From NCBI RefSeq assembly GCF_002266435.3, contig NZ_CP029426.2, positions 4,804,001 to 4,868,000 of the forward strand: a DNA stretch of 64,000 nucleotides, given 5' to 3'. Below, piece after piece: positions 1-64,000 of this stretch. Positions within the stretch are counted from its first letter, which is position 1, and every line of letters starts with the position of its first letter. The notes below the pieces were generated by a model. It was not told the DNA's origin and searched no databases. It saw nothing but the letters and a program-made list of their open reading frames with translations. The translations under genes and the position numbers were made by a program. This DNA is from Bradyrhizobium amphicarpaeae (GTDB lineage Bacteria > Pseudomonadota > Alphaproteobacteria > Rhizobiales > Xanthobacteraceae).

Positions 1-126
1 CTGCAGCGCTGCTGAAATGAAGGGCAATTGTGCCTGTCGCCCCCTTTCCTCTGCCGTATCCCTCGAATCCCTGCTTGGACCGGGGACGAAAGCAGGGTCA
101 TATGGCCGCGGGCCGGAAGCGAGCAC

Positions 127-1044
127 ATGACAACCTACGCCGTCCACCACAGAACGATCTACCGCTATCGTCAGCCGGTGAAGCTCGGGCAGCACCAGCT
201 GCTATTCCGGCCACGCGACAGCTACGACCAGCGCCTGCTGGACTGCCGGCTCGTCATCCGGCCCGAACCCGCCGAAATCCGCTGGATTCACGACGTCTCG
301 GGCAATTGCCTCACGCTGGTCGACTTCGACACCGTGAGCGACCGGCTCGAGTTCGACACCACTATCGAGCTCGACCATACGCCGGAGAACACGCCGGACT
401 TCCGCATCGAGGACTACGCCCGCGAGCATCCGTTCGCCTATGCGGACAGCGAGTTGCCAGATCTCGAACCCTATATGCGTCGCCATCATCCCGACGATGT
501 CGCCGTGGAGGAGTGGTTGGCCAAGTTCGTGGCAGCGGACGGCCGGCGGCCCACGGGCCAATTGTTGATGACGCTCAACGAGGCCATTGCCGAAGGCTTC
601 TCCTACCAGCGCCGGACGATGCGGGGAACACAGACGCCTGCGGAGACGCTTGAGTTGCAGCAGGGGACATGCCGCGACTTCGCGCTGCTGATGATGGAGG
701 CGGCACGCGCGCTCGGCTTCGCCGCCCGCTTCATCACCGGCTATGTCTACGTCGCCGATCGCGACGGGCCGGCGCGGCTCGGCGGCGGCTCGACCCACGC
801 CTGGTGCTCGATCTACGTGCCCGGCTCGGGCTGGGTGGAGTTCGATCCGACCAACGGCATCGTCGGCAATCGCGACCTGATCCGGGTCGGCGTCGCCCGG
901 ACGCCGCAGCAGGCCATTCCGCTCTGGGGCTCCTATTGGGGAGAACCCGAGGACGATCTCGGCATGGAAGTCTCGGTGAACGTGAAGACCGAGCGGGCTC
1001 CTCCGGCCGACCAGCCCGCCGCGACATCGTCAACGCGACGTTAA
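127..1044 (+). CDS. Transglutaminase family protein
   Basis: 305 residues. The N-terminal ~90 residues fit the bacterial transglutaminase-like N domain (beta-rich, DSYDQRLLDCRL). The C-terminal half is the papain-like transglutaminase core, with a visible triad: Cys182 in GTCRDFA, His224 in STHAW and Asp240 in EFDPTNG. Such proteins are cysteine peptidase or amidase-like enzymes; no signal peptide is seen, so it is probably cytoplasmic. The ATG at 127 is chosen because a GGAAGCGAG-type ribosome site precedes it and the N domain begins there; upstream in-frame starts add only unconserved-looking sequence. The substrate cannot be read from the sequence. Confidence 0.88.
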   Translation: MTTYAVHHRTIYRYRQPVKLGQHQLLFRPRDSYDQRLLDCRLVIRPEPAEIRWIHDVSGNCLTLVDFDTVSDRLEFDTTIELDHTPENTPDFRIEDYAREHPFAYADSELPDLEPYMRRHHPDDVAVEEWLAKFVAADGRRPTGQLLMTLNEAIAEGFSYQRRTMRGTQTPAETLELQQGTCRDFALLMMEAARALGFAARFITGYVYVADRDGPARLGGGSTHAWCSIYVPGSGWVEFDPTNGIVGNRDLIRVGVARTPQQAIPLWGSYWGEPEDDLGMEVSVNVKTERAPPADQPAATSSTRR

Positions 1045-1149
1045 CAATTTCGCGCAATTTGACGCGGCGCCCGAACGGCATTTTCCATCCTATGCGCTAG
1101 CATGCCCCACAGAACTCGGGCTCGGCCCGCGTGAACGGGGACGAGGGAC

Positions 1150-2343
1150 GTGGTCGACATCGCGCAGCAGGCAGCGATCCATCCGGCACCGGCGGCGGAT
1201 GCCACGACGGCGCGCGTGCCGCTCACGGCGATCGACCCCGGCCAGTGGCGCGCACTCGCGCAGCGGGCGATCGAGCCGAACGGGTATTACCTGCCCGGCT
1301 GGGAGCTCGCCGTCAGCGCCACCGCGCGCGGCCGCACCGAAGCCTCGGCCTTGCCCGCATTCGACGGCTCATCGTCGCGGCTGATCGGGCTGATGCCGGT
1401 GATCCCGCTATGGCGCGCCCTGAAGATCCCCCTGCCCGCGCTGGTGAGCGCGCACCCTTACGGCACGCTGTGCAGCCCGCTGATCGACCGCGACGCTCCG
1501 ATCGAGGCGGCCACGCAACTGTTGCAACGGGCCCGCGAGGCCGGCGCGCATGCGCTGGTGCTCAACGACATCGCGCTCGACGGTGCCGCGATGAATGCAC
1601 TGAAGCAGGTCCTGGACCGCGACGGCCTGACGCCGCGCGTGCTGTCCTCCTACGTCCGTGCCAGCCTGGATGCGACGCAAAATGACGAAACGCTGCTGCG
1701 CGAAGCGCTCGGCGCCAGGAAGCTCAAGGAGTTGCGCCGACAACGCCATCGTCTCGAAGAGCACGGCCCCGTTGCGTTCGACGTGGCCCGCCGGCCTGAC
1801 GGGATCGGGCCCGCCCTCGAGACATTCCTGCAGCTCGAAGCCAGCGGCTGGAAGGGCAAGCGCGGCACCGCGCTGGTCCAGCACGCCGGCGATGCGACCT
1901 TCATTCGCCGCGCCGTGCCGGCCCTGGCCGAGACCGCGCAGTGCGAGATCATCACGCTTCGGGCCGGGACGACGCCGGTGGCCGCCGGCATCGTGCTGCG
2001 CCATCAGGACCGCGCCTTCTTCTTCAAGCTCGGCATCGACGAGCGCTTTGCGAAATATTCCCCCGGCGTGCAGCTCACCCTCGAGCTGACCCGCCATCTC
2101 TGCGCCGATCCCTCCATCGCCAGCGCGGATTCCACCGCGAGCGCCGACCACCCCATGATCAACCCGATCTGGCGCGGGCGTTTTACGATCGGCGACGTGC
2201 TGATCCCGTTGCGGCGGCACGATCCGGTCGTGGCGCTCATCCATGGCGCCTTGCTGGGCCGCAACGCCGCGCATGAGGCTGCGCGACGTCTGGTCCGCCG
2301 GCTCCGCAAATCAGCGAAAACTACTCCGCCGCCTGCGCGTTGA
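1150..2343 (+). CDS. GNAT-fold acetyltransferase, BioF2/CelD type
   Basis: 397 residues from a GTG start with GAGGGA just upstream. The layout fits the large GNAT-like proteins of the BioF2/CelD group: a basic helix rich in Arg/Lys (KLKELRRQRHRLEEHG, about residues 190-210), then the acetyltransferase-like core with FFFKLGIDERFAKYSPGVQLTLEL near residue 295. Members are linked to exopolysaccharide or cell-envelope modification, but substrates are mostly unknown. The 3' end overlaps the convergent thiol oxidoreductase gene by 23 bp. Family assignment is by overall pattern; the specific acceptor is not inferable. Confidence 0.78.
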   Translation: MVDIAQQAAIHPAPAADATTARVPLTAIDPGQWRALAQRAIEPNGYYLPGWELAVSATARGRTEASALPAFDGSSSRLIGLMPVIPLWRALKIPLPALVSAHPYGTLCSPLIDRDAPIEAATQLLQRAREAGAHALVLNDIALDGAAMNALKQVLDRDGLTPRVLSSYVRASLDATQNDETLLREALGARKLKELRRQRHRLEEHGPVAFDVARRPDGIGPALETFLQLEASGWKGKRGTALVQHAGDATFIRRAVPALAETAQCEIITLRAGTTPVAAGIVLRHQDRAFFFKLGIDERFAKYSPGVQLTLELTRHLCADPSIASADSTASADHPMINPIWRGRFTIGDVLIPLRRHDPVVALIHGALLGRNAAHEAARRLVRRLRKSAKTTPPPAR

Positions 2344-2986
2344 TCTCCGCCGAGACCTGGCGGATGGCGCGCGCGAGCAGGTTCGGATCCTGCGCGCCGG
2401 AAACGGCGTATTTCTGCGCAAAGACGTAGGTCGGTACGCCGGAGATGCCCTTCTCGGCGGCCTCCTGCGCGTCCGCCGAAACGCGCGCGACGTCCTCGTC
2501 GGTGGCGAGGCGCTTGCGCACGTCGTCGGCATCGAGGCCGATATCGGCCGCCGCCTGCACCAGCACATTCACATCGGTGAGATCGCCGCCATCGCGGAAA
2601 TACAGCTCCATCAGGCGCTGCTTCATCTCGGGCGCCTTGCCGATCGCTTCCGCCCATAGGATCAAGCGATGGCAGTCGGTCGTGTTGGGCTGGCGCGCCA
2701 CCAGCTCGGGCTTGTAGAGAAGGCCTTCCTCGCTCGCGGCCGCGACGACGCGCCCCGCAATGCCCTTGTAAGCCTCGACCGAGCCGAATTTCTGGGTGAG
2801 ATAGTCGTCGCGGCTGATGCCCTCGCGGGGCACCCAGGGATTGAGAAAGAACGGGCGGAAATTGAGCTTAACCGGGACGTCCGGCACCAGCGCCAGCGCG
2901 CTCTCGATCCGGTGCTTGCCGATATAGCACCAGGGGCACACCACGTCGGAGACGACGTCGATCTGGAGCGGTTTCAGCGTGCTCAT
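2321..2986 (-). CDS. DsbA family oxidoreductase (FrnE-like)
   Basis: 221 residues, a usual length for the FrnE branch of DsbA-like thioredoxin-fold proteins. The redox motif CPWC is at residues 17-20, directly after the first beta strand (IDVVSDVVCPWCYIGKHR). No signal peptide is present, so it probably acts in the cytoplasm, unlike classical DsbA. Characterised FrnE-type proteins are disulfide isomerases linked to oxidative stress; some relatives were named 2-hydroxychromene-2-carboxylate isomerase-like. A GGAGGCGCC-type ribosome site lies before the ATG. It lies head-to-tail with the downstream-coordinate XRE gene, 80 bp apart. Confidence 0.9.
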   Translation of the reverse strand: MSTLKPLQIDVVSDVVCPWCYIGKHRIESALALVPDVPVKLNFRPFFLNPWVPREGISRDDYLTQKFGSVEAYKGIAGRVVAAASEEGLLYKPELVARQPNTTDCHRLILWAEAIGKAPEMKQRLMELYFRDGGDLTDVNVLVQAAADIGLDADDVRKRLATDEDVARVSADAQEAAEKGISGVPTYVFAQKYAVSGAQDPNLLARAIRQVSAEINAQAAE

Positions 2987-3068
2987 GTCAGGCGCCTCCT
3001 TCGGGCGATAAGGGTTCGTCGGAAGATAAGCCGAACCCGCTCCGAGGCAAGGGCGTTAAGGATGGGCG

Positions 3069-3890
3069 CTAAGTCATGGCTGCTGCCATCTGCCTGAGCC
3101 GCTCGGCGGTGCGCTCGTCGGCCGGGAAGAAGGTTTCCAGCGCCAGCTCCGACAGTGTGATGTCGACGGGCGTGCCGAACACCATCGTGGTGGAGAAGAA
3201 GCTCAGGATTTCACCGTCGTGACGCAGCTTGAACGGGATCGCGACATTGTCGCTCGACAGCGGCCCCGCGCGCGCCGGAATCGGGTAGCTCTTGAGGTCG
3301 GTGTAGAGCTTGACCAGCCCGGGATCGGCCGTCACCTCGCATTGCCGGTGCAGACGCTCCAAGAGATGGCCGCACCATTCCGCGAGATTGACCGTGCGCG
3401 GCGCCAGCGCCTCGGGGTGAAAGGCCAGCCTGAGCACGTTGAGGGGCTGGCCGAGCAGATGTGGCGGAATGCCGTCGAGCAGCGGCGCCACCATGCGGTT
3501 GGCGGAGACCAGGTTCCAGTGCCGGTCCACCGCGAGCGCGGGATTGGGCTCGTGCGCTTTGAGCACGAGGTCGATCGCCTGGCGGGCTGATTTCAAGGCG
3601 GGATCCTCCAGCGGGCGCTGCTGGAACGCCGGCGCGTAGCCGGCCGCGACCAGCAGCACGTTGCGTTCGCGCAAGGGCACGTCGAGACGTTCGGCGAGCC
3701 GCAGCACCATGTCGCGCGAGGGCGCGGCGCGACCGGTCTCGACGAAGCTCAAGTGACGCGCCGAGATTTCGGCCTCGCCCGCGAGATCAAGCTGGCTCAT
3801 GCGGCGGCGCTGCCGCCATTCGCGCAAATGGTCGCCGATGTGAACCGGCTGGCTGCGGTCGGCCTGTGCCGTGGATGCATGTGCGTTCAT
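3069..3890 (-). CDS. XRE family regulator with MmyB-like ligand domain
   Basis: 273 residues. An N-terminal Cro/C1 helix-turn-helix (HLREWRQRRRMSQLDLAGEAEISARHLSFVETGRA, about residues 20-55) is followed by a C-terminal MmyB-like PAS-type sensor region (NPALAVDRHWNLVSANRM, about residues 115-135). This pair is typical of the short-chain-binding XRE/MmyB regulators common in actinobacteria and rhizobia; ligands are largely unknown. The ATG at 3890 is preferred over an upstream in-frame start at 3923, which would add a non-conserved arginine-rich lead. It is divergent from the small membrane-protein genes at 3992-4659, so it may regulate them. Confidence 0.85.
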   Translation of the reverse strand: MNAHASTAQADRSQPVHIGDHLREWRQRRRMSQLDLAGEAEISARHLSFVETGRAAPSRDMVLRLAERLDVPLRERNVLLVAAGYAPAFQQRPLEDPALKSARQAIDLVLKAHEPNPALAVDRHWNLVSANRMVAPLLDGIPPHLLGQPLNVLRLAFHPEALAPRTVNLAEWCGHLLERLHRQCEVTADPGLVKLYTDLKSYPIPARAGPLSSDNVAIPFKLRHDGEILSFFSTTMVFGTPVDITLSELALETFFPADERTAERLRQMAAAMT

Positions 3891-3991
3891 GGCCGAAAAC
3901 CTATCATGCGGATTTCGGCCCATCCATTACCCGCGAGGTAATCGAATTGGCCCGCGGGCCGGCGCATCTTCGGTGGCGACAGGAGATGACC

Positions 3992-4222
3992 ATGATCGCG
4001 CTGCTGCTCTACCGGACCGTCGCTGACCACCTTGTTCCCTGGGTCGTGGCCTTCGCAACGCGGATGCTGGCGCGCAGCCTCAACATGCCGGAGCCGCTGC
4101 TGCATTCGACCGGCGACTATGTAGTTGCACGGGTCACGGCCTTCGAGCACGGCGTCGGCAGGAGCCTCTGTCCGTTCCGCCTCGCCCGCCTGCTCCGCGC
4201 CTGGTGGCGCGGACTGCGCTGA
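3992..4222 (+). CDS. Small hypothetical protein
   Basis: 77 residues starting MIALLLYRTV, with an ideal AGGAG 6 nt before the ATG. The first ~30 residues are hydrophobic with one possible membrane segment (LVPWVVAFATRML); the C-terminus is arginine-rich (LARLLRAWWRGLR). No family recognised. It is 38 bp upstream of the next membrane-protein gene on the same strand and divergent from the XRE regulator, which suggests a small operon. The good ribosome site is the main reason for calling it. Confidence 0.5.
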   Translation: MIALLLYRTVADHLVPWVVAFATRMLARSLNMPEPLLHSTGDYVVARVTAFEHGVGRSLCPFRLARLLRAWWRGLR

Positions 4223-4260
4223 ATTCCACCCCGAGCCCACCCTGACCAAGGAGACCTCAA

Positions 4261-4659
4261 ATGATCGACGCTTCCACCTTCCTGCGCCGCGCGCTGCTTG
4301 CCGATGCCGTCTTCAGCGGCGGCGCCGCCCTCGGCTTCACGTTCGGCGCCGGCACTTTCGCGACACTGTTCAACCTGCCGGAAGCGCTGCTGCGCGAGAC
4401 CGGCCTGTTCCTGATCGCCTATGCCGCGCTGGTCGGCTGGCTGGCCTCGCGCGCCTCGGTGGCGAAGGCGCTCGTGCTGCTGGTCGTGGTCGGCAACGCG
4501 GCCTGGACCGTCGGCAGCATCGCGCTGCTGTTGTCGGGCGCGGTGTCGCCGAATATCGCCGGCGAGGTCATGGTCGTCGCGCAGGCCATCGCCACCGGCG
4601 TGTTCGCCGAGCTGCAATATGTGGGATTGCGGAAGAGCGGGAGTGTCGTCACAGCCTGA
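4261..4659 (+). CDS. Four-helix small membrane protein, unknown
   Basis: 132 residues with an AAGGAGACC ribosome site 6-7 nt before the ATG. Four hydrophobic stretches (about residues 10-35, 45-65, 68-90, 95-120) predict an integral inner-membrane protein. No catalytic motif is visible and I do not recognise a named family. The last ~30 codons (VMVVAQAIATGVFAELQYVGLRKS) are duplicated about 1.1 kb downstream at 5665-5767, together with the repeat that follows, showing a past local duplication of this 3' end. Probable operon with the 77-residue gene upstream. Confidence 0.72.
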   Translation: MIDASTFLRRALLADAVFSGGAALGFTFGAGTFATLFNLPEALLRETGLFLIAYAALVGWLASRASVAKALVLLVVVGNAAWTVGSIALLLSGAVSPNIAGEVMVVAQAIATGVFAELQYVGLRKSGSVVTA

Positions 4660-4668
4660 TGATCTTGT

Positions 4669-4812
4669 GTCCCGGACGCGCTGCAGCGCTCCTGCGCTGC
4701 TGCGCAGAGCCGGGACCCATGCCGCACGGATCGGTCGCGGATACATGGACCCCGGCTCAGCAGCGCACCGCTGAAGGAGCGCTGCGCTGCGTCCGGGGCA
4801 CGAGACCGTAGT
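4669..4812. repeat. Interspersed palindromic repeat, type A copy 1
   Basis: About 140 bp bounded by inverted ends GTCCCGGACGCGCTGC and GCGCTGCGTCCGGGGCAC. The middle, with CCGGGACCCATG and ATACATGGACCCCGGCTC, can also pair. A second, about 85 percent similar copy is at 5768-5912. It resembles intergenic repeats that I recall as common in Bradyrhizobium genomes. Confidence 0.8.
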
Positions 4813-4834
4813 TTTTACACAGCTGTTTCCACAT

Positions 4835-4914
4835 CGTCATTGCGAGCGCAGCGAAACAATCCAGACTGCCTCCACGGAAAGATCCTGGATTGCTTCGCTG
4901 CGCTCGCAATTACG
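4835..4914. repeat. Interspersed palindromic repeat, type B copy 1
   Basis: Begins CGTCATTGCGAGCGCAGCG and ends GCTGCGCTCGCAATTACG; two facing copies of CAATCC(A/T)G and TGGATTG lie inside. Six copies of this ~85-bp element occur in the window, all intergenic and of the same plan, a REP/BIME-like family. Confidence 0.85.
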
Positions 4915-5660
4915 GAATGTGTGCGGCACCAGTTTGTGCTCTCCATCCGTCTTCATTACAGACATATCTCCGCGCTCTCGCGGCGCATTTCGCCCGAGCT
5001 TTGCCCGATCGTTCGCGCCCTTCGTTGCCAAAGGGCGCAGGGAAGGCCGGGCGCCGGCGGCACCCGAGTCCGTGTACAAGAAAACTGCACACGGGGTGGA
5101 CTACAGGTGATGCCGGTCGCCCGGCCTTCCCTGCGCGGATGGTTTTAACGGTGTCCTTCGTGCTCTCCTCGGGGAGCGTTGCACTATTGCCCCCGTCGCC
5201 TTGCGGATGGCTGATGCACGTGCCCGGTCGGGCCGCCGCATCACCGCAAGCCTTGACGCCAGAACCGCGGGCGTCGGGACCACACGACTTCTCCGTCCGC
5301 GGACGATTTGGCCTCAGCGCCCGGGGCTTGGTGTGCACACCCCGGACCATCGACCAAACCGCTGTGACCGCGCCGTGTCGTATGCGCATCGCGCCGGGAC
5401 TCAACGGTCGCCCGCCCCTGTCCCCACGCAATCGCGCCGGCGCTACCGCGTCCACCGCACCCCGACCCGCATCTCGTGACGATCGCGAAGCGCCCCTCTG
5501 GCAGGGCCGGGATGGCGTCTCTATGCCACAAATCCGAAATTCGGAAAAGCGATATATTTCTCCCAGGAGGGATTGACGGGTTTTGGGTGTTTTGCCCGAC
5601 GCCTCGCCGCCGGCAGCACCCCTGCCGACATTCCGTGGCGCGCGGTACGTCACGCGGTCG
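4915..5660. repeat. Non-coding island with long inverted repeat
   Basis: About 750 bp with no credible gene. Frames here lack ribosome sites and have no recognisable protein features. A perfect 19-bp inverted repeat, GCGCAGGGAAGGCCGGGCG at 5035-5053 and its complement at 5118-5136, would form a strong hairpin with a 64-nt loop. A second hairpin is possible around 5316-5344 (CCGGGG facing CCCCGG, with GGTGTGCACACC between). From memory, similar text appears in many copies in Bradyrhizobium genomes, often wrongly annotated as small proteins; that recollection cannot be tested here. It is enclosed by two type A repeats, one type B repeat and a duplicated gene end. Confidence 0.55.
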
Positions 5661-5664
5661 GATG

Positions 5665-5767
5665 GTTGATGGTCGTGGCGCAGGCCATCGCCACCGGCGT
5701 GTTTGCCGAGCTGCAATATGTGGGGTTGCGGAAGAGTGCGCGCGTGGCGGCGGCGTTAGGCCGCTAG
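5665..5767 (+). pseudogene. Duplicated 3' fragment of the 4261-4659 gene
   Basis: Encodes LMVVAQAIATGVFAELQYVG followed by LRKS, almost identical to the C-terminus of the membrane protein at 4261-4659, then ends at TAG. The 5' three quarters of the gene are absent. The following type A repeat is duplicated with it, so the event copied gene end plus repeat. Confidence 0.75.
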
Positions 5768-5912
5768 TGTCCCGGACCCGCTGCGACGCTTTCGGCGTTG
5801 CGGCGCAGAGCCGGGACCCACGCCACACGGGTCGCCCGCGGATACATGGACACCGGCTCTGCAGCGCACCGCCGAAGAGGCGCTGCGCCGCGTCCGGGGA
5901 ACGAGAGCGTCG
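5768..5912. repeat. Interspersed palindromic repeat, type A copy 2
   Basis: Starts GTCCCGGACCCGCTGC and ends CGCTGCGCCGCGTCCGGGG, the same plan as the copy at 4669-4812. It directly follows the duplicated gene fragment and abuts the 3' end of the SET-domain gene, where it may also act in transcript ending. Confidence 0.78.
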
Positions 5913-5913
5913 G

Positions 5914-6480
5914 CTACGCCCGCGCTCGGCCGTTCGCCTTGGCGACGGCGTGACCGTTCAGCTTCTTCTTTTTGGCGGCCTTGGTCTTCGAACCCTTGGC
6001 AGCTACCTTCTTGGTGGCGCGCGCCTTCACCTTGGCGGCTTCCGCGCGTGCCTCGGCGCGTTGCTTCTTGCGCTTCTTCTCGCAGGACTCGCACTTGCAG
6101 CCGATCGGCTTCAGATAGGCTTTGAAATAGTCGGTGCCGTAATCGTAATTGATCTCGTCGCCCGGCTCGATATTCCTGATGGCGCGGATGAAGACCTTGC
6201 GCTCGCGCGGCCGGACGTCCGACTCGGCGTTGGGCCGGCAGGAATGGTTGATGTAGCGGGCGAGATTCTTGCGCACCGAACCGTCGATGGTCCAGCGGCC
6301 GTTGAGCTCGAACAGGTATTTGTTCTCGATCTCGTCGTGCGCGGGAATCTTGGAGTCCAGAATCGGTCCGAAATAGCGGATGATCCGGGTCCCCTTCTTG
6401 ATCGGCATGGTGGCGAACAGGCCAAGTCCGGTCTTGGAGCGGCCGACCCGGTAGGATTTGCTGGAAGCGATGGCTGGCAT
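5914..6480 (-). CDS. SET-domain protein-lysine methyltransferase
   Basis: 188 residues. The SET fold is clear: RSKTGLGLFA at 14-23 (S-adenosylmethionine loop), YFGPILDS at 36-43, RYINHSCRPNAE at 75-86 with the NHSC pseudoknot motif, GDEINYDYG at 107-115, and a Cys-rich post-SET GCKCESC at 127-133. The C-terminus (from ~134) is a lysine/alanine-rich basic tail. Predicted reaction: transfer of methyl from SAM to a protein lysine. The ATG at 6480 is preferred to one 24 bp upstream because MPAIASSKSYRVG leads straight into the fold. The substrate is unknown; the nearby lysine-repeat protein is a candidate. Confidence 0.9.
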   Translation of the reverse strand: MPAIASSKSYRVGRSKTGLGLFATMPIKKGTRIIRYFGPILDSKIPAHDEIENKYLFELNGRWTIDGSVRKNLARYINHSCRPNAESDVRPRERKVFIRAIRNIEPGDEINYDYGTDYFKAYLKPIGCKCESCEKKRKKQRAEARAEAAKVKARATKKVAAKGSKTKAAKKKKLNGHAVAKANGRARA

Positions 6481-6629
6481 GATCAAGGGTAATGAGAAAC
6501 GCAAACGAGGCGACAGGCCTCAGGCGAAGCCGCTCTTCTAGAACGATTCCGCGCCGCTGTCAGGTCCATCCCACGCCTGTTTGAACCTTGCCCACAATGA
6601 AGACGTCTGATGAGACGGAGTTCCCGGCG

Positions 6630-7244
6630 ATGAAGCCCATGATGAACCGTATCACCATACGCCTGGCTGTCCTGATGATTGCCATTGGCGTGAACAGCGC
6701 CGGCGCCCAATCCGTGGGCAGCACATACACCTCGACGGCGCCAAAGGATTGCCGTCAGGTCGGCAAGCCCAGCGAGCTCGACGGCAGCACGACGCGGGCA
6801 TGCCCGGGCAAGGCGGGCCTGACGGTGCTGATCGCCGAGGACGATCTTCGCGAAATCGTCTCGGTCGGCCGCAATCGCAGGCAAGCTGCCGAGGAACCGG
6901 CGGCGAAGGTGTGGTTTGGCCCGTTCAATTCGTCGGAGACCACGATCGAATGGCGCTCCATTGGCGCCAAGCCGTTCGCGATCATCCAACGCTGGCACAT
7001 CGCCGATAATGACGATCCCGACAAGCAGGGTCGGCCGAACACCAGGGCCATGCTGGTCGTGACTCGGCTGCCGCCGGGCCCGGTCTGCCATGTCGCCTAT
7101 GTCGATGCGATGGCCAATCCGGATGCCAACGAGCTCGCGCGCAAGGCCGCCGACGATGCCGCCCGCGGCTTCGTGTGCGGCAAGGACGAGGTGAAGATCA
7201 TTGGCGCGCGCGGCCGCGCCGTTGAGCTCGCAACGATGCGCTAG
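6630..7244 (+). CDS. Hypothetical exported protein
   Basis: 204 residues. The N-terminus MKPMMNRITIRLAVLMIAIG followed by VNSAGA-QS is a typical Sec signal peptide. The mature part has four cysteines (PKDCRQ, TRACPG, GPVCHV, GFVCGK), which could form two disulfides in the periplasm. No family named with confidence. Longer starts (TTG at 6588, ATG at 6597) are in frame, but GGAG lies 9 nt before 6630 and that start gives the cleanest signal peptide. Its TAG shares a CTAG with the stop of the convergent lysine-repeat gene (7241-7244). Confidence 0.68.
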   Translation: MKPMMNRITIRLAVLMIAIGVNSAGAQSVGSTYTSTAPKDCRQVGKPSELDGSTTRACPGKAGLTVLIAEDDLREIVSVGRNRRQAAEEPAAKVWFGPFNSSETTIEWRSIGAKPFAIIQRWHIADNDDPDKQGRPNTRAMLVVTRLPPGPVCHVAYVDAMANPDANELARKAADDAARGFVCGKDEVKIIGARGRAVELATMR

Positions 7245-7885
7245 CGTTTGGTCCGCCGATAGCGCGCCAGCAGCCGCTCGCCCTTGACAGCGATGCGCCG
7301 TGCCGCCGCCACAGTCTTCGGCACCGGTTCTCCCCAGGCATGCGCCGACAATGCGTGGCGGGTCGGCCGGCCCTTGGCATCGACCAGCGGCGGCAGTTTC
7401 GCGCGGCCGTAGAAGCGCACCGCCCAGCTGCCTTTCCGCCGCATCTCCTGCGGCGTCATCTCTGCCTCCGGCTTGGTGACGCCAGGCCGCAGATGGGCGC
7501 CCTGCTTGCGCGCGAATGCCTTGCGGCCCGCCGCGGTCAGGCCGCCGCGCGGATCCTTTTCGCGTGCGGACGCGCTGCCCTTGCGTGAGGATTTCGCCGT
7601 CTTCTTTGCGCTGCGCTTGCGACTCTTCTTCGCAGATTTTTTCGCCGACTTCGCCTTCGATTTGGAGGTCTTCTTCTTGAACGTCTTCTTCTTGGACGTC
7701 TTCTTCTTGGATGTCTTCTTCGCTGCCATGCGCATGTTGTCCACGAGGTTGGGATAGCGGCGGCCGGCGCGCCGGGCGCGCGCTTTCGCCGCCGATTTCT
7801 GCGCGGGACTGAGATGCTTGGCGGCCTTGCCGGCCCGCTTGCGGGGGTTCGAGCGTTTCCAGGGCGCGCGTGGTGTTTTTGCCAT
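7241..7885 (-). CDS. Lysine-repeat basic protein, DUF6321-like
   Basis: 214 residues, extremely basic. An N-terminal segment (SPAQKSAAKARARRAGRRYPNLVDNMRM, 26-53) precedes a histone-H1-like tract. In it KKTSK is repeated four times with a 15-bp DNA period (residues 56-75, one copy KKTFK), followed by KSAKKSAKKSRKRSAKKTAK. The C-terminal ~100 residues (DPRGGLTAAGRKAFARKQGAHLRPGV...) look like the DUF6321 region found in rhizobial proteins. Nucleic-acid binding is likely from composition; function is unproven. Tail-to-tail with the exported protein gene, and one gene away from the SET methyltransferase on the same strand. Confidence 0.75.
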   Translation of the reverse strand: MAKTPRAPWKRSNPRKRAGKAAKHLSPAQKSAAKARARRAGRRYPNLVDNMRMAAKKTSKKKTSKKKTFKKKTSKSKAKSAKKSAKKSRKRSAKKTAKSSRKGSASAREKDPRGGLTAAGRKAFARKQGAHLRPGVTKPEAEMTPQEMRRKGSWAVRFYGRAKLPPLVDAKGRPTRHALSAHAWGEPVPKTVAAARRIAVKGERLLARYRRTKR

Positions 7886-7928
7886 GGGGCGTCAACGCAT
7901 CACCGAGGCAAGAGTTGCGTAGGCCGGC

Positions 7929-8660
7929 TCACGGACCGGGCGGCTTTCCCGCCATCGGCACCGTCAGCATCGCCTCGAGAAGCCGCTCCGCCGTCGTGCC
8001 CTCAGGCAGCCGCCCCAGGATGTCCTCGAGCCGTCCGTCGAGCAGCAGCGTGGTGAAGCCGTGCACCATCGACCAGGCGCGTGCGATCGCCGCACCCTGG
8101 TTCAATGTCAGCGCGTCTTCGCTGATCCGCTCCTGCCGCATCGCGCCGATCGCATTCGCAAGTCCGGCGAAGGAGGCTTCGGCCGCCTCGTGCAGCGAGG
8201 GCCTGGAATAGTCGAGCCGCTCGGTACGGAACATGATGCCGTACATGCCGGGATGGGCTTGCGCATAGGCGACATAGGCTTTGGGACGCGCCAGCGCGGC
8301 CTGGAGCGGCGTGGTGGCGGCATCGGAGGACGACGCCATCGCCGCGTTGAACTGGCGGAAGCCGACGGCGGCGAGCTCGCTGAGCAGGCCGGTGAGATCG
8401 CCGAAATGATGGGTGGGCGCGGCATGCGAGACGCCCGCCTCGCGCGCCACCGCGCGCAGAGTAAGGCCGGCGAGCCCCTCGCGCTCCAGCACCCGTTCGG
8501 CGGCCTGGAGCAGCGCCTCGCGCAAGGCGCCGTGATGATAGGGCGTCTCGGTCTTCGCGCCCTTGGCACGGCGTGCCGGACGGGATGCCGCAGTCGCATT
8601 CGTTGTTCGGATGGAACGCGCGCTTCGCGCCGTTTCGCTCTTGGTGTCGGTCTTTGCCAT
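7929..8660 (-). CDS. TetR family transcriptional regulator
   Basis: 243 residues. A basic unstructured lead (1-38) precedes the TetR DNA-binding domain: YHHGALREALLQAAERVLEREG, then the helix-turn-helix LTLRAVAREAGVSHAAPTHHFG (67-88). The C-terminal part matches the TetR_C_33-like ligand domain (HPGMYGIMFR, WSMVHGFTTLLLDG). It is divergent from the carotenoid oxygenase gene. The 107-bp gap holds a perfect palindrome ATCTTTAC-N3-GTAAAGAT, which recurs before the membrane-protein operon at 10542, so it likely represses both and itself. The ATG at 8660 is chosen because longer frames run through the operator. Confidence 0.88.
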   Translation of the reverse strand: MAKTDTKSETARSARSIRTTNATAASRPARRAKGAKTETPYHHGALREALLQAAERVLEREGLAGLTLRAVAREAGVSHAAPTHHFGDLTGLLSELAAVGFRQFNAAMASSSDAATTPLQAALARPKAYVAYAQAHPGMYGIMFRTERLDYSRPSLHEAAEASFAGLANAIGAMRQERISEDALTLNQGAAIARAWSMVHGFTTLLLDGRLEDILGRLPEGTTAERLLEAMLTVPMAGKPPGP

Positions 8661-8690
8661 CCGCAAGCTATATGACGCAATATTGACAGT

Positions 8691-8732
8691 GTAAAGATTT
8701 CGCTTGACGAACGCGGCGATCGGCGCTATTTC
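8691..8732 (+). promoter_or_regulatory. Promoter of carotenoid oxygenase gene
   Basis: -35 TTGACG (8704-8709), 17-bp spacer, -10 TATTTC (8727-8732). A half operator GTAAAGAT (8691-8698) sits 5 bp before the -35. The same arrangement recurs at 10462-10503. Confidence 0.6.
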
Positions 8733-8751
8733 ATCTTTACGATGTAAAGAT
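8733..8751. promoter_or_regulatory. TetR operator 1
   Basis: Perfect inverted repeat ATCTTTAC-GAT-GTAAAGAT placed right after the -10, where a bound repressor would block transcription. Identical arms occur at 10503-10521. Confidence 0.72.
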
Positions 8752-8766
8752 AGGGAGGGATATGCC

Positions 8767-10164
8767 GTGCAGCACGATGCCGCCGCCGAGCGCCGCAACA
8801 ATATCGCGCCGATCCCGTTCGAGGCGGACGCGCCATTCCTGAAGATCATCGGCGAATTGCCGCGCGAGCTCAACGGCGTGCTCTATCGCAACGGCCCCAA
8901 TCCGCAATTCGATTCCCCCGGTGCACATTGGTTCGTCGGCGACGGCATGCTGCACGCCTTCCACCTCGAAAACGGCCGCGCCAGCTATCGCAACCGCTGG
9001 GTCCGCACCCCGAAATGGCTGGCCGAGCACGATGCCGGCCGCGCCCTGTTCGGCGGCTTCGGCCGCAAGCTGCCGGATGCGCCCGCCGATCTCACCGACG
9101 GCGGCGTCGCCAACACCAACATCATCTTCCATGCCGGCAAGCTGCTGGCGCTGGAAGAAGCGCATCTGCCGACCGAGATCGAGCCGGGCACGCTGGCGAC
9201 GCGCGGCTATCACAACTACCAGGGCCGCGTCGCCGGCAGTTTTACCGCGCATCCGAAGATCGACCCCATCACCGGCGAGCTCGTGTTCTTCGGCTACAAC
9301 GCGGCAGGTCCGTTGACCCCCGCCCTCTCCTACGGCGCGATCGATGCCTCCGGCAAGGCGACGCGCTTCGAGCGGTTCGAGGCCCCCTATGCCAGCATGG
9401 TGCACGACTTCATCGTCACCGAAAACCATGTGCTGTTTCCGATCCTGCCGATCACAGGCAGCATGGAGCGCGCCATGAGCGGCCGGCCGCCCTACGCCTG
9501 GGAGCCGGACAAGGGCGCCTATGTGGGCGTGATGAAGCGCAGCGGCACCGCAAAGGACATCGTCTGGTTCCGCGGTGAAGCCTGCTACGTCTTCCACATC
9601 ATGAACGCGTGGGAGGACGACAACCGCATCATTGCCGACGTCATGCAGTTTGAGGAAGCGCCGCTGTTTCCACATCCCGACGGCCGGCCGACCGATCCGG
9701 AGAAGTCGCGCGCCCGGCACTGCCGCTGGACCTTCGATCTCTCGGGCAATACCGACCGCTTCCGGCAGACCTATCTCGACGACCTCACCGGCGAATTCCC
9801 GCGCATCGACGACCGCCACGCCGGGCTGAAGAACCGTCACGGCTGGTACGCCTGCGCCAATCCGAAACGGCCGACATTCGGCGCGCTCTCCGGCATCGTC
9901 CATGTCGACGGCAACGGCAGGCGTCTCGGCCATTATCTGCTGCCCGCCGGCGACACCATCTCCGAACCGGTGTTCGTCGAGAGATCGAAGGATGCGGCTG
10001 AGGGCGATGGCTGGCTGCTGGCCGTCGTCTGGCGGGCGTGGGAAAATCGCAGCGATCTCGCCGTCTTCAACGCCACCGATGTCGAGGCCGGCCCCGTCGC
10101 GCTGGTGCAGCTCGGCCACCGCGTGCCCGACGGCTTTCACGGCAATTGGGTCAATGCGCAATAG
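8767..10164 (+). CDS. Carotenoid oxygenase family protein
   Basis: 465 residues, typical for the RPE65/carotenoid cleavage dioxygenase family. The four iron-binding histidines are visible at about H162 (TAHPKIDP), H213 (MVHDF), H277 (YVFHIMNAWED) and H458 (DGFHGNW); the N-terminal LYRNGPNPQF motif also fits. Predicted reaction: oxygen-dependent cleavage of an alkene in a carotenoid, apocarotenoid or stilbene (lignostilbene-type). Start is GTG at 8767 with AGGGAGGGA 6 nt upstream; the ATG at 8762 is out of frame. It is driven by a TetR-type operator and probably co-transcribed with the small membrane protein after it. Confidence 0.92.
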   Translation: MQHDAAAERRNNIAPIPFEADAPFLKIIGELPRELNGVLYRNGPNPQFDSPGAHWFVGDGMLHAFHLENGRASYRNRWVRTPKWLAEHDAGRALFGGFGRKLPDAPADLTDGGVANTNIIFHAGKLLALEEAHLPTEIEPGTLATRGYHNYQGRVAGSFTAHPKIDPITGELVFFGYNAAGPLTPALSYGAIDASGKATRFERFEAPYASMVHDFIVTENHVLFPILPITGSMERAMSGRPPYAWEPDKGAYVGVMKRSGTAKDIVWFRGEACYVFHIMNAWEDDNRIIADVMQFEEAPLFPHPDGRPTDPEKSRARHCRWTFDLSGNTDRFRQTYLDDLTGEFPRIDDRHAGLKNRHGWYACANPKRPTFGALSGIVHVDGNGRRLGHYLLPAGDTISEPVFVERSKDAAEGDGWLLAVVWRAWENRSDLAVFNATDVEAGPVALVQLGHRVPDGFHGNWVNAQ

Positions 10165-10201
10165 CAGTCGCGGAATGACATCGCGGAAACGGGACTCCTC
10201 C

Positions 10202-10465
10202 ATGCACATATCCTCGATCACCGCAGACCTCCTCGCCATCCTCGCGCTGATCTGTGCCGCGCTGACTCTCGAGGTGATCCATCTGCGTCGGAGCGGCCAG
10301 GTCATCTTCAATGGCGGCATCCTGCTGGGCCTCGGCCTCGCGGTTGCCTGTGGGCTGCCCCTCCTGCCGCGCCTGAACTTGGCGCAATTGGCCGACGAGG
10401 CTTTCGACCAAGCCCTTGCCGCATTGCAACTTCTACATGTTGCCTACACCATTTTGACACTGTAA
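10202..10465 (+). CDS. Small membrane protein after carotenoid oxygenase
   Basis: 87 residues, with hydrophobic stretches at about 5-24 (ADLLAILALICAALTLEVIH) and 35-55 (GGILLGLGLAVACGLPLLP) and a hydrophobic C-terminus. It starts 37 bp after the oxygenase stop with a weak ribosome site, so coupling is possible. The TAA stop lies inside the next promoter's half operator (GTAAAGAT at 10462). No family recognised. An alternative in-frame ATG about 30 bp upstream exists. Confidence 0.5.
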   Translation: MHISSITADLLAILALICAALTLEVIHLRRSGQVIFNGGILLGLGLAVACGLPLLPRLNLAQLADEAFDQALAALQLLHVAYTILTL

Positions 10466-10503
10466 AGATTTCACTTGACCCGACCACACCTCTGAATTAT
10501 TGA
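10462..10503 (+). promoter_or_regulatory. Promoter of membrane-protein operon
   Basis: -35 TTGACC (10475-10480), 17-bp spacer, -10 TATTGA (10498-10503), with half operator GTAAAGAT at 10462-10469. The layout matches the promoter at 8691-8732 almost base for base around TGTAAAGATTTC-CTTGAC. Confidence 0.6.
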
Positions 10504-10521
10504 TCTTTACATCGTAAAGAT
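10503..10521. promoter_or_regulatory. TetR operator 2
   Basis: Perfect inverted repeat ATCTTTAC-ATC-GTAAAGAT overlapping the end of the -10; same arms as operator 1 with a different 3-bp spacer. It likely binds the TetR protein encoded at 7929-8660. Confidence 0.72.
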
Positions 10522-10541
10522 AAACCCGACCGAGGGTGGCA

Positions 10542-11117
10542 ATGGCGATTTTCCTGATCCTCGCGCCCTACGGCGCTTTCAGCCTGCTGATGCTGGTGAC
10601 GTCGGCCGTGATGAGCGTGTTCGTGGCCTCCGCGATCTGCCTCGTCACCGTCGCAATCGATGTGCTGCGCGGGCGCTCGGTGAAGATTCTGGCGACGGGC
10701 TCGGCGATCGTGTTCGCCTCCATCGGCCTCTACCTCACGCTGATCGACCCGCAGCTCGGAACGCTCGGGGTCAAGCTCTCGATCGATATCGGCATCTTCG
10801 TCATCTCGCTCGGCTCGCTGCTGGTCCGCCGTCCCTTCACCTTGCAATACGCGCTCGAAGCGGTGCCGGCCGAGACCGCGGCGATTCCCGGCTTTCTCAC
10901 CGCCAACTACGTCATCACCGGCGCCTGGACCATGGCCGCGTTGCTGATGGCGGCCGGCAATCTCGTGCTGCTCTACGTTCCCGGCTTGCCGCTCTGGTCG
11001 AGCCTTGCGGTCGCCTTCGCCGCCCGCAACAGCGCGATATACTTCACAAAATGGTATCCCGAGTATCGTCAGATCAAGTACGGTACGCCCGCCCGCGCCT
11101 TACCCGACGCAAGCTGA
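10542..11117 (+). CDS. Polytopic membrane protein, unknown
   Basis: 191 residues with about five or six predicted membrane helices (residues 5-35, 48-66, 75-95, 110-140, 145-170) and a polar tail ending in YPEYRQIKYGTPARALPDAS. No family is named with confidence; the fold plan is similar to the YciB-like protein encoded 12 bp downstream, and the two may be distant relatives. CGAGGG sits 6 nt before the ATG at 10542 (a GTG at 10536 is also in frame). Controlled by the TetR-type operator just upstream. Confidence 0.72.
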   Translation: MAIFLILAPYGAFSLLMLVTSAVMSVFVASAICLVTVAIDVLRGRSVKILATGSAIVFASIGLYLTLIDPQLGTLGVKLSIDIGIFVISLGSLLVRRPFTLQYALEAVPAETAAIPGFLTANYVITGAWTMAALLMAAGNLVLLYVPGLPLWSSLAVAFAARNSAIYFTKWYPEYRQIKYGTPARALPDAS

Positions 11118-11129
11118 ACAGGATCGACG

Positions 11130-11684
11130 ATGAAGGACGTATTCGCCCGCCTCGCCTCCGACCTCTTCTCCGCCATCGTCTTCCTGGTCGTCTATCTCGT
11201 CACCGACAACGTCATCCTGGCGACTTCGGTGGCGATCGCCGGCGCGTTCGCACAAGTGGTCTACGCCCGCATCAAGGGCCAGCAGCTCAACTACATGACT
11301 TACGCGAGCCTCGGGCTCGTCGTCGTGCTGGGCACGGTCACGCTCTTGACCAATGATCCCCGCTTCATGCTGGCAAAGCCCGCGATCGCGCATTTCGCGA
11401 TCGGTCTGATCATGCTCAAGCGCGGCTGGATGCTGCGTTACATGCCGCCAATCGTCGTCGAGACCGTTCCGGAATATGTCACGGCTGCGGGCTATGCCTG
11501 GGCGGCGCTGATGTTTGTGATCGGCGCCGGCGTGATCGTGGTCGCCTCCACAGGCGATTTGAAGCTGTGGGCGTTCTACCTCACGGTGGTCGCCGGCGGC
11601 GGTAAGATCCTGGCCTTCGCCGTGCAATATGTCGTGCTCCGGCTCGTCGTCACCAGCCGCCGGCGCGCCGCCGCCCGCGCCTGA
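11130..11684 (+). CDS. YciB/IspZ-like septation-associated membrane protein
   Basis: 184 residues, the usual size for the YciB (IspZ, septation protein A) family. The family core TLLTNDPRFMLAKPAIAH at about residues 70-87 and the following GLIMLKRGWMLRYMPP are clear, within about five hydrophobic helices. YciB-type proteins sit in the inner membrane and affect envelope integrity and septation. It is 12 bp after the preceding membrane-protein gene, hence the same operon. This copy lies under a TetR-type operator shared with a carotenoid oxygenase, so it may be a specialised paralogue rather than the housekeeping one. Confidence 0.85.
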   Translation: MKDVFARLASDLFSAIVFLVVYLVTDNVILATSVAIAGAFAQVVYARIKGQQLNYMTYASLGLVVVLGTVTLLTNDPRFMLAKPAIAHFAIGLIMLKRGWMLRYMPPIVVETVPEYVTAAGYAWAALMFVIGAGVIVVASTGDLKLWAFYLTVVAGGGKILAFAVQYVVLRLVVTSRRRAAARA

Positions 11685-11716
11685 AGCGCGACGTGATCGC
11701 GCTGCAGGCGTCGTCT

Positions 11717-11764
11717 GAGCATGATCTTTACCGAAAACCGCTGCACACTTTTCGGGATCATGCT
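11717..11764. repeat. GAGCATGATC-type palindromic element
   Basis: Imperfect palindrome starting GAGCATGATCTTTACCG and ending TTCGGGATCATGCT, with a middle CGCTGCACAC loop. It is a type of intergenic repeat common in rhizobia and may serve as a transcript end for the YciB-like operon. Confidence 0.6.
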
Positions 11765-11872
11765 GCAATGCCCTATTCGAGGGTTAGTCAGGAGCCGCGA
11801 GTTGAGCTATAGGCTCGCTCGGGACTGGCCGCGGATCGTCGCGGTCCGCCGGGATTTGTTCGGGAGACGGGA

Positions 11873-12169
11873 ATGGCCGTAGACGGCAACTGGAATCTGA
11901 CCATGACGACGCCGATGGGTGAGCGCCAGGCGACGCTGAGCCTCAAGGCCGCCGGCGGCACGCTGACGGGCACGCAGGGCGCGGAAGGCAATACCGCCGA
12001 GATTTTCGACGGCACCGTCTCCGGCGATGCGGTCAACTGGAAGGTCTCGATCGACAAGCCGATGCCGCTGACGCTCGAATTCATCGGCACCGTCTCCGGC
12101 GACAGCATGAGCGGCGAGATGGGCATCGGCCCGATGGGCAGCTTCCCGTTCACGGGCACCCGCGCGTAA
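11873..12169 (+). CDS. Conserved small protein, beta-rich
   Basis: 98 residues, starting MAVDGNWNLTMTTPMGERQA. Alternating glycine/threonine-rich strands (LSLKAAGGTLTGTQG, DGTVSGDAVNWKVSI, FIGTVSGDSMSGEMGIG) suggest a small beta-barrel or lipocalin-like sheet. No signal peptide, so probably cytoplasmic. GGGAGACGGGA lies just before the ATG. No function can be assigned. It is 15 bp before the SH3-type exported protein gene, likely the same transcript. Confidence 0.72.
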   Translation: MAVDGNWNLTMTTPMGERQATLSLKAAGGTLTGTQGAEGNTAEIFDGTVSGDAVNWKVSIDKPMPLTLEFIGTVSGDSMSGEMGIGPMGSFPFTGTRA

Positions 12170-12184
12170 GGCGCGCTGGCCATC

Positions 12185-13105
12185 ATGCGCGTGCTTGGTC
12201 TCATCGCGGCGACGGTGCTGTGCGTCGCGACGCAAGCGGCACGCGCGGATGACACCGAACCGGCGTGGCGAGCAAGCGCGCTCGCACTGGTGCCGGCAGG
12301 CTATGTCGCCGGCACCGCCTATCGCACCGAAGGCGCGACCGGCTACCTCGCCGTCTATCCCGCGGCGTCGAACGATCCGAAGACACCCGCCAGCGTGTTC
12401 GCGGCACGTCAAAGCCTCGTGGTCACACTGACACCGGATGCGACGCGCGCAGTGTCCGCCGAGTTGAAGCCGCGCGCCGGGCCTGATCCGGATAACGACG
12501 ACACCGACTTCGCAAAATTGCACACCGAGCTTGCGGCCAAGCGGGCGACGCTGCCCGATGGCACCGAGCCCTGCGACCTCGGCGCCTGGTCGATCGACAA
12601 GGATCCTGCCGGCCTCAACGTGCGCGCCGAGCCGTCGGCGACGGCGCGTGTGCTCGGCACGCTGCCGCCGCCCTATCGCTTGAAGCTGGGCGGCGCCGAG
12701 AACACGCCCGACGGCGGCTGGCTCACCGAATTCCGCATCATCGGCGTCAGGAACGGCTGGTTTCTGATCGAAGGCGCCAAGCCGCCGGGCAAGGACTACG
12801 AGGACGAGAAGAGATATCCGCGCAGCGCGCCAAAACCCTATGCCGGGCGCGGCTGGGTCGCCTCCAACAAGGTCGGCGCCGCCTATGCCAATGGCGCCAC
12901 CCGCATGGGCGGACTGTTCCAGGCGCCCTTCGTCGATGCCAAATGGATGCCGGCCCAGCGCGAGCTCGGCGGTGCGATCGATACCGACGGCGGCCCGAAG
13001 CGCCTGTTCGCCTGCAGCGGCCTCTGGGGTCTGGTCGAGAGCCAGGACGGCGTCCGCGGCTGGTGGCGCGGGCTGTGCTCGAACCAGGTCACGAATTGCA
13101 GCTAG
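12185..13105 (+). CDS. Exported SH3b-domain protein
   Basis: 306 residues. A clear signal peptide (MRVLGLIAATVLCVATQAARA-DD, cleavage near residue 22) is followed by an unassigned region to ~135. A bacterial SH3-like segment then starts at LNVRAEPSATARVLGTLPPP and ends at GRGWVASNKV, with GWFLIEGA between. SH3b domains often bind peptidoglycan or surface ligands in the periplasm. The C-terminal ~80 residues contain CSGLWGLVESQDGVRGWWRGLCSNQVTNCS, whose cysteines may be disulfide-bonded. No enzyme motif is visible. Confidence 0.78.
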   Translation: MRVLGLIAATVLCVATQAARADDTEPAWRASALALVPAGYVAGTAYRTEGATGYLAVYPAASNDPKTPASVFAARQSLVVTLTPDATRAVSAELKPRAGPDPDNDDTDFAKLHTELAAKRATLPDGTEPCDLGAWSIDKDPAGLNVRAEPSATARVLGTLPPPYRLKLGGAENTPDGGWLTEFRIIGVRNGWFLIEGAKPPGKDYEDEKRYPRSAPKPYAGRGWVASNKVGAAYANGATRMGGLFQAPFVDAKWMPAQRELGGAIDTDGGPKRLFACSGLWGLVESQDGVRGWWRGLCSNQVTNCS

Positions 13106-13136
13106 GGCAAACCGAGACTTTGCCGATAACTCAACT

Positions 13137-13209
13137 CGTCATACGCGGGCTTGACCCGCGTATCCATCTTCCGACGCGCGATGGATGGCCGGGTCAAGCC
13201 CGGCCATGA
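13137..13209. repeat. Interspersed palindromic repeat, type C
   Basis: Inverted halves CGTCATACGCGGGCTTGACC and GGGTCAAGCCCGGCCATGAC around ATCCATC/GATGGAT. It sits between the convergent ends of the SH3b gene and the fumarase gene, where it could form a bidirectional transcript end. Confidence 0.75.
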
Positions 13210-13213
13210 CAAC

Positions 13214-14869
13214 TCAGCCCAAATTCAATTCCTTGAAGAAGTCGTTGCCCTTGTCGTCGATGATGATGAAGGCGGGGAAATCGACGACCTCGATGCGCCA
13301 GATCGCTTCCATGCCGAGCTCGGGATATTCGAGCACCTCGACCTTCTTGATGCAGTGCTCGGCGAGGTTCGCCGCCGCGCCGCCGATCGAGCCGAGATAG
13401 AAGCCGCCATATTTCTTGCAGGCCTCGCGCACGGCAGGCGCCCGGTTGCCCTTGGCCACCATCACCATCGAGCCGCCGGCGGCCTGGAACTGGTCGACGA
13501 AGGAATCCATGCGGCCCGCCGTGGTCGGACCGAACGCGCCGGAGGCGTAGCCTTCGGGCGTCTTGGCGGGTCCGGCGTAATAGACCGGATGGTTCTTGAA
13601 ATAATCCGGCAGCGGCTCGCCCCTCTCCAGCCGCTCGCGCAGCTTGGCATGGGCGCTGTCGCGCGCGACGATCATGGTGCCGGACATCGAGACCCGGGTC
13701 TTGATCGGGTGCTTCGAGAACGTCGCGAGGATGTCCTTCATCGGCTGGTTGAGATCGATCTTGACGACATCGCCGCCGAGCGCCTGCTCGACCTCGGGCA
13801 GATACTGCGCCGGATTGTGCTCGAGCTCCTCGAGATAGACGCCGTCCTTGGTGATCTTGCCGAGCACCTGGCGATCGGCCGAGCACGACACGCCGAGCCC
13901 GATCGGCAGCGAAGCGCCGTGACGCGGCATGCGGATCACGCGGACGTCGTGGCAGAAATACTTGCCGCCGAACTGTGCGCCGACGCCGAGCGATTGCGTC
14001 ATCTTGTGGATTTCCTGCTCCATCTCGACGTCGCGGAAGGCGTTGCCGTCGGGCGAGCCGTGGGTCGGCAGCGCATCGAGATAGCGGGCCGACGCCAGCT
14101 TCACCGTCTTCATGCAGAGCTCGGCCGAGGTGCCGCCGATCACGATGGCGAGGTGATAGGGCGGGCACGCGGCGGTGCCGAGCGTGAGGATCTTTTCCTT
14201 CAGGAAAGCGAGCAGCCGCTCCTTGGTCAGCACCGAGGGCGTGGCCTGGAACAGGAAGCTCTTGTTGGCGCTGCCGCCGCCCTTGGCCATGAACATGAAC
14301 TTGTAGGCGTCATCGCCATCGGCGTAGATCTCGCACTGCGCCGGCATGTTGTTGGCGGTGTTCTTCTCCTCGTACATCGAGAGCGGCGCGACCTGCGAGT
14401 AGCGCAGATTGCGGCGCAGATACGCATCGCGCGCGCCTTCCGACAGCGCCGCCTCGTCGTCGCCGTCGGTGATGACGTTGCAGCCCTTCTTGCCCATGAT
14501 GATGGCGGTGCCGGTGTCCTGGCACATCGGCAGAACGCCGCCGGCCGCGATGTTGGCGTTCTTCAGAAAGTCGAGCGCGACGAATTTGTCGTTCGGGCTG
14601 GCCTCGCCATCCTCCAGGATGGCGCGGAGCTGCTTCAGATGGCCGGGGCGCAGGTAATGGTTGATGTCGCCGAAAGCGGCTTCCGACAACGCCCGCAGCG
14701 CCTCGCGCGACACCACCAGCATGTCCTTGCCCAGGACCTTCTCGACCCTGACGCCCTCGGCCGTGATCTTCTTGTAGGGCGTCTCGTCCTTGCCGAGCGG
14801 AAACAGCGGGGTGTGCTTGTAGGGCGGAACGGGCTTGGCCGGGTCGGGGAAGGCGGTCGGAGCGTTCAT
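13214..14869 (-). CDS. Class I fumarate hydratase (4Fe-4S)
   Basis: 551 residues, the full length of FumA/FumB-type class I fumarases. It catalyses reversible hydration of fumarate to L-malate in the citric acid cycle with an oxygen-sensitive 4Fe-4S cluster. Visible features are the alpha-domain cluster Cys116 in [10 protein letters not shown], further cysteines in [11 protein letters not shown] and [10 protein letters not shown], and the beta-domain C-terminus with [17 protein letters not shown] and [15 protein letters not shown]. The ATG at 14869 is chosen over a much longer open frame because [10 protein letters not shown] begins the family-like sequence. Monocistronic: flanked by a type C repeat and an exported-protein gene on the other strand. 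Confidence 0.93.
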
Positions 14870-15112
14870 GGGCAAATCTCGGGGTTTTGAAGCCGTAGCT
14901 GGCCTCTCAGCATGGAAGCGTTCTAAGCTTTTTTGCCATAAAGGGAAGGCGTTCCGGCGCGGCCGGGGCATCCCGATTCGGCAACGAAGGGGTACCTTTC
15001 CGAGGGTTGCCGGCGGGACCAAAGCGATCATGATGCTTTTTAAGATCTGGCGGCGCCCCTTGCACTTCGCGCCCGCCGACGCTTGAATGCGCGCCTCAAG
15101 GGGCTTTTCATC

Positions 15113-15586
15113 ATGATTTTCAAACTGCACTTCCGCGGCGCGATCCTGGTCGCCGCCGCCATCACCGGCCTTGTGACCCTCGCCTCGCCCGCGCGCGCCG
15201 ATCGCTGCGACGACAGCGCCAAGGAGCTGGCGACCCAGATCGATCGCCTCAAGGTGAACTTTCGCGCCGCCAACGTGGTCTATCTGACGCACCCGGCGGC
15301 CAAGGAGCTGTCGGTGGGTTGCCGCGGCGACAAATATTCCATCGAGCTCTATGCCAAGGGTGATCGCAAGCCGACGCCGGAATTCTATGCGCTGGTGGGA
15401 TCGATGGCGGCGATCGTCTTCACCGTGACCAAGGACGACACCACGACGGGCGCGACACGCTGCCTGAAGCGGATGGGTCTCTTGCGCGGCGACAAGATCA
15501 GCATGCGCTATCGGCGGCTCAACATGGAATGCACCCGCACCAAGAAGGACGCCTCCATCGCGATCACGCGCGGCAAGGACGAGTAG
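15113..15586 (+). CDS. Hypothetical exported protein
   Basis: 157 residues with signal peptide [20 protein letters not shown] to [10 protein letters not shown]. The mature chain has three cysteines (DRCDD, VGCRGD, TRCLKR, plus MECTRT near the end) and no recognised domain. The ATG at 15113 has AGGGG 9 nt upstream; a TTG at 15083 in the same frame would extend the N-terminus by 10 residues without improving the signal peptide. It stands alone, followed by a type B repeat. Confidence 0.68.
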
Positions 15587-15611
15587 CGAGGATCACTCTT
15601 TCCACACATTC

Positions 15612-15699
15612 CGTCATCGCGAGGAGCCCTTGCGACGAAGCAATCCAGGCCGTCTCCGTGGAGATAGTCTGGATTGCTTCGCTGCGCTCGCAATGACGA
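15612..15699. repeat. Interspersed palindromic repeat, type B copy 2
   Basis: CGTCATCGCGAGGAGCCCTT at one end and GCTGCGCTCGCAATGACG at the other, with CAATCCAG facing CTGGATTG. Same family as 4835-4914. Confidence 0.85.
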
Positions 15700-15855
15700 G
15701 GAGAGGTCTCGTTGCCTCGTTGATAGAACGCGAGGACGCGCACGAAATCAGCCCATCCGACCGCAGCAGATCGCTCGCATTTTAACGAATGCCTTGAAGG
15801 AATTTTCGCGTCTCGCAGGGCAGGATCAATCGTTTCCATATGTGAGGATTTGCGG

Positions 15856-16029
15856 ATGAACGTTTCTACCGTTGCGCCGCCGCCGATCGCGATCGTGGTT
15901 CCGAGCTACGACACGAGCAAGCAGCAGGACGACCAGACCAAGACTGCGGATGCCGACCCCACCTACAAGCCGCAGCCGCCCGCGCCGCTGCCGCCGGGTC
16001 AGGGCACGCGGATCGATCAGCTCGCCTGA
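15856..16029 (+). CDS. Small proline-rich protein
   Basis: 57 residues: MNVSTVAPPPIAIVVPSYDT followed by a Lys/Gln/Asp-rich stretch and a PPAPLPPGQGTRIDQLA end. GAGG lies ahead of the ATG and a classical terminator follows 22 bp after the stop, which argues that it is a real gene despite its size. No family recognised; likely disordered. Confidence 0.6.
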   Translation: MNVSTVAPPPIAIVVPSYDTSKQQDDQTKTADADPTYKPQPPAPLPPGQGTRIDQLA

Positions 16030-16051
16030 TCGATCCTCTCGATGACGAATT

Positions 16052-16077
16052 GCCCGATCCGGTCGATCGGGCTTTTT
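16052..16077 (+). terminator. Rho-independent terminator
   Basis: 8-bp perfect stem GCCCGATC / GATCGGGC with loop CGGTC, followed by TTTTT. It ends the 57-residue gene. Confidence 0.85.
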
Positions 16078-16251
16078 CGCGTCCGGCCGCGTGTGCGCCA
16101 CCGTGGCCATCTCCCCTTCGCGCACGCCCCGGTCGTCAACCACCGCCTTCGGCTCGGAGCGCATCTTCAAGTGTGATCCGCCTCATCAAATCTCCGCGTC
16201 CCTCGTGCTCATGTGCGAGGCCGAACGAGCATGCATCGATGGGACGGGCCG

Positions 16252-17373
16252 ATGGAACTGAACGAAAAGCTGCTGTCGCTGGTGGCGGACATCTACGATG
16301 CAGCGCTCGACGATTCCCGATGGCCGTCGACGCTTCGTTGCATCGTCGACATGGCGGGCGGCCAGAGCGGCGGCCTGGTGCGGATAGGAGCAGCCGGCGA
16401 GGCCGTGATCGCGCATGCCGTCGGGGTCGAACCCGCCTATGTTCAGTCCTACATCGAAACCTATGAGCCGTTCGATCCCTCGCGCAGCGTGCTCCACGCG
16501 CCGGTCGGCGAGATCCAGACCATCAGCGACTGGATCGATGTCGACGAATTCCGTACCACCCTATTCTACAACGAATGGACCCGGCCGCAGGGCCTCGAGG
16601 ACGCCGCCAATATCCTGCTCGACAAATCTGCCGAGGGAATATCCCGCCTCTCCATCATGAAGGCCGGCGGCCCTGTCGACCGCAGGATGGTCCAGGTGAT
16701 CGCCCACCTCACGCCGCATTTGCAACGCGCCATGGTCGTCAGGCAGAAGCTGCAGCAGCAAAATGCGCTGGAGACGATTTCGGTCCGCACGCTCGACGCC
16801 CTGCGAACCGCCGTGCTGCTGCTCGATGCCGAGGCTCACATCACGCACGCCAATGCCGGCGCGCGCGACATTCTGGACGAGGCCGAAATCCTGCGTTCGG
16901 TCCGGGGCCGGCTGCAGACGTCCGACCCGAATGCCGATCGTGTGTTGCGGCAGGCGCTGGCGGGCACGGCTGTCGGCGACCGGGCGATGACGAACGCGAG
17001 CATCTCGCTGCATCTGACGGCGCGCGACGGCTCGCATTACGTCGCGCACCTGCTGCCGCTGACCGCCGGGCGCCGGCAAAGGCTCGCAGCCAGCTACGAC
17101 GCCTGCGCCGTCCTGTTCGTCGGCAAGGCCGCGCTCGATACGACCGTCGCGCCCGACCTGATCCGCAAGCTGTTCAAGCTGACGCCGGCAGAACTGCGTG
17201 TCTTCCTGTCCATTGTCGAGATCGGCGGAGTTCCCGACGTGGCCAGGAGCATGGGCATCGCCGAAAGCACGATCAAGACCCATCTCGCCCGGATCTTCGT
17301 CAAGACCGGCACCAAACGACAGGCGGATCTGGTTCGGCTGATGGCGGCCTACACGCCGCCGATCAGGATCTGA
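16252..17373 (+). CDS. LuxR-type HTH transcriptional regulator
   Basis: 373 residues. The C-terminal LuxR/GerE helix-turn-helix is clear: LTPAELRVFLSIVEIGGVPD, then VARSMGIAESTIKTHLARIFVKTGTKRQADLVRL (about 310-365). The N-terminal two thirds looks like a PAS/GAF-type sensor (MELNEKLLSLVADIYDAALD; TLDALRTAVLLLDAEAHITHANAG near 185-210), so it likely senses a small ligand or redox cue. No receiver domain or phosphorylatable aspartate is seen. Upstream in-frame starts at 16213 and 16231 exist; 16252 has GGGACGGG close by. Targets are not evident from context. Confidence 0.82.
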   Translation: MELNEKLLSLVADIYDAALDDSRWPSTLRCIVDMAGGQSGGLVRIGAAGEAVIAHAVGVEPAYVQSYIETYEPFDPSRSVLHAPVGEIQTISDWIDVDEFRTTLFYNEWTRPQGLEDAANILLDKSAEGISRLSIMKAGGPVDRRMVQVIAHLTPHLQRAMVVRQKLQQQNALETISVRTLDALRTAVLLLDAEAHITHANAGARDILDEAEILRSVRGRLQTSDPNADRVLRQALAGTAVGDRAMTNASISLHLTARDGSHYVAHLLPLTAGRRQRLAASYDACAVLFVGKAALDTTVAPDLIRKLFKLTPAELRVFLSIVEIGGVPDVARSMGIAESTIKTHLARIFVKTGTKRQADLVRLMAAYTPPIRI

Positions 17374-17483
17374 AGCCGGATCATCGCGGCGGCGGCAAAA
17401 TCGCGTCTCCTCGTCCGATCGACTGACGTCACCGCGAGCGAACCTCGCTAGAGGGAAGCGCACCTTTGCGACGGGAGACGACG

Positions 17484-17669
17484 ATGTTCTGCAAGCCACC
17501 CTGCCCCGACGAGCACGACCTCTCTCCCGTCCCCGACGATTCCAGCAATCTGCCTGCGCCGGAGCGCTCACGTGCGCTTCCCGGCCAAGACGCGTTCGGG
17601 CGATCGATCTCGCCCGAAGCGGCCGGTCCGGAACGGGGACTGCCGCCAGCCTCCCTCCGGACCGGCTAG
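17484..17669 (+). CDS. Possible small hypothetical protein
   Basis: 61 residues (MFCKPPCPDEHDLSPVPDDS...), proline- and serine-rich and probably disordered. The only positive sign is GGGAG 7-8 nt before the ATG. It lies in the ~315-bp gap between the LuxR-type gene and the convergent GST gene, which otherwise shows nothing recognisable. Confidence 0.3.
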   Translation: MFCKPPCPDEHDLSPVPDDSSNLPAPERSRALPGQDAFGRSISPEAAGPERGLPPASLRTG

Positions 17670-17690
17670 ATGTCCTGCGTCGAAAACGCT

Positions 17691-18398
17691 CTAGCCGTCG
17701 AGCTCCTTGTAGCGGCGGAAGATGCCCTGTTCGTTGAAGGGAATGCGGCGTTCGCTTGCCAGATAGGCCTTGATGTTCGGCCGCGCGGCGATGCGGTCGT
17801 GCAGGGCGACGAGCCCCGGAATGTCCGTCTCGAACGCCGTCATGCGTTTCGGGAAGGCATAGCGCAGCCCGGCGACGATCTGGAATAGCGAGAGGTCGAC
17901 GTAAGTGAGCCGCCGGCCGGTGACATAGGCGCCGCCATTGCCGGCGAGAAGCTGCTCGAAATAGCCGAGATATTTCGGCACGCGCTCGCTCCAGAAATCC
18001 GCCGTGCGCTTCTTCGCCGGCGGCCTCTGGTCCTCGTAATAGAGCGAGGGCCCGAGTGGATGATGGGTGTCGTGGATCTCGACCACGAAATCGGTGATGG
18101 TGAGCTGCAGCTGGTGCACCCAGAGCTGCCCGGCCTCCGCCTTCGGCGCGAGCCCGTGGCGGCCGCCGAGATAGAGCAGGATATTGGCGGTCTGGCCGAT
18201 GACGAGCTTGCCCGCCTTCAGGAACGGCGGCGCAAAGGGCGGCGTGCCCTGATGCGCGTCCATCATCTTCATCATCGCGGCCGTGCCGCGCGGCCCGCGT
18301 GCGACATCGACGTAAGCGGCCCCCGCCTCCTCCAGCGCCGACCGCACATATTCGCCGCGGCCCTGGATCTCGGGCCAGTAGTAGAGTTCGTATTTCAT
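17691..18398 (-). CDS. Glutathione S-transferase family protein
   Basis: 235 residues. The N-terminal thioredoxin-like domain begins MKYELYYWPEIQGRGEYVRSAL (a Tyr at residue 6 or 7 may be catalytic) and contains a QTANILLYLG motif in the usual glutathione-binding position. The C-terminal helical domain has YVTGRRLTYVDLSLFQIVAGL, the conserved N-capping/hydrophobic staple region. Predicted to use glutathione in detoxification or conjugation; the substrate is unknown. The ATG at 18398 starts the fold exactly; a longer frame to 18452 is not needed. Confidence 0.88.
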   Translation of the reverse strand: MKYELYYWPEIQGRGEYVRSALEEAGAAYVDVARGPRGTAAMMKMMDAHQGTPPFAPPFLKAGKLVIGQTANILLYLGGRHGLAPKAEAGQLWVHQLQLTITDFVVEIHDTHHPLGPSLYYEDQRPPAKKRTADFWSERVPKYLGYFEQLLAGNGGAYVTGRRLTYVDLSLFQIVAGLRYAFPKRMTAFETDIPGLVALHDRIAARPNIKAYLASERRIPFNEQGIFRRYKELDG

Positions 18399-18488
18399 GA
18401 GAGAGGTCCGTGAGCGTGGGGACGATCGGACCAATGTAGCATAGAGCCGCATGTTCCGTCGTCATGTGACGGAACATCGGCGCCACAA

Positions 18489-18569
18489 CGTCACTGCGAG
18501 CGCAAGCAAAGCAATCCAGAGCGTCTCCGCGGAGGCGGTCTGGATTGCTTCGCTACGCTCGCAATGACG
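18489..18569. repeat. Interspersed palindromic repeat, type B copy 3
   Basis: CGTCACTGCGAGCGCAAGC to CTACGCTCGCAATGACG with facing CAATCCAG and CTGGATTG. Lies between two same-strand genes. Confidence 0.83.
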
Positions 18570-18595
18570 AGACTAAAGAGCTTCGCGCCCTTAAC

Positions 18596-19276
18596 TCAAT
18601 TCGCCGCAAAACAATACAACAACCCGTCGCCGCCGGTGCTCTTCAGATCGGCCTGCGAGCAGCCGCCCTCGGGACCGCGCGAGGGGTGGGAGCTGTTCCA
18701 TGATTTCGACGGCTCATCGTCGCGAAGGCCTTGACGATCCGCATGGCCGACGACCGCGGCGCCTTGCGTGCTCGACGTCCAATTCTTGCAGGTCTTGTCG
18801 TCACCGGCGGCGAACGCGGTGCCGTCGGGTTGCGTGCCCGTCAGGATGTCGTGCCGGTTCGGCGTGTCACCGCGGCCGTTGATGACCTCGCCCTTTTCGC
18901 TGAGCGCCGTTTGCTTGGTGAGGTTGTTGGCAGCGCCGTGCAGCTCGGCCATGTCCTTGGCGATCATCGTGCCCTTGGCGTTCTGCCACGGTCCCTTGCC
19001 GATGCGGTCCTTGGCGTTGACGGCCGGCTTGCCGTCGGCGGCCTGCGTAGAGAGATAGGCACGCCAGGTCTTGGCGCCGGCGCCGCCGGCCTGCGCAAGC
19101 TTCTGGCATTGCGCATCGGCTCCCTCGAGCCCACCGAGATCAGCGCCCTTGCCCGGGCCATTGGACGTCACGAAGAACGTCATGTCGGCCGACTGTGCTT
19201 GCGCCGATGGCATGGCCAGTAAGGCGATTGCCAGCGCAAGGCCTGAAATCGTCACGGCTTTCTCGATGCGGATCAT
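18596..19276 (-). CDS. Exported lectin-like (DUF1554-like) protein
   Basis: 226 residues. Signal peptide MIRIEKAVTISGLALAIALL followed by AMPSAQA-QS. The mature sequence begins MTFFVTSNGPGKGADLGGLEGADAQCQKLA and includes WRAYLSTQAADG, DILTGTQPDG, CKNWTSS and a C-terminal GLLYCFAAN. This pattern matches bacterial C-type-lectin-like/DUF1554 exported proteins, in which the cysteines form disulfides. Ligand and role are unknown. A strong GGGAGGACC ribosome site precedes the ATG at 19276. Transcribed alone; a terminator of the upstream Tim44-like gene lies at 19361-19395. Confidence 0.75.
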   Translation of the reverse strand: MIRIEKAVTISGLALAIALLAMPSAQAQSADMTFFVTSNGPGKGADLGGLEGADAQCQKLAQAGGAGAKTWRAYLSTQAADGKPAVNAKDRIGKGPWQNAKGTMIAKDMAELHGAANNLTKQTALSEKGEVINGRGDTPNRHDILTGTQPDGTAFAAGDDKTCKNWTSSTQGAAVVGHADRQGLRDDEPSKSWNSSHPSRGPEGGCSQADLKSTGGDGLLYCFAAN

Positions 19277-19360
19277 GTGGTCCTCCCGTTGTGCTTGTCG
19301 TTGGCTGCCTGATTTCAACCCAAGGCGCGTCCGCTTATTCCAATGCGGCGCGATACGCCG

Positions 19361-19395
19361 AAAAGAAAAAGGCGCCGTGCGGTAAGCACGACGCC
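19361..19395 (-). terminator. Terminator of Tim44-like gene
   Basis: Read on minus: stem GGCGTCGTGC / GCACGGCGCC with loop TTACC and one mismatch, followed by TTTTTCTTTT. Lies directly after the 19422-20420 gene. Confidence 0.8.
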
Positions 19396-19421
19396 TTCGT
19401 TTCGTCCGAGTGTTTCAGCGA

Positions 19422-20420
19422 TCAGTTGGTCTGCTGGATCGCCGACAATTCCCAGCTGCTGCCGGGCCGTCGGGCGAAGGTCCAGACTTCAGTGACTTCA
19501 CCCGGCTGTTCGCTGCCGGCGACGACCGTGCCGCTGTTGCGGTCGAGCGTCTTGTCGGTGAGCGCGAAGCGCAGCGCAACCGTCGCGTAGTCGGTCTCGC
19601 CCTCGCGCCAGGCTTCCGCGAGGTCGCCCTGCAACAGCTTGACGCCGGTCACCTTGTTGACGACGTTGCGCGCGCGGTTCTGGCCGAGGTCCTGCTCGAA
19701 ATAGGAGACCATCTCCGGCGTCGCGAGCGTGTGCAGCTTGGCCACGTCCTCGTTCGACCAGGCGGTCTGGACGTCGCCGAGCAGGCGCTCGAACGCCTCG
19801 TAATCGTCCGGCTTGATCTCGAGCGGCGCGTTGTTGGCGTTCGCGCCGAAGCCGAAGCCGCCAAGACCGCCGGCAAGTCCACCACCGAGGCCGCCGCGCT
19901 GGTTCGGCTGCGGTCCGGAAGCTGCGCCCGCATCGGCATTGGCATAGGCCGCCTGCGGCGTCTGACGGCGCTGCCACCAGGACATCGCCAGCCGCACCAC
20001 CAACACCACAAGCACGATCTGGATGATCAGGCCCAGGATCGAGGACAGGCCGCCGAGGCCGCCGAACAGGCCGCCGCCGAACAGCATGCCGAGCAGGCCG
20101 GCGCCGAGGAAGCCGGCCGCAAGGCCGCCCATGAAGCCGCCGGCGCGGCCACCGAACAGGCCGCCGCGCGCGGGCGCGGACGCAGCCGAGTTCATGCCTG
20201 CACCCGGCTGGGTGTAGGTGCGGTTGAATTGCGAGGCCGAGCCCGGCGCCGTGGAGGTCGAGGGCGGCGCCGAAAAGGTGCGCGAGCCGCGTGAGCCCGA
20301 CGAGCCGCCGCCGCCGACACGCGCGTCGGCGGACGAGATCGCCAGTGCGGTCGGCAGCGCAAGCGCCAGCACGACAGCGATCGTCTTGAAGAGACTGCGG
20401 GAGCGTAGCGAGAAATTCAT
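19422..20420 (-). CDS. Tim44-domain membrane protein
   Basis: 332 residues. An N-terminal signal/anchor (SLFKTIAVVLALALPTALAISSADA) is followed by a Gly/Ser-rich linker. A very glycine-rich membrane stretch follows (GGLFGGRAGGFMGGLAAGFL to LVVLVVRLAMSWW, about 95-170). The C-terminal ~130 residues form a Tim44-like domain (FERLLGDVQTAWSNEDVAKLHTLATPEMVSYF, ending VWTFARRPGSSWELSAIQQTN). Bacterial Tim44-like proteins are membrane-associated with largely unknown roles. The ATG at 20420 has GGGAA 8 nt upstream; an in-frame ATG at 20444 is less good. Confidence 0.85.
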   Translation of the reverse strand: MNFSLRSRSLFKTIAVVLALALPTALAISSADARVGGGGSSGSRGSRTFSAPPSTSTAPGSASQFNRTYTQPGAGMNSAASAPARGGLFGGRAGGFMGGLAAGFLGAGLLGMLFGGGLFGGLGGLSSILGLIIQIVLVVLVVRLAMSWWQRRQTPQAAYANADAGAASGPQPNQRGGLGGGLAGGLGGFGFGANANNAPLEIKPDDYEAFERLLGDVQTAWSNEDVAKLHTLATPEMVSYFEQDLGQNRARNVVNKVTGVKLLQGDLAEAWREGETDYATVALRFALTDKTLDRNSGTVVAGSEQPGEVTEVWTFARRPGSSWELSAIQQTN

Positions 20421-20654
20421 GTGCGTTTCCCAAATCCCCGGCATGGGGACGTGCCCCTAAGATGGGCAGACTTCCCGAAAAGTGAAGTGTGTTTGGGAAC
20501 TTGCGGCTGCGGCCCTCAGTCGCGGGGATGTGGCAAAAGCCCATATTTGGCCGTGGTTTGGCCGGATGCGCGGGGAACCCGTGGTTGCGGGCTACCGGCG
20601 GTTTTGACAAGAGACTTCCGCTCTTTCGCCTCCTTGCGAGCCCGGCTCTCTCGT

Positions 20655-20741
20655 CGTCATTGCGTGGAGCGCTTGCGACGAAGCAACCCACACTGCCGCC
20701 GCCGAGAGATTCTGGATTGCTTCGCTGCGCTCACAATGACG
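20655..20741. repeat. Interspersed palindromic repeat, type B copy 4
   Basis: CGTCATTGCGTGGAGCGCTT to GCTGCGCTCACAATGACG. The surrounding gap 20421-20772 (352 bp) holds only this element and the promoter region of the Tim44-like gene. Confidence 0.82.
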
Positions 20742-20772
20742 GAGAATGTGGGGCAGGACGTAAGCCCACTTC

Positions 20773-23352
<2,580 letters not shown>

Positions 23353-23507
23353 TCTCGAGCTGGCGCAGCCTGTCTGCAGAGAATCAACGCGCGACAGCGC
23401 GCGTGGGGTCCTCCCTGCCTGAATCGGACCCTGAGGTGCAAGGGCAGCGGAGGCGAAAGGTACGCTGATTCCCAGATTACCGCCATTTCCGGTACTTTTC
23501 GGGTGTT

Positions 23508-24587
23508 TTATCCTCGCCCGGCGCCAAATCCGCGCTTCAGCCGCATGACGTAGCCGATGACTTCGGCGACCGCATGGTAGTGCTCGGCCGGGATTTCCTG
23601 ATCGATCTCGACGGTGGCGTACAGCGCGCGGGCGAGCGGCACGTTCTCCACGATCGGGATGTCGTGCTCGCGCGCGATCTCACGGATCTTGAAGGCGAGA
23701 TTGTCGACGCCCTTGGCGACGCAGATCGGGGCCGTCATGCCGCGCTCGTAGGACAGCGCCACCGAGTAGTGGGTCGGGTTGGTGATGATCACCGAGGCCT
23801 TGGGAACCGCCGTCATCATGCGCTTCCTGGAGCGTTGCTGGCGCAACTGCCTGAGCTTGCCCTTGATGTGCGGATCGCCTTCGGACTGCTTGAACTCTTC
23901 CTTGATCTCCTGGAGCGACATCTTCTGCCGCTGGAACCAGCTGCGGTACTGGAAGAAATAATCGGCAATGGCGATGATCGCGAGCGCCGCGACCACCGCA
24001 CCGAGCAGATGGATCGTCATGCTGGTGCTGGCGCCGAGCATGGCGGCCGGGTCGAGCCTGACCATCGCCTCCATGCGATGCCGCTCCGGCCACAGGATCA
24101 TGGTCATGACCACGCTGAGCGCGACCAGCTTGCCGATGCCCTTGAGAAAATTGGCCGCCGCCTGCTTGCCGAAGATGCGCTTGAAGCCGGCGCCGGGCGA
24201 TATCTTGCTGAATTTCGGCGTCAGGGATTCGGCCGACCAGACCAGGCGATGCTGCAGCATGTTGCCGGCAATCGCCGCCAGCATCAGCATCATCAGAGGC
24301 ACGCCGATCGCCGCGAGAATGGCGAATTCGATCTGCTGCATCAGCGCGATCAGGGCCTTGCCGTCGGTCTTGATCATCCAGGAATTGGCAAGCAGGCCCC
24401 GCATCGGCGCCAGCAGCCCGCTGCCCACCGAGGCCGAGAAGGTCGAGACCACGAGCGTGCCGCCCGCCATCATGAACCAGGTGTTGATCTCCTGGCTCTT
24501 GGCGACGTCGCCGCGTTCGAGCGCGTCGTCCAGACGCTTTTGCGTCGGGTCTTCTGTTTGACTCTCTGGGTCCTTGTCTTCTGACAT
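23508..24587 (-). CDS. flhB: FlhB, flagellar export gate switch protein
   Basis: 359 residues. It is the membrane component of the flagellar type III export gate that switches specificity from rod/hook to filament substrates. Four hydrophobic helices span about 35-60, 85-110, 150-170 and 190-215. The autocleavage motif NPTH is at 270-273 (VIITNPTHYSVAL), followed by the FlhB-C domain (APICVAKGVDNLAFKIREIA). A charged N-terminus (SEDKDPESQTEDPTQKRLDDA) is usual. It follows fliR by 6 bp in the flgB-flgC-fliE-fliQ-fliR-flhB order. Confidence 0.97.
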   Translation of the reverse strand: MSEDKDPESQTEDPTQKRLDDALERGDVAKSQEINTWFMMAGGTLVVSTFSASVGSGLLAPMRGLLANSWMIKTDGKALIALMQQIEFAILAAIGVPLMMLMLAAIAGNMLQHRLVWSAESLTPKFSKISPGAGFKRIFGKQAAANFLKGIGKLVALSVVMTMILWPERHRMEAMVRLDPAAMLGASTSMTIHLLGAVVAALAIIAIADYFFQYRSWFQRQKMSLQEIKEEFKQSEGDPHIKGKLRQLRQQRSRKRMMTAVPKASVIITNPTHYSVALSYERGMTAPICVAKGVDNLAFKIREIAREHDIPIVENVPLARALYATVEIDQEIPAEHYHAVAEVIGYVMRLKRGFGAGRG

Positions 24588-24593
24588 CTACCG

Positions 24594-25364
24594 TTACCTC
24601 AGCGGCATCAACTGGTGCATGACACCGATGAAGTAATCCAGATACGTCCCCATCATCGCCGTGAGCACCATGGCGAGCACCAGGAATCCCGCGAAGATCG
24701 AGAGCGGCACGCCGACGAAATAGACCTGCATCTGCGGCATCAGCCGCGCCAGCACGCCGAGGCCGATGTTGAAGACCAGGCCGAACACCAGGAACGGTCC
24801 GGAGAGCTGCAGGCCGAGGCGGAACGCGGCGGCAAAGGCGCGCGTTGCGAGCGCGGCCACGTCGCCACTCGATACGGTCTCGCCCGGCGAGAAGATCGTA
24901 TAGCTGTCGTTCAGCGCCGCGATCACCAGATGATGGCTGTCGGTGGCGAACAGCAGCGTCACCCCGAGCATGGTCAGGAAATTGCCGACCAGCACGCCCT
25001 GCTGGCCCTGCGTCGGGTCGACCGAGGTGACGAAGCCGAGCCCCATCTGTTGCGCGATCACCGATCCCGCGACCTGGAGCGCCGACAGCGTCACGCGCGC
25101 GGTGGCGCCCAGCACGATTCCGATCGCGATCTCGTGCAACATCAGGACCAGGAGCGGCGCCAGCGAGCCCATGTCGACATGGTAGGCGTCGCGATGCAGC
25201 GGCAGGATGATCAGCGTCAGCAGCAGCGCGATCGACAGCTTGATCCGCGTCGGAATATTGGTCTCGCCCAGCCCCGGCAACAGCATCACCATCGCGCCGA
25301 CCCGGGCGAAGGCGAGCATGAAGGCGGCGGCGAGCGCCGGCAGCAGCGAGACGTCGATGCGCAT
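24594..25364 (-). CDS. fliR: FliR, flagellar export gate protein
   Basis: 256 residues with about six hydrophobic helices, the standard FliR size. It is part of the FliPQR export pore. The frame is open further upstream, but MRIDVSLLPALAAAFMLAFA at 25364 matches the family N-terminus and starts 17 bp after fliQ ends. Conserved-looking segments include PGLGETNIPTRIKLSIALLL and QVAGSVIAQQMGLGFVTSVDPTQG. Gene order fliQ-fliR-flhB supports the call. Confidence 0.95.
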   Translation of the reverse strand: MRIDVSLLPALAAAFMLAFARVGAMVMLLPGLGETNIPTRIKLSIALLLTLIILPLHRDAYHVDMGSLAPLLVLMLHEIAIGIVLGATARVTLSALQVAGSVIAQQMGLGFVTSVDPTQGQQGVLVGNFLTMLGVTLLFATDSHHLVIAALNDSYTIFSPGETVSSGDVAALATRAFAAAFRLGLQLSGPFLVFGLVFNIGLGVLARLMPQMQVYFVGVPLSIFAGFLVLAMVLTAMMGTYLDYFIGVMHQLMPLR

Positions 25365-25381
25365 AATCGACGCATCTTGCC

Positions 25382-25645
25382 TCAGCCGCCGATGATTCGC
25401 GACGATATCCGCAGCATGTGGGCGTGAAGCGCGTCGGCCATGAACGGCAGCGCCAGCAGCATCGTGGCAAAGATGGCCAGGATCTTCGGCACGTAGATCA
25501 GCGTCTGTTCCTGGATCTGCGTCAGCGCCTGGAACAGCGACACGATGACGCCGACCACCAGACCGACCACCATCAGGGGGGAGGACACGATCACGATCGT
25601 CCAGATCGCATCGCGCGCAACGTCGAGGGTCTCGGGGCCGGTCAT
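25382..25645 (-). CDS. fliQ: FliQ, flagellar export gate protein
   Basis: 87 residues with two membrane helices (AIWTIVIVSSPLMVVGLVVGVIVSLF and ILAIFATMLLALPFMADAL) around the conserved QALTQIQEQTLIYVPK. It is a core FliPQR pore subunit. A repeat-bearing gap (25646-25820) separates it from fliE, so it may be read through from the flgB promoter or have a separate start. Confidence 0.96.
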   Translation of the reverse strand: MTGPETLDVARDAIWTIVIVSSPLMVVGLVVGVIVSLFQALTQIQEQTLIYVPKILAIFATMLLALPFMADALHAHMLRISSRIIGG

Positions 25646-25707
25646 TGCATAATTCCTTGTTCAACTTTCATCCCCGCCACCGCGGCGAGGAGCGAACGCC
25701 CTCTCCC

Positions 25708-25794
25708 CGTCATTGCGAGGAGCCGTTGCGACGAAGCAATCCAGACTGCCTCGCCGGAGAGATTCTGGATTGCTTCACTACGCTCGCAATGACG
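25708..25794. repeat. Interspersed palindromic repeat, type B copy 5
   Basis: CGTCATTGCGAGGAGCCGTT to ACTACGCTCGCAATGACG. It interrupts the flgB-flhB gene run between fliE and fliQ and could attenuate transcription there. Confidence 0.85.
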
Positions 25795-25820
25795 AATGGA
25801 GCGAGCGCCAACGCCGAGGA

Positions 25821-26135
25821 TCAGATCGGCATCTTCATGATGTCTTCATACGCCGCGATGACGCGGTCGCGGACCGAGACCAGGGTGGACACCGCGACGT
25901 CGGTGTCCGCCACCGCCGTCACCACGTCCATCACGTTGGCCTTGCCGGCGGCCATCGCCACCGTCTGCGCGTCCGACTTGCGGCCGGACTCCATGACGCT
26001 GCCGACGGCGTCCTTCAGCATCGAGGCAAAGGATTGCCCGCCGGCCTCGGTGGCTTTGCCGGCACCGGCACCGCTGTTCTCCAGCACACGGGCAAGGTTG
26101 GCATAGGCGTTGGCGGCGACTGTCGGTGATGCCAT
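25821..26135 (-). CDS. fliE: FliE, MS-ring/rod junction protein
   Basis: 104 residues. FliE joins the MS ring to the proximal rod and is an early type III export substrate. The typical elements are the FASMLKDAVGSVMESGRKSDAQ central helix and the C-terminal VSVRDRVIAAYEDIMKMPI, with Arg and the (I/M)xMPI ending characteristic of the family. It follows flgC by 16 bp. Confidence 0.95.
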   Translation of the reverse strand: MASPTVAANAYANLARVLENSGAGAGKATEAGGQSFASMLKDAVGSVMESGRKSDAQTVAMAAGKANVMDVVTAVADTDVAVSTLVSVRDRVIAAYEDIMKMPI

Positions 26136-26151
26136 GGCTCAATTGTCCTGT

Positions 26152-26577
26152 TCAGCTCTTGAGAATGTCGAGCGTGCGCTGGATCATCCGGCGCGTCGCA
26201 CTTATGATGTTGAGATTGGCCTCGTAGGACCGCTGCGCGTCGCGCATGTCGGTCATCTCGACCACCGAGTTCACGTTGGGATATTTGACGTTGCCGCTGG
26301 CGTCCGCGACCGGATTGCTGGGCTCGTATTTGACGCGGAAGTTCGACTGGTCGGGCTTGATCTTGCCGAGCGTGACGACCTGCGCGTCGAGCGTGCGGTC
26401 GAGCGCGGAGGAGAAGGTGGGAACCTTGCGCCGATAGGGATCGCCGCCGGCGGTCTGCGCGGTCGAATCCGCGTTCGCGATGTTTTCCGAGATCACCCGC
26501 ATGCGGCCGGCTTGCGCCCGCAGACCGGAGGTCGCGATCGCCATCGAACGGGCAAAGTCGCTGCTGTCATTGGCCAT
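26152..26577 (-). CDS. flgC: FlgC, proximal rod protein
   Basis: 141 residues, standard FlgC length. The N-terminal rod motif reads SMAIATSGLRAQAGRMRVIS then ENIANADST; the C-terminal motif is VNSVVEMTDMRDAQRSYEAN and LNIISATRRMIQRTLDILKS. It is an axial rod subunit exported by the flagellar apparatus. It follows flgB by 18 bp in the same transcript. Confidence 0.96.
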   Translation of the reverse strand: MANDSSDFARSMAIATSGLRAQAGRMRVISENIANADSTAQTAGGDPYRRKVPTFSSALDRTLDAQVVTLGKIKPDQSNFRVKYEPSNPVADASGNVKYPNVNSVVEMTDMRDAQRSYEANLNIISATRRMIQRTLDILKS

Positions 26578-26595
26578 GATGCGCCTCCCCTACCT

Positions 26596-27000
26596 CTAGC
26601 CCTTGCCGATCGCGGTCTTGAGCAGGTGCAGGCTCTTCGAATAGAGCGAGGTCGCCGCCGCGTAGTCCATCTGGTTGCTGGCCGCCTTCATCATCTCCTC
26701 TTCGAGATTGACGGCGTTGCCCGCGGGGCGGGTCTCGAAGCCTGCATTCCTGTTCTGGTCGAATCCGGAAGCAGCCCCCGACGGCGCCATGTGAGAGCTG
26801 CTGGTGCGGGTCATTGCCAGGGGGCCCATCGAGCCGGTGACGGCCCCGGCCTTGTCGAGCTTGGGCTCGACCAGGTCGCGCGGCCGGAATTTGGGCGTGT
26901 CGGAATTGGAGACGTTCTCGGACAGGACGCGCTGGCGCTCCTGGTGCCACTGCATCTTGGTGCGAAGCGCCGACAGCACCGGGAGGTCGTTGATGGACAT
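26596..27000 (-). CDS. flgB: FlgB, proximal rod protein
   Basis: 134 residues. N-terminal motif INDLPVLSALRTKMQWHQER and VLSENVSNSDTPKFRPRDL is diagnostic for FlgB; the C-terminus ends with ATSLYSKSLHLLKTAIGKG. It is first in the minus-strand flagellar operon. A CtrA-type box (27070-27084) and an ftr-like element (27047-27060) lie 47-84 bp upstream of the start codon, consistent with an early (class II) promoter activated by CtrA and perhaps repressed by FlbD. Confidence 0.95.
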   Translation of the reverse strand: MSINDLPVLSALRTKMQWHQERQRVLSENVSNSDTPKFRPRDLVEPKLDKAGAVTGSMGPLAMTRTSSSHMAPSGAASGFDQNRNAGFETRPAGNAVNLEEEMMKAASNQMDYAAATSLYSKSLHLLKTAIGKG

Positions 27001-27046
27001 CGTCGCGGCTCCTTCCGCCTGCTTGCGAACCTTGGGTCCGCCGCTA

Positions 27047-27060
27047 GGCAGAATTTGCCG
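27047..27060. promoter_or_regulatory. ftr-like (FlbD-type) element upstream of flgB
   Basis: GGCAGAATTTGCCG, an imperfect palindrome matching GGCARAAYYTGCCG shared with 27243-27256 and 45265-45278. Its location just downstream of the CtrA box resembles the repressor arrangement known at Caulobacter fliF. Confidence 0.5.
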
Positions 27061-27069
27061 CGTGTATGG

Positions 27070-27084
27070 TTAACAGCTGGTTAA
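27070..27084. promoter_or_regulatory. CtrA box upstream of flgB
   Basis: TTAACAGCTGGTTAA, an exact TTAA-N7-TTAA, preceded by ATGG (ATGGTTAAC core). 70 bp upstream of the flgB start. Confidence 0.72.
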
Positions 27085-27242
27085 GGCCGCCCTCGATGCG
27101 TGTCCCCGGGCGGGACACAATTTTGCGCTCCCGTGATTCTACGTCTCCAAAACCGGCATTAACCCAACCATTTGGCGGCGCATGCACAGGCCAAGAAGTC
27201 GTTTTGGATCGAGCGATTCATGGGTTATTAAGACTTGGGGAC

Positions 27243-27256
27243 GGCAAAACTTGCCG
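27243..27256. promoter_or_regulatory. ftr-like (FlbD-type) element upstream of fliO
   Basis: GGCAAAACTTGCCG within the longer palindrome ACGGCAA-AAC-TTGCCGT. About 65 bp before a sigma-54-like sequence at 27319-27332. Confidence 0.5.
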
Positions 27257-27316
27257 TGGGACGTTAAGAAATCGCAGTTTGGGGCATCGTTAGAGCCGGT
27301 GGTTGGAGTCTGACCG

Positions 27317-27333
27317 TCGGCACGAGAACAGCG
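27317..27333 (+). promoter_or_regulatory. Possible sigma-54 promoter of fliO
   Basis: TCGGCACGAGAACAGCG: GGCACG intact at -24 and GC at -12 with the required 10-bp spacing, but the TT before GC is CA. The predicted start would leave a leader of only about 10 nt before the fliO ATG, so confidence is low. Confidence 0.35.
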
Positions 27334-27352
27334 CCATTTGTCGGGGACAAGT

Positions 27353-28309
27353 ATGCAAGGCAGCCCTATCACCTTCATCGTCGCGTTCATCGTCGTCCTG
27401 GCGTTGATCGGCGTCGCTGCCTGGCTGGTGCGCCGATTCGCCGGCGGCCGGGTCGGCGCCAACACCCAGCGCGGCAGGATGCCCCGGCTCGCGGTGATCG
27501 ACGCTGCCGCGGTCGACGGTCGGCGCCGCCTGGTGCTGGTCCGGCGTGACAATGTCGAGCATCTCCTGATGATCGGCGGGCCGACCGATATCGTCGTCGA
27601 GCCCAATATCGTTCGCGCCGCGCCCGGCCGCGACCAGCTTCCGCAGCGTCCGAACGCGGAACCGCCGCGGCTTGCGCCCATGCCGGATACCAGCGGCTGG
27701 GCCGACGAAGCACCGCGACCGGAGTTGCTCGATCATCCCGAGCCGCAAATGCCCGAGCCGCCGCCGCGGCCCGCGCGCCCGTCCTTCGCCGACGAGGTGC
27801 GCCGGCCCGCTCCCGCGCTGGCCGAACGCCGCAGCGATCCCCTCGCCGGCTTCACGGCCGATCCGGTCGCGCCACGCCTCGAGCGTGAACCGCGGCCCGA
27901 GCCGCTGCCGCCGCGCGTTCCGCGCAGCGAGGCGCCGCTGATGCCGCGGCCGCCCCGCCAGAGCGAGCCGCCGAAGATGCCGCCGGTGCGCGCCGAGCGC
28001 GTCGCTGCCCCGCCTCCTCCGCCGGTGCCGCAAGCTCCGCCCGTTCCGCCGCCGGCTTCCACTGCCGCCCCCTCCAGCGCCGAGCAAAATCTCGCCGAGA
28101 TGGCGCAGCGGCTGGAGGCTGCGCTGCGTCGCCCGGCCGGCGAGACGGTCGCGCCTCCGGTTGCGCCGGAGCCGCCTGCTGCTCCCCCGCGCGCCGCACG
28201 CAGCGAGCCGCCGGCACCACCGGCGAAACCGGCCGCCGAAAAGACCAGCTTTGAAAATCTCGAAGACGAGATGGCCTCGCTGCTCGGCCGTCCGAAGCCG
28301 TCTTCGTGA
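27353..28309 (+). CDS. fliO: FliO-like flagellar export assembly protein
   Basis: 318 residues, longer than most FliO. One N-terminal membrane helix (PITFIVAFIVVLALIGVAAW, 4-23) is followed by the FliO core: RLAVIDAAAVDGRRRLVLVR then RDNVEHLLMIGGPTDIVVEPN (about 45-85). The rest (90-300) is a proline-rich low-complexity tail. FliO helps assemble FliP in the export gate. The stop overlaps the fliP start (GTGA), which supports the call. The extended proline-rich tail is typical of rhizobial versions as far as I can recall. Confidence 0.85.
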   Translation: MQGSPITFIVAFIVVLALIGVAAWLVRRFAGGRVGANTQRGRMPRLAVIDAAAVDGRRRLVLVRRDNVEHLLMIGGPTDIVVEPNIVRAAPGRDQLPQRPNAEPPRLAPMPDTSGWADEAPRPELLDHPEPQMPEPPPRPARPSFADEVRRPAPALAERRSDPLAGFTADPVAPRLEREPRPEPLPPRVPRSEAPLMPRPPRQSEPPKMPPVRAERVAAPPPPPVPQAPPVPPPASTAAPSSAEQNLAEMAQRLEAALRRPAGETVAPPVAPEPPAAPPRAARSEPPAPPAKPAAEKTSFENLEDEMASLLGRPKPSS

Positions 28310-29064
28310 GGCTGCCGTCCCTCCCGCGTAGAGTTGTTTTCCTTTCTGTTCTGATCGGCGCGGCATCGGCAGCGATGCCGGCGCACGCGCAGGACATCAG
28401 CATCAATCTCGGCGGCGGCGCCGGTGGCGGCGGCGTCACCGAGCGCGCGATCCAGCTGATCGCGCTGCTCACCGTGCTGTCGATCGCGCCGTCGATCCTG
28501 ATCATGATGACGTCGTTCACGCGCATCGTGGTCGTGCTGTCGCTGCTGCGCACCGCGATGGGCACGGCGACCGCGCCGCCGAACTCGGTGATCATCGCGC
28601 TGGCGATGTTCCTCACCTTCTTCGTGATGGGGCCCGTGCTGCAAAAATCCTACGACGACGGCATCCGCCCGCTCGTCGCCAACCAGATCGGCGTCGAGGA
28701 CGCGCTGCAGCGCGCCTCCGTTCCCTTGCGCGGCTTCATGCAGAAGAACGTGCGCGAGAAGGACCTCAAGCTGTTCCTCGACCTCTCGGGCGAGCCGCCG
28801 CCGGCCACGCCCGACGAACTGGCACTGCGCATCCTCGTCCCCGCCTTCATGATCTCCGAGCTGAAGCGCGCCTTCGAGATCGGCTTCCTGTTGTTCCTGC
28901 CCTTCCTGATCATCGACCTCGTCGTCGCCTCGGTGCTGATGTCGATGGGCATGATGATGCTGCCCCCTGCGACGATCTCGCTGCCGTTCAAGCTGATCTT
29001 CTTCGTTCTGGTCGACGGCTGGTCGCTGGTGGCCGGAAGCCTGGTGCAGAGCTACGGGGGATAG
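28306..29064 (+). CDS. fliP: FliP, flagellar export gate protein
   Basis: 252 residues from a GTG that overlaps the fliO stop. A cleavable signal peptide (RRVVFLSVLIGAASAAMPAHAQ) is usual for FliP. The conserved core includes LLTVLSIAPSILIMMTSFTR, IVVVLSLLRTAMGTATAPPN and FEIGFLLFLPFLIIDLVVAS followed by VLMSMGMMMLPP. FliP forms the central export pore with FliQ and FliR, which are encoded on the opposite strand about 3 kb away. Confidence 0.97.
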   Translation: MRLPSLPRRVVFLSVLIGAASAAMPAHAQDISINLGGGAGGGGVTERAIQLIALLTVLSIAPSILIMMTSFTRIVVVLSLLRTAMGTATAPPNSVIIALAMFLTFFVMGPVLQKSYDDGIRPLVANQIGVEDALQRASVPLRGFMQKNVREKDLKLFLDLSGEPPPATPDELALRILVPAFMISELKRAFEIGFLLFLPFLIIDLVVASVLMSMGMMMLPPATISLPFKLIFFVLVDGWSLVAGSLVQSYGG

Positions 29065-29122
29065 CGGCCTTCTGGTGACGCTCGCGTTCCCACCGCTCCC
29101 GCGATAGCCTCCGGCCCCTCCC

Positions 29123-29210
29123 CGTCATTGCGAGGAGCCCTTGCGACGGAGCAATCCAGACTGCCGCTGCGGAGGGATTGCTGGATTGCTTCGCTGCGCT
29201 CGCAATGACG
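29123..29210. repeat. Interspersed palindromic repeat, type B copy 6
   Basis: CGTCATTGCGAGGAGCCCTT to GCTGCGCTCGCAATGACG. Lies between the convergent ends of fliP and the 1256-residue gene. Confidence 0.85.
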
Positions 29211-29254
29211 GACGATGGAGCGGCGGCTCGTCGCTTGAACGCAGAGACTGAAAG

Positions 29255-32200
29255 CTACCGCGTCATCTTGATCTGCCGCACGACCGGGATCGTCGGCAGC
29301 GAGCCGGTGTGGTCGGCTTCTTCCTTGGCCTGCGGCGCGCGGGCGGTGGCGTCGGGGAAGCGTTGCTTCATCTCGCGCAGGAAGCCGTCGAGCGTATCGA
29401 CGCTGGCGGCGAGCTTGGCGATCTCGGCGAATTCGGCGCTGGAGGCCGCGGCAGGCTTGCTGGCGATGTCGAAGGCGAGACGGTCCGCGCTCTCGCTCAT
29501 CAGCGGCGCGTATTTCTCGCGGAAGCGCGACAGGCCGATCGAATCGTCGGCGAGCGCGTAGCCGACCGCGGCGCGGATGATGTCGCTCTTCTCCACCGAA
29601 TTGAGCGGCTTGAAGTCGCGGAAGCGCTCGCCGTAATAGAGCTCGATCTGCTCGGCGGACTCGCGCCAGCGCCGTGCTGCCCAGAAGATGTCGGAACGCA
29701 GCCGCAGCACTTCGCGCCCGGAGACGTTGGAGACGATATCGAGTGCGAGATCGTGACGGCCGACGTCGCTCTGCGCGCGCGCTTCCAGCAACAGGCGCTG
29801 CTGCCTGAGCTCGCCGGAGAGATCGCTGATGCGGCTCGCGCGCAGCGCCGTGATCGCCTTGTCCGGTTTGCGATTGGCGAGATAGATCATGGACAGGCGT
29901 GCGGCAACCTGGGCGCGGGCGGCGCCTTCGAGGCGGTGGTCGACCTGATATTGCAGCAGCTCGGCCGCCTGGTCGAGCAGGTCGATCGAGGCGAGACGGT
30001 CGGCGAGACGGCGGATCAGCTCGTCGCCGCGCCGGCCGATCGGCGTCAACTCGCGAAACTCGTAGAACAGCCCGAGCGCCTCGACCTCGGGCAGCTCGTC
30101 ACCCTTCGGCCCCAGGAAGATCTGCGTGAACAGGTCCGAGGCGAGATCCTGCGCCTGGCGCGAGGCTTCCGAGTTCGGCTGCAGCCTGGTCGCGGTGCGC
30201 GCTGCGGTGAGCGCGTCGCGGTAGCGCCCGCCCTCGGCGTACATCTTCGACAGTATCTGCAGCGTCCTGACCTCGATCGAGTCGCCGCGCCAGGTCATGG
30301 ACAGGGTTTCGAGCTCGCTCAGCGCCTCGTCCTTGCCGATCTCGTCGCGTTTCTGCCGCAGCGCGATCTCGAGCTGCTTGGCCTCGGCCGCAGCCGGCCG
30401 ATCGGCCGAGGCGGCCGCGAATCTGTAATCGTCGAGCGCGTCCTTGTCGTGGCCGAGCGCCTCGGCGAGCCGGCCGCGCAGCACGGCGAAGCCGGGCGCG
30501 GCCTCGGGCGAGACGCCGACGACCTCGAGCTCGCTGCGGCGCTTGGAGGCGCCGGCATAGTCCTTCACCTCGAGCGAGGCGCGCATCGCCTCCATCGTCA
30601 CGATGCGCTGGATGTCGAGCGGCAGCGAGGCGATCGCGAATTCGACGTTCTTGAACTTCTCGCGCGCGTCAGCCCATTTGCCCTGGCGCGCATAGGCGAG
30701 CGCCTTCCAGAGCTGGGAATCGTGGCTGTTGCCGATCACGGGATTGGCCAGGTCCTTCAGGCCCTGCGCCGGACGGCCGATCAGGATGCTGGCGATCGCA
30801 TGCATGATCAGCGCGCCGCTCTCCTCCTTGTTGAGCGGATCGCTCAGCATCAGATCGGTGACGGCCTTGGCTTCGTGATACATCGCGCGCGACATGTAGA
30901 ATTGCGCGAGATCGAGCCGCGGCAGCGAGCGCAGCGCCGGCTCGACGGCCGAGATCGCCGTGATCAGCTCGCTCTGGCGCGTCACGAAATTTTCCGACTG
31001 GCCTTTGCGCCAGCCTTCGGGGCTGAACACCGGACGCACCGCGGTCGGCGCCCGCTCGGCCGAGATGTCGACCGGCGACAGCGTCAGTCCGCCCTTCTTG
31101 CCGAGGATCACCTTGTCGGCGCCGACCTCGACGCCGACCTCGTCGGAATTCGGCCGGATCGCGATGCCGTGCGCAGATTCCAGCAGCGAGAGATCGACGA
31201 GATCCTGCCGCTTGATGAAGCCGCGCACCGGCCGCTGCGCGGTGACGACGAAGAGCGTGTCGCCGGCATCGGGGTCGGTGAGCTTGTGCAGCTGGCCCGG
31301 ATTGGCGAAGGGGATGGCGATGTTGGCGAGCGCGGGGTCGGTGATGTTGCGCGACATCATCAGCGGCAGCGGCGTCGTCTGGATCTTGTCGGCGAGCGTC
31401 AGCATCCAGTTGGTCTCCTTGCCGACCTCCTCGCTCGCCAGCGAATAGACCAGCGGGCGGGTGAGACGGATGCGCACCGCCTGCCCCTTGTCGAGCGGAA
31501 TGCGGCCGACATCGCCGATCATCACCCCGCCCTTGCTGCGGATCGCCTCGACGTCGATCGGCTTCGGCGTATCGAACACCAGCCACACCGTGTCGCCGCG
31601 GCGGAACGCCGCCGCCGGTGTTGCGACCTGAATCGGGAACGTCACGCGCAAGCCGTCACTGTCGCGGCGCGCATCGACGCCGGCGACGGCGGGCTGCGGC
31701 GCGGCCGGCGCTTCGGCGGACGCGGCCTTGGCGGCGTCCTTGACCGGCTCCTTCGCGGCCTCTTTCGGCGCTTCCGCAGGCGCCGGCTTGGCAGGCGCGG
31801 CCGCAGCTTCGGCCATTGGCGGCGCGGGCTTCGCAGCTTCCTTCGAAATTTCCTTCGGAGCTTCCTTCAGAGCTTCCTTGGACGCTTCCGGCGCTTGCGC
31901 GGCCTCGGTCGCGGGAGCCGGCGCCGGTTTCGGCGCTTCCGCGGTCGGCATCGCGGCGGGCGCGGCCGGCTTCATCTCGGGCTTGACGTCGATCTTGGCT
32001 TCGCGCGCGATCGTTTCGGAGGTCGGCGGCGCGATTTCGCCATGGGCGTCCTTATGGACGTCCTTCGGCTTCTGGGCCGCTTGCTTGTCCGGCGCCGGCG
32101 CGGGTCCGTGACCTGCAGGCTTCATCTGCGCGATCGCCGCCTCGGGCGTCGCGGCGGTCTTGCCCTTGTCGGGCTGGAAGGAGACGTCGACGACGTAGTT

Positions 32201-33025
32201 CTTCTCGTCGCGGAACGAATGCACGTCGGAATCGCCGATCAGCGCGATCTCGACATTGGTCTGGTCGATGTCGGCCTTCTGCTTGATCGAGGCGACGTTC
32301 GGCGGCGCTGCGACGACGGCGTCCGCCAGATCGAAATTAAGGTTGGCGTTGAAAGCGAGCGTGAGCTTCTGCTCGTTGAGTACGGAGGACACGCCGACGC
32401 CGTCGGGCATCTCGAACACGAAGCGCACGAAGGTCGGCTGCACCGAGGCACGCACGCGGATCTGCGGACGCTTCTTGGTCTCCGCCGCGGCACGCTGGGC
32501 GCGCAGCGCGCGCTCGGCCGCGCGGGCGCGCTCGGCGAGTTCCTTGACGACGTCCATCGGCAGGCTCGGCGGCGGTCCCTTCCAGCCCTCCGGCAGGAGG
32601 TCGACGAAGGTGCGCTCGCCCGCATTCATGGTGTTGACGGTGACGCGACGCGCCAGCGACAGGCGGATGGCGCCGCCATCGGGGTCGCTGCGCGCGGAGT
32701 TGACGTAATCGGGCGCGCCTTCCGGAACGCGGTCGACGGGAACGTCGACCGGCCGGTCGAAGCGGATGATGAGGATGGAGCCCGCGGTCGTCACCTCCGA
32801 GGGCACGTCCTCGCCGAGCTTGATCACGAGACGGGCAAAGCCGCCGCCGGCCGAAAAGCTCGCCTCGCCCCTGACCGGATCGGCCGCCCGGGCCGGCGCA
32901 CCGAGGCCGACCAGCAGGCAGACCGCCAGGACGCCAGCTTTTCGGACATGACGCGACAGCCCCGGCGCCAGAGCGCGGGCTCGCGACCACAATCCATCGG
33001 CAGCCTCTCGCGCCATTGGCGGCAT
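29255..33025 (-). CDS. Large exported TPR-type protein in flagellar cluster
   Basis: 1256 residues, no family name known to me. It has an N-terminal signal/anchor (VLAVCLLVGLGAPARAADPV, about 31-50) and repeated AMIN-like beta segments (FARLVIKLGEDVPSEVTTAG near 65; TFVRFVFEMPDGVGVSSVL near 200; GLRVTFPIQVATPAAAFRRG near 450). An Ala/Pro/Lys/Glu-rich linker spans about 285-440, and a long helical C-terminal half (650-1200) has TPR-like arrays (AEGGRYRDALTAARTATRLQPNSEASRQAQ; YLANRKPDKAITAL). It follows motE by ~95 bp with a CtrA box in the gap, 71 bp before its start. A periplasmic scaffold for motor or sheath assembly is an inference. M1 or M4 could be the start. Confidence 0.8.
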   Translation of the reverse strand: MPPMAREAADGLWSRARALAPGLSRHVRKAGVLAVCLLVGLGAPARAADPVRGEASFSAGGGFARLVIKLGEDVPSEVTTAGSILIIRFDRPVDVPVDRVPEGAPDYVNSARSDPDGGAIRLSLARRVTVNTMNAGERTFVDLLPEGWKGPPPSLPMDVVKELAERARAAERALRAQRAAAETKKRPQIRVRASVQPTFVRFVFEMPDGVGVSSVLNEQKLTLAFNANLNFDLADAVVAAPPNVASIKQKADIDQTNVEIALIGDSDVHSFRDEKNYVVDVSFQPDKGKTAATPEAAIAQMKPAGHGPAPAPDKQAAQKPKDVHKDAHGEIAPPTSETIAREAKIDVKPEMKPAAPAAMPTAEAPKPAPAPATEAAQAPEASKEALKEAPKEISKEAAKPAPPMAEAAAAPAKPAPAEAPKEAAKEPVKDAAKAASAEAPAAPQPAVAGVDARRDSDGLRVTFPIQVATPAAAFRRGDTVWLVFDTPKPIDVEAIRSKGGVMIGDVGRIPLDKGQAVRIRLTRPLVYSLASEEVGKETNWMLTLADKIQTTPLPLMMSRNITDPALANIAIPFANPGQLHKLTDPDAGDTLFVVTAQRPVRGFIKRQDLVDLSLLESAHGIAIRPNSDEVGVEVGADKVILGKKGGLTLSPVDISAERAPTAVRPVFSPEGWRKGQSENFVTRQSELITAISAVEPALRSLPRLDLAQFYMSRAMYHEAKAVTDLMLSDPLNKEESGALIMHAIASILIGRPAQGLKDLANPVIGNSHDSQLWKALAYARQGKWADAREKFKNVEFAIASLPLDIQRIVTMEAMRASLEVKDYAGASKRRSELEVVGVSPEAAPGFAVLRGRLAEALGHDKDALDDYRFAAASADRPAAAEAKQLEIALRQKRDEIGKDEALSELETLSMTWRGDSIEVRTLQILSKMYAEGGRYRDALTAARTATRLQPNSEASRQAQDLASDLFTQIFLGPKGDELPEVEALGLFYEFRELTPIGRRGDELIRRLADRLASIDLLDQAAELLQYQVDHRLEGAARAQVAARLSMIYLANRKPDKAITALRASRISDLSGELRQQRLLLEARAQSDVGRHDLALDIVSNVSGREVLRLRSDIFWAARRWRESAEQIELYYGERFRDFKPLNSVEKSDIIRAAVGYALADDSIGLSRFREKYAPLMSESADRLAFDIASKPAAASSAEFAEIAKLAASVDTLDGFLREMKQRFPDATARAPQAKEEADHTGSLPTIPVVRQIKMTR

Positions 33026-33095
33026 GTCTTCCGTTTCGACGGGTCCACGGCGGCACTGGTGCCGGCCCCTGCCCCCGATTCTAAGGTTTTGCCAA

Positions 33096-33110
33096 TTAAG
33101 GACTTCTTAA
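33096..33110. promoter_or_regulatory. CtrA box upstream of the 1256-residue gene
   Basis: TTAAGGACTTCTTAA, an exact TTAA-N7-TTAA in the short gap after motE and 71 bp before the start codon, the same spacing as at flgB. Confidence 0.7.
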
Positions 33111-33120
33111 GTATGAGCCC

Positions 33121-33885
33121 TCAATTCGGCTTTTGCGTCGGCTTGCCGTCGATCTTCGGCAGCTCGCCGGCCGAGGCCGACTGATCGCCGCCGCCATTGG
33201 CACGACGGGCCATCTCGACCGTCAGCTTCTCGGCGGCCTCCGGCGACATCAGCCCCATGATGTCCGACATCTTCCGTGGCGCGATCGCCGAGGCGATCTC
33301 GATCAGCACGCCCATCTCGAGCCGGTCGAACACCCGCGCGGCGTCCTTGGGCTTCATGCCCTCATACATGGTCACGAGGCCCTTCATGCGCTGGGCTTCG
33401 GCGGCCTTCTGCTCAGCCTGCGTCGCGGAGATGCGGGTTTCCACCGCCTTCATCTCCTCGACCTTGCCTTCGATGCGCTTCTCGGCCGACTTCAACAGGC
33501 TCTCGCGGATGTCGATCTCGCGCTGGCGGGCCTCGATCTCCTGGCGGCGCGCCTGCAACCGTTCGAGGATCGCGCGCTCGGAGGCGGAGATCTGCGGCTG
33601 GGCTTCGTCGATCTTGACCACGGTGCCTTCCGGCTTGGTCTCGGGCGCGGCCGGCTTGGGCGCTTCCTTCGGCGCGCCATGGGTCGAGCCGGTGATGATC
33701 TCCGGCTCCTCGCGGCCGCTCGGGAAGTTCAGATTCTCCTGCGCCCAGGATTTCTTGGTCTGGTTCGGCTTGTAGTCGAAGACGTAGCCGCCATTGATCA
33801 CGAGGCCCGCCACCTTCAGCGTGGCGAGACCTGCGACGGCGACCAGGACGATCGGGATGACGCGGATGTTACGAAAGGACTTCAT
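33121..33885 (-). CDS. motE: MotE-family motility protein
   Basis: 254 residues. An N-terminal membrane anchor (IRVIPIVLVAVAGLATLKVAGLVINGG) is followed by a proline-rich spacer (about 55-85) and a coiled coil (SERAILERLQARRQEIEARQ..., about 100-170). The C-terminal MgtE-N-like domain reads YEGMKPKDAARVFDRLEMGV and IAPRKMSDIMGLMSPEAAEKL. In Sinorhizobium MotE is a periplasmic chaperone for MotC needed for rotation. Here it follows fliL-fliM and the DUF6468 gene (9-bp gap), placing it in the motor operon. Confidence 0.85.
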   Translation of the reverse strand: MKSFRNIRVIPIVLVAVAGLATLKVAGLVINGGYVFDYKPNQTKKSWAQENLNFPSGREEPEIITGSTHGAPKEAPKPAAPETKPEGTVVKIDEAQPQISASERAILERLQARRQEIEARQREIDIRESLLKSAEKRIEGKVEEMKAVETRISATQAEQKAAEAQRMKGLVTMYEGMKPKDAARVFDRLEMGVLIEIASAIAPRKMSDIMGLMSPEAAEKLTVEMARRANGGGDQSASAGELPKIDGKPTQKPN

Positions 33886-33894
33886 ACCCTGACT

Positions 33895-34341
33895 TTATGC
33901 GGCAATGCCGTTGGATCGTCGGCGTTCGGAGAAGGCTTCGGCCGCAGCCGCCACCGCCTTCGCCGTCGAGGGCTTGGCTGCTGGCGCGGCAACCGGTTCC
34001 GGGTTCGTCATGGGGCGCGCGGCGATCGCGATCTTGGACAGCCGCCGCACCACGTTGTCGGCTTCGCCGAGCTGCTTGTGGAGCTGATCCGACATCTGCG
34101 TCGCCGCGGCGAGCTGGCTGCCGAGGTTCTCGTTGACGTCGCGCACGGCGAGCTTCAGCCCGCCGATCGCGCGCTCGGCGATCTCGGTCGCGGTGATCAG
34201 CTCGCCGATCACCGCCTTCAGCGAATGCTCGTCCGCCTTCAGCCGCGTCAGCCGCTTGTTGAGCATGACGCAGTAGAAGATCGTCAGCATCAGCAGGATA
34301 GCCACCAGCGTCTCGATCGCCATTCCCAGGGAGTGGTTCAT
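33895..34341 (-). CDS. DUF6468 membrane-anchored coiled-coil protein
   Basis: 148 residues. One N-terminal membrane helix (GMAIETLVAILLMLTIFYCV, 6-25) is followed by a long amphipathic/coiled-coil region (LKADEHSLKAVIGELITATE to QLHKQLGEADNVVRRLSKIA, 34-105) and a basic tail. This matches the DUF6468 proteins that lie next to fliM in alphaproteobacteria. It overlaps fliM by 4 bp (ATGA), indicating coupled translation. The conserved position suggests a basal-body or stator-related role, not yet defined to my knowledge. Confidence 0.82.
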   Translation of the reverse strand: MNHSLGMAIETLVAILLMLTIFYCVMLNKRLTRLKADEHSLKAVIGELITATEIAERAIGGLKLAVRDVNENLGSQLAAATQMSDQLHKQLGEADNVVRRLSKIAIAARPMTNPEPVAAPAAKPSTAKAVAAAAEAFSERRRSNGIAA

Positions 34342-35540
34342 GGGGCCTCCATCATCTTGTTCTGCTCGTCCACCTTCTCGAACATCGCAAGTGTCGTACT
34401 TGGCTTGCGCAAGGGTTTCGTCACGCGGATCGCGACGCGGTCGCCGACCCGGCCCATCCGCCCCTCGGTCAGCGTGACGTCGCCGCAGCGCACGGTGACG
34501 TTGGCGTCGGCGCGCATGTCCAGCGGCAGCGTGTCGCCGACCTTCAGCCGCATCAGCTGCTTGAGCGGAATGTCGGCCTCATAGAGCACGGCATCGACGG
34601 CGATCTCGGCCTGGTTGATCTCGGTGGCGAAATGGCCTTCCCAGACCGGATCGCGGCCGAACTTTTCGCCCATGAACATCTGGAGCAGGACGCCCCGGAT
34701 CGGTTCGATGGTCGCATAAGGCAGCAGCAGCTCGATGTTGCCGCCGCGGTCTTCCATGTCGATGCGCAGGCGCACCAGGATCGCGGCGTTGGCGGGACGG
34801 CTGATCGCGGCGAAACGCGGATTGGTCTCGAGCCGGTCGATCGTGAAGGTCACCGGCGACAGCGGCCGGAATGCCTGCTCGGCGTCGGCCATGACCACCT
34901 CGACCAGCCGCTTGACCAGCTCGGTCTCGATCGTGGTGTAGGGCCGCCCCTCGATGCGGAGCTGGCTGGTGCCGCGGCGGCCGCCGAGCAGCACGTCGAT
35001 CATCGAGTAGATCAGGCTGGAATCGACCACAGCCATGCCGAAATTGTCCCACTCTTCGGCCTTGAAGACGGTGAGGACGGCGGGCAGCGGGATCGAATTC
35101 ATGTAGTCGCCGAAGCGCACCGAGGTGATGCGGTCGAGCGAGACTTCGACGTTGTCGGAGGTGAAATTGCGCAAGCTCGTCGTCAGCAACCGCACCAGGC
35201 GGTCGAAGACGATTTCGAGCATCGGCAGACGCTCGTAGGAGACCATCGCCGAATCGATGATGGCGCGAATGCCGGAATGGTCGTCGAGGGTGACGTCGCC
35301 GACGGCGAAGCCCAGGAGGTTGTCGATCTCCTCCTGCGACAACACCCGCTCGCCGGAGTTCTTGCCGGTGCCGAGATCGCGGCTGCCGTCCTCGACCATG
35401 GCCGCCCATTGCAGGGCCATGGTCTCCGATAGCTCGTTTTCGGCCGCAGCCTTCGCGGCCTCGGCGGGATCCTCGGAATCGAGCGATGCCTCCCATTGGG
35501 CGGCAATCGCATCCTGGTCCATTTGCTCGTTGCCGGCCAT
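34338..35540 (-). CDS. fliM: FliM, flagellar switch protein
   Basis: 400 residues. N-terminal extension to ~70, then the CheC-like middle domain (SGIRAIIDSAMVSYERLPML to SLIYSMIDVLLGGRRGT, with the conserved GG) and C-terminal SpoA/FliN-like domain (LMRLKVGDTLPLDMRADANVTV...GRMGRVGDRVAIRV). FliM forms the C ring, binds CheY-P and sets rotation direction. A SQEEIDNLLGF motif near residue 65 resembles the CheY-binding helix. It lies between fliL and the DUF6468 gene. Confidence 0.96.
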   Translation of the reverse strand: MAGNEQMDQDAIAAQWEASLDSEDPAEAAKAAAENELSETMALQWAAMVEDGSRDLGTGKNSGERVLSQEEIDNLLGFAVGDVTLDDHSGIRAIIDSAMVSYERLPMLEIVFDRLVRLLTTSLRNFTSDNVEVSLDRITSVRFGDYMNSIPLPAVLTVFKAEEWDNFGMAVVDSSLIYSMIDVLLGGRRGTSQLRIEGRPYTTIETELVKRLVEVVMADAEQAFRPLSPVTFTIDRLETNPRFAAISRPANAAILVRLRIDMEDRGGNIELLLPYATIEPIRGVLLQMFMGEKFGRDPVWEGHFATEINQAEIAVDAVLYEADIPLKQLMRLKVGDTLPLDMRADANVTVRCGDVTLTEGRMGRVGDRVAIRVTKPLRKPSTTLAMFEKVDEQNKMMEAP

Positions 35541-35569
35541 GACGCTAGCCCGTTACCTTCCGCAAGCCG

Positions 35570-36070
35570 TCACTGGATCACGACTTCCTTGAACAGCACC
35601 GCGCTGACCTGCACCGGAGCAACCGCCGCGTTGACGCGCTTGGTCAGCTCCTCCTTGAGGCGGAAGATGCCGGCGGAGCCGTTGAGGTCGGAGGGGCGCA
35701 GTTCGCGCACGTAAGTCTGGAAGATGTCGGTGACGCGCGGCATCGTCGGCTTGATCGCCTCGATCTGCTTCTCTTCCTTCAGCTCCAGCACGATTTTCAG
35801 CCGCAGATATTGCACGCGCTCGCCGGGCGCGCCGGCGAGGTTGACCATGATGTCGGGAACGTCGACGAAGGACGGCGGCTTCGGCGGCGGTGCGGCCTCG
35901 GCATGATGCTCGTCGGCGCCGTGACGGAAGAAGAAGAACCAGGTCGCAGCACCGCCGCCGAGCACGGCGAGCAGGCCGACGGCCATGATGATGAGCTTCA
36001 GCTTGTTCTTCGGCGGAGCCGCTTCCGCGCCTTCGGCGGCTGCGCCGCCTTCCGCTTCATTCTCTGCCAT
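35570..36070 (-). CDS. fliL: FliL, stator-associated basal body protein
   Basis: 166 residues. An acidic cytoplasmic start is followed by one membrane helix (LKLIIMAVGLLAVLGGGAATWFFFF, about 24-48). The periplasmic FliL domain follows: VPDIMVNLAGAPGERVQYLR then LKIVLELKEEKQIEAIKPTM, ending NAAVAPVQVSAVLFKEVVIQ. FliL supports stator function and torque. The ATG at 36070 is the natural start; the open frame extends upstream but that part is promoter sequence with a CtrA-type site. Confidence 0.94.
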   Translation of the reverse strand: MAENEAEGGAAAEGAEAAPPKNKLKLIIMAVGLLAVLGGGAATWFFFFRHGADEHHAEAAPPPKPPSFVDVPDIMVNLAGAPGERVQYLRLKIVLELKEEKQIEAIKPTMPRVTDIFQTYVRELRPSDLNGSAGIFRLKEELTKRVNAAVAPVQVSAVLFKEVVIQ

Positions 36071-36177
36071 GGTCGCCGCGCCCGAATCTCTGAAAGGGGT
36101 CGAAAGAGCAGAGCCTGAAGACAATGACGCGATACAAATGCCCCGGCGCGATGCGCTCCTCTTCATGCAAACGCTAC

Positions 36178-36192
36178 GGTAATAATGGTTAA
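36178..36192. promoter_or_regulatory. CtrA-like box upstream of fliL
   Basis: On minus TTAACCATTATTACC, i.e. TTAA-N7-TACC with the TTAACCAT half-site exact; 108 bp before fliL. Confidence 0.5.
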
Positions 36193-36259
36193 CGGAACCT
36201 TTCGATTGGGCTTCCACTAGGAAAAATCTGCCGGGCAGACATGGCTAACAGAACCTTTC
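36185..36259. repeat. 19-bp direct repeat in fliL/flgF gap
   Basis: ATGGTTAACGGAACCTTTC (36185-36203) and ATGGCTAACAGAACCTTTC (36241-36259) differ at two positions and are 56 bp apart, about five helical turns. Two equal sites on the same face suggest paired regulator binding. Confidence 0.6.
36220..36233. promoter_or_regulatory. ftr-like element in fliL/flgF gap
   Basis: GGAAAAATCTGCCG, one mismatch from GGCAAAATCTGCCG at 45265-45278. About 90 bp upstream of the flgF sigma-54 promoter, a usual enhancer distance. Confidence 0.42.
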
Positions 36260-36319
36260 TGCCGCCCTCCGAAGCCCTTCGAAAACAATCAAGCCACTGA
36301 AATTACATAAATTTTCAAG

Positions 36320-36336
36320 TTGGCACGGCTTTCGCT
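36320..36336 (+). promoter_or_regulatory. Sigma-54 promoter of flgF operon
   Basis: TTGGCACGGCTTTCGCT matches YTGGCACGRNNNTTGCW at all but one position (TCGC for TTGC) with GG-N10-GC spacing. The flgI promoter has the same TCGC variant. Confidence 0.7.
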
Positions 36337-36446
36337 GAGAAAGGGGCGAGACCGAACGGTTTGGGAGAACCCGACGGTCTCGTTCACGGGGTCCGCCACG
36401 GCGCTTGGGAGAGCGAAATGGCAGATCCGCTCAGGGGAGATTTCCG

Positions 36447-37208
36447 ATGCAGAACGCGCTTCTGATCGGCTTGTCACGGCAGATGACGTTGGAACGGCAG
36501 ATGGATGTCGTCGCCAACAACGTCGCCAATGCCAACACCAACGGCTTCAAGGCCGACCATTCGCTGTTCGAGGAATTCCTCAACTCGAACGCGCGCGAGG
36601 ACAATTTCGTCGGCGCTGACCGCCGTGTCTCCTATGTGCAGGACCGCGGCACCTACCGCGACATCGGCCAGGGAGCGATGGAGGCGACCAGCAACCCGCT
36701 CGACATGGCGATCGACGGCAACGCCTATTTCGCCGTGCAGGCCAATGGCGGCGAGATGTTCACGCGCGACGGCAAGTTCTCGCTCAACAGCACCGGTCAG
36801 CTCGTGACCTCGAACGGCAATCTGGTGCTCGGCACCGGCGGCCCGATCACCTTCCAGCCGACCGATCACGACATCAACGTCTCGCCGGACGGCACCATCA
36901 CGGTGCTCGAAGGCACCGCCAAGACCGACTCGATCCGCGGCAAGATCCGCATGGCCTCGTTCGACGATCCGACCAAGCTGACCAAGCTCGGCGCCAATCT
37001 CTATTCCGCCGGCTCCGCCACCCAGCAGCCCGATGCCAAATCCACCGTGCGCCAGGGCTATATCGAGAAGTCCAACGTGAATTCGGTCGGCGAGATGACC
37101 CGCATGGTCGAAGTCATGCGCAGCTACACCGCCATCGCCAACCTGCTCCAGCAGCAGAGCGACCTCCACAAATCGGCGATCGAAAAGCTCGCCGACGTTC
37201 CGGCCTGA
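36447..37208 (+). CDS. flgF: FlgF, flagellar rod protein
   Basis: 253 residues. The N-terminal rod motif LSRQMTLERQMDVVANNVAN followed by ANTNGFKADHSLF and the C-terminal VGEMTRMVEVMRSYTAIANL are those of FlgF. It is a proximal rod subunit exported by the flagellar apparatus. GGGGAGA lies before the ATG at 36447; a longer frame from 36405 has no good ribosome site. First gene of flgF-flgG-flgA-flgH, driven by a sigma-54 promoter 110 bp upstream. Confidence 0.95.
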   Translation: MQNALLIGLSRQMTLERQMDVVANNVANANTNGFKADHSLFEEFLNSNAREDNFVGADRRVSYVQDRGTYRDIGQGAMEATSNPLDMAIDGNAYFAVQANGGEMFTRDGKFSLNSTGQLVTSNGNLVLGTGGPITFQPTDHDINVSPDGTITVLEGTAKTDSIRGKIRMASFDDPTKLTKLGANLYSAGSATQQPDAKSTVRQGYIEKSNVNSVGEMTRMVEVMRSYTAIANLLQQQSDLHKSAIEKLADVPA

Positions 37209-37224
37209 TTGAGGGAGAACTGAA

Positions 37225-38013
37225 ATGCAGGCGCTTCACACCGCAGCGACCGGAATGGCGGCACAGGAACTCAACGTTCAGGTGATCTCCAACAACATCG
37301 CCAACCTCCGCACCACCGGCTTCAAGAAGCAGACCGCGGCGTTCCAGGACCTGATCTACGAGCACGTCCGCCGCGTCGGCGCGCAGGCCTCGGACCAGGG
37401 CACCATCCTGCCCGTCGGCGTCGACATCGGCGGCGGCGTCAAGACCGTCGGCACGCCGCGCAGCATGACGCAGGGCACGCTGTCGCAGACCGGCAACGAT
37501 CTCGACCTCGCGATGTCCGGCGAAGGCTTCTTCAAGATCCTGATGCCCGACGGCACCTACCAGTACACCCGCGACGGCACCTTCCAGATGGACAATCAGG
37601 GCCGCGTCGTCACTGCCCAGGGCAACCCGGTGCAGCCGACGATCACGATCCCGAACAACGCTTCCGGCATCTCGGTGAGCGAGCAGGGCCAGGTCTCGGT
37701 GACGCTGCCGGGCTCGTCGACGTCCTCGATCGTCGGCCAGATCGGCGTGACCCGCTTCATCAACAAGGCCGGCCTGCAGCCGGTCGGCAGCAACCAGTTC
37801 ACCGAGACCCCTTCGTCCGGCCCGCCGCAGGACGGCACCGCGAACTCCGAAGGCTACGGCAAGATCACGCAAGGCAGCCTCGAGCAGGCCAATGTCGACG
37901 TCGTCTCGGAGATGAGCGACCTGATCGCCGCGCAGCGCGCCTACGAGATGAACGCCAAGGTGATCAGCGCCGCCGACCAGATGATGCAATCGACCACGGC
38001 GCTGTTCCGCTGA
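37225..38013 (+). CDS. flgG: FlgG, distal rod protein
   Basis: 262 residues, exact family length. Starts MQALHTAATGMAAQELNVQV then ISNNIANLRTTGFKKQ; ends SNVDVVSEMSDLIAAQRAYE-type sequence and MNAKVISAADQMMQSTTALFR. FlgG forms the distal rod through the P and L rings. GGGAG is 9 nt before the ATG; 16 bp after flgF. Confidence 0.97.
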   Translation: MQALHTAATGMAAQELNVQVISNNIANLRTTGFKKQTAAFQDLIYEHVRRVGAQASDQGTILPVGVDIGGGVKTVGTPRSMTQGTLSQTGNDLDLAMSGEGFFKILMPDGTYQYTRDGTFQMDNQGRVVTAQGNPVQPTITIPNNASGISVSEQGQVSVTLPGSSTSSIVGQIGVTRFINKAGLQPVGSNQFTETPSSGPPQDGTANSEGYGKITQGSLEQANVDVVSEMSDLIAAQRAYEMNAKVISAADQMMQSTTALFR

Positions 38014-38023
38014 GGTGATGACG

Positions 38024-39157
38024 ATGATCCGCACCACCCTCGCCACCCTCTCCGTCCTGCTCGCGCTGGCCTTGCCGGCAGCGGCCGCGGACGATTTCAT
38101 CGCCTCGCCGACGCTGCGCGCCAGCGTCACCGTGACGTCGGACGTCGTGCGGGTCGGCGATCTCATCGAAAATGCCGGATCGGCCGCGCAGATCCCGGTC
38201 TACCGCTCGCCCGACCTCGGCACGACAGGCACGCTGACGGTCGGCCAGGTGCTGTCGGTGCTCCGCGCCAAGCAGGTGATCGGCGTCATGACCGGCGACC
38301 TCAAGGAGGTCCAGGTCACCCGCCTCGCCCGTACGCTGGCGAACAAGGATCTCGAAACCGCGGTCGCCTCGGCGCTCGAGCGCCGCTTCGGCCTCGGGGA
38401 CGCCGCCAACATCACCGTCACCTTCGACCGCGGCGTCGCCGAGATGCGGCTGGATGCCTCCAACTCCGGCGCGCTGCAGCCGGTCGCAACCCGCTTCGAT
38501 GCCCGCAGCGGCCGGTTCGACATCGCCTTCGAGATTGCCAACGACAGCAGCCCGGTCCCGACCAAGCTGCGCTTCACCGGTAACGCGGTCGAGACGGTGG
38601 AAGTGGCCGTGCTGACGCGCGACATCGACCGTCTCGATCTGCTGAAATCCTCCGACATCGTGTTGGAGCGCCGGCCGAAAGCCGAGGTCACCGGCGAGCC
38701 CGCCTCGCGCGACCGCAGCATCGGCATGCAGCTGCGCCGGCCGATGCGCGCGGGCACGCCGCTGCGTGCCGCCGACATGGTCAAGCCCGATTTGGTGGTG
38801 CGCGACCAGAGCGTCACCATCATCTACAAGGTGCCCGGCCTCTATCTCACCTCGCGCGGCAAAGCGATCGAGAGCGGCGCCGAGGGCGACACGGTGAGCG
38901 TGCTCAATGTGCAATCCAAGCGGACGCTGACCGGAACCGTCACCGGCCGCGGCCAGGTGACGATCGAGGGCGCGAGTCAATCCGCGCCGATGGCACCCGC
39001 AGTCGAGCAGACTTCCTCGCTCAAGCGGGACGAGGCGCCGGCCCCGGTCGACACCGCTGCCCTCCTTCGGAGCCTTGTGCAGGCTCCCGCCTCGCCGGCC
39101 CAGATCGCAGAAGCCCAGATCCCGCAAGCTCGCGCCTCGCAAGCTCAAGCCAAGTAA
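38024..39157 (+). CDS. flgA: FlgA, P-ring assembly chaperone
   Basis: 377 residues. Signal peptide MIRTTLATLSVLLALALPAA followed by AA-DD. The body contains FlgA SAF-type segments: repeated SVTVTSDVVRVGDLIENAG and the C-terminal domain with RPMRAGTPLRAADMVKPDLV and RDQSVTIIYKVPGLYLTSRG. It chaperones FlgI during P-ring formation in the periplasm. It is longer than the short enterobacterial FlgA, with an Ala/Gln-rich end (AQAPASPAQIAEAQIPQARA). The ATG at 38024 follows GAGGTGA; GTG/ATG codons at 38015 and 38018 are alternatives. Confidence 0.92.
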   Translation: MIRTTLATLSVLLALALPAAAADDFIASPTLRASVTVTSDVVRVGDLIENAGSAAQIPVYRSPDLGTTGTLTVGQVLSVLRAKQVIGVMTGDLKEVQVTRLARTLANKDLETAVASALERRFGLGDAANITVTFDRGVAEMRLDASNSGALQPVATRFDARSGRFDIAFEIANDSSPVPTKLRFTGNAVETVEVAVLTRDIDRLDLLKSSDIVLERRPKAEVTGEPASRDRSIGMQLRRPMRAGTPLRAADMVKPDLVVRDQSVTIIYKVPGLYLTSRGKAIESGAEGDTVSVLNVQSKRTLTGTVTGRGQVTIEGASQSAPMAPAVEQTSSLKRDEAPAPVDTAALLRSLVQAPASPAQIAEAQIPQARASQAQAK

Positions 39158-39166
39158 GAGTTCGTC

Positions 39167-39931
39167 ATGTCCGCTTTCAGTTCGGCTTACCGTCTTCGTC
39201 GCATCGCGATCTCCGCCCTGCTGCTGGCCTCTTGCGCGCTGGGCGGCTGTTCCTCGATCGACCGCCTGTCGCAGATCGGCGAGCAGCCGAAATTGTCCGC
39301 GATCGACAATCCGACGGCGCAGCCGGGCTACAAGCCGGTGCAGATGCCGATGCCGAAGCCGGAAGTCGCCTCCTACAATCCGAACTCGCTGTGGCGCAAC
39401 GGCAGCCGCGCCTTCTTCAAGGACCAGCGCGCCCGCCAGGTCGGCGACCTCCTGACCGTGACCGTGAACATCACGGACAAGGCCAACATCGCCAACGAGA
39501 CCCAGCGCAGCCGCACCAATTCGGAAGATTCCGGCATCACCGACTTCATCGGCGGGAAGACCCTCGGCGTGCAGGCGCAGAAGGTGCTGCCCGGCCGCAT
39601 CCTCACCGCCGACTCCTCCGCCTCCAGCGACGGCAAGGGCTCGGTCAACCGCACGGAAGCCCTGCAGACCAACGTCGCCGCGGTCGTCACCCAGGTGCTG
39701 CCGAACGGCAATCTCGTGGTCGAAGGCAAGCAGGAGATCCGCGTCAACTACGAGATCCGCGAACTCATCGTCGCCGGCATCGTCCGCCCCGAAGACATCC
39801 AGAGCGACAACACCATCGATTCCACCAAGATCGCACAGGCCCGCATCGCCTATGGCGGCCGCGGCCAGATCATGGACGTGCAGCAGCCGCGCTACGGCCA
39901 GCAAGTGATGGACGTGCTGCTGCCCTTCTAA
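39167..39931 (+). CDS. flgH: FlgH, L-ring lipoprotein
   Basis: 254 residues. Lipoprotein signal ISALLLASCALGGCSS with the acylated Cys likely residue 28 (LGGC). The family core SLWRNGSRAFFKDQRARQVG followed by DLLTVTVNITDKANIANET and the C-terminal GIVRPEDIQSDNTIDSTKIA then QARIAYGGRGQ are diagnostic. FlgH forms the L ring in the outer membrane. Last gene of the operon, followed by a strong terminator. Confidence 0.97.
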   Translation: MSAFSSAYRLRRIAISALLLASCALGGCSSIDRLSQIGEQPKLSAIDNPTAQPGYKPVQMPMPKPEVASYNPNSLWRNGSRAFFKDQRARQVGDLLTVTVNITDKANIANETQRSRTNSEDSGITDFIGGKTLGVQAQKVLPGRILTADSSASSDGKGSVNRTEALQTNVAAVVTQVLPNGNLVVEGKQEIRVNYEIRELIVAGIVRPEDIQSDNTIDSTKIAQARIAYGGRGQIMDVQQPRYGQQVMDVLLPF

Positions 39932-39990
39932 GCTTCTCCCGAGCTCCCACATCGTGTTCGCGAACCTAGGCGCGAACGACGATGTACGAC

Positions 39991-40034
39991 GCGGCCTCCG
40001 GTAGCTCCCCTGCCGGAGGCCGCCTGTATTTTTG
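39991..40034 (+). terminator. Terminator of flgFGAH operon
   Basis: 11-bp perfect stem GCGGCCTCCGG / CCGGAGGCCGC with an 11-nt loop, followed by CTGTATTTTT. Confidence 0.88.
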
Positions 40035-40058
40035 GGCGGTGCGCACTTTTGCCCTGCT

Positions 40059-40158
40059 GTCATCGTCCGCGAAGGCGGACGATCCAGTATTCCGAGCCGC
40101 CGGTGATTGGACGATACGGCGCGGCGTACTGGATTCCCCGCCTTCGCGGGGAATGACG
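40059..40158. repeat. Interspersed palindromic repeat, type D
   Basis: Begins GTCATCGTCCGCGAAGGCGG, contains GATCCAGTATTCC facing GTACTGGATTCC, ends TTCGCGGGGAATGACGATGG. It lies at the boundary between flagellar block 1 and the metabolic insert. Confidence 0.78.
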
Positions 40159-40169
40159 ATGGAGAGATC

Positions 40170-40949
40170 CTACGTAAACTCCGCCTCCACCACGCCCAGC
40201 CCGTCCAGTTCCATCCGCACCTTGTCGCCGGCCTTCAGCCACAGCGTCTTGACCAGGCTGCCGGTCAGCACGAGCTGTCCCGCGTGAAGGCCCTTGCCTT
40301 CGGCGGCGAGATGGTTGGCGAGCCAGGCGAGCGCGTTGTGGGGATGACCGAGCACGTCGGCGCCGGTGCCGTGGCTGACCTCCTCGCCGTTGACGATGGC
40401 GCGGCCCTTGACCGCCTTCAGGTCCGGTACCGACGAGCGCGGAACCGACGGAGCCAGCACGCAGCCGGCGGCGAAGAAATCGTCGGCGATCAGCGTCGGC
40501 GCCCCCATCGTCTCCCACTTCACGTAGCGATCGTCGACGATCTCGATCGCGGGATGATAGGCCTCGACGGCTTCGCCGACCCATTCGGCCGTGAACGGCG
40601 CCTCGCCGGCGGCGAGGTCGCGCTTCAGGCGCACCGCGATCTCGCATTCGACGCCAACCCGGACATAGTCGGCAGCCGCGAGCTTGGCGCCGGTGTCATG
40701 CACGCCCTTCTGGAATACGCCGCCGCCGCAAGGGTGCGGGATGCCGATATAGTCCTGCATCACCTGGCTGGTGCAGCCGATCTTGTAGCCGACCAGCGGA
40801 CCGGCATGCGGCAGCAGCAGATCGTGCAGCGCGCGCTGAACCTGATAGCCCTCTGCTTCATCGGCCGGCGGACGCTCCAGCGCCGCAAGCGGCGCATGGT
40901 TGCGGCGCGCCAGCGCGATCGCCTTTGCGGCTTCGAGAATCCTGTCCAT
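40170..40949 (-). CDS. 2-keto-4-pentenoate hydratase / FAH-fold protein
   Basis: 259 residues, the size of MhpD/2-hydroxypenta-2,4-dienoate hydratases. The fumarylacetoacetase-fold metal site is suggested by RVGVECEIAVRLKRDLAAGE (E-x-E), the HPAIEIVDDRYV acidic segment and GTGADVLGHPHNALAWLANH. Predicted: metal-dependent hydration of a 2-hydroxydienoate or decarboxylation of an oxo-acid in aromatic catabolism. No meta-cleavage partners lie nearby, so the pathway is not fixed by context. 96 bp from the epimerase gene on the same strand. Confidence 0.85.
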   Translation of the reverse strand: MDRILEAAKAIALARRNHAPLAALERPPADEAEGYQVQRALHDLLLPHAGPLVGYKIGCTSQVMQDYIGIPHPCGGGVFQKGVHDTGAKLAAADYVRVGVECEIAVRLKRDLAAGEAPFTAEWVGEAVEAYHPAIEIVDDRYVKWETMGAPTLIADDFFAAGCVLAPSVPRSSVPDLKAVKGRAIVNGEEVSHGTGADVLGHPHNALAWLANHLAAEGKGLHAGQLVLTGSLVKTLWLKAGDKVRMELDGLGVVEAEFT

Positions 40950-41045
40950 CGGCGCCGCCTCCCACGCTACGCAGTCGAGGGCGGTACTTCAGCATCCCCG
41001 CCGGGGCGTGACAAGCGCGAGCCAAAGAACAGTTCGAGGGTGCCC

Positions 41046-42074
41046 TCAGCCCTTGACGAGACCGAGCCGGATCAGGCTTTCGGCGGTCGAGAGGATCGCC
41101 TCCTGGTTGGAACGGGGCTGCCAGCCGAGCACGGACCGCGCCTTGGCGCTGGTGGAATGCCGCACCCTGCCGAGCATCGGCACGACGGCACGCAGCAGCG
41201 CAATCCGGTTGGCGGCAAGCCGCACCAGCCAGTCCGGCGCCTGCAGTCGCGGAACCCGGCGTGCCGCAGGCCCCAGTTCCCGCCGCAGCACCCTGGCGAT
41301 GTCGAGGATCGACATCGTCTCGCCGGACACCGCGATGAAACGCTCGCCCTTCGCGTCCGGCGAGATCATCGCCCGCAGATGCAGATCGGCGACGTCGCGC
41401 ACGTCGACCACGCCGAAATGGACCCGTGGCACTGCCGGCATGGCACCGTCGAGCAGCGATTTGACGATCTCGATCGAGCCGGAGAAATCCGGCCCGAGCA
41501 CCGGACCGAAGATGCCGGCGGGATTGACCACCGCCAATTCGAGCCCGCCGCCCTCCTGCGCAATGAAATCCCAGGCCGCCCGCTCAGCCAGCGTCTTGGA
41601 CTTGATGTAGGGCTGCACGTCGGCGCCGCCCAGATTGGTCCAGTCGGACTCGTCGAACGGTCTTTCGCGCGGCGGATGGCCGTAGCCGATCGCCCCCAGC
41701 GACGACGTGACGACCACGCGCCTGACGCCGGCGTCGCGCGCGGCACGCAGCACCCTCAGCGTGCCGTCGCGGGCCGGGATGATCATCTCGTTCTCGTCCT
41801 TGGGAACGCTGGTCGAGAGCGGCGAGGCGACATGGAGCACGTAGTCGCATCCCGCGACGGCCTCGCGCCAGCCCTCGTCCGCGGTGAGGTCGGCGGTGAA
41901 GAAGGACAGGCTTTCGGGCGATGCCGCCCCGCCCTCGCGGAGCATCGCCAGCACATCGGCCTGCCGGTCCGGCCGGCGCACCGTGGTCCGCACCTGATGG
42001 CCGGCGGCGAGAAGTTGCAGGACGACATGGATGCCGACGAAGCCGGACCCGCCGGTCACCAGAACAGTGCTCAT
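41046..42074 (-). CDS. Extended SDR, NAD(P)-dependent epimerase/reductase
   Basis: 342 residues. The N-terminal Rossmann motif is MSTVLVTGGSGFVGIHVVLQ (GxxGxxG); a catalytic YxxxK is in YIKSKTLAE near residue 155, with an upstream serine in VVTSSLGAIGYG. Features such as NPAGIFGPVLGPD and VDVRDVADLHLRAM resemble dihydroflavonol reductase/cinnamoyl-CoA reductase-like members of the extended SDR group. The substrate is unknown. It is divergent from the HxlR-type gene at 42171, its likely regulator. GAGGGA is 9 nt before the ATG. Confidence 0.87.
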   Translation of the reverse strand: MSTVLVTGGSGFVGIHVVLQLLAAGHQVRTTVRRPDRQADVLAMLREGGAASPESLSFFTADLTADEGWREAVAGCDYVLHVASPLSTSVPKDENEMIIPARDGTLRVLRAARDAGVRRVVVTSSLGAIGYGHPPRERPFDESDWTNLGGADVQPYIKSKTLAERAAWDFIAQEGGGLELAVVNPAGIFGPVLGPDFSGSIEIVKSLLDGAMPAVPRVHFGVVDVRDVADLHLRAMISPDAKGERFIAVSGETMSILDIARVLRRELGPAARRVPRLQAPDWLVRLAANRIALLRAVVPMLGRVRHSTSAKARSVLGWQPRSNQEAILSTAESLIRLGLVKG

Positions 42075-42170
42075 TGCCAAATTCCCTCATTGCTCAGGAA
42101 GGTCGGCGAATTGGCTCCGCCCCCTGCTCAAGGCCGCATCTGGTCACTATCTCCGGGGGCAACAAGTAGA

Positions 42171-42611
42171 ATGGATTTCGAGACCAGTATGGAAAACCTG
42201 ACCAGCACTTGCGACGTGGACTGCGATTGCAGCCCCGGGGACTGCGATTGCAGCCCCGGGGACTGCGATTGCAGCCCCGACCCTGCCGTGCTCGCCGAGT
42301 TCAAGCGGGCCATCCATGCCCTCGGCGGCAAGTGGAAGCTGGAGATCCTGTTCGCGCTGATGAACGGCGCGGTCCGCTTCGGCGCCTTGCGGCGATCGAT
42401 CGGCGGCATCACCCAGCACATGCTGACCACGCAATTGCGCGAGCTGCAGCGGGACGGATTGGTGTCGCGCACCGTTCTCGCTTCGAGGCCGTTGCAGATC
42501 GAATACGAGCTGACCGATGCGGCCTACGCCCTGCTGCCGGCGTTTAAGGAAATATTGAGCTGGTCCAGGCTTTATGGGGATGCACGCCTCGCGGTGTCGC
42601 AAGAAGCCTGA
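42171..42611 (+). CDS. HxlR-type regulator with Cys-rich tandem repeat
   Basis: 146 residues. Residues 14-36 hold seven cysteines in three copies of DCDCSPG/D; the rest is a HxlR winged helix (IHALGGKWKLEILFALMNGA, FGALRRSIGGITQHMLTTQL, RELQRDGLVSRTVL). HxlR proteins usually have a short lead with one conserved Cys before GGKW; here that lead is replaced by an array that looks metal-binding or redox-sensing. Divergent from the NAD-dependent epimerase gene, a usual target arrangement. Starts at 42171 or 42189 are both possible. Confidence 0.83.
   Translation: MDFETSMENLTSTCDVDCDCSPGDCDCSPGDCDCSPDPAVLAEFKRAIHALGGKWKLEILFALMNGAVRFGALRRSIGGITQHMLTTQLRELQRDGLVSRTVLASRPLQIEYELTDAAYALLPAFKEILSWSRLYGDARLAVSQEA
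42219..42281 (+). repeat. 3 x 21-bp tandem repeat in HxlR-type gene
   Basis: GACTGCGATTGCAGCCCCGG plus G is repeated three times head to tail (42219, 42240, 42261), with only the last two bases of the third copy changed. In-frame, encoding DCDCSPG. Confidence 0.95.
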
Positions 42612-42871
42612 TTGCAGCGATGCTTGATGCAGCTCGATCCACGCTTCAACGGACTCGACGATCTCGTTGATGCGACTCGCAAAAACTCCCGCACCTGAAG
42701 TGAAGGCTGTTTCTCATCCGAACTCACGTGAGCTCGGAGGAAGTGAGTCTAGCCCATTGATTGCGATTCACTTTTCGCGATGGCGTCCGCGCGCCAAGGC
42801 GCGCCGGCGACCAGCGACAGGCAAAACGCTGAACAGGACGCAAAGCTGCGCCTTGATCCCAAAACAAAAGA

Positions 42872-42891
42872 GCCGCATCTCTGCGGCTCGG
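42872..42891 (-). terminator. Terminator of dksA
   Basis: Read on minus: stem GAGCCGCA / TGCGGCTC with a 4-nt loop, followed by TTTTGTTTT. It lies just after the dksA stop. The rest of the gap 42612-42871 shows no gene. Confidence 0.88.
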
Positions 42892-42894
42892 GCT

Positions 42895-43305
42895 CTATTC
42901 GTCGCGATAGACCTTCTCGCGCTTCTCGTGGCGCTCCTGCGCCTCCACCGAGAGCGTCGCGATGGGCCGGGCCTCGAGCCGCTTCAACGAGATCGGCTCG
43001 CCGGTGTCCTCGCAATAGCCGTAGGTGTTGTCCTCGATACGCTGGAGCGCGGCGTCGATCTTGGCGATCAGCTTGCGCTGGCGGTCGCGGGCACGGAGTT
43101 CGATGGCACGGTCGGTTTCGGACGATGCCCGATCGGCGAGATCGGGATGGTTCACGTTCTCCTCCTGCAGGGCTTGCAGGGTGAGCTTGGACTCTTTGAG
43201 GATCTCATCCTTCCAGGCGAGGAGCTTCAAACGGAAGTACTCCTTCTGCCGGTCGTTCATGAAAGGCTCTTTTTCGGTCGGTCGGTAGTTTTTCAACTTT
43301 TCCAA
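42895..43305 (-). CDS. dksA: DksA, RNA polymerase-binding factor
   Basis: 136 residues. Coiled coil EYFRLKLLAWKDEILKESKL to ASSETDRAIELRARDRQRKL with the conserved acidic DxxDxA-like tip (NHPDLADRASSETD), followed by the zinc-finger region YGYCEDTGEPISLKRLEARP. Only one cysteine remains, the degenerate form seen in many alphaproteobacterial DksA. It binds the polymerase secondary channel and mediates the ppGpp response. TTG at 43305 is chosen since YRPTEKEPFMNDRQ matches the E. coli lead before MNEAQL; ATG at 43260 would give 121 residues. Confidence 0.9.
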   Translation of the reverse strand: MEKLKNYRPTEKEPFMNDRQKEYFRLKLLAWKDEILKESKLTLQALQEENVNHPDLADRASSETDRAIELRARDRQRKLIAKIDAALQRIEDNTYGYCEDTGEPISLKRLEARPIATLSVEAQERHEKREKVYRDE

Positions 43306-43476
43306 GGGCGGCCTATCTGTCTAAGCAACGACTCGCACAACGGAACGGGGTCCGCTGAGCGGGGCCTTATATAGCGGCCACCTGTGACAGACAATGTTTC
43401 CCTCACCGCCCGATCGGCGCCCCCAAGCCCTTGCACAGGAAGGTTTATCCTGGAGGGGCCGGGGGCGGCCGAAAGC

Positions 43477-44088
43477 CTAGTAGCCGACCGTGAAGCGCTG
43501 CTTCACGTGGGCGGGGCGCTCGATCTCGTCGGCCAGCGCAATGGCGTAGTCGGCGAAGGTGATCCAGCTCTTGCCGTTCGCATCTGCGAGAAGCTGATCG
43601 GTCCCGAGCCGGAACTTGCCGGTGCGGTCCCCCTCGACGAACAGGGCCGAGGGCGAAATGAAGGTCCAGTTCAGCTCCTTTTCCTGCCGCAGCAGGTCGA
43701 GGAAAGCCGAGCCAGCCTCCGCTTCCGCCTTGTATTGGGCCGGAAAATTGGGAGTCGTGACCAGTTTCACGCCCGGAGCGACCTCGAGGCTGCCGGCGCC
43801 GCCGACGACGAGGTAACGACCAACTTTGGCGTCCTTCGCCGCGCCGATCAGCTTCTGCGCATCGCTGGCCAGGAAGTGCACGGAACTCACGGCGACGTCG
43901 TGCCCGGCCCACAGCTTGGCAAGGCCCGCCCGGTCGAGCACGTCTCCCCTGGTCGGGGTGACGTTCGGCAGGGCCGCGATATTCTCGGGGTTCCGGGCGA
44001 TGGCAGTGACCGCATGGCCGCGGTGGGACAGTTCCTTGGTGATCTCCGACCCGGCCCGGCCCGATGCGCCGGCAACTGCGATTTTCAT
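43477..44088 (-). CDS. NAD(P)-binding atypical SDR protein
   Basis: 203 residues. N-terminal KIAVAGASGRAGSEITKELS is the GxxGxxG Rossmann loop of NmrA/HSCARG-like atypical SDRs; ARNPEN follows the second strand. The region SVHFLASDAQKLIGAAKDAK and VGRYLVVGGAGSLEV fits the family. Such proteins act as NADPH sensors or quinone/flavin-type reductases. Divergent from the HxlR gene at 44238, a common pair in which the regulator represses the reductase in response to electrophiles. Confidence 0.86.
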   Translation of the reverse strand: MKIAVAGASGRAGSEITKELSHRGHAVTAIARNPENIAALPNVTPTRGDVLDRAGLAKLWAGHDVAVSSVHFLASDAQKLIGAAKDAKVGRYLVVGGAGSLEVAPGVKLVTTPNFPAQYKAEAEAGSAFLDLLRQEKELNWTFISPSALFVEGDRTGKFRLGTDQLLADANGKSWITFADYAIALADEIERPAHVKQRFTVGY

Positions 44089-44103
44089 GGATGGCTCCTT
44101 TGC

Positions 44104-44127
44104 TACTATAGTAACTAACAGTGACTA
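44104..44127. promoter_or_regulatory. Candidate HxlR operator
   Basis: 10-bp palindrome TACTATAGTA followed by AACTAAC and AGTGACT in the divergent SDR/HxlR gap, giving near-repeats AGTAACT and AGTGACT. Position 16 bp before the SDR start would allow repression. Confidence 0.45.
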
Positions 44128-44237
44128 GATATCGCAAAGAATGCTGGTGTTAAGAGAGCACTTTGTGCTTACCTGATTACGCGGGGGTGACCGCCACGCG
44201 TATCACAAGCAACGAAACCGGATTCCGAGGCCCGACG

Positions 44238-44606
44238 ATGAAGCCCGACGTCTATGCAGCGAACTGCCCCACGCGCCAGATTCTCGATCGCATCGGCGAC
44301 AAATGGGCAGTGCTGATCCTGCTGCTGCTGCGCGAGGAGCCGATGCGCTTCAATCAGCTTCGCCGCGCGATCGAAGGCATTTCGCAGAAGATGCTGAGCC
44401 AGGTTCTCAAATCGCTCGAACGCGACGGCCTGCTCAGGCGCCACGCCATCGCGACCGTGCCTGTCACGGTGGAGTATTCGATCACACAGCTCGGGCTGAC
44501 GCTCGCCGGTGCGGTCGATCCGCTGCGCGATTGGGCCGAGCAGAATCTGAAAGACGTTCTCGCCGCCCAGCGCAGCTACGACGCGCAGCAGAAGGAAGCA
44601 GCGTAA
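44238..44606 (+). CDS. HxlR family transcriptional regulator
   Basis: 122 residues, typical length. Contains the conserved single Cys in the lead (YAANCPTRQILDRIGDKWAV), then the winged helix LILLLLREEPMRFNQLRRAI, EGISQKMLSQVLKSLERDGL and LRRHAIATVPVTVEYSITQL. The Cys is the redox-sensing residue in characterised YodB/HypR-type members. GAGG lies 8 nt before the ATG at 44238; a longer frame from 44163 runs through the promoter. Likely controls the divergent SDR gene and itself. Confidence 0.9.
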   Translation: MKPDVYAANCPTRQILDRIGDKWAVLILLLLREEPMRFNQLRRAIEGISQKMLSQVLKSLERDGLLRRHAIATVPVTVEYSITQLGLTLAGAVDPLRDWAEQNLKDVLAAQRSYDAQQKEAA

Positions 44607-44623
44607 CCAACGTGTAGCAGACC

Positions 44624-44772
44624 CGTCATCCTGAGGTGCGAGTGGCGCGATGCAGAAGCATCGCGCCGGGAGCCTCGAAGGATGTACGGCCGAGATGAAG
44701 CAGCCGGGCTCGTCGCCCTTCGAGGCTTTTCATACGGCGCATGCGCCGTATGAAAAGCGCCTCAGGGTGACG
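44624..44772. repeat. Interspersed palindromic repeat, type E, with 34-bp palindrome
   Basis: Begins CGTCATCCTGAGGTGCGAG and ends CGCCTCAGGGTGACG, with GCGATGCAGAAGCATCGC inside. A perfect 34-bp palindrome centred at 44741/44742 (arms GCTTTTCATACGGCGCA) occupies 44725-44758. It lies between the HxlR gene and fliX, at the start of flagellar block 2. Confidence 0.82.
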
Positions 44773-44782
44773 GATTTAGCAG

Positions 44783-45196
44783 CTACGCCTGCCCGGCCTT
44801 CGCCAGTTCGACCTCGACGCGCAACTCGATCTCGGACAGCACCGAGTCCAGTCCGGGATCGCCGGAGGATGATTTCAGGTTCGCCGCAGCATCGCGCAGG
44901 CGCATCACGGTCGAGGCGTCGAGATTACCGGACAGCAGCCCCATCTTGAGATCGTCGAGTACGTCGAGCGCCGTCCTGCCGCGGGAGACCGAACGCTTGC
45001 GGCGCTCGACCGGATCCTCCTCGACGCCCTGCAAGGCAAGCAGCGCGTCGATGTTGGCGGCGGCCTTCGGTGCGGCGGCGCTCCGGGTCTCCTGTGCCGA
45101 CGAGGTGTCGGGCAACACGAAGGTGCCGGAGCCGGTCCGCCTGGCCTGGCTGGCCGGCGTTCCAAGCGTCGTGCCGTTCGGTCCGTAGATGCGCAT
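44783..45196 (-). CDS. fliX: FliX, flagellar assembly regulator
   Basis: 137 residues. Starts MRIYGPNGTTLGTPASQARR; the conserved C-terminal half ALDVLDDLKMGLLSGNLDAS and DSVLSEIELRVEVELAKAGQ fits FliX. In Caulobacter FliX couples early basal-body assembly to FlbD activity, and fliX lies divergent from flgI, exactly as here. The 284-bp shared gap holds a CtrA box, an ftr-like element and a sigma-54 promoter. Confidence 0.9.
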   Translation of the reverse strand: MRIYGPNGTTLGTPASQARRTGSGTFVLPDTSSAQETRSAAAPKAAANIDALLALQGVEEDPVERRKRSVSRGRTALDVLDDLKMGLLSGNLDASTVMRLRDAAANLKSSSGDPGLDSVLSEIELRVEVELAKAGQA

Positions 45197-45243
45197 CGGA
45201 GGGAATCCGGGTGATCGATGCGGTCACCTTCGCCGTCTTATGG

Positions 45244-45258
45244 TTAACGGCGGGTAAA
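45244..45258. promoter_or_regulatory. CtrA-like box upstream of fliX
   Basis: TTAACGGCGGGTAAA (TTAA-N7-TAAA), preceded by ATGG as at flgB; 48 bp before fliX. Confidence 0.6.
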
Positions 45259-45264
45259 CGGCCC

Positions 45265-45278
45265 GGCAAAATCTGCCG
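45265..45278. promoter_or_regulatory. ftr-like element in fliX/flgI gap
   Basis: GGCAAAATCTGCCG, preceded by CCC, very close to the ftr core CGGCARAAANBGCCG that I recall for Caulobacter FlbD. About 100 bp upstream of the flgI sigma-54 promoter. Confidence 0.55.
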
Positions 45279-45375
45279 ACAGGCGGCAGTTTCGCTCCTC
45301 AGGGAGAACGCCAGCTGACACCGGTCGAAACAGATTTAGTCAACCTATTCAGTGGCCTGTCCCTGCCGCGCCGGG

Positions 45376-45392
45376 TTGGCACAGCCCTCGCA
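45376..45392 (+). promoter_or_regulatory. Sigma-54 promoter of flgI operon
   Basis: TTGGCACAGCCCTCGCA: -24 GGCAC and -12 GC with 10-bp spacing; TCGC variant as at flgF. About 75 bp from the predicted start site to the flgI ATG. Confidence 0.65.
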
Positions 45393-45480
45393 AGGACAGC
45401 GCCGGACCAGCTCGTCATGGGAGTGTCGTGCAGGTCCTTAGGATTTGAGGAGCCTTTTGAGGATCCTTGGGGAGCAGAGG

Positions 45481-46605
45481 ATGCCAGGCGTTCGTTGGGT
45501 GAGGATGATTGGGGTGGCCTGCGCGGCGCTGTCGGCGCTGACGCTGTCGCTCGCGCCGGCGGCTGCGACCTCCCGCATCAAGGACCTCGCCAATATCGAA
45601 GGCGTGCGGCAGAACCAGCTCATCGGCTATGGCCTCGTCGTCGGTCTCAACGGCACCGGCGACACACTCAACAACATCCCCTTCACCAAGCAGTCGCTGC
45701 AGGCGATGCTCGAGCGGATGGGCGTCAACATCCGCGGCGCCACCATCCGCACCGGCAATGTCGCAGCCGTGATGGTGACGGGCAACCTCCCCGCTTTCGC
45801 CACCCAGGGCACGCGCATGGACGTCACCGTCTCCGCGCTCGGCGATGCCAAGAATCTGCAGGGCGGCACCCTGCTCGTCACTCCCCTGTTAGGTGCCGAC
45901 GGCAATGTCTACGCGGTGGCGCAGGGCTCGCTCGCGATCTCCGGCTTCCAGGCCGAGGGCGAGGCGGCCAAGATCGTGCGCGGCGTGCCGACCGTGGGAC
46001 GCATCGCCAACGGTGCCATCATCGAGCGCGAGATCGAGTTCGCGCTCAATCGGCTGCCGAACGTGCGCCTGGCGCTGCGCAACGCCGACTTCACCACGGC
46101 CAAACGGATCGCGGCTGCGATCAACGACTATCTCGGCGTCAAGACCGCCGAGCCGATCGACCCCTCGACGGTGCAGCTCTCGGTCCCACCCGAGTTCAAG
46201 GGCAACGTCGTCGCCTTTCTCACCGAGATCGAGCAGCTCCAGGTCGACCCTGATCTCGCCGCCAAGATCATCATCGACGAACGCAGCGGCATCATCGTGA
46301 TGGGCCGCGACGTCCGTGTCGCAACCGTCGCGGTCGCACAGGGCAACCTCACCGTCACCATCTCCGAGAGCCCGCAGGTCAGCCAGCCCAACCCGTTGTC
46401 GCGCGGTCGCACCGTGGTCGCGCCGCGCAGCAGCGTCACCGTCACCGAGGACGGCAAGAAATTGGCCCTCGTCAAGGACGGCGTCTCGCTCCAGCAGCTC
46501 GTCGACGGCCTCAACGGCCTCGGCATCGGTCCGCGCGACATGATCAGCATCCTCCAGGCGATCAAGGCCGCCGGCGCGATCGAAGCCGACATCGAGGTGA
46601 TGTGA
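45481..46605 (+). CDS. flgI: FlgI, P-ring protein
   Basis: 374 residues. Signal peptide GVRWVRMIGVACAALSALTL to APAAAT. Family landmarks: SRIKDLANIEGVRQNQLIGY then GLVVGLNGTGD, FTKQSLQAMLERMGVNIR, and the C-terminal QQLVDGLNGLGIGPRDMISI followed by LQAIKAAGAIEADIEVM. FlgI polymerises as the P ring in peptidoglycan with help from FlgA. The ATG at 45481 has GGGGAGC upstream; an in-frame ATG at 45505 with GAGG adjacent is possible. Confidence 0.96.
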   Translation: MPGVRWVRMIGVACAALSALTLSLAPAAATSRIKDLANIEGVRQNQLIGYGLVVGLNGTGDTLNNIPFTKQSLQAMLERMGVNIRGATIRTGNVAAVMVTGNLPAFATQGTRMDVTVSALGDAKNLQGGTLLVTPLLGADGNVYAVAQGSLAISGFQAEGEAAKIVRGVPTVGRIANGAIIEREIEFALNRLPNVRLALRNADFTTAKRIAAAINDYLGVKTAEPIDPSTVQLSVPPEFKGNVVAFLTEIEQLQVDPDLAAKIIIDERSGIIVMGRDVRVATVAVAQGNLTVTISESPQVSQPNPLSRGRTVVAPRSSVTVTEDGKKLALVKDGVSLQQLVDGLNGLGIGPRDMISILQAIKAAGAIEADIEVM

Positions 46606-46973
46606 TGCAGACCAACGCGACCTACGCGCCGCGCCTCGCCACCTCCTCCGCCTTCTCGGTCGAGAGCCGCAACGGCCGGCCGGACTTCGAGCTCGCTGCC
46701 GCGCTGCAAAAGGTCTCGCCGAAGCAGCAGAGCAAGGCGCAGAAGACCGCCACCGACTTCGAGGCGATGTTCCTCAACAGCATGTTCGCGCAGATGACCT
46801 CGGGCCTGAAGGGCGAAGGCCCGTTCGGCGACACGCCCGGCACCGGCGTGTGGCGCTCGATGCTGACCGAGCAATATTCCAAGAACTTCGCCAATGCCGG
46901 CGGCGTCGGCATTGCCCGCGACGTCTATCGCACCCTCATCACGCAGCAGGCGAAAACGATCCGCTCGGCATAA
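46605..46973 (+). CDS. flgJ: FlgJ-type rod-binding protein
   Basis: 122 residues, corresponding only to the N-terminal rod-binding half of enterobacterial FlgJ. The domain is KTATDFEAMFLNSMFAQMTS then GVWRSMLTEQYSKNFANAGG and VGIARDVYRTLI. No muramidase domain is present, as usual in alphaproteobacteria, so peptidoglycan cutting needs a separate enzyme. The start overlaps the flgI stop (TGATG). Confidence 0.9.
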   Translation: MQTNATYAPRLATSSAFSVESRNGRPDFELAAALQKVSPKQQSKAQKTATDFEAMFLNSMFAQMTSGLKGEGPFGDTPGTGVWRSMLTEQYSKNFANAGGVGIARDVYRTLITQQAKTIRSA

Positions 46974-46984
46974 GGTCAAACGAG

Positions 46985-47479
46985 ATGAACCATTTCAACG
47001 CCTCACGTCAGCCGATTCAACAGCGCCCGAACACCGCGCCCGGCAATGCCGAGGCGCGCAAGCTCGCCGAGGGCCTGATGGACGCGATGAGCGCCCTGCT
47101 CGGACTGATCGAGCGCGAGACCGAGCTCGTCCGCGCCGGCCAGGTTCGGGAGGCGATGATGCTCGAGAGCAAGAAGCAGGAGCTGTCGCGAAACTATGTC
47201 GGCGCCGTCGGCCAGTTGAAGGCGAACCAGGCGCAGCTCGCGAAATCCGCGCCGGAGCTGCTCTCGACGCTGCACCGCCACCACGATGCATTTCGCGCGA
47301 TGCTCCAGGTCAATCTCACCGTGCTCGCGACCGCGCACGCGGTTTCCGAAAGCGTCGTGCGCGGCGTCAATGCCGAGATCCAGAAGCGCAACGTGCCGAA
47401 CACCTATACGGCCGCGGGTCGCCGCGCTGCTCCCGGCCCGCGTCACATCACGCCGCTCGCGGTCAGCCGCTCGCTCTGA
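46985..47479 (+). CDS. FlgN-like export chaperone candidate
   Basis: 164 residues, largely helical. ARKLAEGLMDAMSALLGLIE and RETELVRAGQVREAMMLESK, followed by QELSRNYVGAVGQLKANQAQ, fit the FlgN type (LxxLLxxExxALxxxD-like helix), which chaperones hook-filament junction proteins FlgK and FlgL. The C-terminus (TYTAAGRRAAPGPRHITPLA) is flexible. 11 bp after flgJ, hence flgI-flgJ-flgN-like operon. Assignment rests on helix pattern and location. Confidence 0.65.
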   Translation: MNHFNASRQPIQQRPNTAPGNAEARKLAEGLMDAMSALLGLIERETELVRAGQVREAMMLESKKQELSRNYVGAVGQLKANQAQLAKSAPELLSTLHRHHDAFRAMLQVNLTVLATAHAVSESVVRGVNAEIQKRNVPNTYTAAGRRAAPGPRHITPLAVSRSL

Positions 47480-47518
47480 GCTGAGCGCGCACAAGAACAA
47501 GCGACAATTTTACGAAAA

Positions 47519-47544
47519 ACCGCGCGGCGAAATCGTCGCGCGGT
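47519..47544 (+). terminator. Hairpin after flgN-like gene
   Basis: ACCGCGCG / CGCGCGGT stem with a 10-nt loop, without a clear T-run after it; a weak or Rho-assisted end at best. Confidence 0.4.
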
Positions 47545-47643
47545 TAGGCACGTTTCCTTACCGGGTCTTCAGTCCTGGCGTTCCATGGTTGCGTTACGAG
47601 AGGGGTTGGGATTTGACTCACGTTAGGCAACCAGGAGGCTGCC

Positions 47644-48003
47644 ATGAGTACAGATTTCAGCATCAGGCCGGTGGGGATCCCGGCCCCTGTGCAGATCATA
47701 ACGACGTCCAATGCGGCGGCGAACGAGGCTGTGCAAACCGATCTTCCGGTGAACCAGACGGTTGCCGCGGCGGATACGAGCGCGCCTGTGCGCAACGATC
47801 TGCCGAACCACGAGAACGTCTCGCGCCAGGTCGTGTTCGACCAGGCGTCCGCATCCATGGTCTTCCAGGTCGTCAACGACAAGACCGAAGCGGTGGTCAA
47901 CCAGTTCCCCGACGAAGCGATGCTGCGCCGACGGGCCTATTTCCATGCCTTGGATATGAAGTCCGAGCCTTCGCGCCCGCTCAGCACGGACGTCAGCGCC
48001 TGA
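47644..48003 (+). CDS. FlaG-like protein
   Basis: 119 residues with a strong CAGGAGG ribosome site. The first ~55 residues are low-complexity. The second half, RQVVFDQASASMVFQVVNDK then TEAVVNQFPDEAMLRRRAYF, matches the FlaG pattern (F-x-x-D-x-x-T-x-x-x-V-x-V-x-D-x-x-T-x-E-V-I-x-Q-x-P). FlaG-type proteins influence filament length in other bacteria. Located between the flgI operon and the convergent flaF gene, near the flagellins. Confidence 0.68.
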   Translation: MSTDFSIRPVGIPAPVQIITTSNAAANEAVQTDLPVNQTVAAADTSAPVRNDLPNHENVSRQVVFDQASASMVFQVVNDKTEAVVNQFPDEAMLRRRAYFHALDMKSEPSRPLSTDVSA

Positions 48004-48120
48004 CGATCACGCGATCGATGACGACGCTCTGCGTCTGACCGATGCCGGTCAGCGCGAAATTCGTGTTTCCGAAGAACAACAGGTCCGGGATGCTCGTGAT
48101 GCGACGATCACGAGCCGCCT

Positions 48121-48489
48121 TCACGGCCGCCCGGACAGACCGGCAGCGATGTTGCGGTTGATCTCGATCAGCGGACGGAAGTGATCGAACTGCGGGCTCA
48201 TCTGCAGCGCGGCGGTCTGGCTCAGCACGAACACGCTGATGTTGGCGATCTTCTGCCGGACGTCGATCGGCTGCGGATTGTTGTCGCGCATCGCCTCGCT
48301 CAGGAAGATGGTCCAGAGCTTGCGGTTGAACATCAGGGCCTGCATGGTCTGCTCGCTGAGCGGATCGGCGTTGTTCACCGCATCCTGGAGCTTGTTCGCG
48401 GCCTTGAGCAGGGTCTGCGCCTCGATGTCGCGAGGAGATGCAGTGGTCGTTGCAACGCGCGCGTAAGCCGAGGCAGCGGAATTCGACAT
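48121..48489 (-). CDS. flaF: FlaF, flagellin synthesis regulator
   Basis: 122 residues. The family pattern is ASAYARVATTTASPRDIEAQ, LLKAANKLQDAVNNADPLSE, NRKLWTIFLSEAMRDNNPQP, ANISVFVLSQTAAL. FlaF promotes flagellin translation or secretion in alphaproteobacteria and opposes FlbT. It lies just after the four flagellin genes on the same strand with flbT on the other side, the classical flaF-flagellin-flbT setting. A near-consensus CtrA box is 75 bp upstream. Confidence 0.93.
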   Translation of the reverse strand: MSNSAASAYARVATTTASPRDIEAQTLLKAANKLQDAVNNADPLSEQTMQALMFNRKLWTIFLSEAMRDNNPQPIDVRQKIANISVFVLSQTAALQMSPQFDHFRPLIEINRNIAAGLSGRP

Positions 48490-48563
48490 CAATCACACCC
48501 TGGAGGTTACCTAGCGCGTTGGAAGCGCTTAAGGATTTCTTTTCCAACCCTAGGCAGCACCGC

Positions 48564-48578
48564 TTAAGATTTGCTTAC
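48564..48578. promoter_or_regulatory. CtrA-like box upstream of flaF
   Basis: TTAAGATTTGCTTAC (TTAA-N7-TTAC), 75 bp before the flaF start; a weaker TTAA-N7-TTTT lies at 48529. Confidence 0.55.
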
Positions 48579-48727
48579 GTGTGTGCTTGGAAGCACTCCG
48601 GATAATTACGGGTCGCGGAGCTCTTCCGTCGGCGCAACGCTAGATCCACGCACGCACGATGTAAACTCGCTCGCGTGATACGTGTCGATCTCAGCTAATC
48701 TTGTCTTAGCGGTCTCCCTCAAAAGAA

Positions 48728-48750
48728 CGGCGGAGCCTTAGCCCCGCCGC
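48728..48750 (-). terminator. Terminator of flagellin gene 1
   Basis: On minus: GGCGGGGCTAAGGCTCCGCC, an imperfect stem, followed by GTTCTTTT. The rest of the gap 48490-48782 has only the flaF promoter region. Confidence 0.65.
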
Positions 48751-48782
48751 GATATATCGTATGGCGATCTTGCGCCGCGAAA

Positions 48783-51068
48783 TTAGCGGAGCAGCTGCAG
48801 CACGCTCTGTTGCGACTGGTTGGCCAGCGACAGCGCGGACACCGCGATCGACTGGCGGGTCGACAGCGCCTGGCTGTTGGCCGCTTCCTCGTTGGTGTCG
48901 GCCAGCGTCAAATTGGACGAGCCGGTCTGCAGCACGTTGATCAGGTTCTTGGAGAAATCCTGACGCACCTGCACGATCGAGAGGTTCGAACCGAGCGATG
49001 ATCCTTCCGAGCGCAGCCTGCTCGAGGCGGCATTCAGGCTGGCCAGCACCTTGTTGGTGGCGCCGTTGTCGATGAAGTCCGTGCCGGGAACGAGATTGCT
49101 GAGGCCGAGGCCGGCCGCGTTGAACACGACGCCGTTGATGCCGAGCGTGGAGCTGCCGTTCTCGTTGAAGACCAGCTTCAGCGTGTCGCCGTTCAGCAGG
49201 TTGATGCCGTTGAAGGACGAGTCCTGCGAGGTCGTGTCGATCTGCGCCAGGATGTTGTTGAACTGGCTGACAAGGCTCGAACGCGCCGTTTGCGCGACGG
49301 GATCCTGGACCGGCGGCTGCGCGGTGGTGAAGGCGAGCACGCCGGTGAGCGTACCGCCGACCGCGCCGCCCGCGGCAGTCGACCCGAGGGTCGAAGACGC
49401 GTATTCGTTGACGGTGGTGACGGTCAGCACGCCGTTGGCATCGATCGTCGCCGTCAGATGATTGGCTTGCAGCTGCACGTTGAGCTGATCGAGCGTCTTG
49501 ACGGTGCCGTTGGTGCCGTCGCCGAAGGTGACGTTCACCGGCGTGCCGCCGTTGAAGGACGAGAAGGTCAGAGTCTTGCCGCTGACGCCGCCAACACCCG
49601 AGGTGCGCGCCGCGGTGAAGGCGGTCGCCGTTCCCGTGTTACCGCTGAGTCCGAACGAGCTGAGGGCGTTGCCGGTGCCGGTGATCGAAAGATCGGAGTT
49701 GATACCGGTGGAGAGCGCAAGCTGACCGCTGCTGTTGACCGACGACGGGATCTGGCCCGCAGTGGTCGACAGCGTCGCCGCGCCGTTGAAGATGCTCGCG
49801 GTCTTGACGCCGGTGGCGAGGTCGACCGCATTGAGCAGGTCGGTCAGTGTCGCGCTCTGGATATAGACGGTCGAGTTGCCGTTGCCGTCGGTGACGACGT
49901 TGCCGCTGACGCCATAGCCAGTGGCCACGCTGGTCGTCGATTGCGGCGTCTGCGCGTTCTTGAAGGTGATGGTGTGGCCGTCGATGTTCAGCGTCGAGCC
50001 GTCCTGAACGAGGGTGCCGAGCGAGCCGGCGGTCGTCGAGCGATCCGCTGCGACGGTGGCGAGGCCCGCGCCGGTCGACGAGGTCAGGCCGAGAGCCTTG
50101 AGGAAGTCCGCCTTGCCCGTCACGCTGAGATCGGCACCGGTCGAGCTCTTCAGCGTGATCGCGCCGCCGGTGATGGAGGATGGCGTCTGGATCGTGCCGA
50201 CCGTCGCGCCGCTCGTCGCGATGGTCGCCGCGCCTGCGCTGATGGTTGCGGTCTTGACCCCGCTGGCGAGGTCGATCGCGCTGAGGACGTCGTTGATGGT
50301 CGCCCCGGGCGCTGCTGCGGTTCCCTCATAGACGATCGAATTGCCGTTGCCGTCGGTGGCAATGTGTCCGCTGGCGTTGAGGCCCCAGCCCGTCGGCTGC
50401 GACGTCGGGGCGACGCCGGTGCGGAAGGTGATGGTCTTGCCGTTCACCGTAATGGTGTCGCCGTCCGCAGGCGCAGTGCCGAACGTGGTGGACGTGGTGG
50501 TGCCGACCAGCGTGGCGGTACCGCTGAGCGCGGTGGTGCCGTCGGCCGCGGTCACCGCAGTGCCTGTAAAGGTGCCGGCGCTCGAGCCGAGCGATGCGCC
50601 GAGCGCGGCAGTCCCGGTGACCGGAGTGGTGCCGCCGGCAGCACCGGTATAGAGCACGTTGCTCTTGGCGGTCGCGCTGGCATAGGAGGTGGTGCCGCGC
50701 AAATCTGCCGGGGTCGCGCCGGGAATCGTGGTGGAGACGTTGGACTTGGTGGAGTAGCCGACCGTGGTCTGCAGCGCCTGGTTGGCGATCGACTTCGCGC
50801 TGTCGATCAGCTTCTGCAGCGAGGTGATGCCGGTGTTGGCGGCTTGGAGCACCTGGACACCGTTGTTGATGCCATCGAGCAGGTTGCTGATGTCGCTCGC
50901 CCGGTTGTCCAGCCCCTGCGCCGTGAAGAAGTTGGTGGGATTGTCGAGCGCGGTGTTGACCTTCTTGCCGGTCGACAGCCGCTCCTGCGTCGTGGCCAGC
51001 AAGTCGGCCGTCGACTGCAGCGACAACAGGTTCTGGCGAACGGACGCCGAGAGAACGATGTTGGACAT
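48783..51068 (-). CDS. fliC: Flagellin 1 (large thick-filament type)
   Basis: 761 residues, over twice the size of compact rhizobial flagellins. The N-terminal D0/D1 helices (MSNIVLSASVRQNLLSLQST through SLQKLIDSAKSIANQALQTT) and C-terminal D1/D0 (VRQDFSKNLINVLQTGSSNL to SLANQSQQSVLQLLR) are canonical. The centre (~100-640) is a Thr/Ser/Gly/Ala-rich domain with three related units around NGKTITF/DGHTITFKN and VTDGNGNSTVY, so internal repeat units are visible. This copy is the most divergent of the four in the centre and carries a different leader and a CtrA box. Exported filament subunit. Confidence 0.95.
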   Translation of the reverse strand: MSNIVLSASVRQNLLSLQSTADLLATTQERLSTGKKVNTALDNPTNFFTAQGLDNRASDISNLLDGINNGVQVLQAANTGITSLQKLIDSAKSIANQALQTTVGYSTKSNVSTTIPGATPADLRGTTSYASATAKSNVLYTGAAGGTTPVTGTAALGASLGSSAGTFTGTAVTAADGTTALSGTATLVGTTTSTTFGTAPADGDTITVNGKTITFRTGVAPTSQPTGWGLNASGHIATDGNGNSIVYEGTAAAPGATINDVLSAIDLASGVKTATISAGAATIATSGATVGTIQTPSSITGGAITLKSSTGADLSVTGKADFLKALGLTSSTGAGLATVAADRSTTAGSLGTLVQDGSTLNIDGHTITFKNAQTPQSTTSVATGYGVSGNVVTDGNGNSTVYIQSATLTDLLNAVDLATGVKTASIFNGAATLSTTAGQIPSSVNSSGQLALSTGINSDLSITGTGNALSSFGLSGNTGTATAFTAARTSGVGGVSGKTLTFSSFNGGTPVNVTFGDGTNGTVKTLDQLNVQLQANHLTATIDANGVLTVTTVNEYASSTLGSTAAGGAVGGTLTGVLAFTTAQPPVQDPVAQTARSSLVSQFNNILAQIDTTSQDSSFNGINLLNGDTLKLVFNENGSSTLGINGVVFNAAGLGLSNLVPGTDFIDNGATNKVLASLNAASSRLRSEGSSLGSNLSIVQVRQDFSKNLINVLQTGSSNLTLADTNEEAANSQALSTRQSIAVSALSLANQSQQSVLQLLR

Positions 51069-51162
51069 TGGCGAGTCTTCCTCTTGAACCGGATACGAAT
51101 CGGCCGCGCGGTCTCGAAAGCGGGCTTTTGTCCAGTTTTAGGAGGTGTCCTTTAAAGTATGG

Positions 51163-51177
51163 TTAACGCCGGTTTAA
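51163..51177. promoter_or_regulatory. CtrA box upstream of flagellin 1
   Basis: TTAACGCCGGTTTAA, an exact TTAA-N7-TTAA preceded by ATGG; 95 bp before the flagellin 1 start. The other three flagellins lack it. Confidence 0.68.
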
Positions 51178-51224
51178 GAGACACGGTTAATGGCTGGTGA
51201 ACGCCTCACCCGCCCTCGGAACGC

Positions 51225-51260
51225 AAAAAAGGACGGCGGGGCAAATGGCCCCGCCGCCCG
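51225..51260 (-). terminator. Terminator of flagellin gene 2
   Basis: 9-bp perfect stem CGGCGGGGC / GCCCCGCCG with a 5-nt loop, with TTTTTT on the minus-strand side. Confidence 0.85.
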
Positions 51261-51287
51261 GTTTTATTTAGTGATTTCAGTCGCTTA

Positions 51288-53576
51288 TTAGCGGAGCAAC
51301 TGGAGCACGCTCTGCTGCGAGGTGTTGGCCAGCGACAGCGCGGAGACCGCGATCGACTGGCGGGTCGACAGCGCCTGGCTGTTGGCCGCCTCCACATTGG
51401 TGTCGGCCAGCGTCAGGTTGGACGAGCCCGTCTGCAGCACGTTGATCAGGTTCTTGTTGAAGTCCTGACGGATCTGCACGACCGAGAGGTTGGAGCCCAG
51501 GGCCGAAGCCTCCGAGCGCAGCGTGCTCGACGCGGCATTCAGGTTGGTCAAAACCCTGTTGGCCGCGGCGTTGTCGATGAAGTCGACGCCGACCGTCAGC
51601 GCGGCAAGACCGAGACCCTTCGAGTTGTAGGTCACGCCGGTGATGTTCAGGCTCGACTTGCCGGTCTCGTCGAACACCAGCTTGAGCTGGTCGCCGTTCA
51701 ACAAGTTGACGCCGTTGAACGAGGAGTCCTGCGAGGTCGTGTCGATCTGGTTCAGGATGTTGTTGTACTGAGACACCAGGTTGGCACGCGCCGTCTGGGC
51801 AACCGCATCCTGGACGGGGTTGGACGCCGTCGAGAACGTCAGCGCCGAGGTGAGCGTGCCGCCGATCGCGCCGCCGGCAGTCGTCGAGCCGAGCGTCGAG
51901 GACGCATAGTCGTTGGACGCGGTGATGGTCAGCAGGCCGTTGGCGTCGATCGTCGCGGACAGGTTGTTGGCCTGAAGCTTCGAGTTGAGCTGATCGAGCG
52001 TCTTGACCGTGCCGTTGGTGCCGTCGCCGAAGGTGACATTGACCGCCGTGCCGCCGTTGAAGGAGGAGAAGGTCAAGGTCTTGCCGCTAAGGCCGCCGAT
52101 GCCGGACGTGCGGGCGGCGGAGAACGCCGTTGCGTTTCCGGTGTTGCCGGCGAGGCCGAACACGTTGAGCGCGTTACCGGTGCCGGTGATCGACAGATCG
52201 GCGTTGATGCCGGTCGAGATCTTGAGCTGGCCGGAGGTGTTGATCGTCGAGTTCGACTGACCGGTGGCGGTCGCAAGCGTCGCGGTGCCGTTGGCGTTGA
52301 TCGTCGCCGTCTGCACGCCGCTGGCAAGGTCGATCGCCTTCAGCACGTCGTTGACCGTGCCGGCCTGCAGATAGACGATCGAGTTGCCGTTGCCGTCGGT
52401 GAGGATGTTGCCGTTCGCACCGTAACCGCTCGGAACGCTGGGAGCACCGGTCGAACCCGGCACCGGCGCGTTCTTGAACGTGATGACGTGACCGTCGACG
52501 TTCAGCGTCGAACCGTCAGTGACCGTCGCACCGAGCGAGGCCGCGGTCGTGGTCCGGTTGACCTCGACATTGGCGTTACCCGCCCCTGTCGCCGTCGTCA
52601 GGCCGAGCGCATTGAGCAGGTCGGCCTTGCCGGTGACGTTCAGATCCGCACCCGTCGAGCTCTTCAGCGTGACGGCGCTTGCAGCGACGCTCGAAGGAGT
52701 CTGGCCGACGCTGTTGGTGATCGTCGCGGCACCGGCGCTGATTGCAACCGTGTTCACGCCGCTGGCGAGGTCGATTGCGCTCAGGAGGTCGCTGACGGTC
52801 GCAAGCGTCGCAGGGGTGCCGGTGCTGCCGAGATAGACGGTGGTATTGCCGTTGCCATCGGTGACGAGATGGCCGCTGACGCCCGAACCGGCCGGGACAG
52901 CGCTCGCCGCCGGCGCGGTGCCGGCACGGAAGGTGATGGTCTTGCCGTTCACGGTCAGCGTGTCGCCGTCGGCCGGCTGGGCGACGCCGGTGAGGCCGCT
53001 CGCGCTCGTGCCGTTGGTGGCGATCAGGGTGATGGTGCCAGTCAGCGCCGTGGTGCCACCGGCGCCGGTCGTTGCCGTGGTGCCGGTGAAGGAGCCGATG
53101 GTCGCGCCGAGCGTCGTGGTGCCGTTCGCCGCAGTGGTGCCGCCGGCCGTACCGTTATACAGCACATTGCTGCTCGCGGTGGCGCTGGCAAAGCTCGTCG
53201 TGCCGCGCAGGTCGGCCGCCGTCGCACCCGAGATGGTGGTGGAGACGTTCGACTTGGTGGAGTAGCCGACGGTGGTCTGCAGCGCCTGGTTGGCGATCGA
53301 CTTCGCGCTGTCGATCAGCTTCTGCAGCGAGGTCAGGCCGGTGTTGGCGGCCTGCAGCACCTGAACGCCGTTGGCGATGCCGTCGAGCAGGTTGTTGATG
53401 TCGCTGGCGCGGTTGTCGAGCGACTGTGCGGTGAAGAAGTTGGTGGGATTGTCGAGCGCCGAGTTGACGCTTCTGCCGGTCGACAGACGGTTCTGTGTGG
53501 TGGCGAGAAGATCGGCGGTGGACTGGAGAGAGAGGAGGTTCTGGCGAACCGACGCAGAGAGAACAATACCGGACAT
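51288..53576 (-). CDS. fliC: Flagellin 2 (large thick-filament type)
   Basis: 762 residues. Same design as the neighbouring flagellins: N-terminal MSGIVLSASVRQNLLSLQST D0/D1, Thr/Ala/Gly-rich centre with repeated NGKTITFRAG, DGHVITFKNA and VTDGNGNTTVYL units, and C-terminal VRQDFNK-type D0/D1 ending in SLANTSQQSVLQLLR. Here the last helices read QIRQDFNKNLINVLQTGSSN and ANTSQQS where the others have QVRQDF and ANQSQQS. An AGAAGGGT ribosome site is shared with flagellin 3. Exported filament protein, no cysteines noticed in the sequence. Confidence 0.95.
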   Translation of the reverse strand: MSGIVLSASVRQNLLSLQSTADLLATTQNRLSTGRSVNSALDNPTNFFTAQSLDNRASDINNLLDGIANGVQVLQAANTGLTSLQKLIDSAKSIANQALQTTVGYSTKSNVSTTISGATAADLRGTTSFASATASSNVLYNGTAGGTTAANGTTTLGATIGSFTGTTATTGAGGTTALTGTITLIATNGTSASGLTGVAQPADGDTLTVNGKTITFRAGTAPAASAVPAGSGVSGHLVTDGNGNTTVYLGSTGTPATLATVSDLLSAIDLASGVNTVAISAGAATITNSVGQTPSSVAASAVTLKSSTGADLNVTGKADLLNALGLTTATGAGNANVEVNRTTTAASLGATVTDGSTLNVDGHVITFKNAPVPGSTGAPSVPSGYGANGNILTDGNGNSIVYLQAGTVNDVLKAIDLASGVQTATINANGTATLATATGQSNSTINTSGQLKISTGINADLSITGTGNALNVFGLAGNTGNATAFSAARTSGIGGLSGKTLTFSSFNGGTAVNVTFGDGTNGTVKTLDQLNSKLQANNLSATIDANGLLTITASNDYASSTLGSTTAGGAIGGTLTSALTFSTASNPVQDAVAQTARANLVSQYNNILNQIDTTSQDSSFNGVNLLNGDQLKLVFDETGKSSLNITGVTYNSKGLGLAALTVGVDFIDNAAANRVLTNLNAASSTLRSEASALGSNLSVVQIRQDFNKNLINVLQTGSSNLTLADTNVEAANSQALSTRQSIAVSALSLANTSQQSVLQLLR

Positions 53577-53653
53577 GACTCTTACCCTTCTGGCTTACGC
53601 GTCTTCGTTCGATCGCTTCTGGATCGAGTGACGGGCCAAGCGTGCCGTGACAT

Positions 53654-53664
53654 GGCTAACAAAG
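53654..53664 (-). promoter_or_regulatory. Conserved upstream element of flagellin 2
   Basis: GGCTAACAAAG on plus, 78 bp from the start codon; the identical 11-mer is 77 bp from the start of flagellin 3 (56265-56275), and a variant TCTAACGAAAC is before flagellin 4. Further shared blocks (GCGC-N-G-N-TTCACCAT) follow upstream. Confidence 0.5.
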
Positions 53665-53842
53665 GGTGAAGCGCGTGCGAGCAACCTTAAGCGCCGGTTC
53701 ACCATAACCGCGCGGAGGGCCGCGACAGGGTTCGCAATCCCTCTGAATTCATTGGAATTTCCTGGCGCTTACGCTCCATTAACCATAACCGCTGGTTACT
53801 TTTTGGAGCGACGCCTGCCCTCTCGAACTGTCGAGCATTGAG

Positions 53843-53878
53843 CAAAAAGAAAGCGGCGGGGCCGAAGCCCCGCCGCCG
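53843..53878 (-). terminator. Terminator of flagellin gene 3
   Basis: 10-bp perfect stem GCGGCGGGGC / GCCCCGCCGC with a 4-nt loop and a T-rich run (CTTTCTTTTTG) on the minus side. A 53-bp block including it is identical to 56484-56536. The gap 53577-53842 holds the flagellin 2 promoter and a TTAACCAT half-site at 53778-53785. Confidence 0.87.
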
Positions 53879-53905
53879 GATCTTGCTTGCGATGTGGTCC
53901 GCGAC

Positions 53906-56188
53906 TTAGCGGAGCAGCTGCAGCACGCTCTGCTGCGACTGGTTGGCCAGCGACAGCGCGGAGACCGCGATCGACTGACGGGTCGACAGCGCCTGGCTGT
54001 TGGCCGCTTCGACGTTGGTGTCGGCCAGCGTCAGGTTGGACGAGCCGGTCTGCAGCACGTTGATCAGGTTCTTGTTGAAGTCCTGACGAACCTGCACGAT
54101 CGTGAGGTTCGAGCCCAGAGCCGAAGCTTCCGAACGCAGCGTGCTCGACGCCGAGTTCAGGTTGGTCAGCACCTTGTTGGTGGCAGCGTTGTCGATGAAG
54201 TCGACACCGCTGGTCAGCGCGGCGAGGCCCAGACCCTTCGAGTTGTAGGTCACGCCGGTGATGCTGAGGCTCGACTTGGCAGTTTCGTCGAACACCAGCT
54301 TGAGCTGGTCACCATTCAGCAGGTTGACGCCGTTGAACGAGGAGTCCTGGGCAGTCGAGTCGATCTGCTGGAGGATGTTGTTGTACTGGTTGACCAGGTT
54401 CGCACGCGAGGTCTGGGCAACGGTGTCCGCGACGGGGGTGGAAGCCGTCGAGAAGGTCAGCGCCGAAGTCAGCGTACCGCCAATCGAACCACCCGCGGCC
54501 GTCGATCCGATGGTCGAGGATGCGTAGTCGTTGGTGGTGGAGACCGTCAGCAGGCCGTTGGCGTCGATCGTCGCCGTCAGGTTGTTGGCCTGGAGCTTCG
54601 AGTTGAGCTGATCGAGCGTCTTGACCGTACCGTTGGTGCCGTCGCCGAAGGTGACGTTGGCCGCCGTTCCGCCGTTGAAGGAGGAGAAGGTCAAGGTCTT
54701 GCCGGTGAGGCCGCCGACGCCGGAGGTGCGCGCCGCGGTGAAGGCGGTCGCAGTCCCGGTGTTGCCGGCGAGGCCGAGCACGTTCAGCGCGTTGCCGGTG
54801 CCGGTGATCGACAGATCGGCATTGACGCCGGTCGAGATCTTGAGCTGGCCGGAAGCGTTGATCGACGAGTTGGTCTGGCCGGTGGCGGTCGCAAGCGTCG
54901 CGGTGCCGTTGGCGTTGACCGTCGCGGTCTGTACGCCGCTGGCAAGGTCGATCGCCTTCAGCACGTCGTTGACCGTGCCACCCTGCAGATAGACCGTCGA
55001 GTTGCCGGCGCCGTCGGTGAGGACGTTGCCGCTCGTGCCGAACCCGCTCGGAACGCTCGGAGCACCGGTCGAACCCGGGATCGGCGCGTTCTTGAAGGTG
55101 ATGACGTGACCGTCGACGTTCAGCGTCGAACCGTCCGCAATCGTCGCGCCAAGTGAACCCGAGCTCGAGGTCCGGGTAGCACTCACGGTGGCGTTGCCGC
55201 CGCCGACGGCCGACGTCAGACCGAGGGCATTGAGCAGATCGGCCTTACCGGTGACGTTCAGATCCGCACCCGTCGAGCTCTTCAGCGTGACGGCGCTTGC
55301 AGCGACGCTCGAGGCGGTCTGGCCGTTGCTCGTCGCGAGTGTCGCGGCACCCGACGTGATGGACACCGTCTTGACGCCGCTGGCGAGATCGATCGCGCTC
55401 AACAGATCGTTCACGGTCGCAGCCGGCGTGCCGGCGGTGCCGAGATAGACGGTGGTATTGCCGCTGCCGTCGGTGACGAGGTTGCCGCTGACGCCCGAGC
55501 CGGTCGGAACGGCGGTCGTCGCCGGAGCCGAGCCGCTGCGGAAGGTGATGGTCTTGCCGTTCACAGTCAGCGTGTCGCCGTCAGCGGGCTGGGCCACGCC
55601 GGCAAGGCCGGTCGCGGTGGTGCCGTTGGTGGCGATCAGGGTGATGGTGCCGGTCAGGGCCGTGGTGCCGCCGGCGCCGGTCGTCGCGGTGGTGCCGGTG
55701 AAGGAGCCGATGGTCGCGCCGAGCGTCGTGGTGCCGCTTGCCGCGGTGGTGCCGCCGGCCGCGCCGCTATACAGCACGTTGCTGCTGGCAGTCGCGCTGG
55801 CATAGGAGGTCGTGCCGCGCAGGTCGGCCGCCGTCGCACCGGAGATCGTGGTGGAGACGTTCGACTTGGTGGAGTAACCGACAGTGGTCTGCAGCGCCTG
55901 GTTGGCGATCGACTTGGCGCTGTCGATCAGCTTCTGCAGCGAGGTGATGCCGGTGTTGGCAGCCTGCAGCACCTGCACGCCGTTGGCGATGCCGTCGAGC
56001 AGGTTGTTGATGTCGCTGGCGCGGTTGTCGAGCGACTGGGCGGTGAAGAAGTTGGTGGGATTGTCGAGAGCAGAATTGACGCTCTTGCCGGTCGAAAGAC
56101 GGCTTTGGGTGGTGGCGAGAAGATCAGCAGTGGACTGGAGGGAAAGCAGGTTCTGACGAACCGATGAAGAGAGAACGATACCGGACAT
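53906..56188 (-). CDS. fliC: Flagellin 3 (large thick-filament type)
   Basis: 760 residues. Starts MSGIVLSSSVRQNLLSLQST. It is nearly identical to flagellin 4 through most of its length, including the whole variable centre (for example SSVAASAVTLKSSTGADLNV and SVPSGFGTSGNVLTDGAGNS in both), with scattered changes mainly near the last third (QQIDSTAQDSSFNG, DETAKSSLSITG). Ribosome site AGAAGGGT. The near identity implies recent duplication or gene conversion. Flagellin subunit of the thick filament. Confidence 0.95.
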   Translation of the reverse strand: MSGIVLSSSVRQNLLSLQSTADLLATTQSRLSTGKSVNSALDNPTNFFTAQSLDNRASDINNLLDGIANGVQVLQAANTGITSLQKLIDSAKSIANQALQTTVGYSTKSNVSTTISGATAADLRGTTSYASATASSNVLYSGAAGGTTAASGTTTLGATIGSFTGTTATTGAGGTTALTGTITLIATNGTTATGLAGVAQPADGDTLTVNGKTITFRSGSAPATTAVPTGSGVSGNLVTDGSGNTTVYLGTAGTPAATVNDLLSAIDLASGVKTVSITSGAATLATSNGQTASSVAASAVTLKSSTGADLNVTGKADLLNALGLTSAVGGGNATVSATRTSSSGSLGATIADGSTLNVDGHVITFKNAPIPGSTGAPSVPSGFGTSGNVLTDGAGNSTVYLQGGTVNDVLKAIDLASGVQTATVNANGTATLATATGQTNSSINASGQLKISTGVNADLSITGTGNALNVLGLAGNTGTATAFTAARTSGVGGLTGKTLTFSSFNGGTAANVTFGDGTNGTVKTLDQLNSKLQANNLTATIDANGLLTVSTTNDYASSTIGSTAAGGSIGGTLTSALTFSTASTPVADTVAQTSRANLVNQYNNILQQIDSTAQDSSFNGVNLLNGDQLKLVFDETAKSSLSITGVTYNSKGLGLAALTSGVDFIDNAATNKVLTNLNSASSTLRSEASALGSNLTIVQVRQDFNKNLINVLQTGSSNLTLADTNVEAANSQALSTRQSIAVSALSLANQSQQSVLQLLR

Positions 56189-56264
56189 TGAGTGTTACCC
56201 TTCTGGTACGCAACGCAACAAACTTCGATTAGGATTAATCGATGCCGGGACGGTGAACGCAGAC

Positions 56265-56275
56265 GGCTAACAAAG
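56265..56275 (-). promoter_or_regulatory. Conserved upstream element of flagellin 3
   Basis: GGCTAACAAAG on plus, 77 bp from the start codon; identical to the element before flagellin 2. Confidence 0.5.
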
Positions 56276-56483
56276 CATGAAGTGTGTCGCACCAGTCCTT
56301 GCGCGGATTCACCATGTGCGTGTTCGAAGCCGGATCGCGCCATCTCATATCGTCATGATAGAATGACGCTTTTTGGTGCAACGATGCGGCGTTTGCGACT
56401 TGTCAACCATAACTCAGAGTGAGCAATTGGCTGCATCCGGATGCATCCTTCTCATCTCTCTGGCGGCATTCTGATGCCGGCGC

Positions 56484-56519
56484 CAAAAAGAAAGCGGCGG
56501 GGCCGAAGCCCCGCCGCCG
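56484..56519 (-). terminator. Terminator of flagellin gene 4
   Basis: Same 10-bp stem GCGGCGGGGC / GCCCCGCCGC as after flagellin 3 with the same T-run. The remaining gap to the flagellin 3 start (56189-56483) carries its promoter region and nothing else recognisable. Confidence 0.87.
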
Positions 56520-56546
56520 GATCTTGCTTGCGATGTCTGCCGCTTG

Positions 56547-58829
56547 TTAGCGGAGCAGCTGCAGCACGCTCTGCTGCGACTGGTTGGCCAGCGACAGCGC
56601 GGAGACCGCGATCGACTGACGGGTCGACAGCGCCTGGCTGTTGGCCGCTTCCGTGTTGGTGTCGGCCAGCGTCAGGTTGGACGAACCGGTCTGCAGCACG
56701 TTGATCAGGCTCTTGTTGAAGTCCTGACGAACCTGCACCACCGAGAGGTTCGAGCCGAGGCTCGAAGCTTCCGAACGCAGCGTGCTCGAAGCCGCGTTCA
56801 GGTTCGACAGCACCTTGTTGGTCGCGGAGTTGTCGATGAAGTCGACGCCGCTGGTCAACGCGGCGAGACCCAGACCCTTGGAGTTGTAGGTCACGCCGGT
56901 GATGCTGAGGTTCGACTTGCCGGTCTCGTCGAACACCAGCTTGAGCTGGTCACCGTTCAGCAGGTTGACGCCGTTGAACGAGGAGTCCTGCGAGGTCGTG
57001 TCGATCTGGTTCAGGATGTTGTTGTACTGGCTGACCAGGTTCGCACGCGAAGTCTGGGCAACAGTGTCCTGGACGGGGGTGGAAGCCGTCGAGAAGGTCA
57101 GCGACGAGGTCAGCGTGCCGCCGATCGAACCACCTGCAGCGCTCGATCCGATGGTCGAGGACGCGTAGTCGTTGGTGGTGGAGACCGTCAGCAGGCCGTT
57201 GGCGTCGATCGTCGCCGTCAGGTTGTTGGCCTGAAGCTTGGTGTTGAGCTGATCGAGCGTCTTGACCGTGCCGTTGGTGCCGTCGCCGAAGGTGACGTTG
57301 ACCGCCGTGCCGCCGTTGAAGGAGGAGAAGGTCAAAGTCTTGCCGGAGATGCCGCCGATGCCGGAGGTGCGGGCCGCCGAGAACGCGGTCGCAGTCCCGG
57401 TGTTGCCGGCGAGGCCGAGCACGTTCAGCGCGTTGCCGGTGCCGGTGATCGACAGATCGGCATTGACGCCGGTCGAGATCTTGAGCTGGCCGGAAGCGTT
57501 GATCGACGAGTTGGTCTGGCCGGTGGCGGTCGCGAGCGTCGCGGTGCCGTTGGCGTTGACCGTCGCGGTCTGCACGCCGGTGGCGAGGTCGATCGCCTTC
57601 AGCACGTCGTTGACCGTGCCACCCTGCAGATAGACCGTCGAGTTGCCGGCGCCGTCGGTGAGGACGTTGCCGCTCGTGCCGAACCCGCTCGGAACGCTCG
57701 GAGCACCGGTCGAACCCGGGATCGGCGCGTTCTTGAAGGTGATGACGTGACCGTCGACGTTCAGCGTCGAACCGTCCGCAATCGTCGCACCCAGCGAAGC
57801 CGAGCTCGAGGTCCGGGTAGCACTCACGGTGGCGTTGCCGCCGCCGACGGCCGACGTCAGACCGAGGGCATTGAGCAGATCGGCCTTACCGGTGACGCTG
57901 AGATCCGCACCCGTTGAGCTCTTCAGCGTGACGGCGCTCGCAGCGACGCTGGAGGCGGTCTGGCCGTTGCTCGTCGCGAGTGTCGCGGCACCCGCAGTGA
58001 TGGACACCGTCTTGACGCCGCTGGCGAGATCGATCGCGCTCAACAGATCGTTCACGGTCGCAGCCGGCGTGCCGGCGGTGCCGAGATAAACGGTGCTGTT
58101 GCCGCTGCCGTCGGTGACGATGTTGCCGCTGACGCCCGAGCCGGTCGGAACGGCAGTCGTCGCCGGAGCCGAGCCGCTGCGGAAGGTGATGGTCTTGCCG
58201 TTGACAGTCAGCGTGTCGCCGTCAGCGGGCTGGGCCACGCCGGCAAGGCCGGTCGCGGTGGTGCCGTTGGTGGCGATCAGGGTGATGGTGCCGGTCAGGG
58301 CCGTGGTGCCGCCGGCGCCGGTCGTCGCGGTCGTGCCGGTGAAGGAGCCGATGGTGGCGCCGAGCGTCGTGGTGCCGCTTGCCGCAGTGGTGCCGCCGGC
58401 CGCGCCGCTGAACAGCACGTTGCTGCTGGCGGTGGCGCTGGCATAGGAGGTCGTGCCGCGCAGGTCGGCCGCCGTCGCACCCGAGATGGTGGCGGAGACG
58501 TTCGACTTGGTGGAGTAACCGACCGTGGTCTGCAGCGCCTGGTTGGCGATCGACTTGGCGCTGTCGATCAGCTTCTGCAGCGAGGTGATGCCGGTGTTGG
58601 CGGCCTGCAGCACCTGCACGCCGTTGGCGATGCCATCGAGCAGGTTGTTGATGTCGCTGGCGCGGTTGTCGAGCGACTGGGCGGTGAAGAAGTTGGTGGG
58701 ATTGTCCAGGGCCGAGTTGACGCTCTTGCCGGTCGACAGACGGTTCTGCGTGGTGGCGAGAAGATCAGCGGTGGACTGGAGGGAAAGCAGGTTCTGACGA
58801 ACCGACGAGGAGAGGACGATACCGGACAT
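56547..58829 (-). CDS. fliC: Flagellin 4 (large thick-filament type)
   Basis: 760 residues, first of the four in reading direction. D0/D1 ends as in its neighbours (MSGIVLSSSVRQNLLSLQST ... SLANQSQQSVLQLLR); the centre has the same repeated NGKTITFRSG, DGHVITFKNA and VTDGSGNSTVYL units. Nearly identical to flagellin 3. Ribosome site AGAAAGGT; the leader differs more from those of flagellins 2 and 3. Each gene of the array has its own leader and terminator, so the four are probably separate transcripts rather than one operon. Confidence 0.95.
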   Translation of the reverse strand: MSGIVLSSSVRQNLLSLQSTADLLATTQNRLSTGKSVNSALDNPTNFFTAQSLDNRASDINNLLDGIANGVQVLQAANTGITSLQKLIDSAKSIANQALQTTVGYSTKSNVSATISGATAADLRGTTSYASATASSNVLFSGAAGGTTAASGTTTLGATIGSFTGTTATTGAGGTTALTGTITLIATNGTTATGLAGVAQPADGDTLTVNGKTITFRSGSAPATTAVPTGSGVSGNIVTDGSGNSTVYLGTAGTPAATVNDLLSAIDLASGVKTVSITAGAATLATSNGQTASSVAASAVTLKSSTGADLSVTGKADLLNALGLTSAVGGGNATVSATRTSSSASLGATIADGSTLNVDGHVITFKNAPIPGSTGAPSVPSGFGTSGNVLTDGAGNSTVYLQGGTVNDVLKAIDLATGVQTATVNANGTATLATATGQTNSSINASGQLKISTGVNADLSITGTGNALNVLGLAGNTGTATAFSAARTSGIGGISGKTLTFSSFNGGTAVNVTFGDGTNGTVKTLDQLNTKLQANNLTATIDANGLLTVSTTNDYASSTIGSSAAGGSIGGTLTSSLTFSTASTPVQDTVAQTSRANLVSQYNNILNQIDTTSQDSSFNGVNLLNGDQLKLVFDETGKSNLSITGVTYNSKGLGLAALTSGVDFIDNSATNKVLSNLNAASSTLRSEASSLGSNLSVVQVRQDFNKSLINVLQTGSSNLTLADTNTEAANSQALSTRQSIAVSALSLANQSQQSVLQLLR

Positions 58830-59058
58830 GACTCTGTTACCTTTCTGGTAAACGACGCTACTGTTACACGTCTGCTTGGATCGCGATTGACCCAGCGACG
58901 GCGGACGGTGCCGCCGAGACCTCTAACGAAACATGAAATGAAACCCGCGCTTTCGCCCCGTCAGGGGTGATTCGGCCCGCGAAGCCCCGCCCATCGCTGC
59001 GTCGCCGCACGGGCCCCACCTTTGAAAACGTTGCGCTTTCTGACGAAAATCGCGGGAA

Positions 59059-59073
59059 TTTACAGCTCGTTAA
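59059..59073. promoter_or_regulatory. CtrA-like box upstream of flbT
   Basis: TTTACAGCTCGTTAA (TTTA-N7-TTAA), 78 bp before the flbT start. The gap 58830-59150 also carries the flagellin 4 promoter on the other strand. Confidence 0.5.
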
Positions 59074-59150
59074 CTAGTTGCGAGCGAGAATCACGTCTTC
59101 ACAGGCCGCAACGAACGCTCGGTTACGAAAGCGTTGATGGAGAACAGGCA

Positions 59151-59591
59151 ATGGCCCTCAAGGTCGAGCTCAGACCGCACGAACGCATCATCGTCGGTAA
59201 CTGCGTGATTACCAACACGGACCAGCGCGCCCGCCTCCTGATCGACGGCGACAACGTGCCGATCCTGCGCGAGCGCGACATCCTCACGCCGGAGACCGCG
59301 GATTCGCCTGCGAAGCTCGTCTATCTGGCGGTCCAGCTCATGTACATCTCGCCGGATCCGCAGAGCCAGCACGGCACCTATTTCAACCTGGTGCGCGACA
59401 TCGTCACCGCGGTGCCGAGTGCCTGGCCGATCATCGAAGGCATCAACAACAACATCCTGAACGGCGACCTCTACCGGGCGCTGAAGGACGCCCGCAAGCT
59501 GATCGCCTATGAAGAGAAGCTGCGAAGCCAATTCGAGGCCACCCACCCCCTGGCGGAAGCGCCCAACGCCGACGTCAGCTCCGCCGCCTGA
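59151..59591 (+). CDS. flbT: FlbT, flagellin mRNA regulator
   Basis: 146 residues. MALKVELRPHERIIVGNCVI then TNTDQRARLLIDGDNVPILR ERDIL and YLAVQLMYISPDPQSQHGTY are diagnostic for FlbT. FlbT binds the 5' leader of flagellin mRNA and limits its translation until the hook is complete (Caulobacter). GGAG is 9 nt before the ATG at 59151; the longer open frame upstream covers the promoter. Divergent from flagellin 4, with flaF on the far side of the array. Confidence 0.95.
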   Translation: MALKVELRPHERIIVGNCVITNTDQRARLLIDGDNVPILRERDILTPETADSPAKLVYLAVQLMYISPDPQSQHGTYFNLVRDIVTAVPSAWPIIEGINNNILNGDLYRALKDARKLIAYEEKLRSQFEATHPLAEAPNADVSSAA

Positions 59592-59620
59592 CACGCGCGT
59601 TCGCGCGGGCAGCCCCCTGC

Positions 59621-59664
59621 GAAACGACAACGGCCCCGGATCGCTCCGGGGCCGTTGTCGTTTC
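59621..59664 (+). terminator. Terminator of flbT
   Basis: A perfect 20-bp stem GAAACGACAACGGCCCCGGA with a 4-nt loop TCGC; exceptionally long. It lies between the convergent flbT and decarboxylase genes and can end both. Confidence 0.9.
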
Positions 59665-59679
59665 AGCCATGCACCAGGG

Positions 59680-61179
59680 CTATTGCGCTGCGAGCGGCGG
59701 TGCCTCGACCTCGATCATTCCGTCGCCGCACCGCCGGCCGCCGAACTCCAGCACCGCTCCGACCAGCGCATTGATGTCCGCCTCCTCGGTACGGTGATTG
59801 ACGATCGCGGCGCGGATCGCAAACCTGCCGCCCAGCGTCGTGCTCGCGGGCGCCGCTATTCCGGACTCCTGGATGTCGGCGACGATCTCGCGATTGACCG
59901 CATCATCGGCCCGGTAGCGGAAGCAGACGATGTTGAGATTGACCGGCGCCAGCAATTCCAGCCGCGGTTCGGCCAGAACGCGGGCCTCCAGATATTTCGC
60001 CAGCGCGCAGCTTCGCGTGATCGTCGCACCGAGCCGGTCGGTGCCGAATGTCTTCAGCGTAAACCACGTCTTCAGCGCACGGAAGCCGCGCGACAGATCG
60101 GGGCCGAGATCGCAGGGCCAGACCGCGCCCGCCGCAAGCCCCCTCGCCTCGCGGCGCAGATAGGCCGCGGGTTGCGCAAAGGCCTGCCGATGCTGCTCGC
60201 CGTCGCGCACCAGCAGGAAGCCGGCGTCGTAAGGCACCTGTCCCCATTTGTGGAAGTCGAGCGCAATGGAATCCGCGCGCTCGATGCCGCGGAGCAGCGG
60301 CGCGAGCTCAGGCGAGAAGATCGCGAGCGCGCCGAAAGCGCCGTCGACGTGAAACCAGATGCCCTCCTCGCGACACAGCTCCGCGATCGCCTCGAGGTCG
60401 TCGATCGCACCAATGTCCACCGTACCGGCAGACGCAACGACCAGGAACGGCTTGAAACCGATCTCGCGATCGACGGTGAGCTGTGCACGCAACGCGGCAA
60501 GGTCGATGCGATGACCGGCATCGACGCCGATCTTGCGCAGCGCATCGGTGCCGAGCCCGGCAATGTCCATCGCCCTGGACACGCAGCCATGCGCGGCCTG
60601 CGACGTATAGGCCGTCAGCACCGCGCCGTCATTGCCGATGCCGTGCTGCCGCGCCAGCGTCCCGAGCGCAGCACTACGCGCCACCAGCACCGCCATCAGA
60701 TTGGCCATCGACGTGCCCGTGACGAAGATGCCGCTCGCGCTGTCCGGAAACGCGAACAGCCGGCGCATCCAGTCGACGATCTGGCGCTCGACCTCGATCG
60801 GCATGTGGTCGCGTCCGCCGAGATTGGCGTTGAGGCCGGCCGCGAGCATCTCCGCGATCATGCCGACCGCGGTGCCGCCGCCATGCACCCAGCCCATGAA
60901 GCCCGGATGGACGTTGCCGGTCGCATAGGGCGCGACATGCTCGACGAATTCGCGATAGACCTCGGCGAGCTCGCTCGCCTCGTGTGGCACGTCCGCCTTG
61001 AAGGCCGCGCGGGTCGCATCGGGAATCGGTTGCCAGACCGGGCGCGCCCGAACGTTGGCGATGCCGTCGATCGCATCGTCGAGCATGCGATGGGCGAGCG
61101 CGCGAAAGTCGCTCCAGTCCTGCGGATCGAGCGAGGTGCGCGCGACGGAGCTGTGCGCGTTGCGGATGATCTCGTTCAT
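59680..61179 (-). CDS. PLP-dependent (aromatic) amino acid decarboxylase
   Basis: 499 residues, the size of group II PLP decarboxylases (aromatic amino acid, tyrosine, histidine, glutamate types). Visible: HPGFMGWVHGGGTAVGMIAE (91-110), FVTGTSMANLMAVLVAR near 152, HVDGAFGA at 277-284 whose Asp279 contacts the PLP ring, and the Schiff-base Lys311 in LDFHKWGQ. Predicted to remove CO2 from an L-amino acid to give an amine. GGGGAG is 9 nt before the ATG. It overlaps the ATP-grasp-like gene by 4 bp and is last in a coupled three-gene operon. Confidence 0.9.
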   Translation of the reverse strand: MNEIIRNAHSSVARTSLDPQDWSDFRALAHRMLDDAIDGIANVRARPVWQPIPDATRAAFKADVPHEASELAEVYREFVEHVAPYATGNVHPGFMGWVHGGGTAVGMIAEMLAAGLNANLGGRDHMPIEVERQIVDWMRRLFAFPDSASGIFVTGTSMANLMAVLVARSAALGTLARQHGIGNDGAVLTAYTSQAAHGCVSRAMDIAGLGTDALRKIGVDAGHRIDLAALRAQLTVDREIGFKPFLVVASAGTVDIGAIDDLEAIAELCREEGIWFHVDGAFGALAIFSPELAPLLRGIERADSIALDFHKWGQVPYDAGFLLVRDGEQHRQAFAQPAAYLRREARGLAAGAVWPCDLGPDLSRGFRALKTWFTLKTFGTDRLGATITRSCALAKYLEARVLAEPRLELLAPVNLNIVCFRYRADDAVNREIVADIQESGIAAPASTTLGGRFAIRAAIVNHRTEEADINALVGAVLEFGGRRCGDGMIEVEAPPLAAQ

Positions 61180-62429
61180 GTTGCACTCCCCGCGCCTGCG
61201 CCTGCGTGCCGCGACAGCATCGCCGAGAACGCCGCGAAGATCTTGCGCATCTGCGGCGGCTTGTACGGAAACACGTCGGGCGAATCCATGTTGTGCACGA
61301 CGGCGGTGTTGTCGGCTTCGAACACCAGCAGCTCGTTGCTCTGGTTCTCGGCGCAATCGACGATGAAATAATCGAGGCCGACGCGCCGGCTCATCTCATC
61401 GAGCGCGCTTCCGTGGCGCGCAGCGAAGGCGTGCTCGAAGTCGCGCATGAAGATCGCCTCTTCCGCACGCTTCTCCTCGCTGAACGCCATGTAGGCGTTG
61501 AGATACCAGATGTCCCAGCGGTCGGCGATCGCCATGTGGCAGGCGTAGGGTTTGCCGTCGACCATCGCGAGACGATATTTGCGGTAGAGCCCGTCGGGGC
61601 TCACGTAGTCGACGAAACGCGCGACGAAGAAATCCTGCTCATCACGCTCGGCAAGATAGGCCGCGATCGCCGCGGCATCGTCGAGCTTGGCGAGCCCGAC
61701 GCCGGCATGCGAGCCGCGCGGCCGCGCGATCATCGGAAAGCGCAATTCAGCCGCGATGTCACGGCAGGCGATCTGCCCTCGCGAAAGATCGGACAATTGC
61801 GCGCGCGTTGCGTGAATCGTCGCGGGAATGTCGAGACCCGGCACGCCGGCCAGCAGGCGGTGCAGCTTGTCGCGATCGAGGTTGCCGATGCGATCGGGAC
61901 GATTGAGCAGTGGCCGCGGCCAATGCGGCGCGACCCTCCCGATCGAAGCGAGCGCCTCGCGGCATTCCTCGGAATCGGATGCGACCACGATGGCAACGTC
62001 GTGCTCGGGCAAATCCTTTGGCAGACCGACGCCCTCGACCACGTAGAGCGTCAACAGCTCGATGTCAGAGCCTTCGAGCAGAAACTCGATCGGCGTGTTG
62101 CCGCCCATGTCGATGTCGGCTGCAAGCGCGAGCACGCGCAGGCCCGGCTTCGGAGCCGCGCTCGGCGTGCGAAACAATTGGTGGAAGGCCAGCACCTCCG
62201 ACTGGATCGCAAGCCCCTGTTCCTTGTCGCCGAGCAGCTGGGTGATCAACGACAGATCCAGCCCTTCGCCCGCGAGCGCCGTCCCCGCCGCGATCCGCGT
62301 CAGCAGCTGGTCGCGCAATGGATGCAGGTCGACACCTTCAAAGGCCTGGCGCGTCAGCTGCGCGAAGCCGATGCGATCGGCATAGTTCGCTGTTGTCATG
62401 CAAAGCGGCGCGGAAACCGGATGCTGCAT
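61176..62429 (-). CDS. ATP-grasp-like protein of unknown function
   Basis: 417 residues. The C-terminal ~200 resemble an ATP-grasp ligase: ELRFPMIARPRGSHAGVGLA (lysine-less P-loop-like segment), EQDFFVARFVDYVSPDGLYR (strand with acceptor-lid residues), KYRLAMVDGKPYACHMAIAD, and metal-binding-like DYFIVDCAENQSNELLVFEA DN. The N-terminal part (1-190) is unassigned. ATP-grasp enzymes form amide or peptide bonds from acyl phosphates. The start at 62429 has GAGG upstream and lies 1 nt after the stop of the upstream gene; it overlaps the decarboxylase gene at its end. An alternative ATG is at 62399. Confidence 0.72.
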   Translation of the reverse strand: MQHPVSAPLCMTTANYADRIGFAQLTRQAFEGVDLHPLRDQLLTRIAAGTALAGEGLDLSLITQLLGDKEQGLAIQSEVLAFHQLFRTPSAAPKPGLRVLALAADIDMGGNTPIEFLLEGSDIELLTLYVVEGVGLPKDLPEHDVAIVVASDSEECREALASIGRVAPHWPRPLLNRPDRIGNLDRDKLHRLLAGVPGLDIPATIHATRAQLSDLSRGQIACRDIAAELRFPMIARPRGSHAGVGLAKLDDAAAIAAYLAERDEQDFFVARFVDYVSPDGLYRKYRLAMVDGKPYACHMAIADRWDIWYLNAYMAFSEEKRAEEAIFMRDFEHAFAARHGSALDEMSRRVGLDYFIVDCAENQSNELLVFEADNTAVVHNMDSPDVFPYKPPQMRKIFAAFSAMLSRHAGAGAGSAT

Positions 62430-62430
62430 C

Positions 62431-64000
62431 TCAGACCTCGAGCGCGGAGTTTGCCGGTACGGCCGCGACCGCGCCACGGTCGAGCAGCAGTTCGATCTTG
62501 ACCAGGACATGGGCGATGCGATCGAGAATTTCCTGCACGTTGCGTTGCGCCTGCGCGATGTCGGGCGACCAGGCCTCGGTCACGAGCCGCGCGCCGACGC
62601 AGAGGCGCAGCACGGCCTGCGGCGCCTCGTCCTGCCGCTCCAGCCGTACCGGCTGGCCGACCAGGCAGCGCTGCACGGCGACTTGCCGGTCCGCAGCGCT
62701 GCCGCCGATCGCCTCGTTCATGTCAAGCGCCAGCGCCCGATGGACGGCCCCGGTCTCGGCGATGGAGACCGGCTTGCCGTCGCGCAGCAGGATGAACGGA
62801 AAGATCGTGGTTTGTGCAAATTCCTCATCATCCGCGCCGGCGGTCCCGATCGCGGATCGGACGGGGCGCAGCGACGGCGACAACGCGATCATGCTGTCGA
62901 TGCCGGCGGCAAGCTCGGCGAGCACCTTGGCGCGGAAAGCCCCGGGTACGGCGTAGTAGCGGCCGATCTCGGCCAGTGCCGCTTCCCAGCGCAGCCATTG
63001 ACCGAAGTTCGGACGGCGTTCGAAGCGCGAACGCAGCGCTGTCCAGGCCACCGGCCAATCGCAACGGCCGGCGTAATCGAAGATACCAGGCGCGATCCTC
63101 TCGACCCGGTCGAACGACCGCGAAAGGCCCTTCGGCACCAGCACGGCACCGCTGAAGGCAGGTCCACCGAAGAATTTCGAGCCAGACATCAGCACCATAT
63201 AGCCGCGGTCGAGATAGGAGCGCAGCCGGCGGCGGCCGAGCCGGGCCTGGCAGGCATCGACGACGATCTGGACCTTGCGCGGCCAGCGCCGCGCGATCTC
63301 GTCGAGACAGGCCTCGCTCGGTGCGCGCCAGCCTAGCTTCGATGCATCCATGATCTGGAGCAGCACGGGCGCGCCTCGCGCAATTGTGGCCTCGATCGCA
63401 CGCAGCACCGCGGCATCGATGTCCGCGCGCATCGCGATCCCGGGCGCGGCCCCGAGCAGCGGCAGCGTAACGCTGGCGCCGGCGAGCCCTGCGACCGCAC
63501 CGTCCTTGCGAACCGCAAGGCCGCTCGCCGTCATCGAGCTGAAATGGTGCCCGCGGGCGGTGTGGATCGTCCCGCTTCCGGTCTGGTCGGCGCCGACCAC
63601 GATCGTCACCGGCGGCGCCCCGAGCAACACACGCGCCAGGAACAAGGCGTGGAGCTGTGAATCCGTGCCGGAGGGCGAGAACACGATGTCGATGCGCGCA
63701 GCGAGCTGGAGATGGCCGCGCAGCTCGTCCCGCATGTCCTCGCAGCGCGCGTCGAAGGCGATCTCTACCTCGTCGAACAGGCATTTGTGCATCAGCTCTT
63801 CACGCGCCAGCGCGGCACGGTCGTAAGCCGCGTGCGAGATCGTCGATGCGGTCGAGGAGGCGAAATTCCAGATCTCCGGCGCCGGCGAAGCCGCACAGCC
63901 ATAGCCGTTGACGCGATCCCTGGCGTCGAGCGCCAGCCGCGGATCGCCGCCGGAGACGAGCAGCGTGTCCAATGGTGTGAAGAGATCGCGCAGGCGATAA
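62431..64000 (-). CDS. PLP-dependent transferase-like protein, 5' end cut off
   Basis: Partial: the frame stays open to the window edge (YRLRDLFTPLDTLLVSGGDP...), so the true start lies beyond 64000. At least 523 residues. Fold type I PLP enzyme features: VFSPSGTDSQLHALFLARVL (cofactor phosphate region), VQIVVDACQARLGRRRLRSY (Asp to PLP nitrogen), and VLMSGSKFFGGPAFSGAVLV where Lys in SGSKFF is the likely Schiff-base residue, as in aminotransferase class V/desulfurase-like proteins. The C-terminal ~120 residues lack clear similarity. First of the three coupled genes seen here. Confidence 0.75.
   Translation of the reverse strand, partial: YRLRDLFTPLDTLLVSGGDPRLALDARDRVNGYGCAASPAPEIWNFASSTASTISHAAYDRAALAREELMHKCLFDEVEIAFDARCEDMRDELRGHLQLAARIDIVFSPSGTDSQLHALFLARVLLGAPPVTIVVGADQTGSGTIHTARGHHFSSMTASGLAVRKDGAVAGLAGASVTLPLLGAAPGIAMRADIDAAVLRAIEATIARGAPVLLQIMDASKLGWRAPSEACLDEIARRWPRKVQIVVDACQARLGRRRLRSYLDRGYMVLMSGSKFFGGPAFSGAVLVPKGLSRSFDRVERIAPGIFDYAGRCDWPVAWTALRSRFERRPNFGQWLRWEAALAEIGRYYAVPGAFRAKVLAELAAGIDSMIALSPSLRPVRSAIGTAGADDEEFAQTTIFPFILLRDGKPVSIAETGAVHRALALDMNEAIGGSAADRQVAVQRCLVGQPVRLERQDEAPQAVLRLCVGARLVTEAWSPDIAQAQRNVQEILDRIAHVLVKIELLLDRGAVAAVPANSALEV

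Follow-up and report, generated by a model that had tools for sequence, protein, structure and literature searches.

Gene organization of the locus

At the end of the window, by which we mean the whole stretch of 64,000 nucleotides from Bradyrhizobium amphicarpaeae that was analyzed, the genes PLP1, ATPg, and PLPdec lie on the minus strand and are coupled through a spacing of 1 nt between PLP1 and ATPg and a 4-nt overlap (ATGA) between ATPg and PLPdec. The original prediction described three coupled minus-strand genes with this gap and this overlap, and its coordinates hold (Table 1). It also expected the operon to run past the window, and the extended sequence bears this out, with the gene GT preceding the trio upstream, followed by flgL, flgK, and flgE. 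Together they form a one-strand run in the order flgE-flgK-flgL-GT-PLP1-ATPg-PLPdec with gaps of 35, 21, 71, 10, 1, and -4 nt, so that the set of GT, PLP1, ATPg, and PLPdec is placed inside a flagellar locus. The set is bordered by flgE-flgK-flgL on one side and, on the other, by flbT, which is convergent with PLPdec across an 88-nt gap, and the 760-residue flagellins.

Table 1. Features of the flagellar locus and the four-gene set
Feature	Position	Strand	Description
Flagellin, proposed target	53906..56188	-	760 aa; Flagellin_N, Flagellin_C, DUF1522 (inserts)
Second flagellin, proposed target	56547..58829	-	760 aa; same-length ORF, very similar sequence
flbT	59151..59591	+	Flanking marker; FlbT NCBIfam 230 bits (cut-off 153)
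PLPdec	59680..61179	-	ATG start, 499 aa; by sequence a group II PLP-dependent amino acid decarboxylase
ATPg	61176..62429	-	ATG start, 417 aa; predicted ATP-grasp carboxylate-amine ligase-like enzyme
PLP1	62431..64000, continuing beyond the window	-	Predicted PLP fold type I enzyme; alternative ATG starts at 64059 (542 aa) or 64080 (549 aa), both outside the window
GT	64070-64846, past the window	Same strand as trio	Upstream of PLP1; GT-A-like protein

The flagellin genes and flbT downstream of the trio are already contained in the 64-kb window, and the second flagellin has a calculated mass of 74.5 kDa. The dN/dS values of the four genes against six relatives fall between 0.04 and 0.43 in all 24 pairwise comparisons, and all four therefore look like working proteins. 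A low-information scan of the locus for promoters and terminators found none. The PADLOC matches are weak (SspA/DndA for PLPdec) and were taken as shared PLP-fold similarity, and a defense system was rejected.

Predicted enzyme classes

PLPdec matches the group II decarboxylase family (Pfam ID PF00282) at 218 bits (cut-off 27), and its best PDB profile match is the tryptophan decarboxylase of R. gnavus (PDB ID 4obu; E 1.5e-91). The residues Lys311, Asp279, and Tyr340, whose roles we take to be those given in the AADC literature, are invariant in all 13 sequences. The family match and the conserved catalytic lysine and loop tyrosine identify PLPdec, at the level of sequence, as a group II PLP decarboxylase. 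We did not assign one named substrate, as there are strong matches to tryptophan, DOPA, tyrosine, diaminobutyrate, and lysine decarboxylases alike. A diaminobutyrate or siderophore pathway was rejected: PLPdec reaches only 182 bits for L-2,4-diaminobutyrate decarboxylase (NF052646), far under the equivalog cut-off of 900, and siderophore genes were not noticed around it.

The Pfam models, including the ATP-grasp_4 family (Pfam ID PF13535) of the SfmE type, do not match ATPg at any E value up to 10, and there is no credible NCBIfam match. The AlphaFold model (pLDDT 89.8) has 526 Foldseek matches in the PDB at E <= 0.001, with LysX/ArgX on top (best E 1.5e-11), followed by others including Ddl and, in 35th place, RimK. 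An ATP-grasp fold in the predicted structure of this 417-residue protein had been set beforehand as a test, and the model has it. The residues H241-A-G243, K284, R286, D358, E371, and D373 are invariant in 23/23 sequences, and by analogy the last five presumably bind metal or ATP. The N-terminal part gives a weak TPR match in the profile search (E 0.015) and is possibly a short, TPR-like helical region.

PLP1 has no credible match in Pfam, where Aminotran_5 (Pfam ID PF00266) is not matched, or in NCBIfam; the only hit is DUF3022 at E 0.09-0.1. The Foldseek search with its AlphaFold model (pLDDT 82.4, pTM 0.86) retrieves decarboxylases and lyases of fold type I (best E 1.1e-11), with TM-scores of 0.40-0.50 by query and identities of 10-17 % among the structure matches listed. 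S130-G-T-D133, D268, and S294-K295 are invariant in 13/13 sequences, and the predicted fold together with the D268/K295 pair classifies the modeled PLP1 as a PLP fold type I enzyme. The PLP, ATP-grasp, and PLP decarboxylase classes first read from the sequence are right, while the profile searches proposed alongside them gave a family for PLPdec and no credible Pfam match for ATPg or PLP1. ATPg and PLP1 each represent an enzyme group that neither Pfam nor NCBIfam matches credibly.

GT, the product of the glycosyltransferase-like gene upstream of the trio, could be placed in no named family and has nothing usable in the PDB; it matches PHROG 1574, a family of unknown function.

Distribution within Bradyrhizobium

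Among the 80 best-matching public loci, 75 of which are titled Bradyrhizobium, ATPg is found between flgL and flbT/flagellin in 73, and all four genes occur together in 66. ATPg is carried by 11 of the 15 same-genus genomes sampled; in three of the four without it, flgL directly faces flbT. PLP1 and/or GT are absent from some Bradyrhizobium loci (e.g., L036, L042, and L137). The set is thus present or absent at one site, and natural strains exist that lack some or all of it, such as L036, from which PLP1 is missing, and L221, which has none of the four genes and intact flagellin ORFs. No paper was found mentioning the locus tags bll5847-bll5852, which we guessed for USDA110.

A complete flagellin ORF passed our filter in 37 of the 95 loci examined. 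The flagellin has at least 700 residues in 23 of the 32 such loci with GT and in none of the 5 without it, a count in which at least three genomes were entered twice (L035/L081, L036/L083, and L037/L097) and kinship was not removed, giving only a hint that GT goes along with long flagellins. NeuB and GT41 homologues are also encoded in other parts of the source genome, which means that flagellins might be glycosylated independently of this set.

Distribution outside the genus

The gene-neighborhood comparison confirms that the trio is kept together in relatives; outside the genus it stays together in other orders, with three gene orders overall. Four further lineages (G052, G396, G456, and G104) have ATPg in a flagellar locus, with or without its partners. 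In G052 (L047), it adjoins flgEKL, flbT, and flagellin, and PLPdec and ATPg are convergent and hence form no operon. In G396 (L054), PLPdec-ATPg is flanked by flagellin genes, one GT41 protein adjoins the flagellins, and PLP1 is located on another contig. G456 (L201), which belongs to another taxonomic order, has PLP1 and ATPg-PLPdec around flagellin and flbT, and in G104 (L055) ATPg directly follows the gene of a FliI-type ATPase in a stretch that also holds rod genes and those of FlhB, FliG, and FliN. PLP1 was not found in G052 or G104, and PLPdec has no match within the L055 stretch. In L143, the two parts of the set are separated by a TPR protein that has a short match to Glyco_transf_9. 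Placing the flagellar label on the ATPg tree takes at least five changes on well-supported branches.

Some carriers of the trio, or of ATPg with PLPdec, showed no flagellar genes in the stretch examined (L046, L048-L051, L053, L198, L200, and L202, and the Rhodopseudomonas stretches L150, L151, and L153), these calls being based on five query proteins and a reading of ORF starts (queries alone for L051, L150, and L153), a screen that can miss flagellar genes, as L055 shows. Linkage of ATPg to flagellar genes therefore describes the 73 loci and L047, L054, L201, and L055, and not every carrier. Flagellin is present in 23/23 close carriers and in 301/397 genomes of the order (Fisher p 0.002 overall and 0.04 outside the genus, with relatives not independent); as flagellin is this common anyway, we discarded the co-occurrence as proof.

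Possible function of the four-gene set

The flagellar placement in 73 of the 80 loci, and the fact that four other lineages have ATPg relatives within flagellar loci, point to a modification of the filament. We consider it probable that the four genes form a flagellar-filament modification module, which would make and attach a decoration that is likely to contain nitrogen. The gene identities, the predicted folds, the coupling, the co-conservation of the trio, its embedding in the flagellar cluster, and the occurrence of ATPg in other flagellar loci support this function. PLPdec would produce an amine by decarboxylating an amino acid, with PLP1 making or altering a second piece derived from an amino acid. 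ATPg could then activate a carboxylate as an acyl phosphate and join it to the amine through an amide bond, and GT, perhaps with general TPR-type glycosyltransferases, would transfer the product, probably carried on a sugar, to the Ser/Thr-rich flagellins encoded by the neighboring genes. The order of reactions, the substrates, the amide coupling, and the flagellin target are what we infer from these classes and this context.

The original prediction was an amino-acid-derived metabolite or signal; the classes and the coupling behind it stand, but the flagellar loci favor a filament modification, which it did not consider. It is unlikely that the trio makes a free amide or amine of this kind, be it a signal, an osmolyte, or an exported metabolite, and is merely co-expressed with the flagellum in Bradyrhizobium. 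Such a product retains some plausibility because the trio is also found where flagellar genes were not seen, and the pairing of a PLP decarboxylase with an ATP-grasp enzyme is classic small-molecule chemistry. However, placement in flagellar loci recurs, the first gene of the set is GT-like, and the four genes include no transporter, NRPS, or export gene.

LysX/ArgX, whose folds are nearest to ATPg, and RimK, lower down, modify proteins at carboxylates, and ATPg might likewise use its N-terminus to bind flagellin or a carrier protein and conjugate the amine or amino acid to a carboxylate of the bound protein, GT being a separate modifier. The TPR-like N-terminus would fit, as would the weak TPR matches of the L054 relative, the TPR-ATP-grasp fusions among several distant relatives, and the TPR-sulfotransferase gene found beside ATPg in L044 and L045, and beside a TPR-ATP-grasp relative in L067. 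Yet the TPR match of ATPg is weak, with none in Pfam, and the flagellin has just 3 Glu, albeit 33 Asp; we consider this direct conjugation quite improbable.

Returning to the filament-modification module, we tentatively offer a bolder version, itself somewhat doubtful, in which a TPR-recruited ATP-grasp ligase amide-couples a decarboxylated amino acid to flagellin or its glycan, with the partner coming from the unclassified fold type I PLP enzyme and the whole acting as a movable set. If true, this would be a new protein-decoration chemistry on flagellins of several Alphaproteobacteria, perhaps with other targets elsewhere. Whether filaments assemble, how cells swim, and whether hosts recognize them can depend on flagellin decorations, and Bradyrhizobium includes the soybean symbionts. 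In the open-licence literature, we found no paper on whether or how the thick flagellins of Bradyrhizobium are modified; the presence or absence of the set at one site and the natural strains lacking genes make the question directly testable.

Comparison with known systems

PLPdec resembles group II PLP decarboxylases (PDB ID 4obu and the diaminobutyrate decarboxylase RhbB) over nearly its full length, with Lys311 and Tyr340 kept. ATPg shares 13-22 % identity with LysX/ArgX and RimK, with TM-scores of 0.40-0.44 by query and 0.56-0.63 by target, and a gene for a LysW-like carrier was not noticed beside the set. A published description of this gene combination was not found, and the terms sought were absent from a paper on CDC123-type ATP-grasp proteins (PMC4431377) and from PMC8585493.

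In Caulobacter, the TPR domain of FlmG is described, in the accessible text, to bind flagellins (PMC7591256), a recruitment that the GT41 protein beside the flagellins in L054 recalls; an FlmG-type TPR glycosyltransferase is not among the four genes, GT being a small GT-A-like protein. The type B flagellin modification locus of C. difficile resembles our set in having an ATP-grasp gene (CDR20291_0245) near glycosyltransferase genes, whereas its partners, in the part of the report available, are FemAB-like, ornithine cyclodeaminase-like, and FdtB-like, and its ATP-grasp protein belongs to PF13535 (PMC5207246).

The Shewanella oneidensis sfmABCDE operon differs in its NeuB-like, TPP-enzyme, reductase, and methyltransferase genes, with no PLP enzyme in the accessible description, and SfmE is reported with an ATP-grasp_4 domain, which tells it apart by description from ATPg without a Pfam match (PMC3765264). 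Common to both is an ATP-grasp carboxylate-amine ligase-like member: the last gene, sfmE, encodes such a protein of 412 residues needed for full flagellin modification, and according to the same excerpted source its deletion shifts the flagellin mass (PMC3765264). ATP-grasp genes in flagellin-modification clusters are thus precedented by the published account of Shewanella sfmE.

Gene set and encoded proteins

At the end of the window, in the single-contig 7.03-Mb genome of B. amphicarpaeae, lie the genes for a PLP fold type I enzyme (PLP1), an ATP-grasp-like protein (ATPg) and a group II PLP decarboxylase (PLPdec). The original prediction had described this trio as translationally coupled, and its coordinates, the ATGA overlap and the 1-nt gap all hold. 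Past the window end follow a GT-A-like gene (GT) and flagellar genes. The gaps are 35 nt (flgE-flgK), 21 nt (flgK-flgL), 71 nt (flgL-GT) and, given a PLP1 start at 64059, 10 nt (GT-PLP1), and from this spacing we infer that the set is transcribed as one transcript. The downstream side is formed by a convergent flbT and two 760-aa flagellins, and a domain scan of one copy found DUF1522 and flagellin domains. In all 24 pairwise comparisons of the four genes with six relatives, dN/dS was 0.04 to 0.43.

Features of the four-gene set and the flagellar genes beyond it
Feature	Position	Strand	Remark
PLPdec	59680-61179	minus	group II PLP decarboxylase
ATPg	61176-62429	minus	ATGA overlap with PLPdec
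PLP1	62431 outward past window end	minus	1-nt gap to ATPg
GT, GT-A-like, 258 aa	64070-64846, past window end	minus	
flgL, flgK, flgE	beyond GT, past window end	minus	named by eye from sequence likeness and order

PLPdec matches the group II decarboxylase family (PF00282) with 218 bits, and a profile search places it nearest, among solved structures, to the tryptophan decarboxylase of R. gnavus. A tyrosine in the catalytic loop marks decarboxylation, not aldehyde synthesis, and because all 13 sequences compared retain it, PLPdec is expected to catalyze decarboxylation. ATPg has no Pfam match, even at E 10; its AlphaFold model (pLDDT 89.8) resembles ATP-grasp ligases, with LysX/ArgX as the top matches, Ddl next and RimK lower, and residues 22 to 82, modeled as four helices, give a weak TPR signal. 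PLP1 lacks a credible family match, and its AlphaFold model (pLDDT 82.4) shows PLP fold type I with modest TM-scores of 0.40 to 0.50 by query and with D268 and K295 invariant. For GT, Pfam gives no match and NCBIfam no credible one, and its PHROG is of unknown function; the invariant D76-x-D78 and E210-D211 (10 sequences), not a family match, suggest a GT-A glycosyltransferase.

Conservation within Bradyrhizobium

ATPg matches at E ≤ 0.001 were found in 38 of the 397 sampled genomes of the order, 23 of which carry close relatives (35% identity or more, nearly full-length); PLP1 was detected in 19 of the 397. Within the genus, 11 of 15 genomes carry ATPg. Among the four members without it, flgL directly faces flbT in three (L218, L219, L220), and flagellins lie between the two genes in the fourth (L221).

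From public named genomes we took the best 80 of at least 570 confirmed ATPg relatives, a sample that is not broad, with Bradyrhizobium in 75 of the 80 titles. ATPg is located between flgL and flbT/flagellin in 73 of these best 80, and 66 have the complete four-gene set. The seven exceptions comprise four loci (L108, L136, L140, L148) where the examined stretch ends short of one or both flanks and three Rhodopseudomonas loci where PLP1-ATPg-PLPdec is located elsewhere. ATPg-PLPdec is retained without PLP1 or an intact GT in L042, L136, L137 and L144, and a short GT-like remnant persists in L136.

Several loci vary in other ways. Three Bradyrhizobium loci (L141, L143, L148) hold two ATPg copies each, which in L143 and L148 have an opposite-strand gene and one for a TPR protein between them. 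In L098, L116 and L129, a flagellin and flbT block appears to lie on the strand opposite to the usual arrangement. In G194, where the set is missing, the flbT match falls in two frames and flagellin is reduced to a short fragment (L220:8831-9628), so that this flagellar locus looks decayed. Among L002, L034-L043, L074-L153 and L218-L221, complete flagellins of at least 700 aa were seen only in GT-bearing loci (23 of 32 versus 0 of 5, some genomes being counted twice).

Gene orders and contexts outside the genus

The genes stay together outside the genus though their order varies: PLP1-ATPg-PLPdec in Bradyrhizobium and Rhodopseudomonas, ATPg-PLP1-PLPdec in L046, L048, L051 and L053, and PLPdec-ATPg-PLP1 in L049, L050 and L200. 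PLPdec is near ATPg in 19 of the 23 close carriers, and no PLPdec was found in the stretch around ATPg in L044, L045, L052 and L055. PLP1 is not always with its partners, being on another contig in G396 and present with no close ATPg match in G238 and G283.

In two families, ATPg relatives adjoin TPR-sulfotransferase genes (PF13469). Depending on the start codons, the overlap is 1 nt in L044:9344-12360, up to 28 nt in L045:6102-8992 and 11 nt in L067:4429-7822. The adjacency suggests a second ATP-grasp/sulfotransferase pair, which may modify proteins or glycans. More distant ATPg relatives fused to TPR repeats (about 490 to 620 aa; L056 and L061-L063, L061 by eye only) have different surroundings; that of L063 lies about 3 kb from a PLP1-PLPdec pair.

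Proposed function

Outside the genus, ATPg lies in a flagellar locus in four further lineages. L047 has flgEKL, flbT and flagellin alongside convergent PLPdec and ATPg; in L054, PLPdec-ATPg sits between flagellin genes; in L201, which belongs to another order within the class, a flagellin and flbT are flanked by PLP1 and ATPg-PLPdec; and in L055, a lone ATPg comes directly after the gene of a FliI-type ATPase, and genes for FlhB, FliG, FliN and the rod are no more than 10 kb away. On the ATPg tree, in which some rows on long branches are of unsure placement, explaining the flagellar label takes six changes, of which five or more fall on well-supported branches. The chance of five of 14 lineages being at flagellar loci would be about 2e-7 to 6e-6, where both inputs are estimates: flagellar genes are assumed to be 1 to 2% of the genome, and the 14 lineages are our own count by family and genus. 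In the examined stretch of the other nine, read with five query proteins and by ORF starts only, no flagellar genes were seen. Since several of these lineages keep the trio, its product may serve nonflagellar targets or be a free metabolite.

We nevertheless favor filament modification as the probable role of the set, on the contextual evidence of its position in the flagellar cluster, its recurrence in flagellar loci and its glycosyltransferase neighbors. L054 has a GT41 protein adjoining the flagellins. L143 carries, in the space separating the two parts of its set, an opposite-strand gene and a TPR protein that matches Glyco_transf_9 over a short length (27.4 bits, cutoff 22). The small-molecule pathway proposed in the original prediction finds partial support, the better reading being a flagellar modification module with putative chemistry. 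Other flagellin glycosylation enzymes may exist in this strain, since GT41 and NeuB homologues are found elsewhere in its genome, which yielded no MptE-like match.

Comparison with known systems

The set was not found described in open-licence literature on Bradyrhizobium flagellin glycosylation, ATP-grasp with flagellin, or decarboxylase with flagellar genes, and the words glycosyl, decarboxylase and aminotransferase are absent from the accessible part of PMC6406911. The subpolar flagellins FliC1-4 are given as 68 kDa in the available text of PMC4823718, whereas the calculated mass of the 760-aa flagellin of the window is 74.5 kDa; the strains differ, and the 68 kDa is not tied to modification in that text. 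An excerpt of PMC7591256 describes binding of flagellins by the FlmG TPR domain. In Shewanella, deletion of sfmE shifts the flagellin mass less than other sfm deletions (PMC3765264, in part). The type B locus of C. difficile also includes an ATP-grasp gene, whose role is, in the portion available, only proposed (PMC5207246). Both the sfm cluster and the type B locus offer precedent for an ATP-grasp gene within a flagellin-modification cluster. Such an association is already known, and the present set would be a variant of it with putative chemistry.
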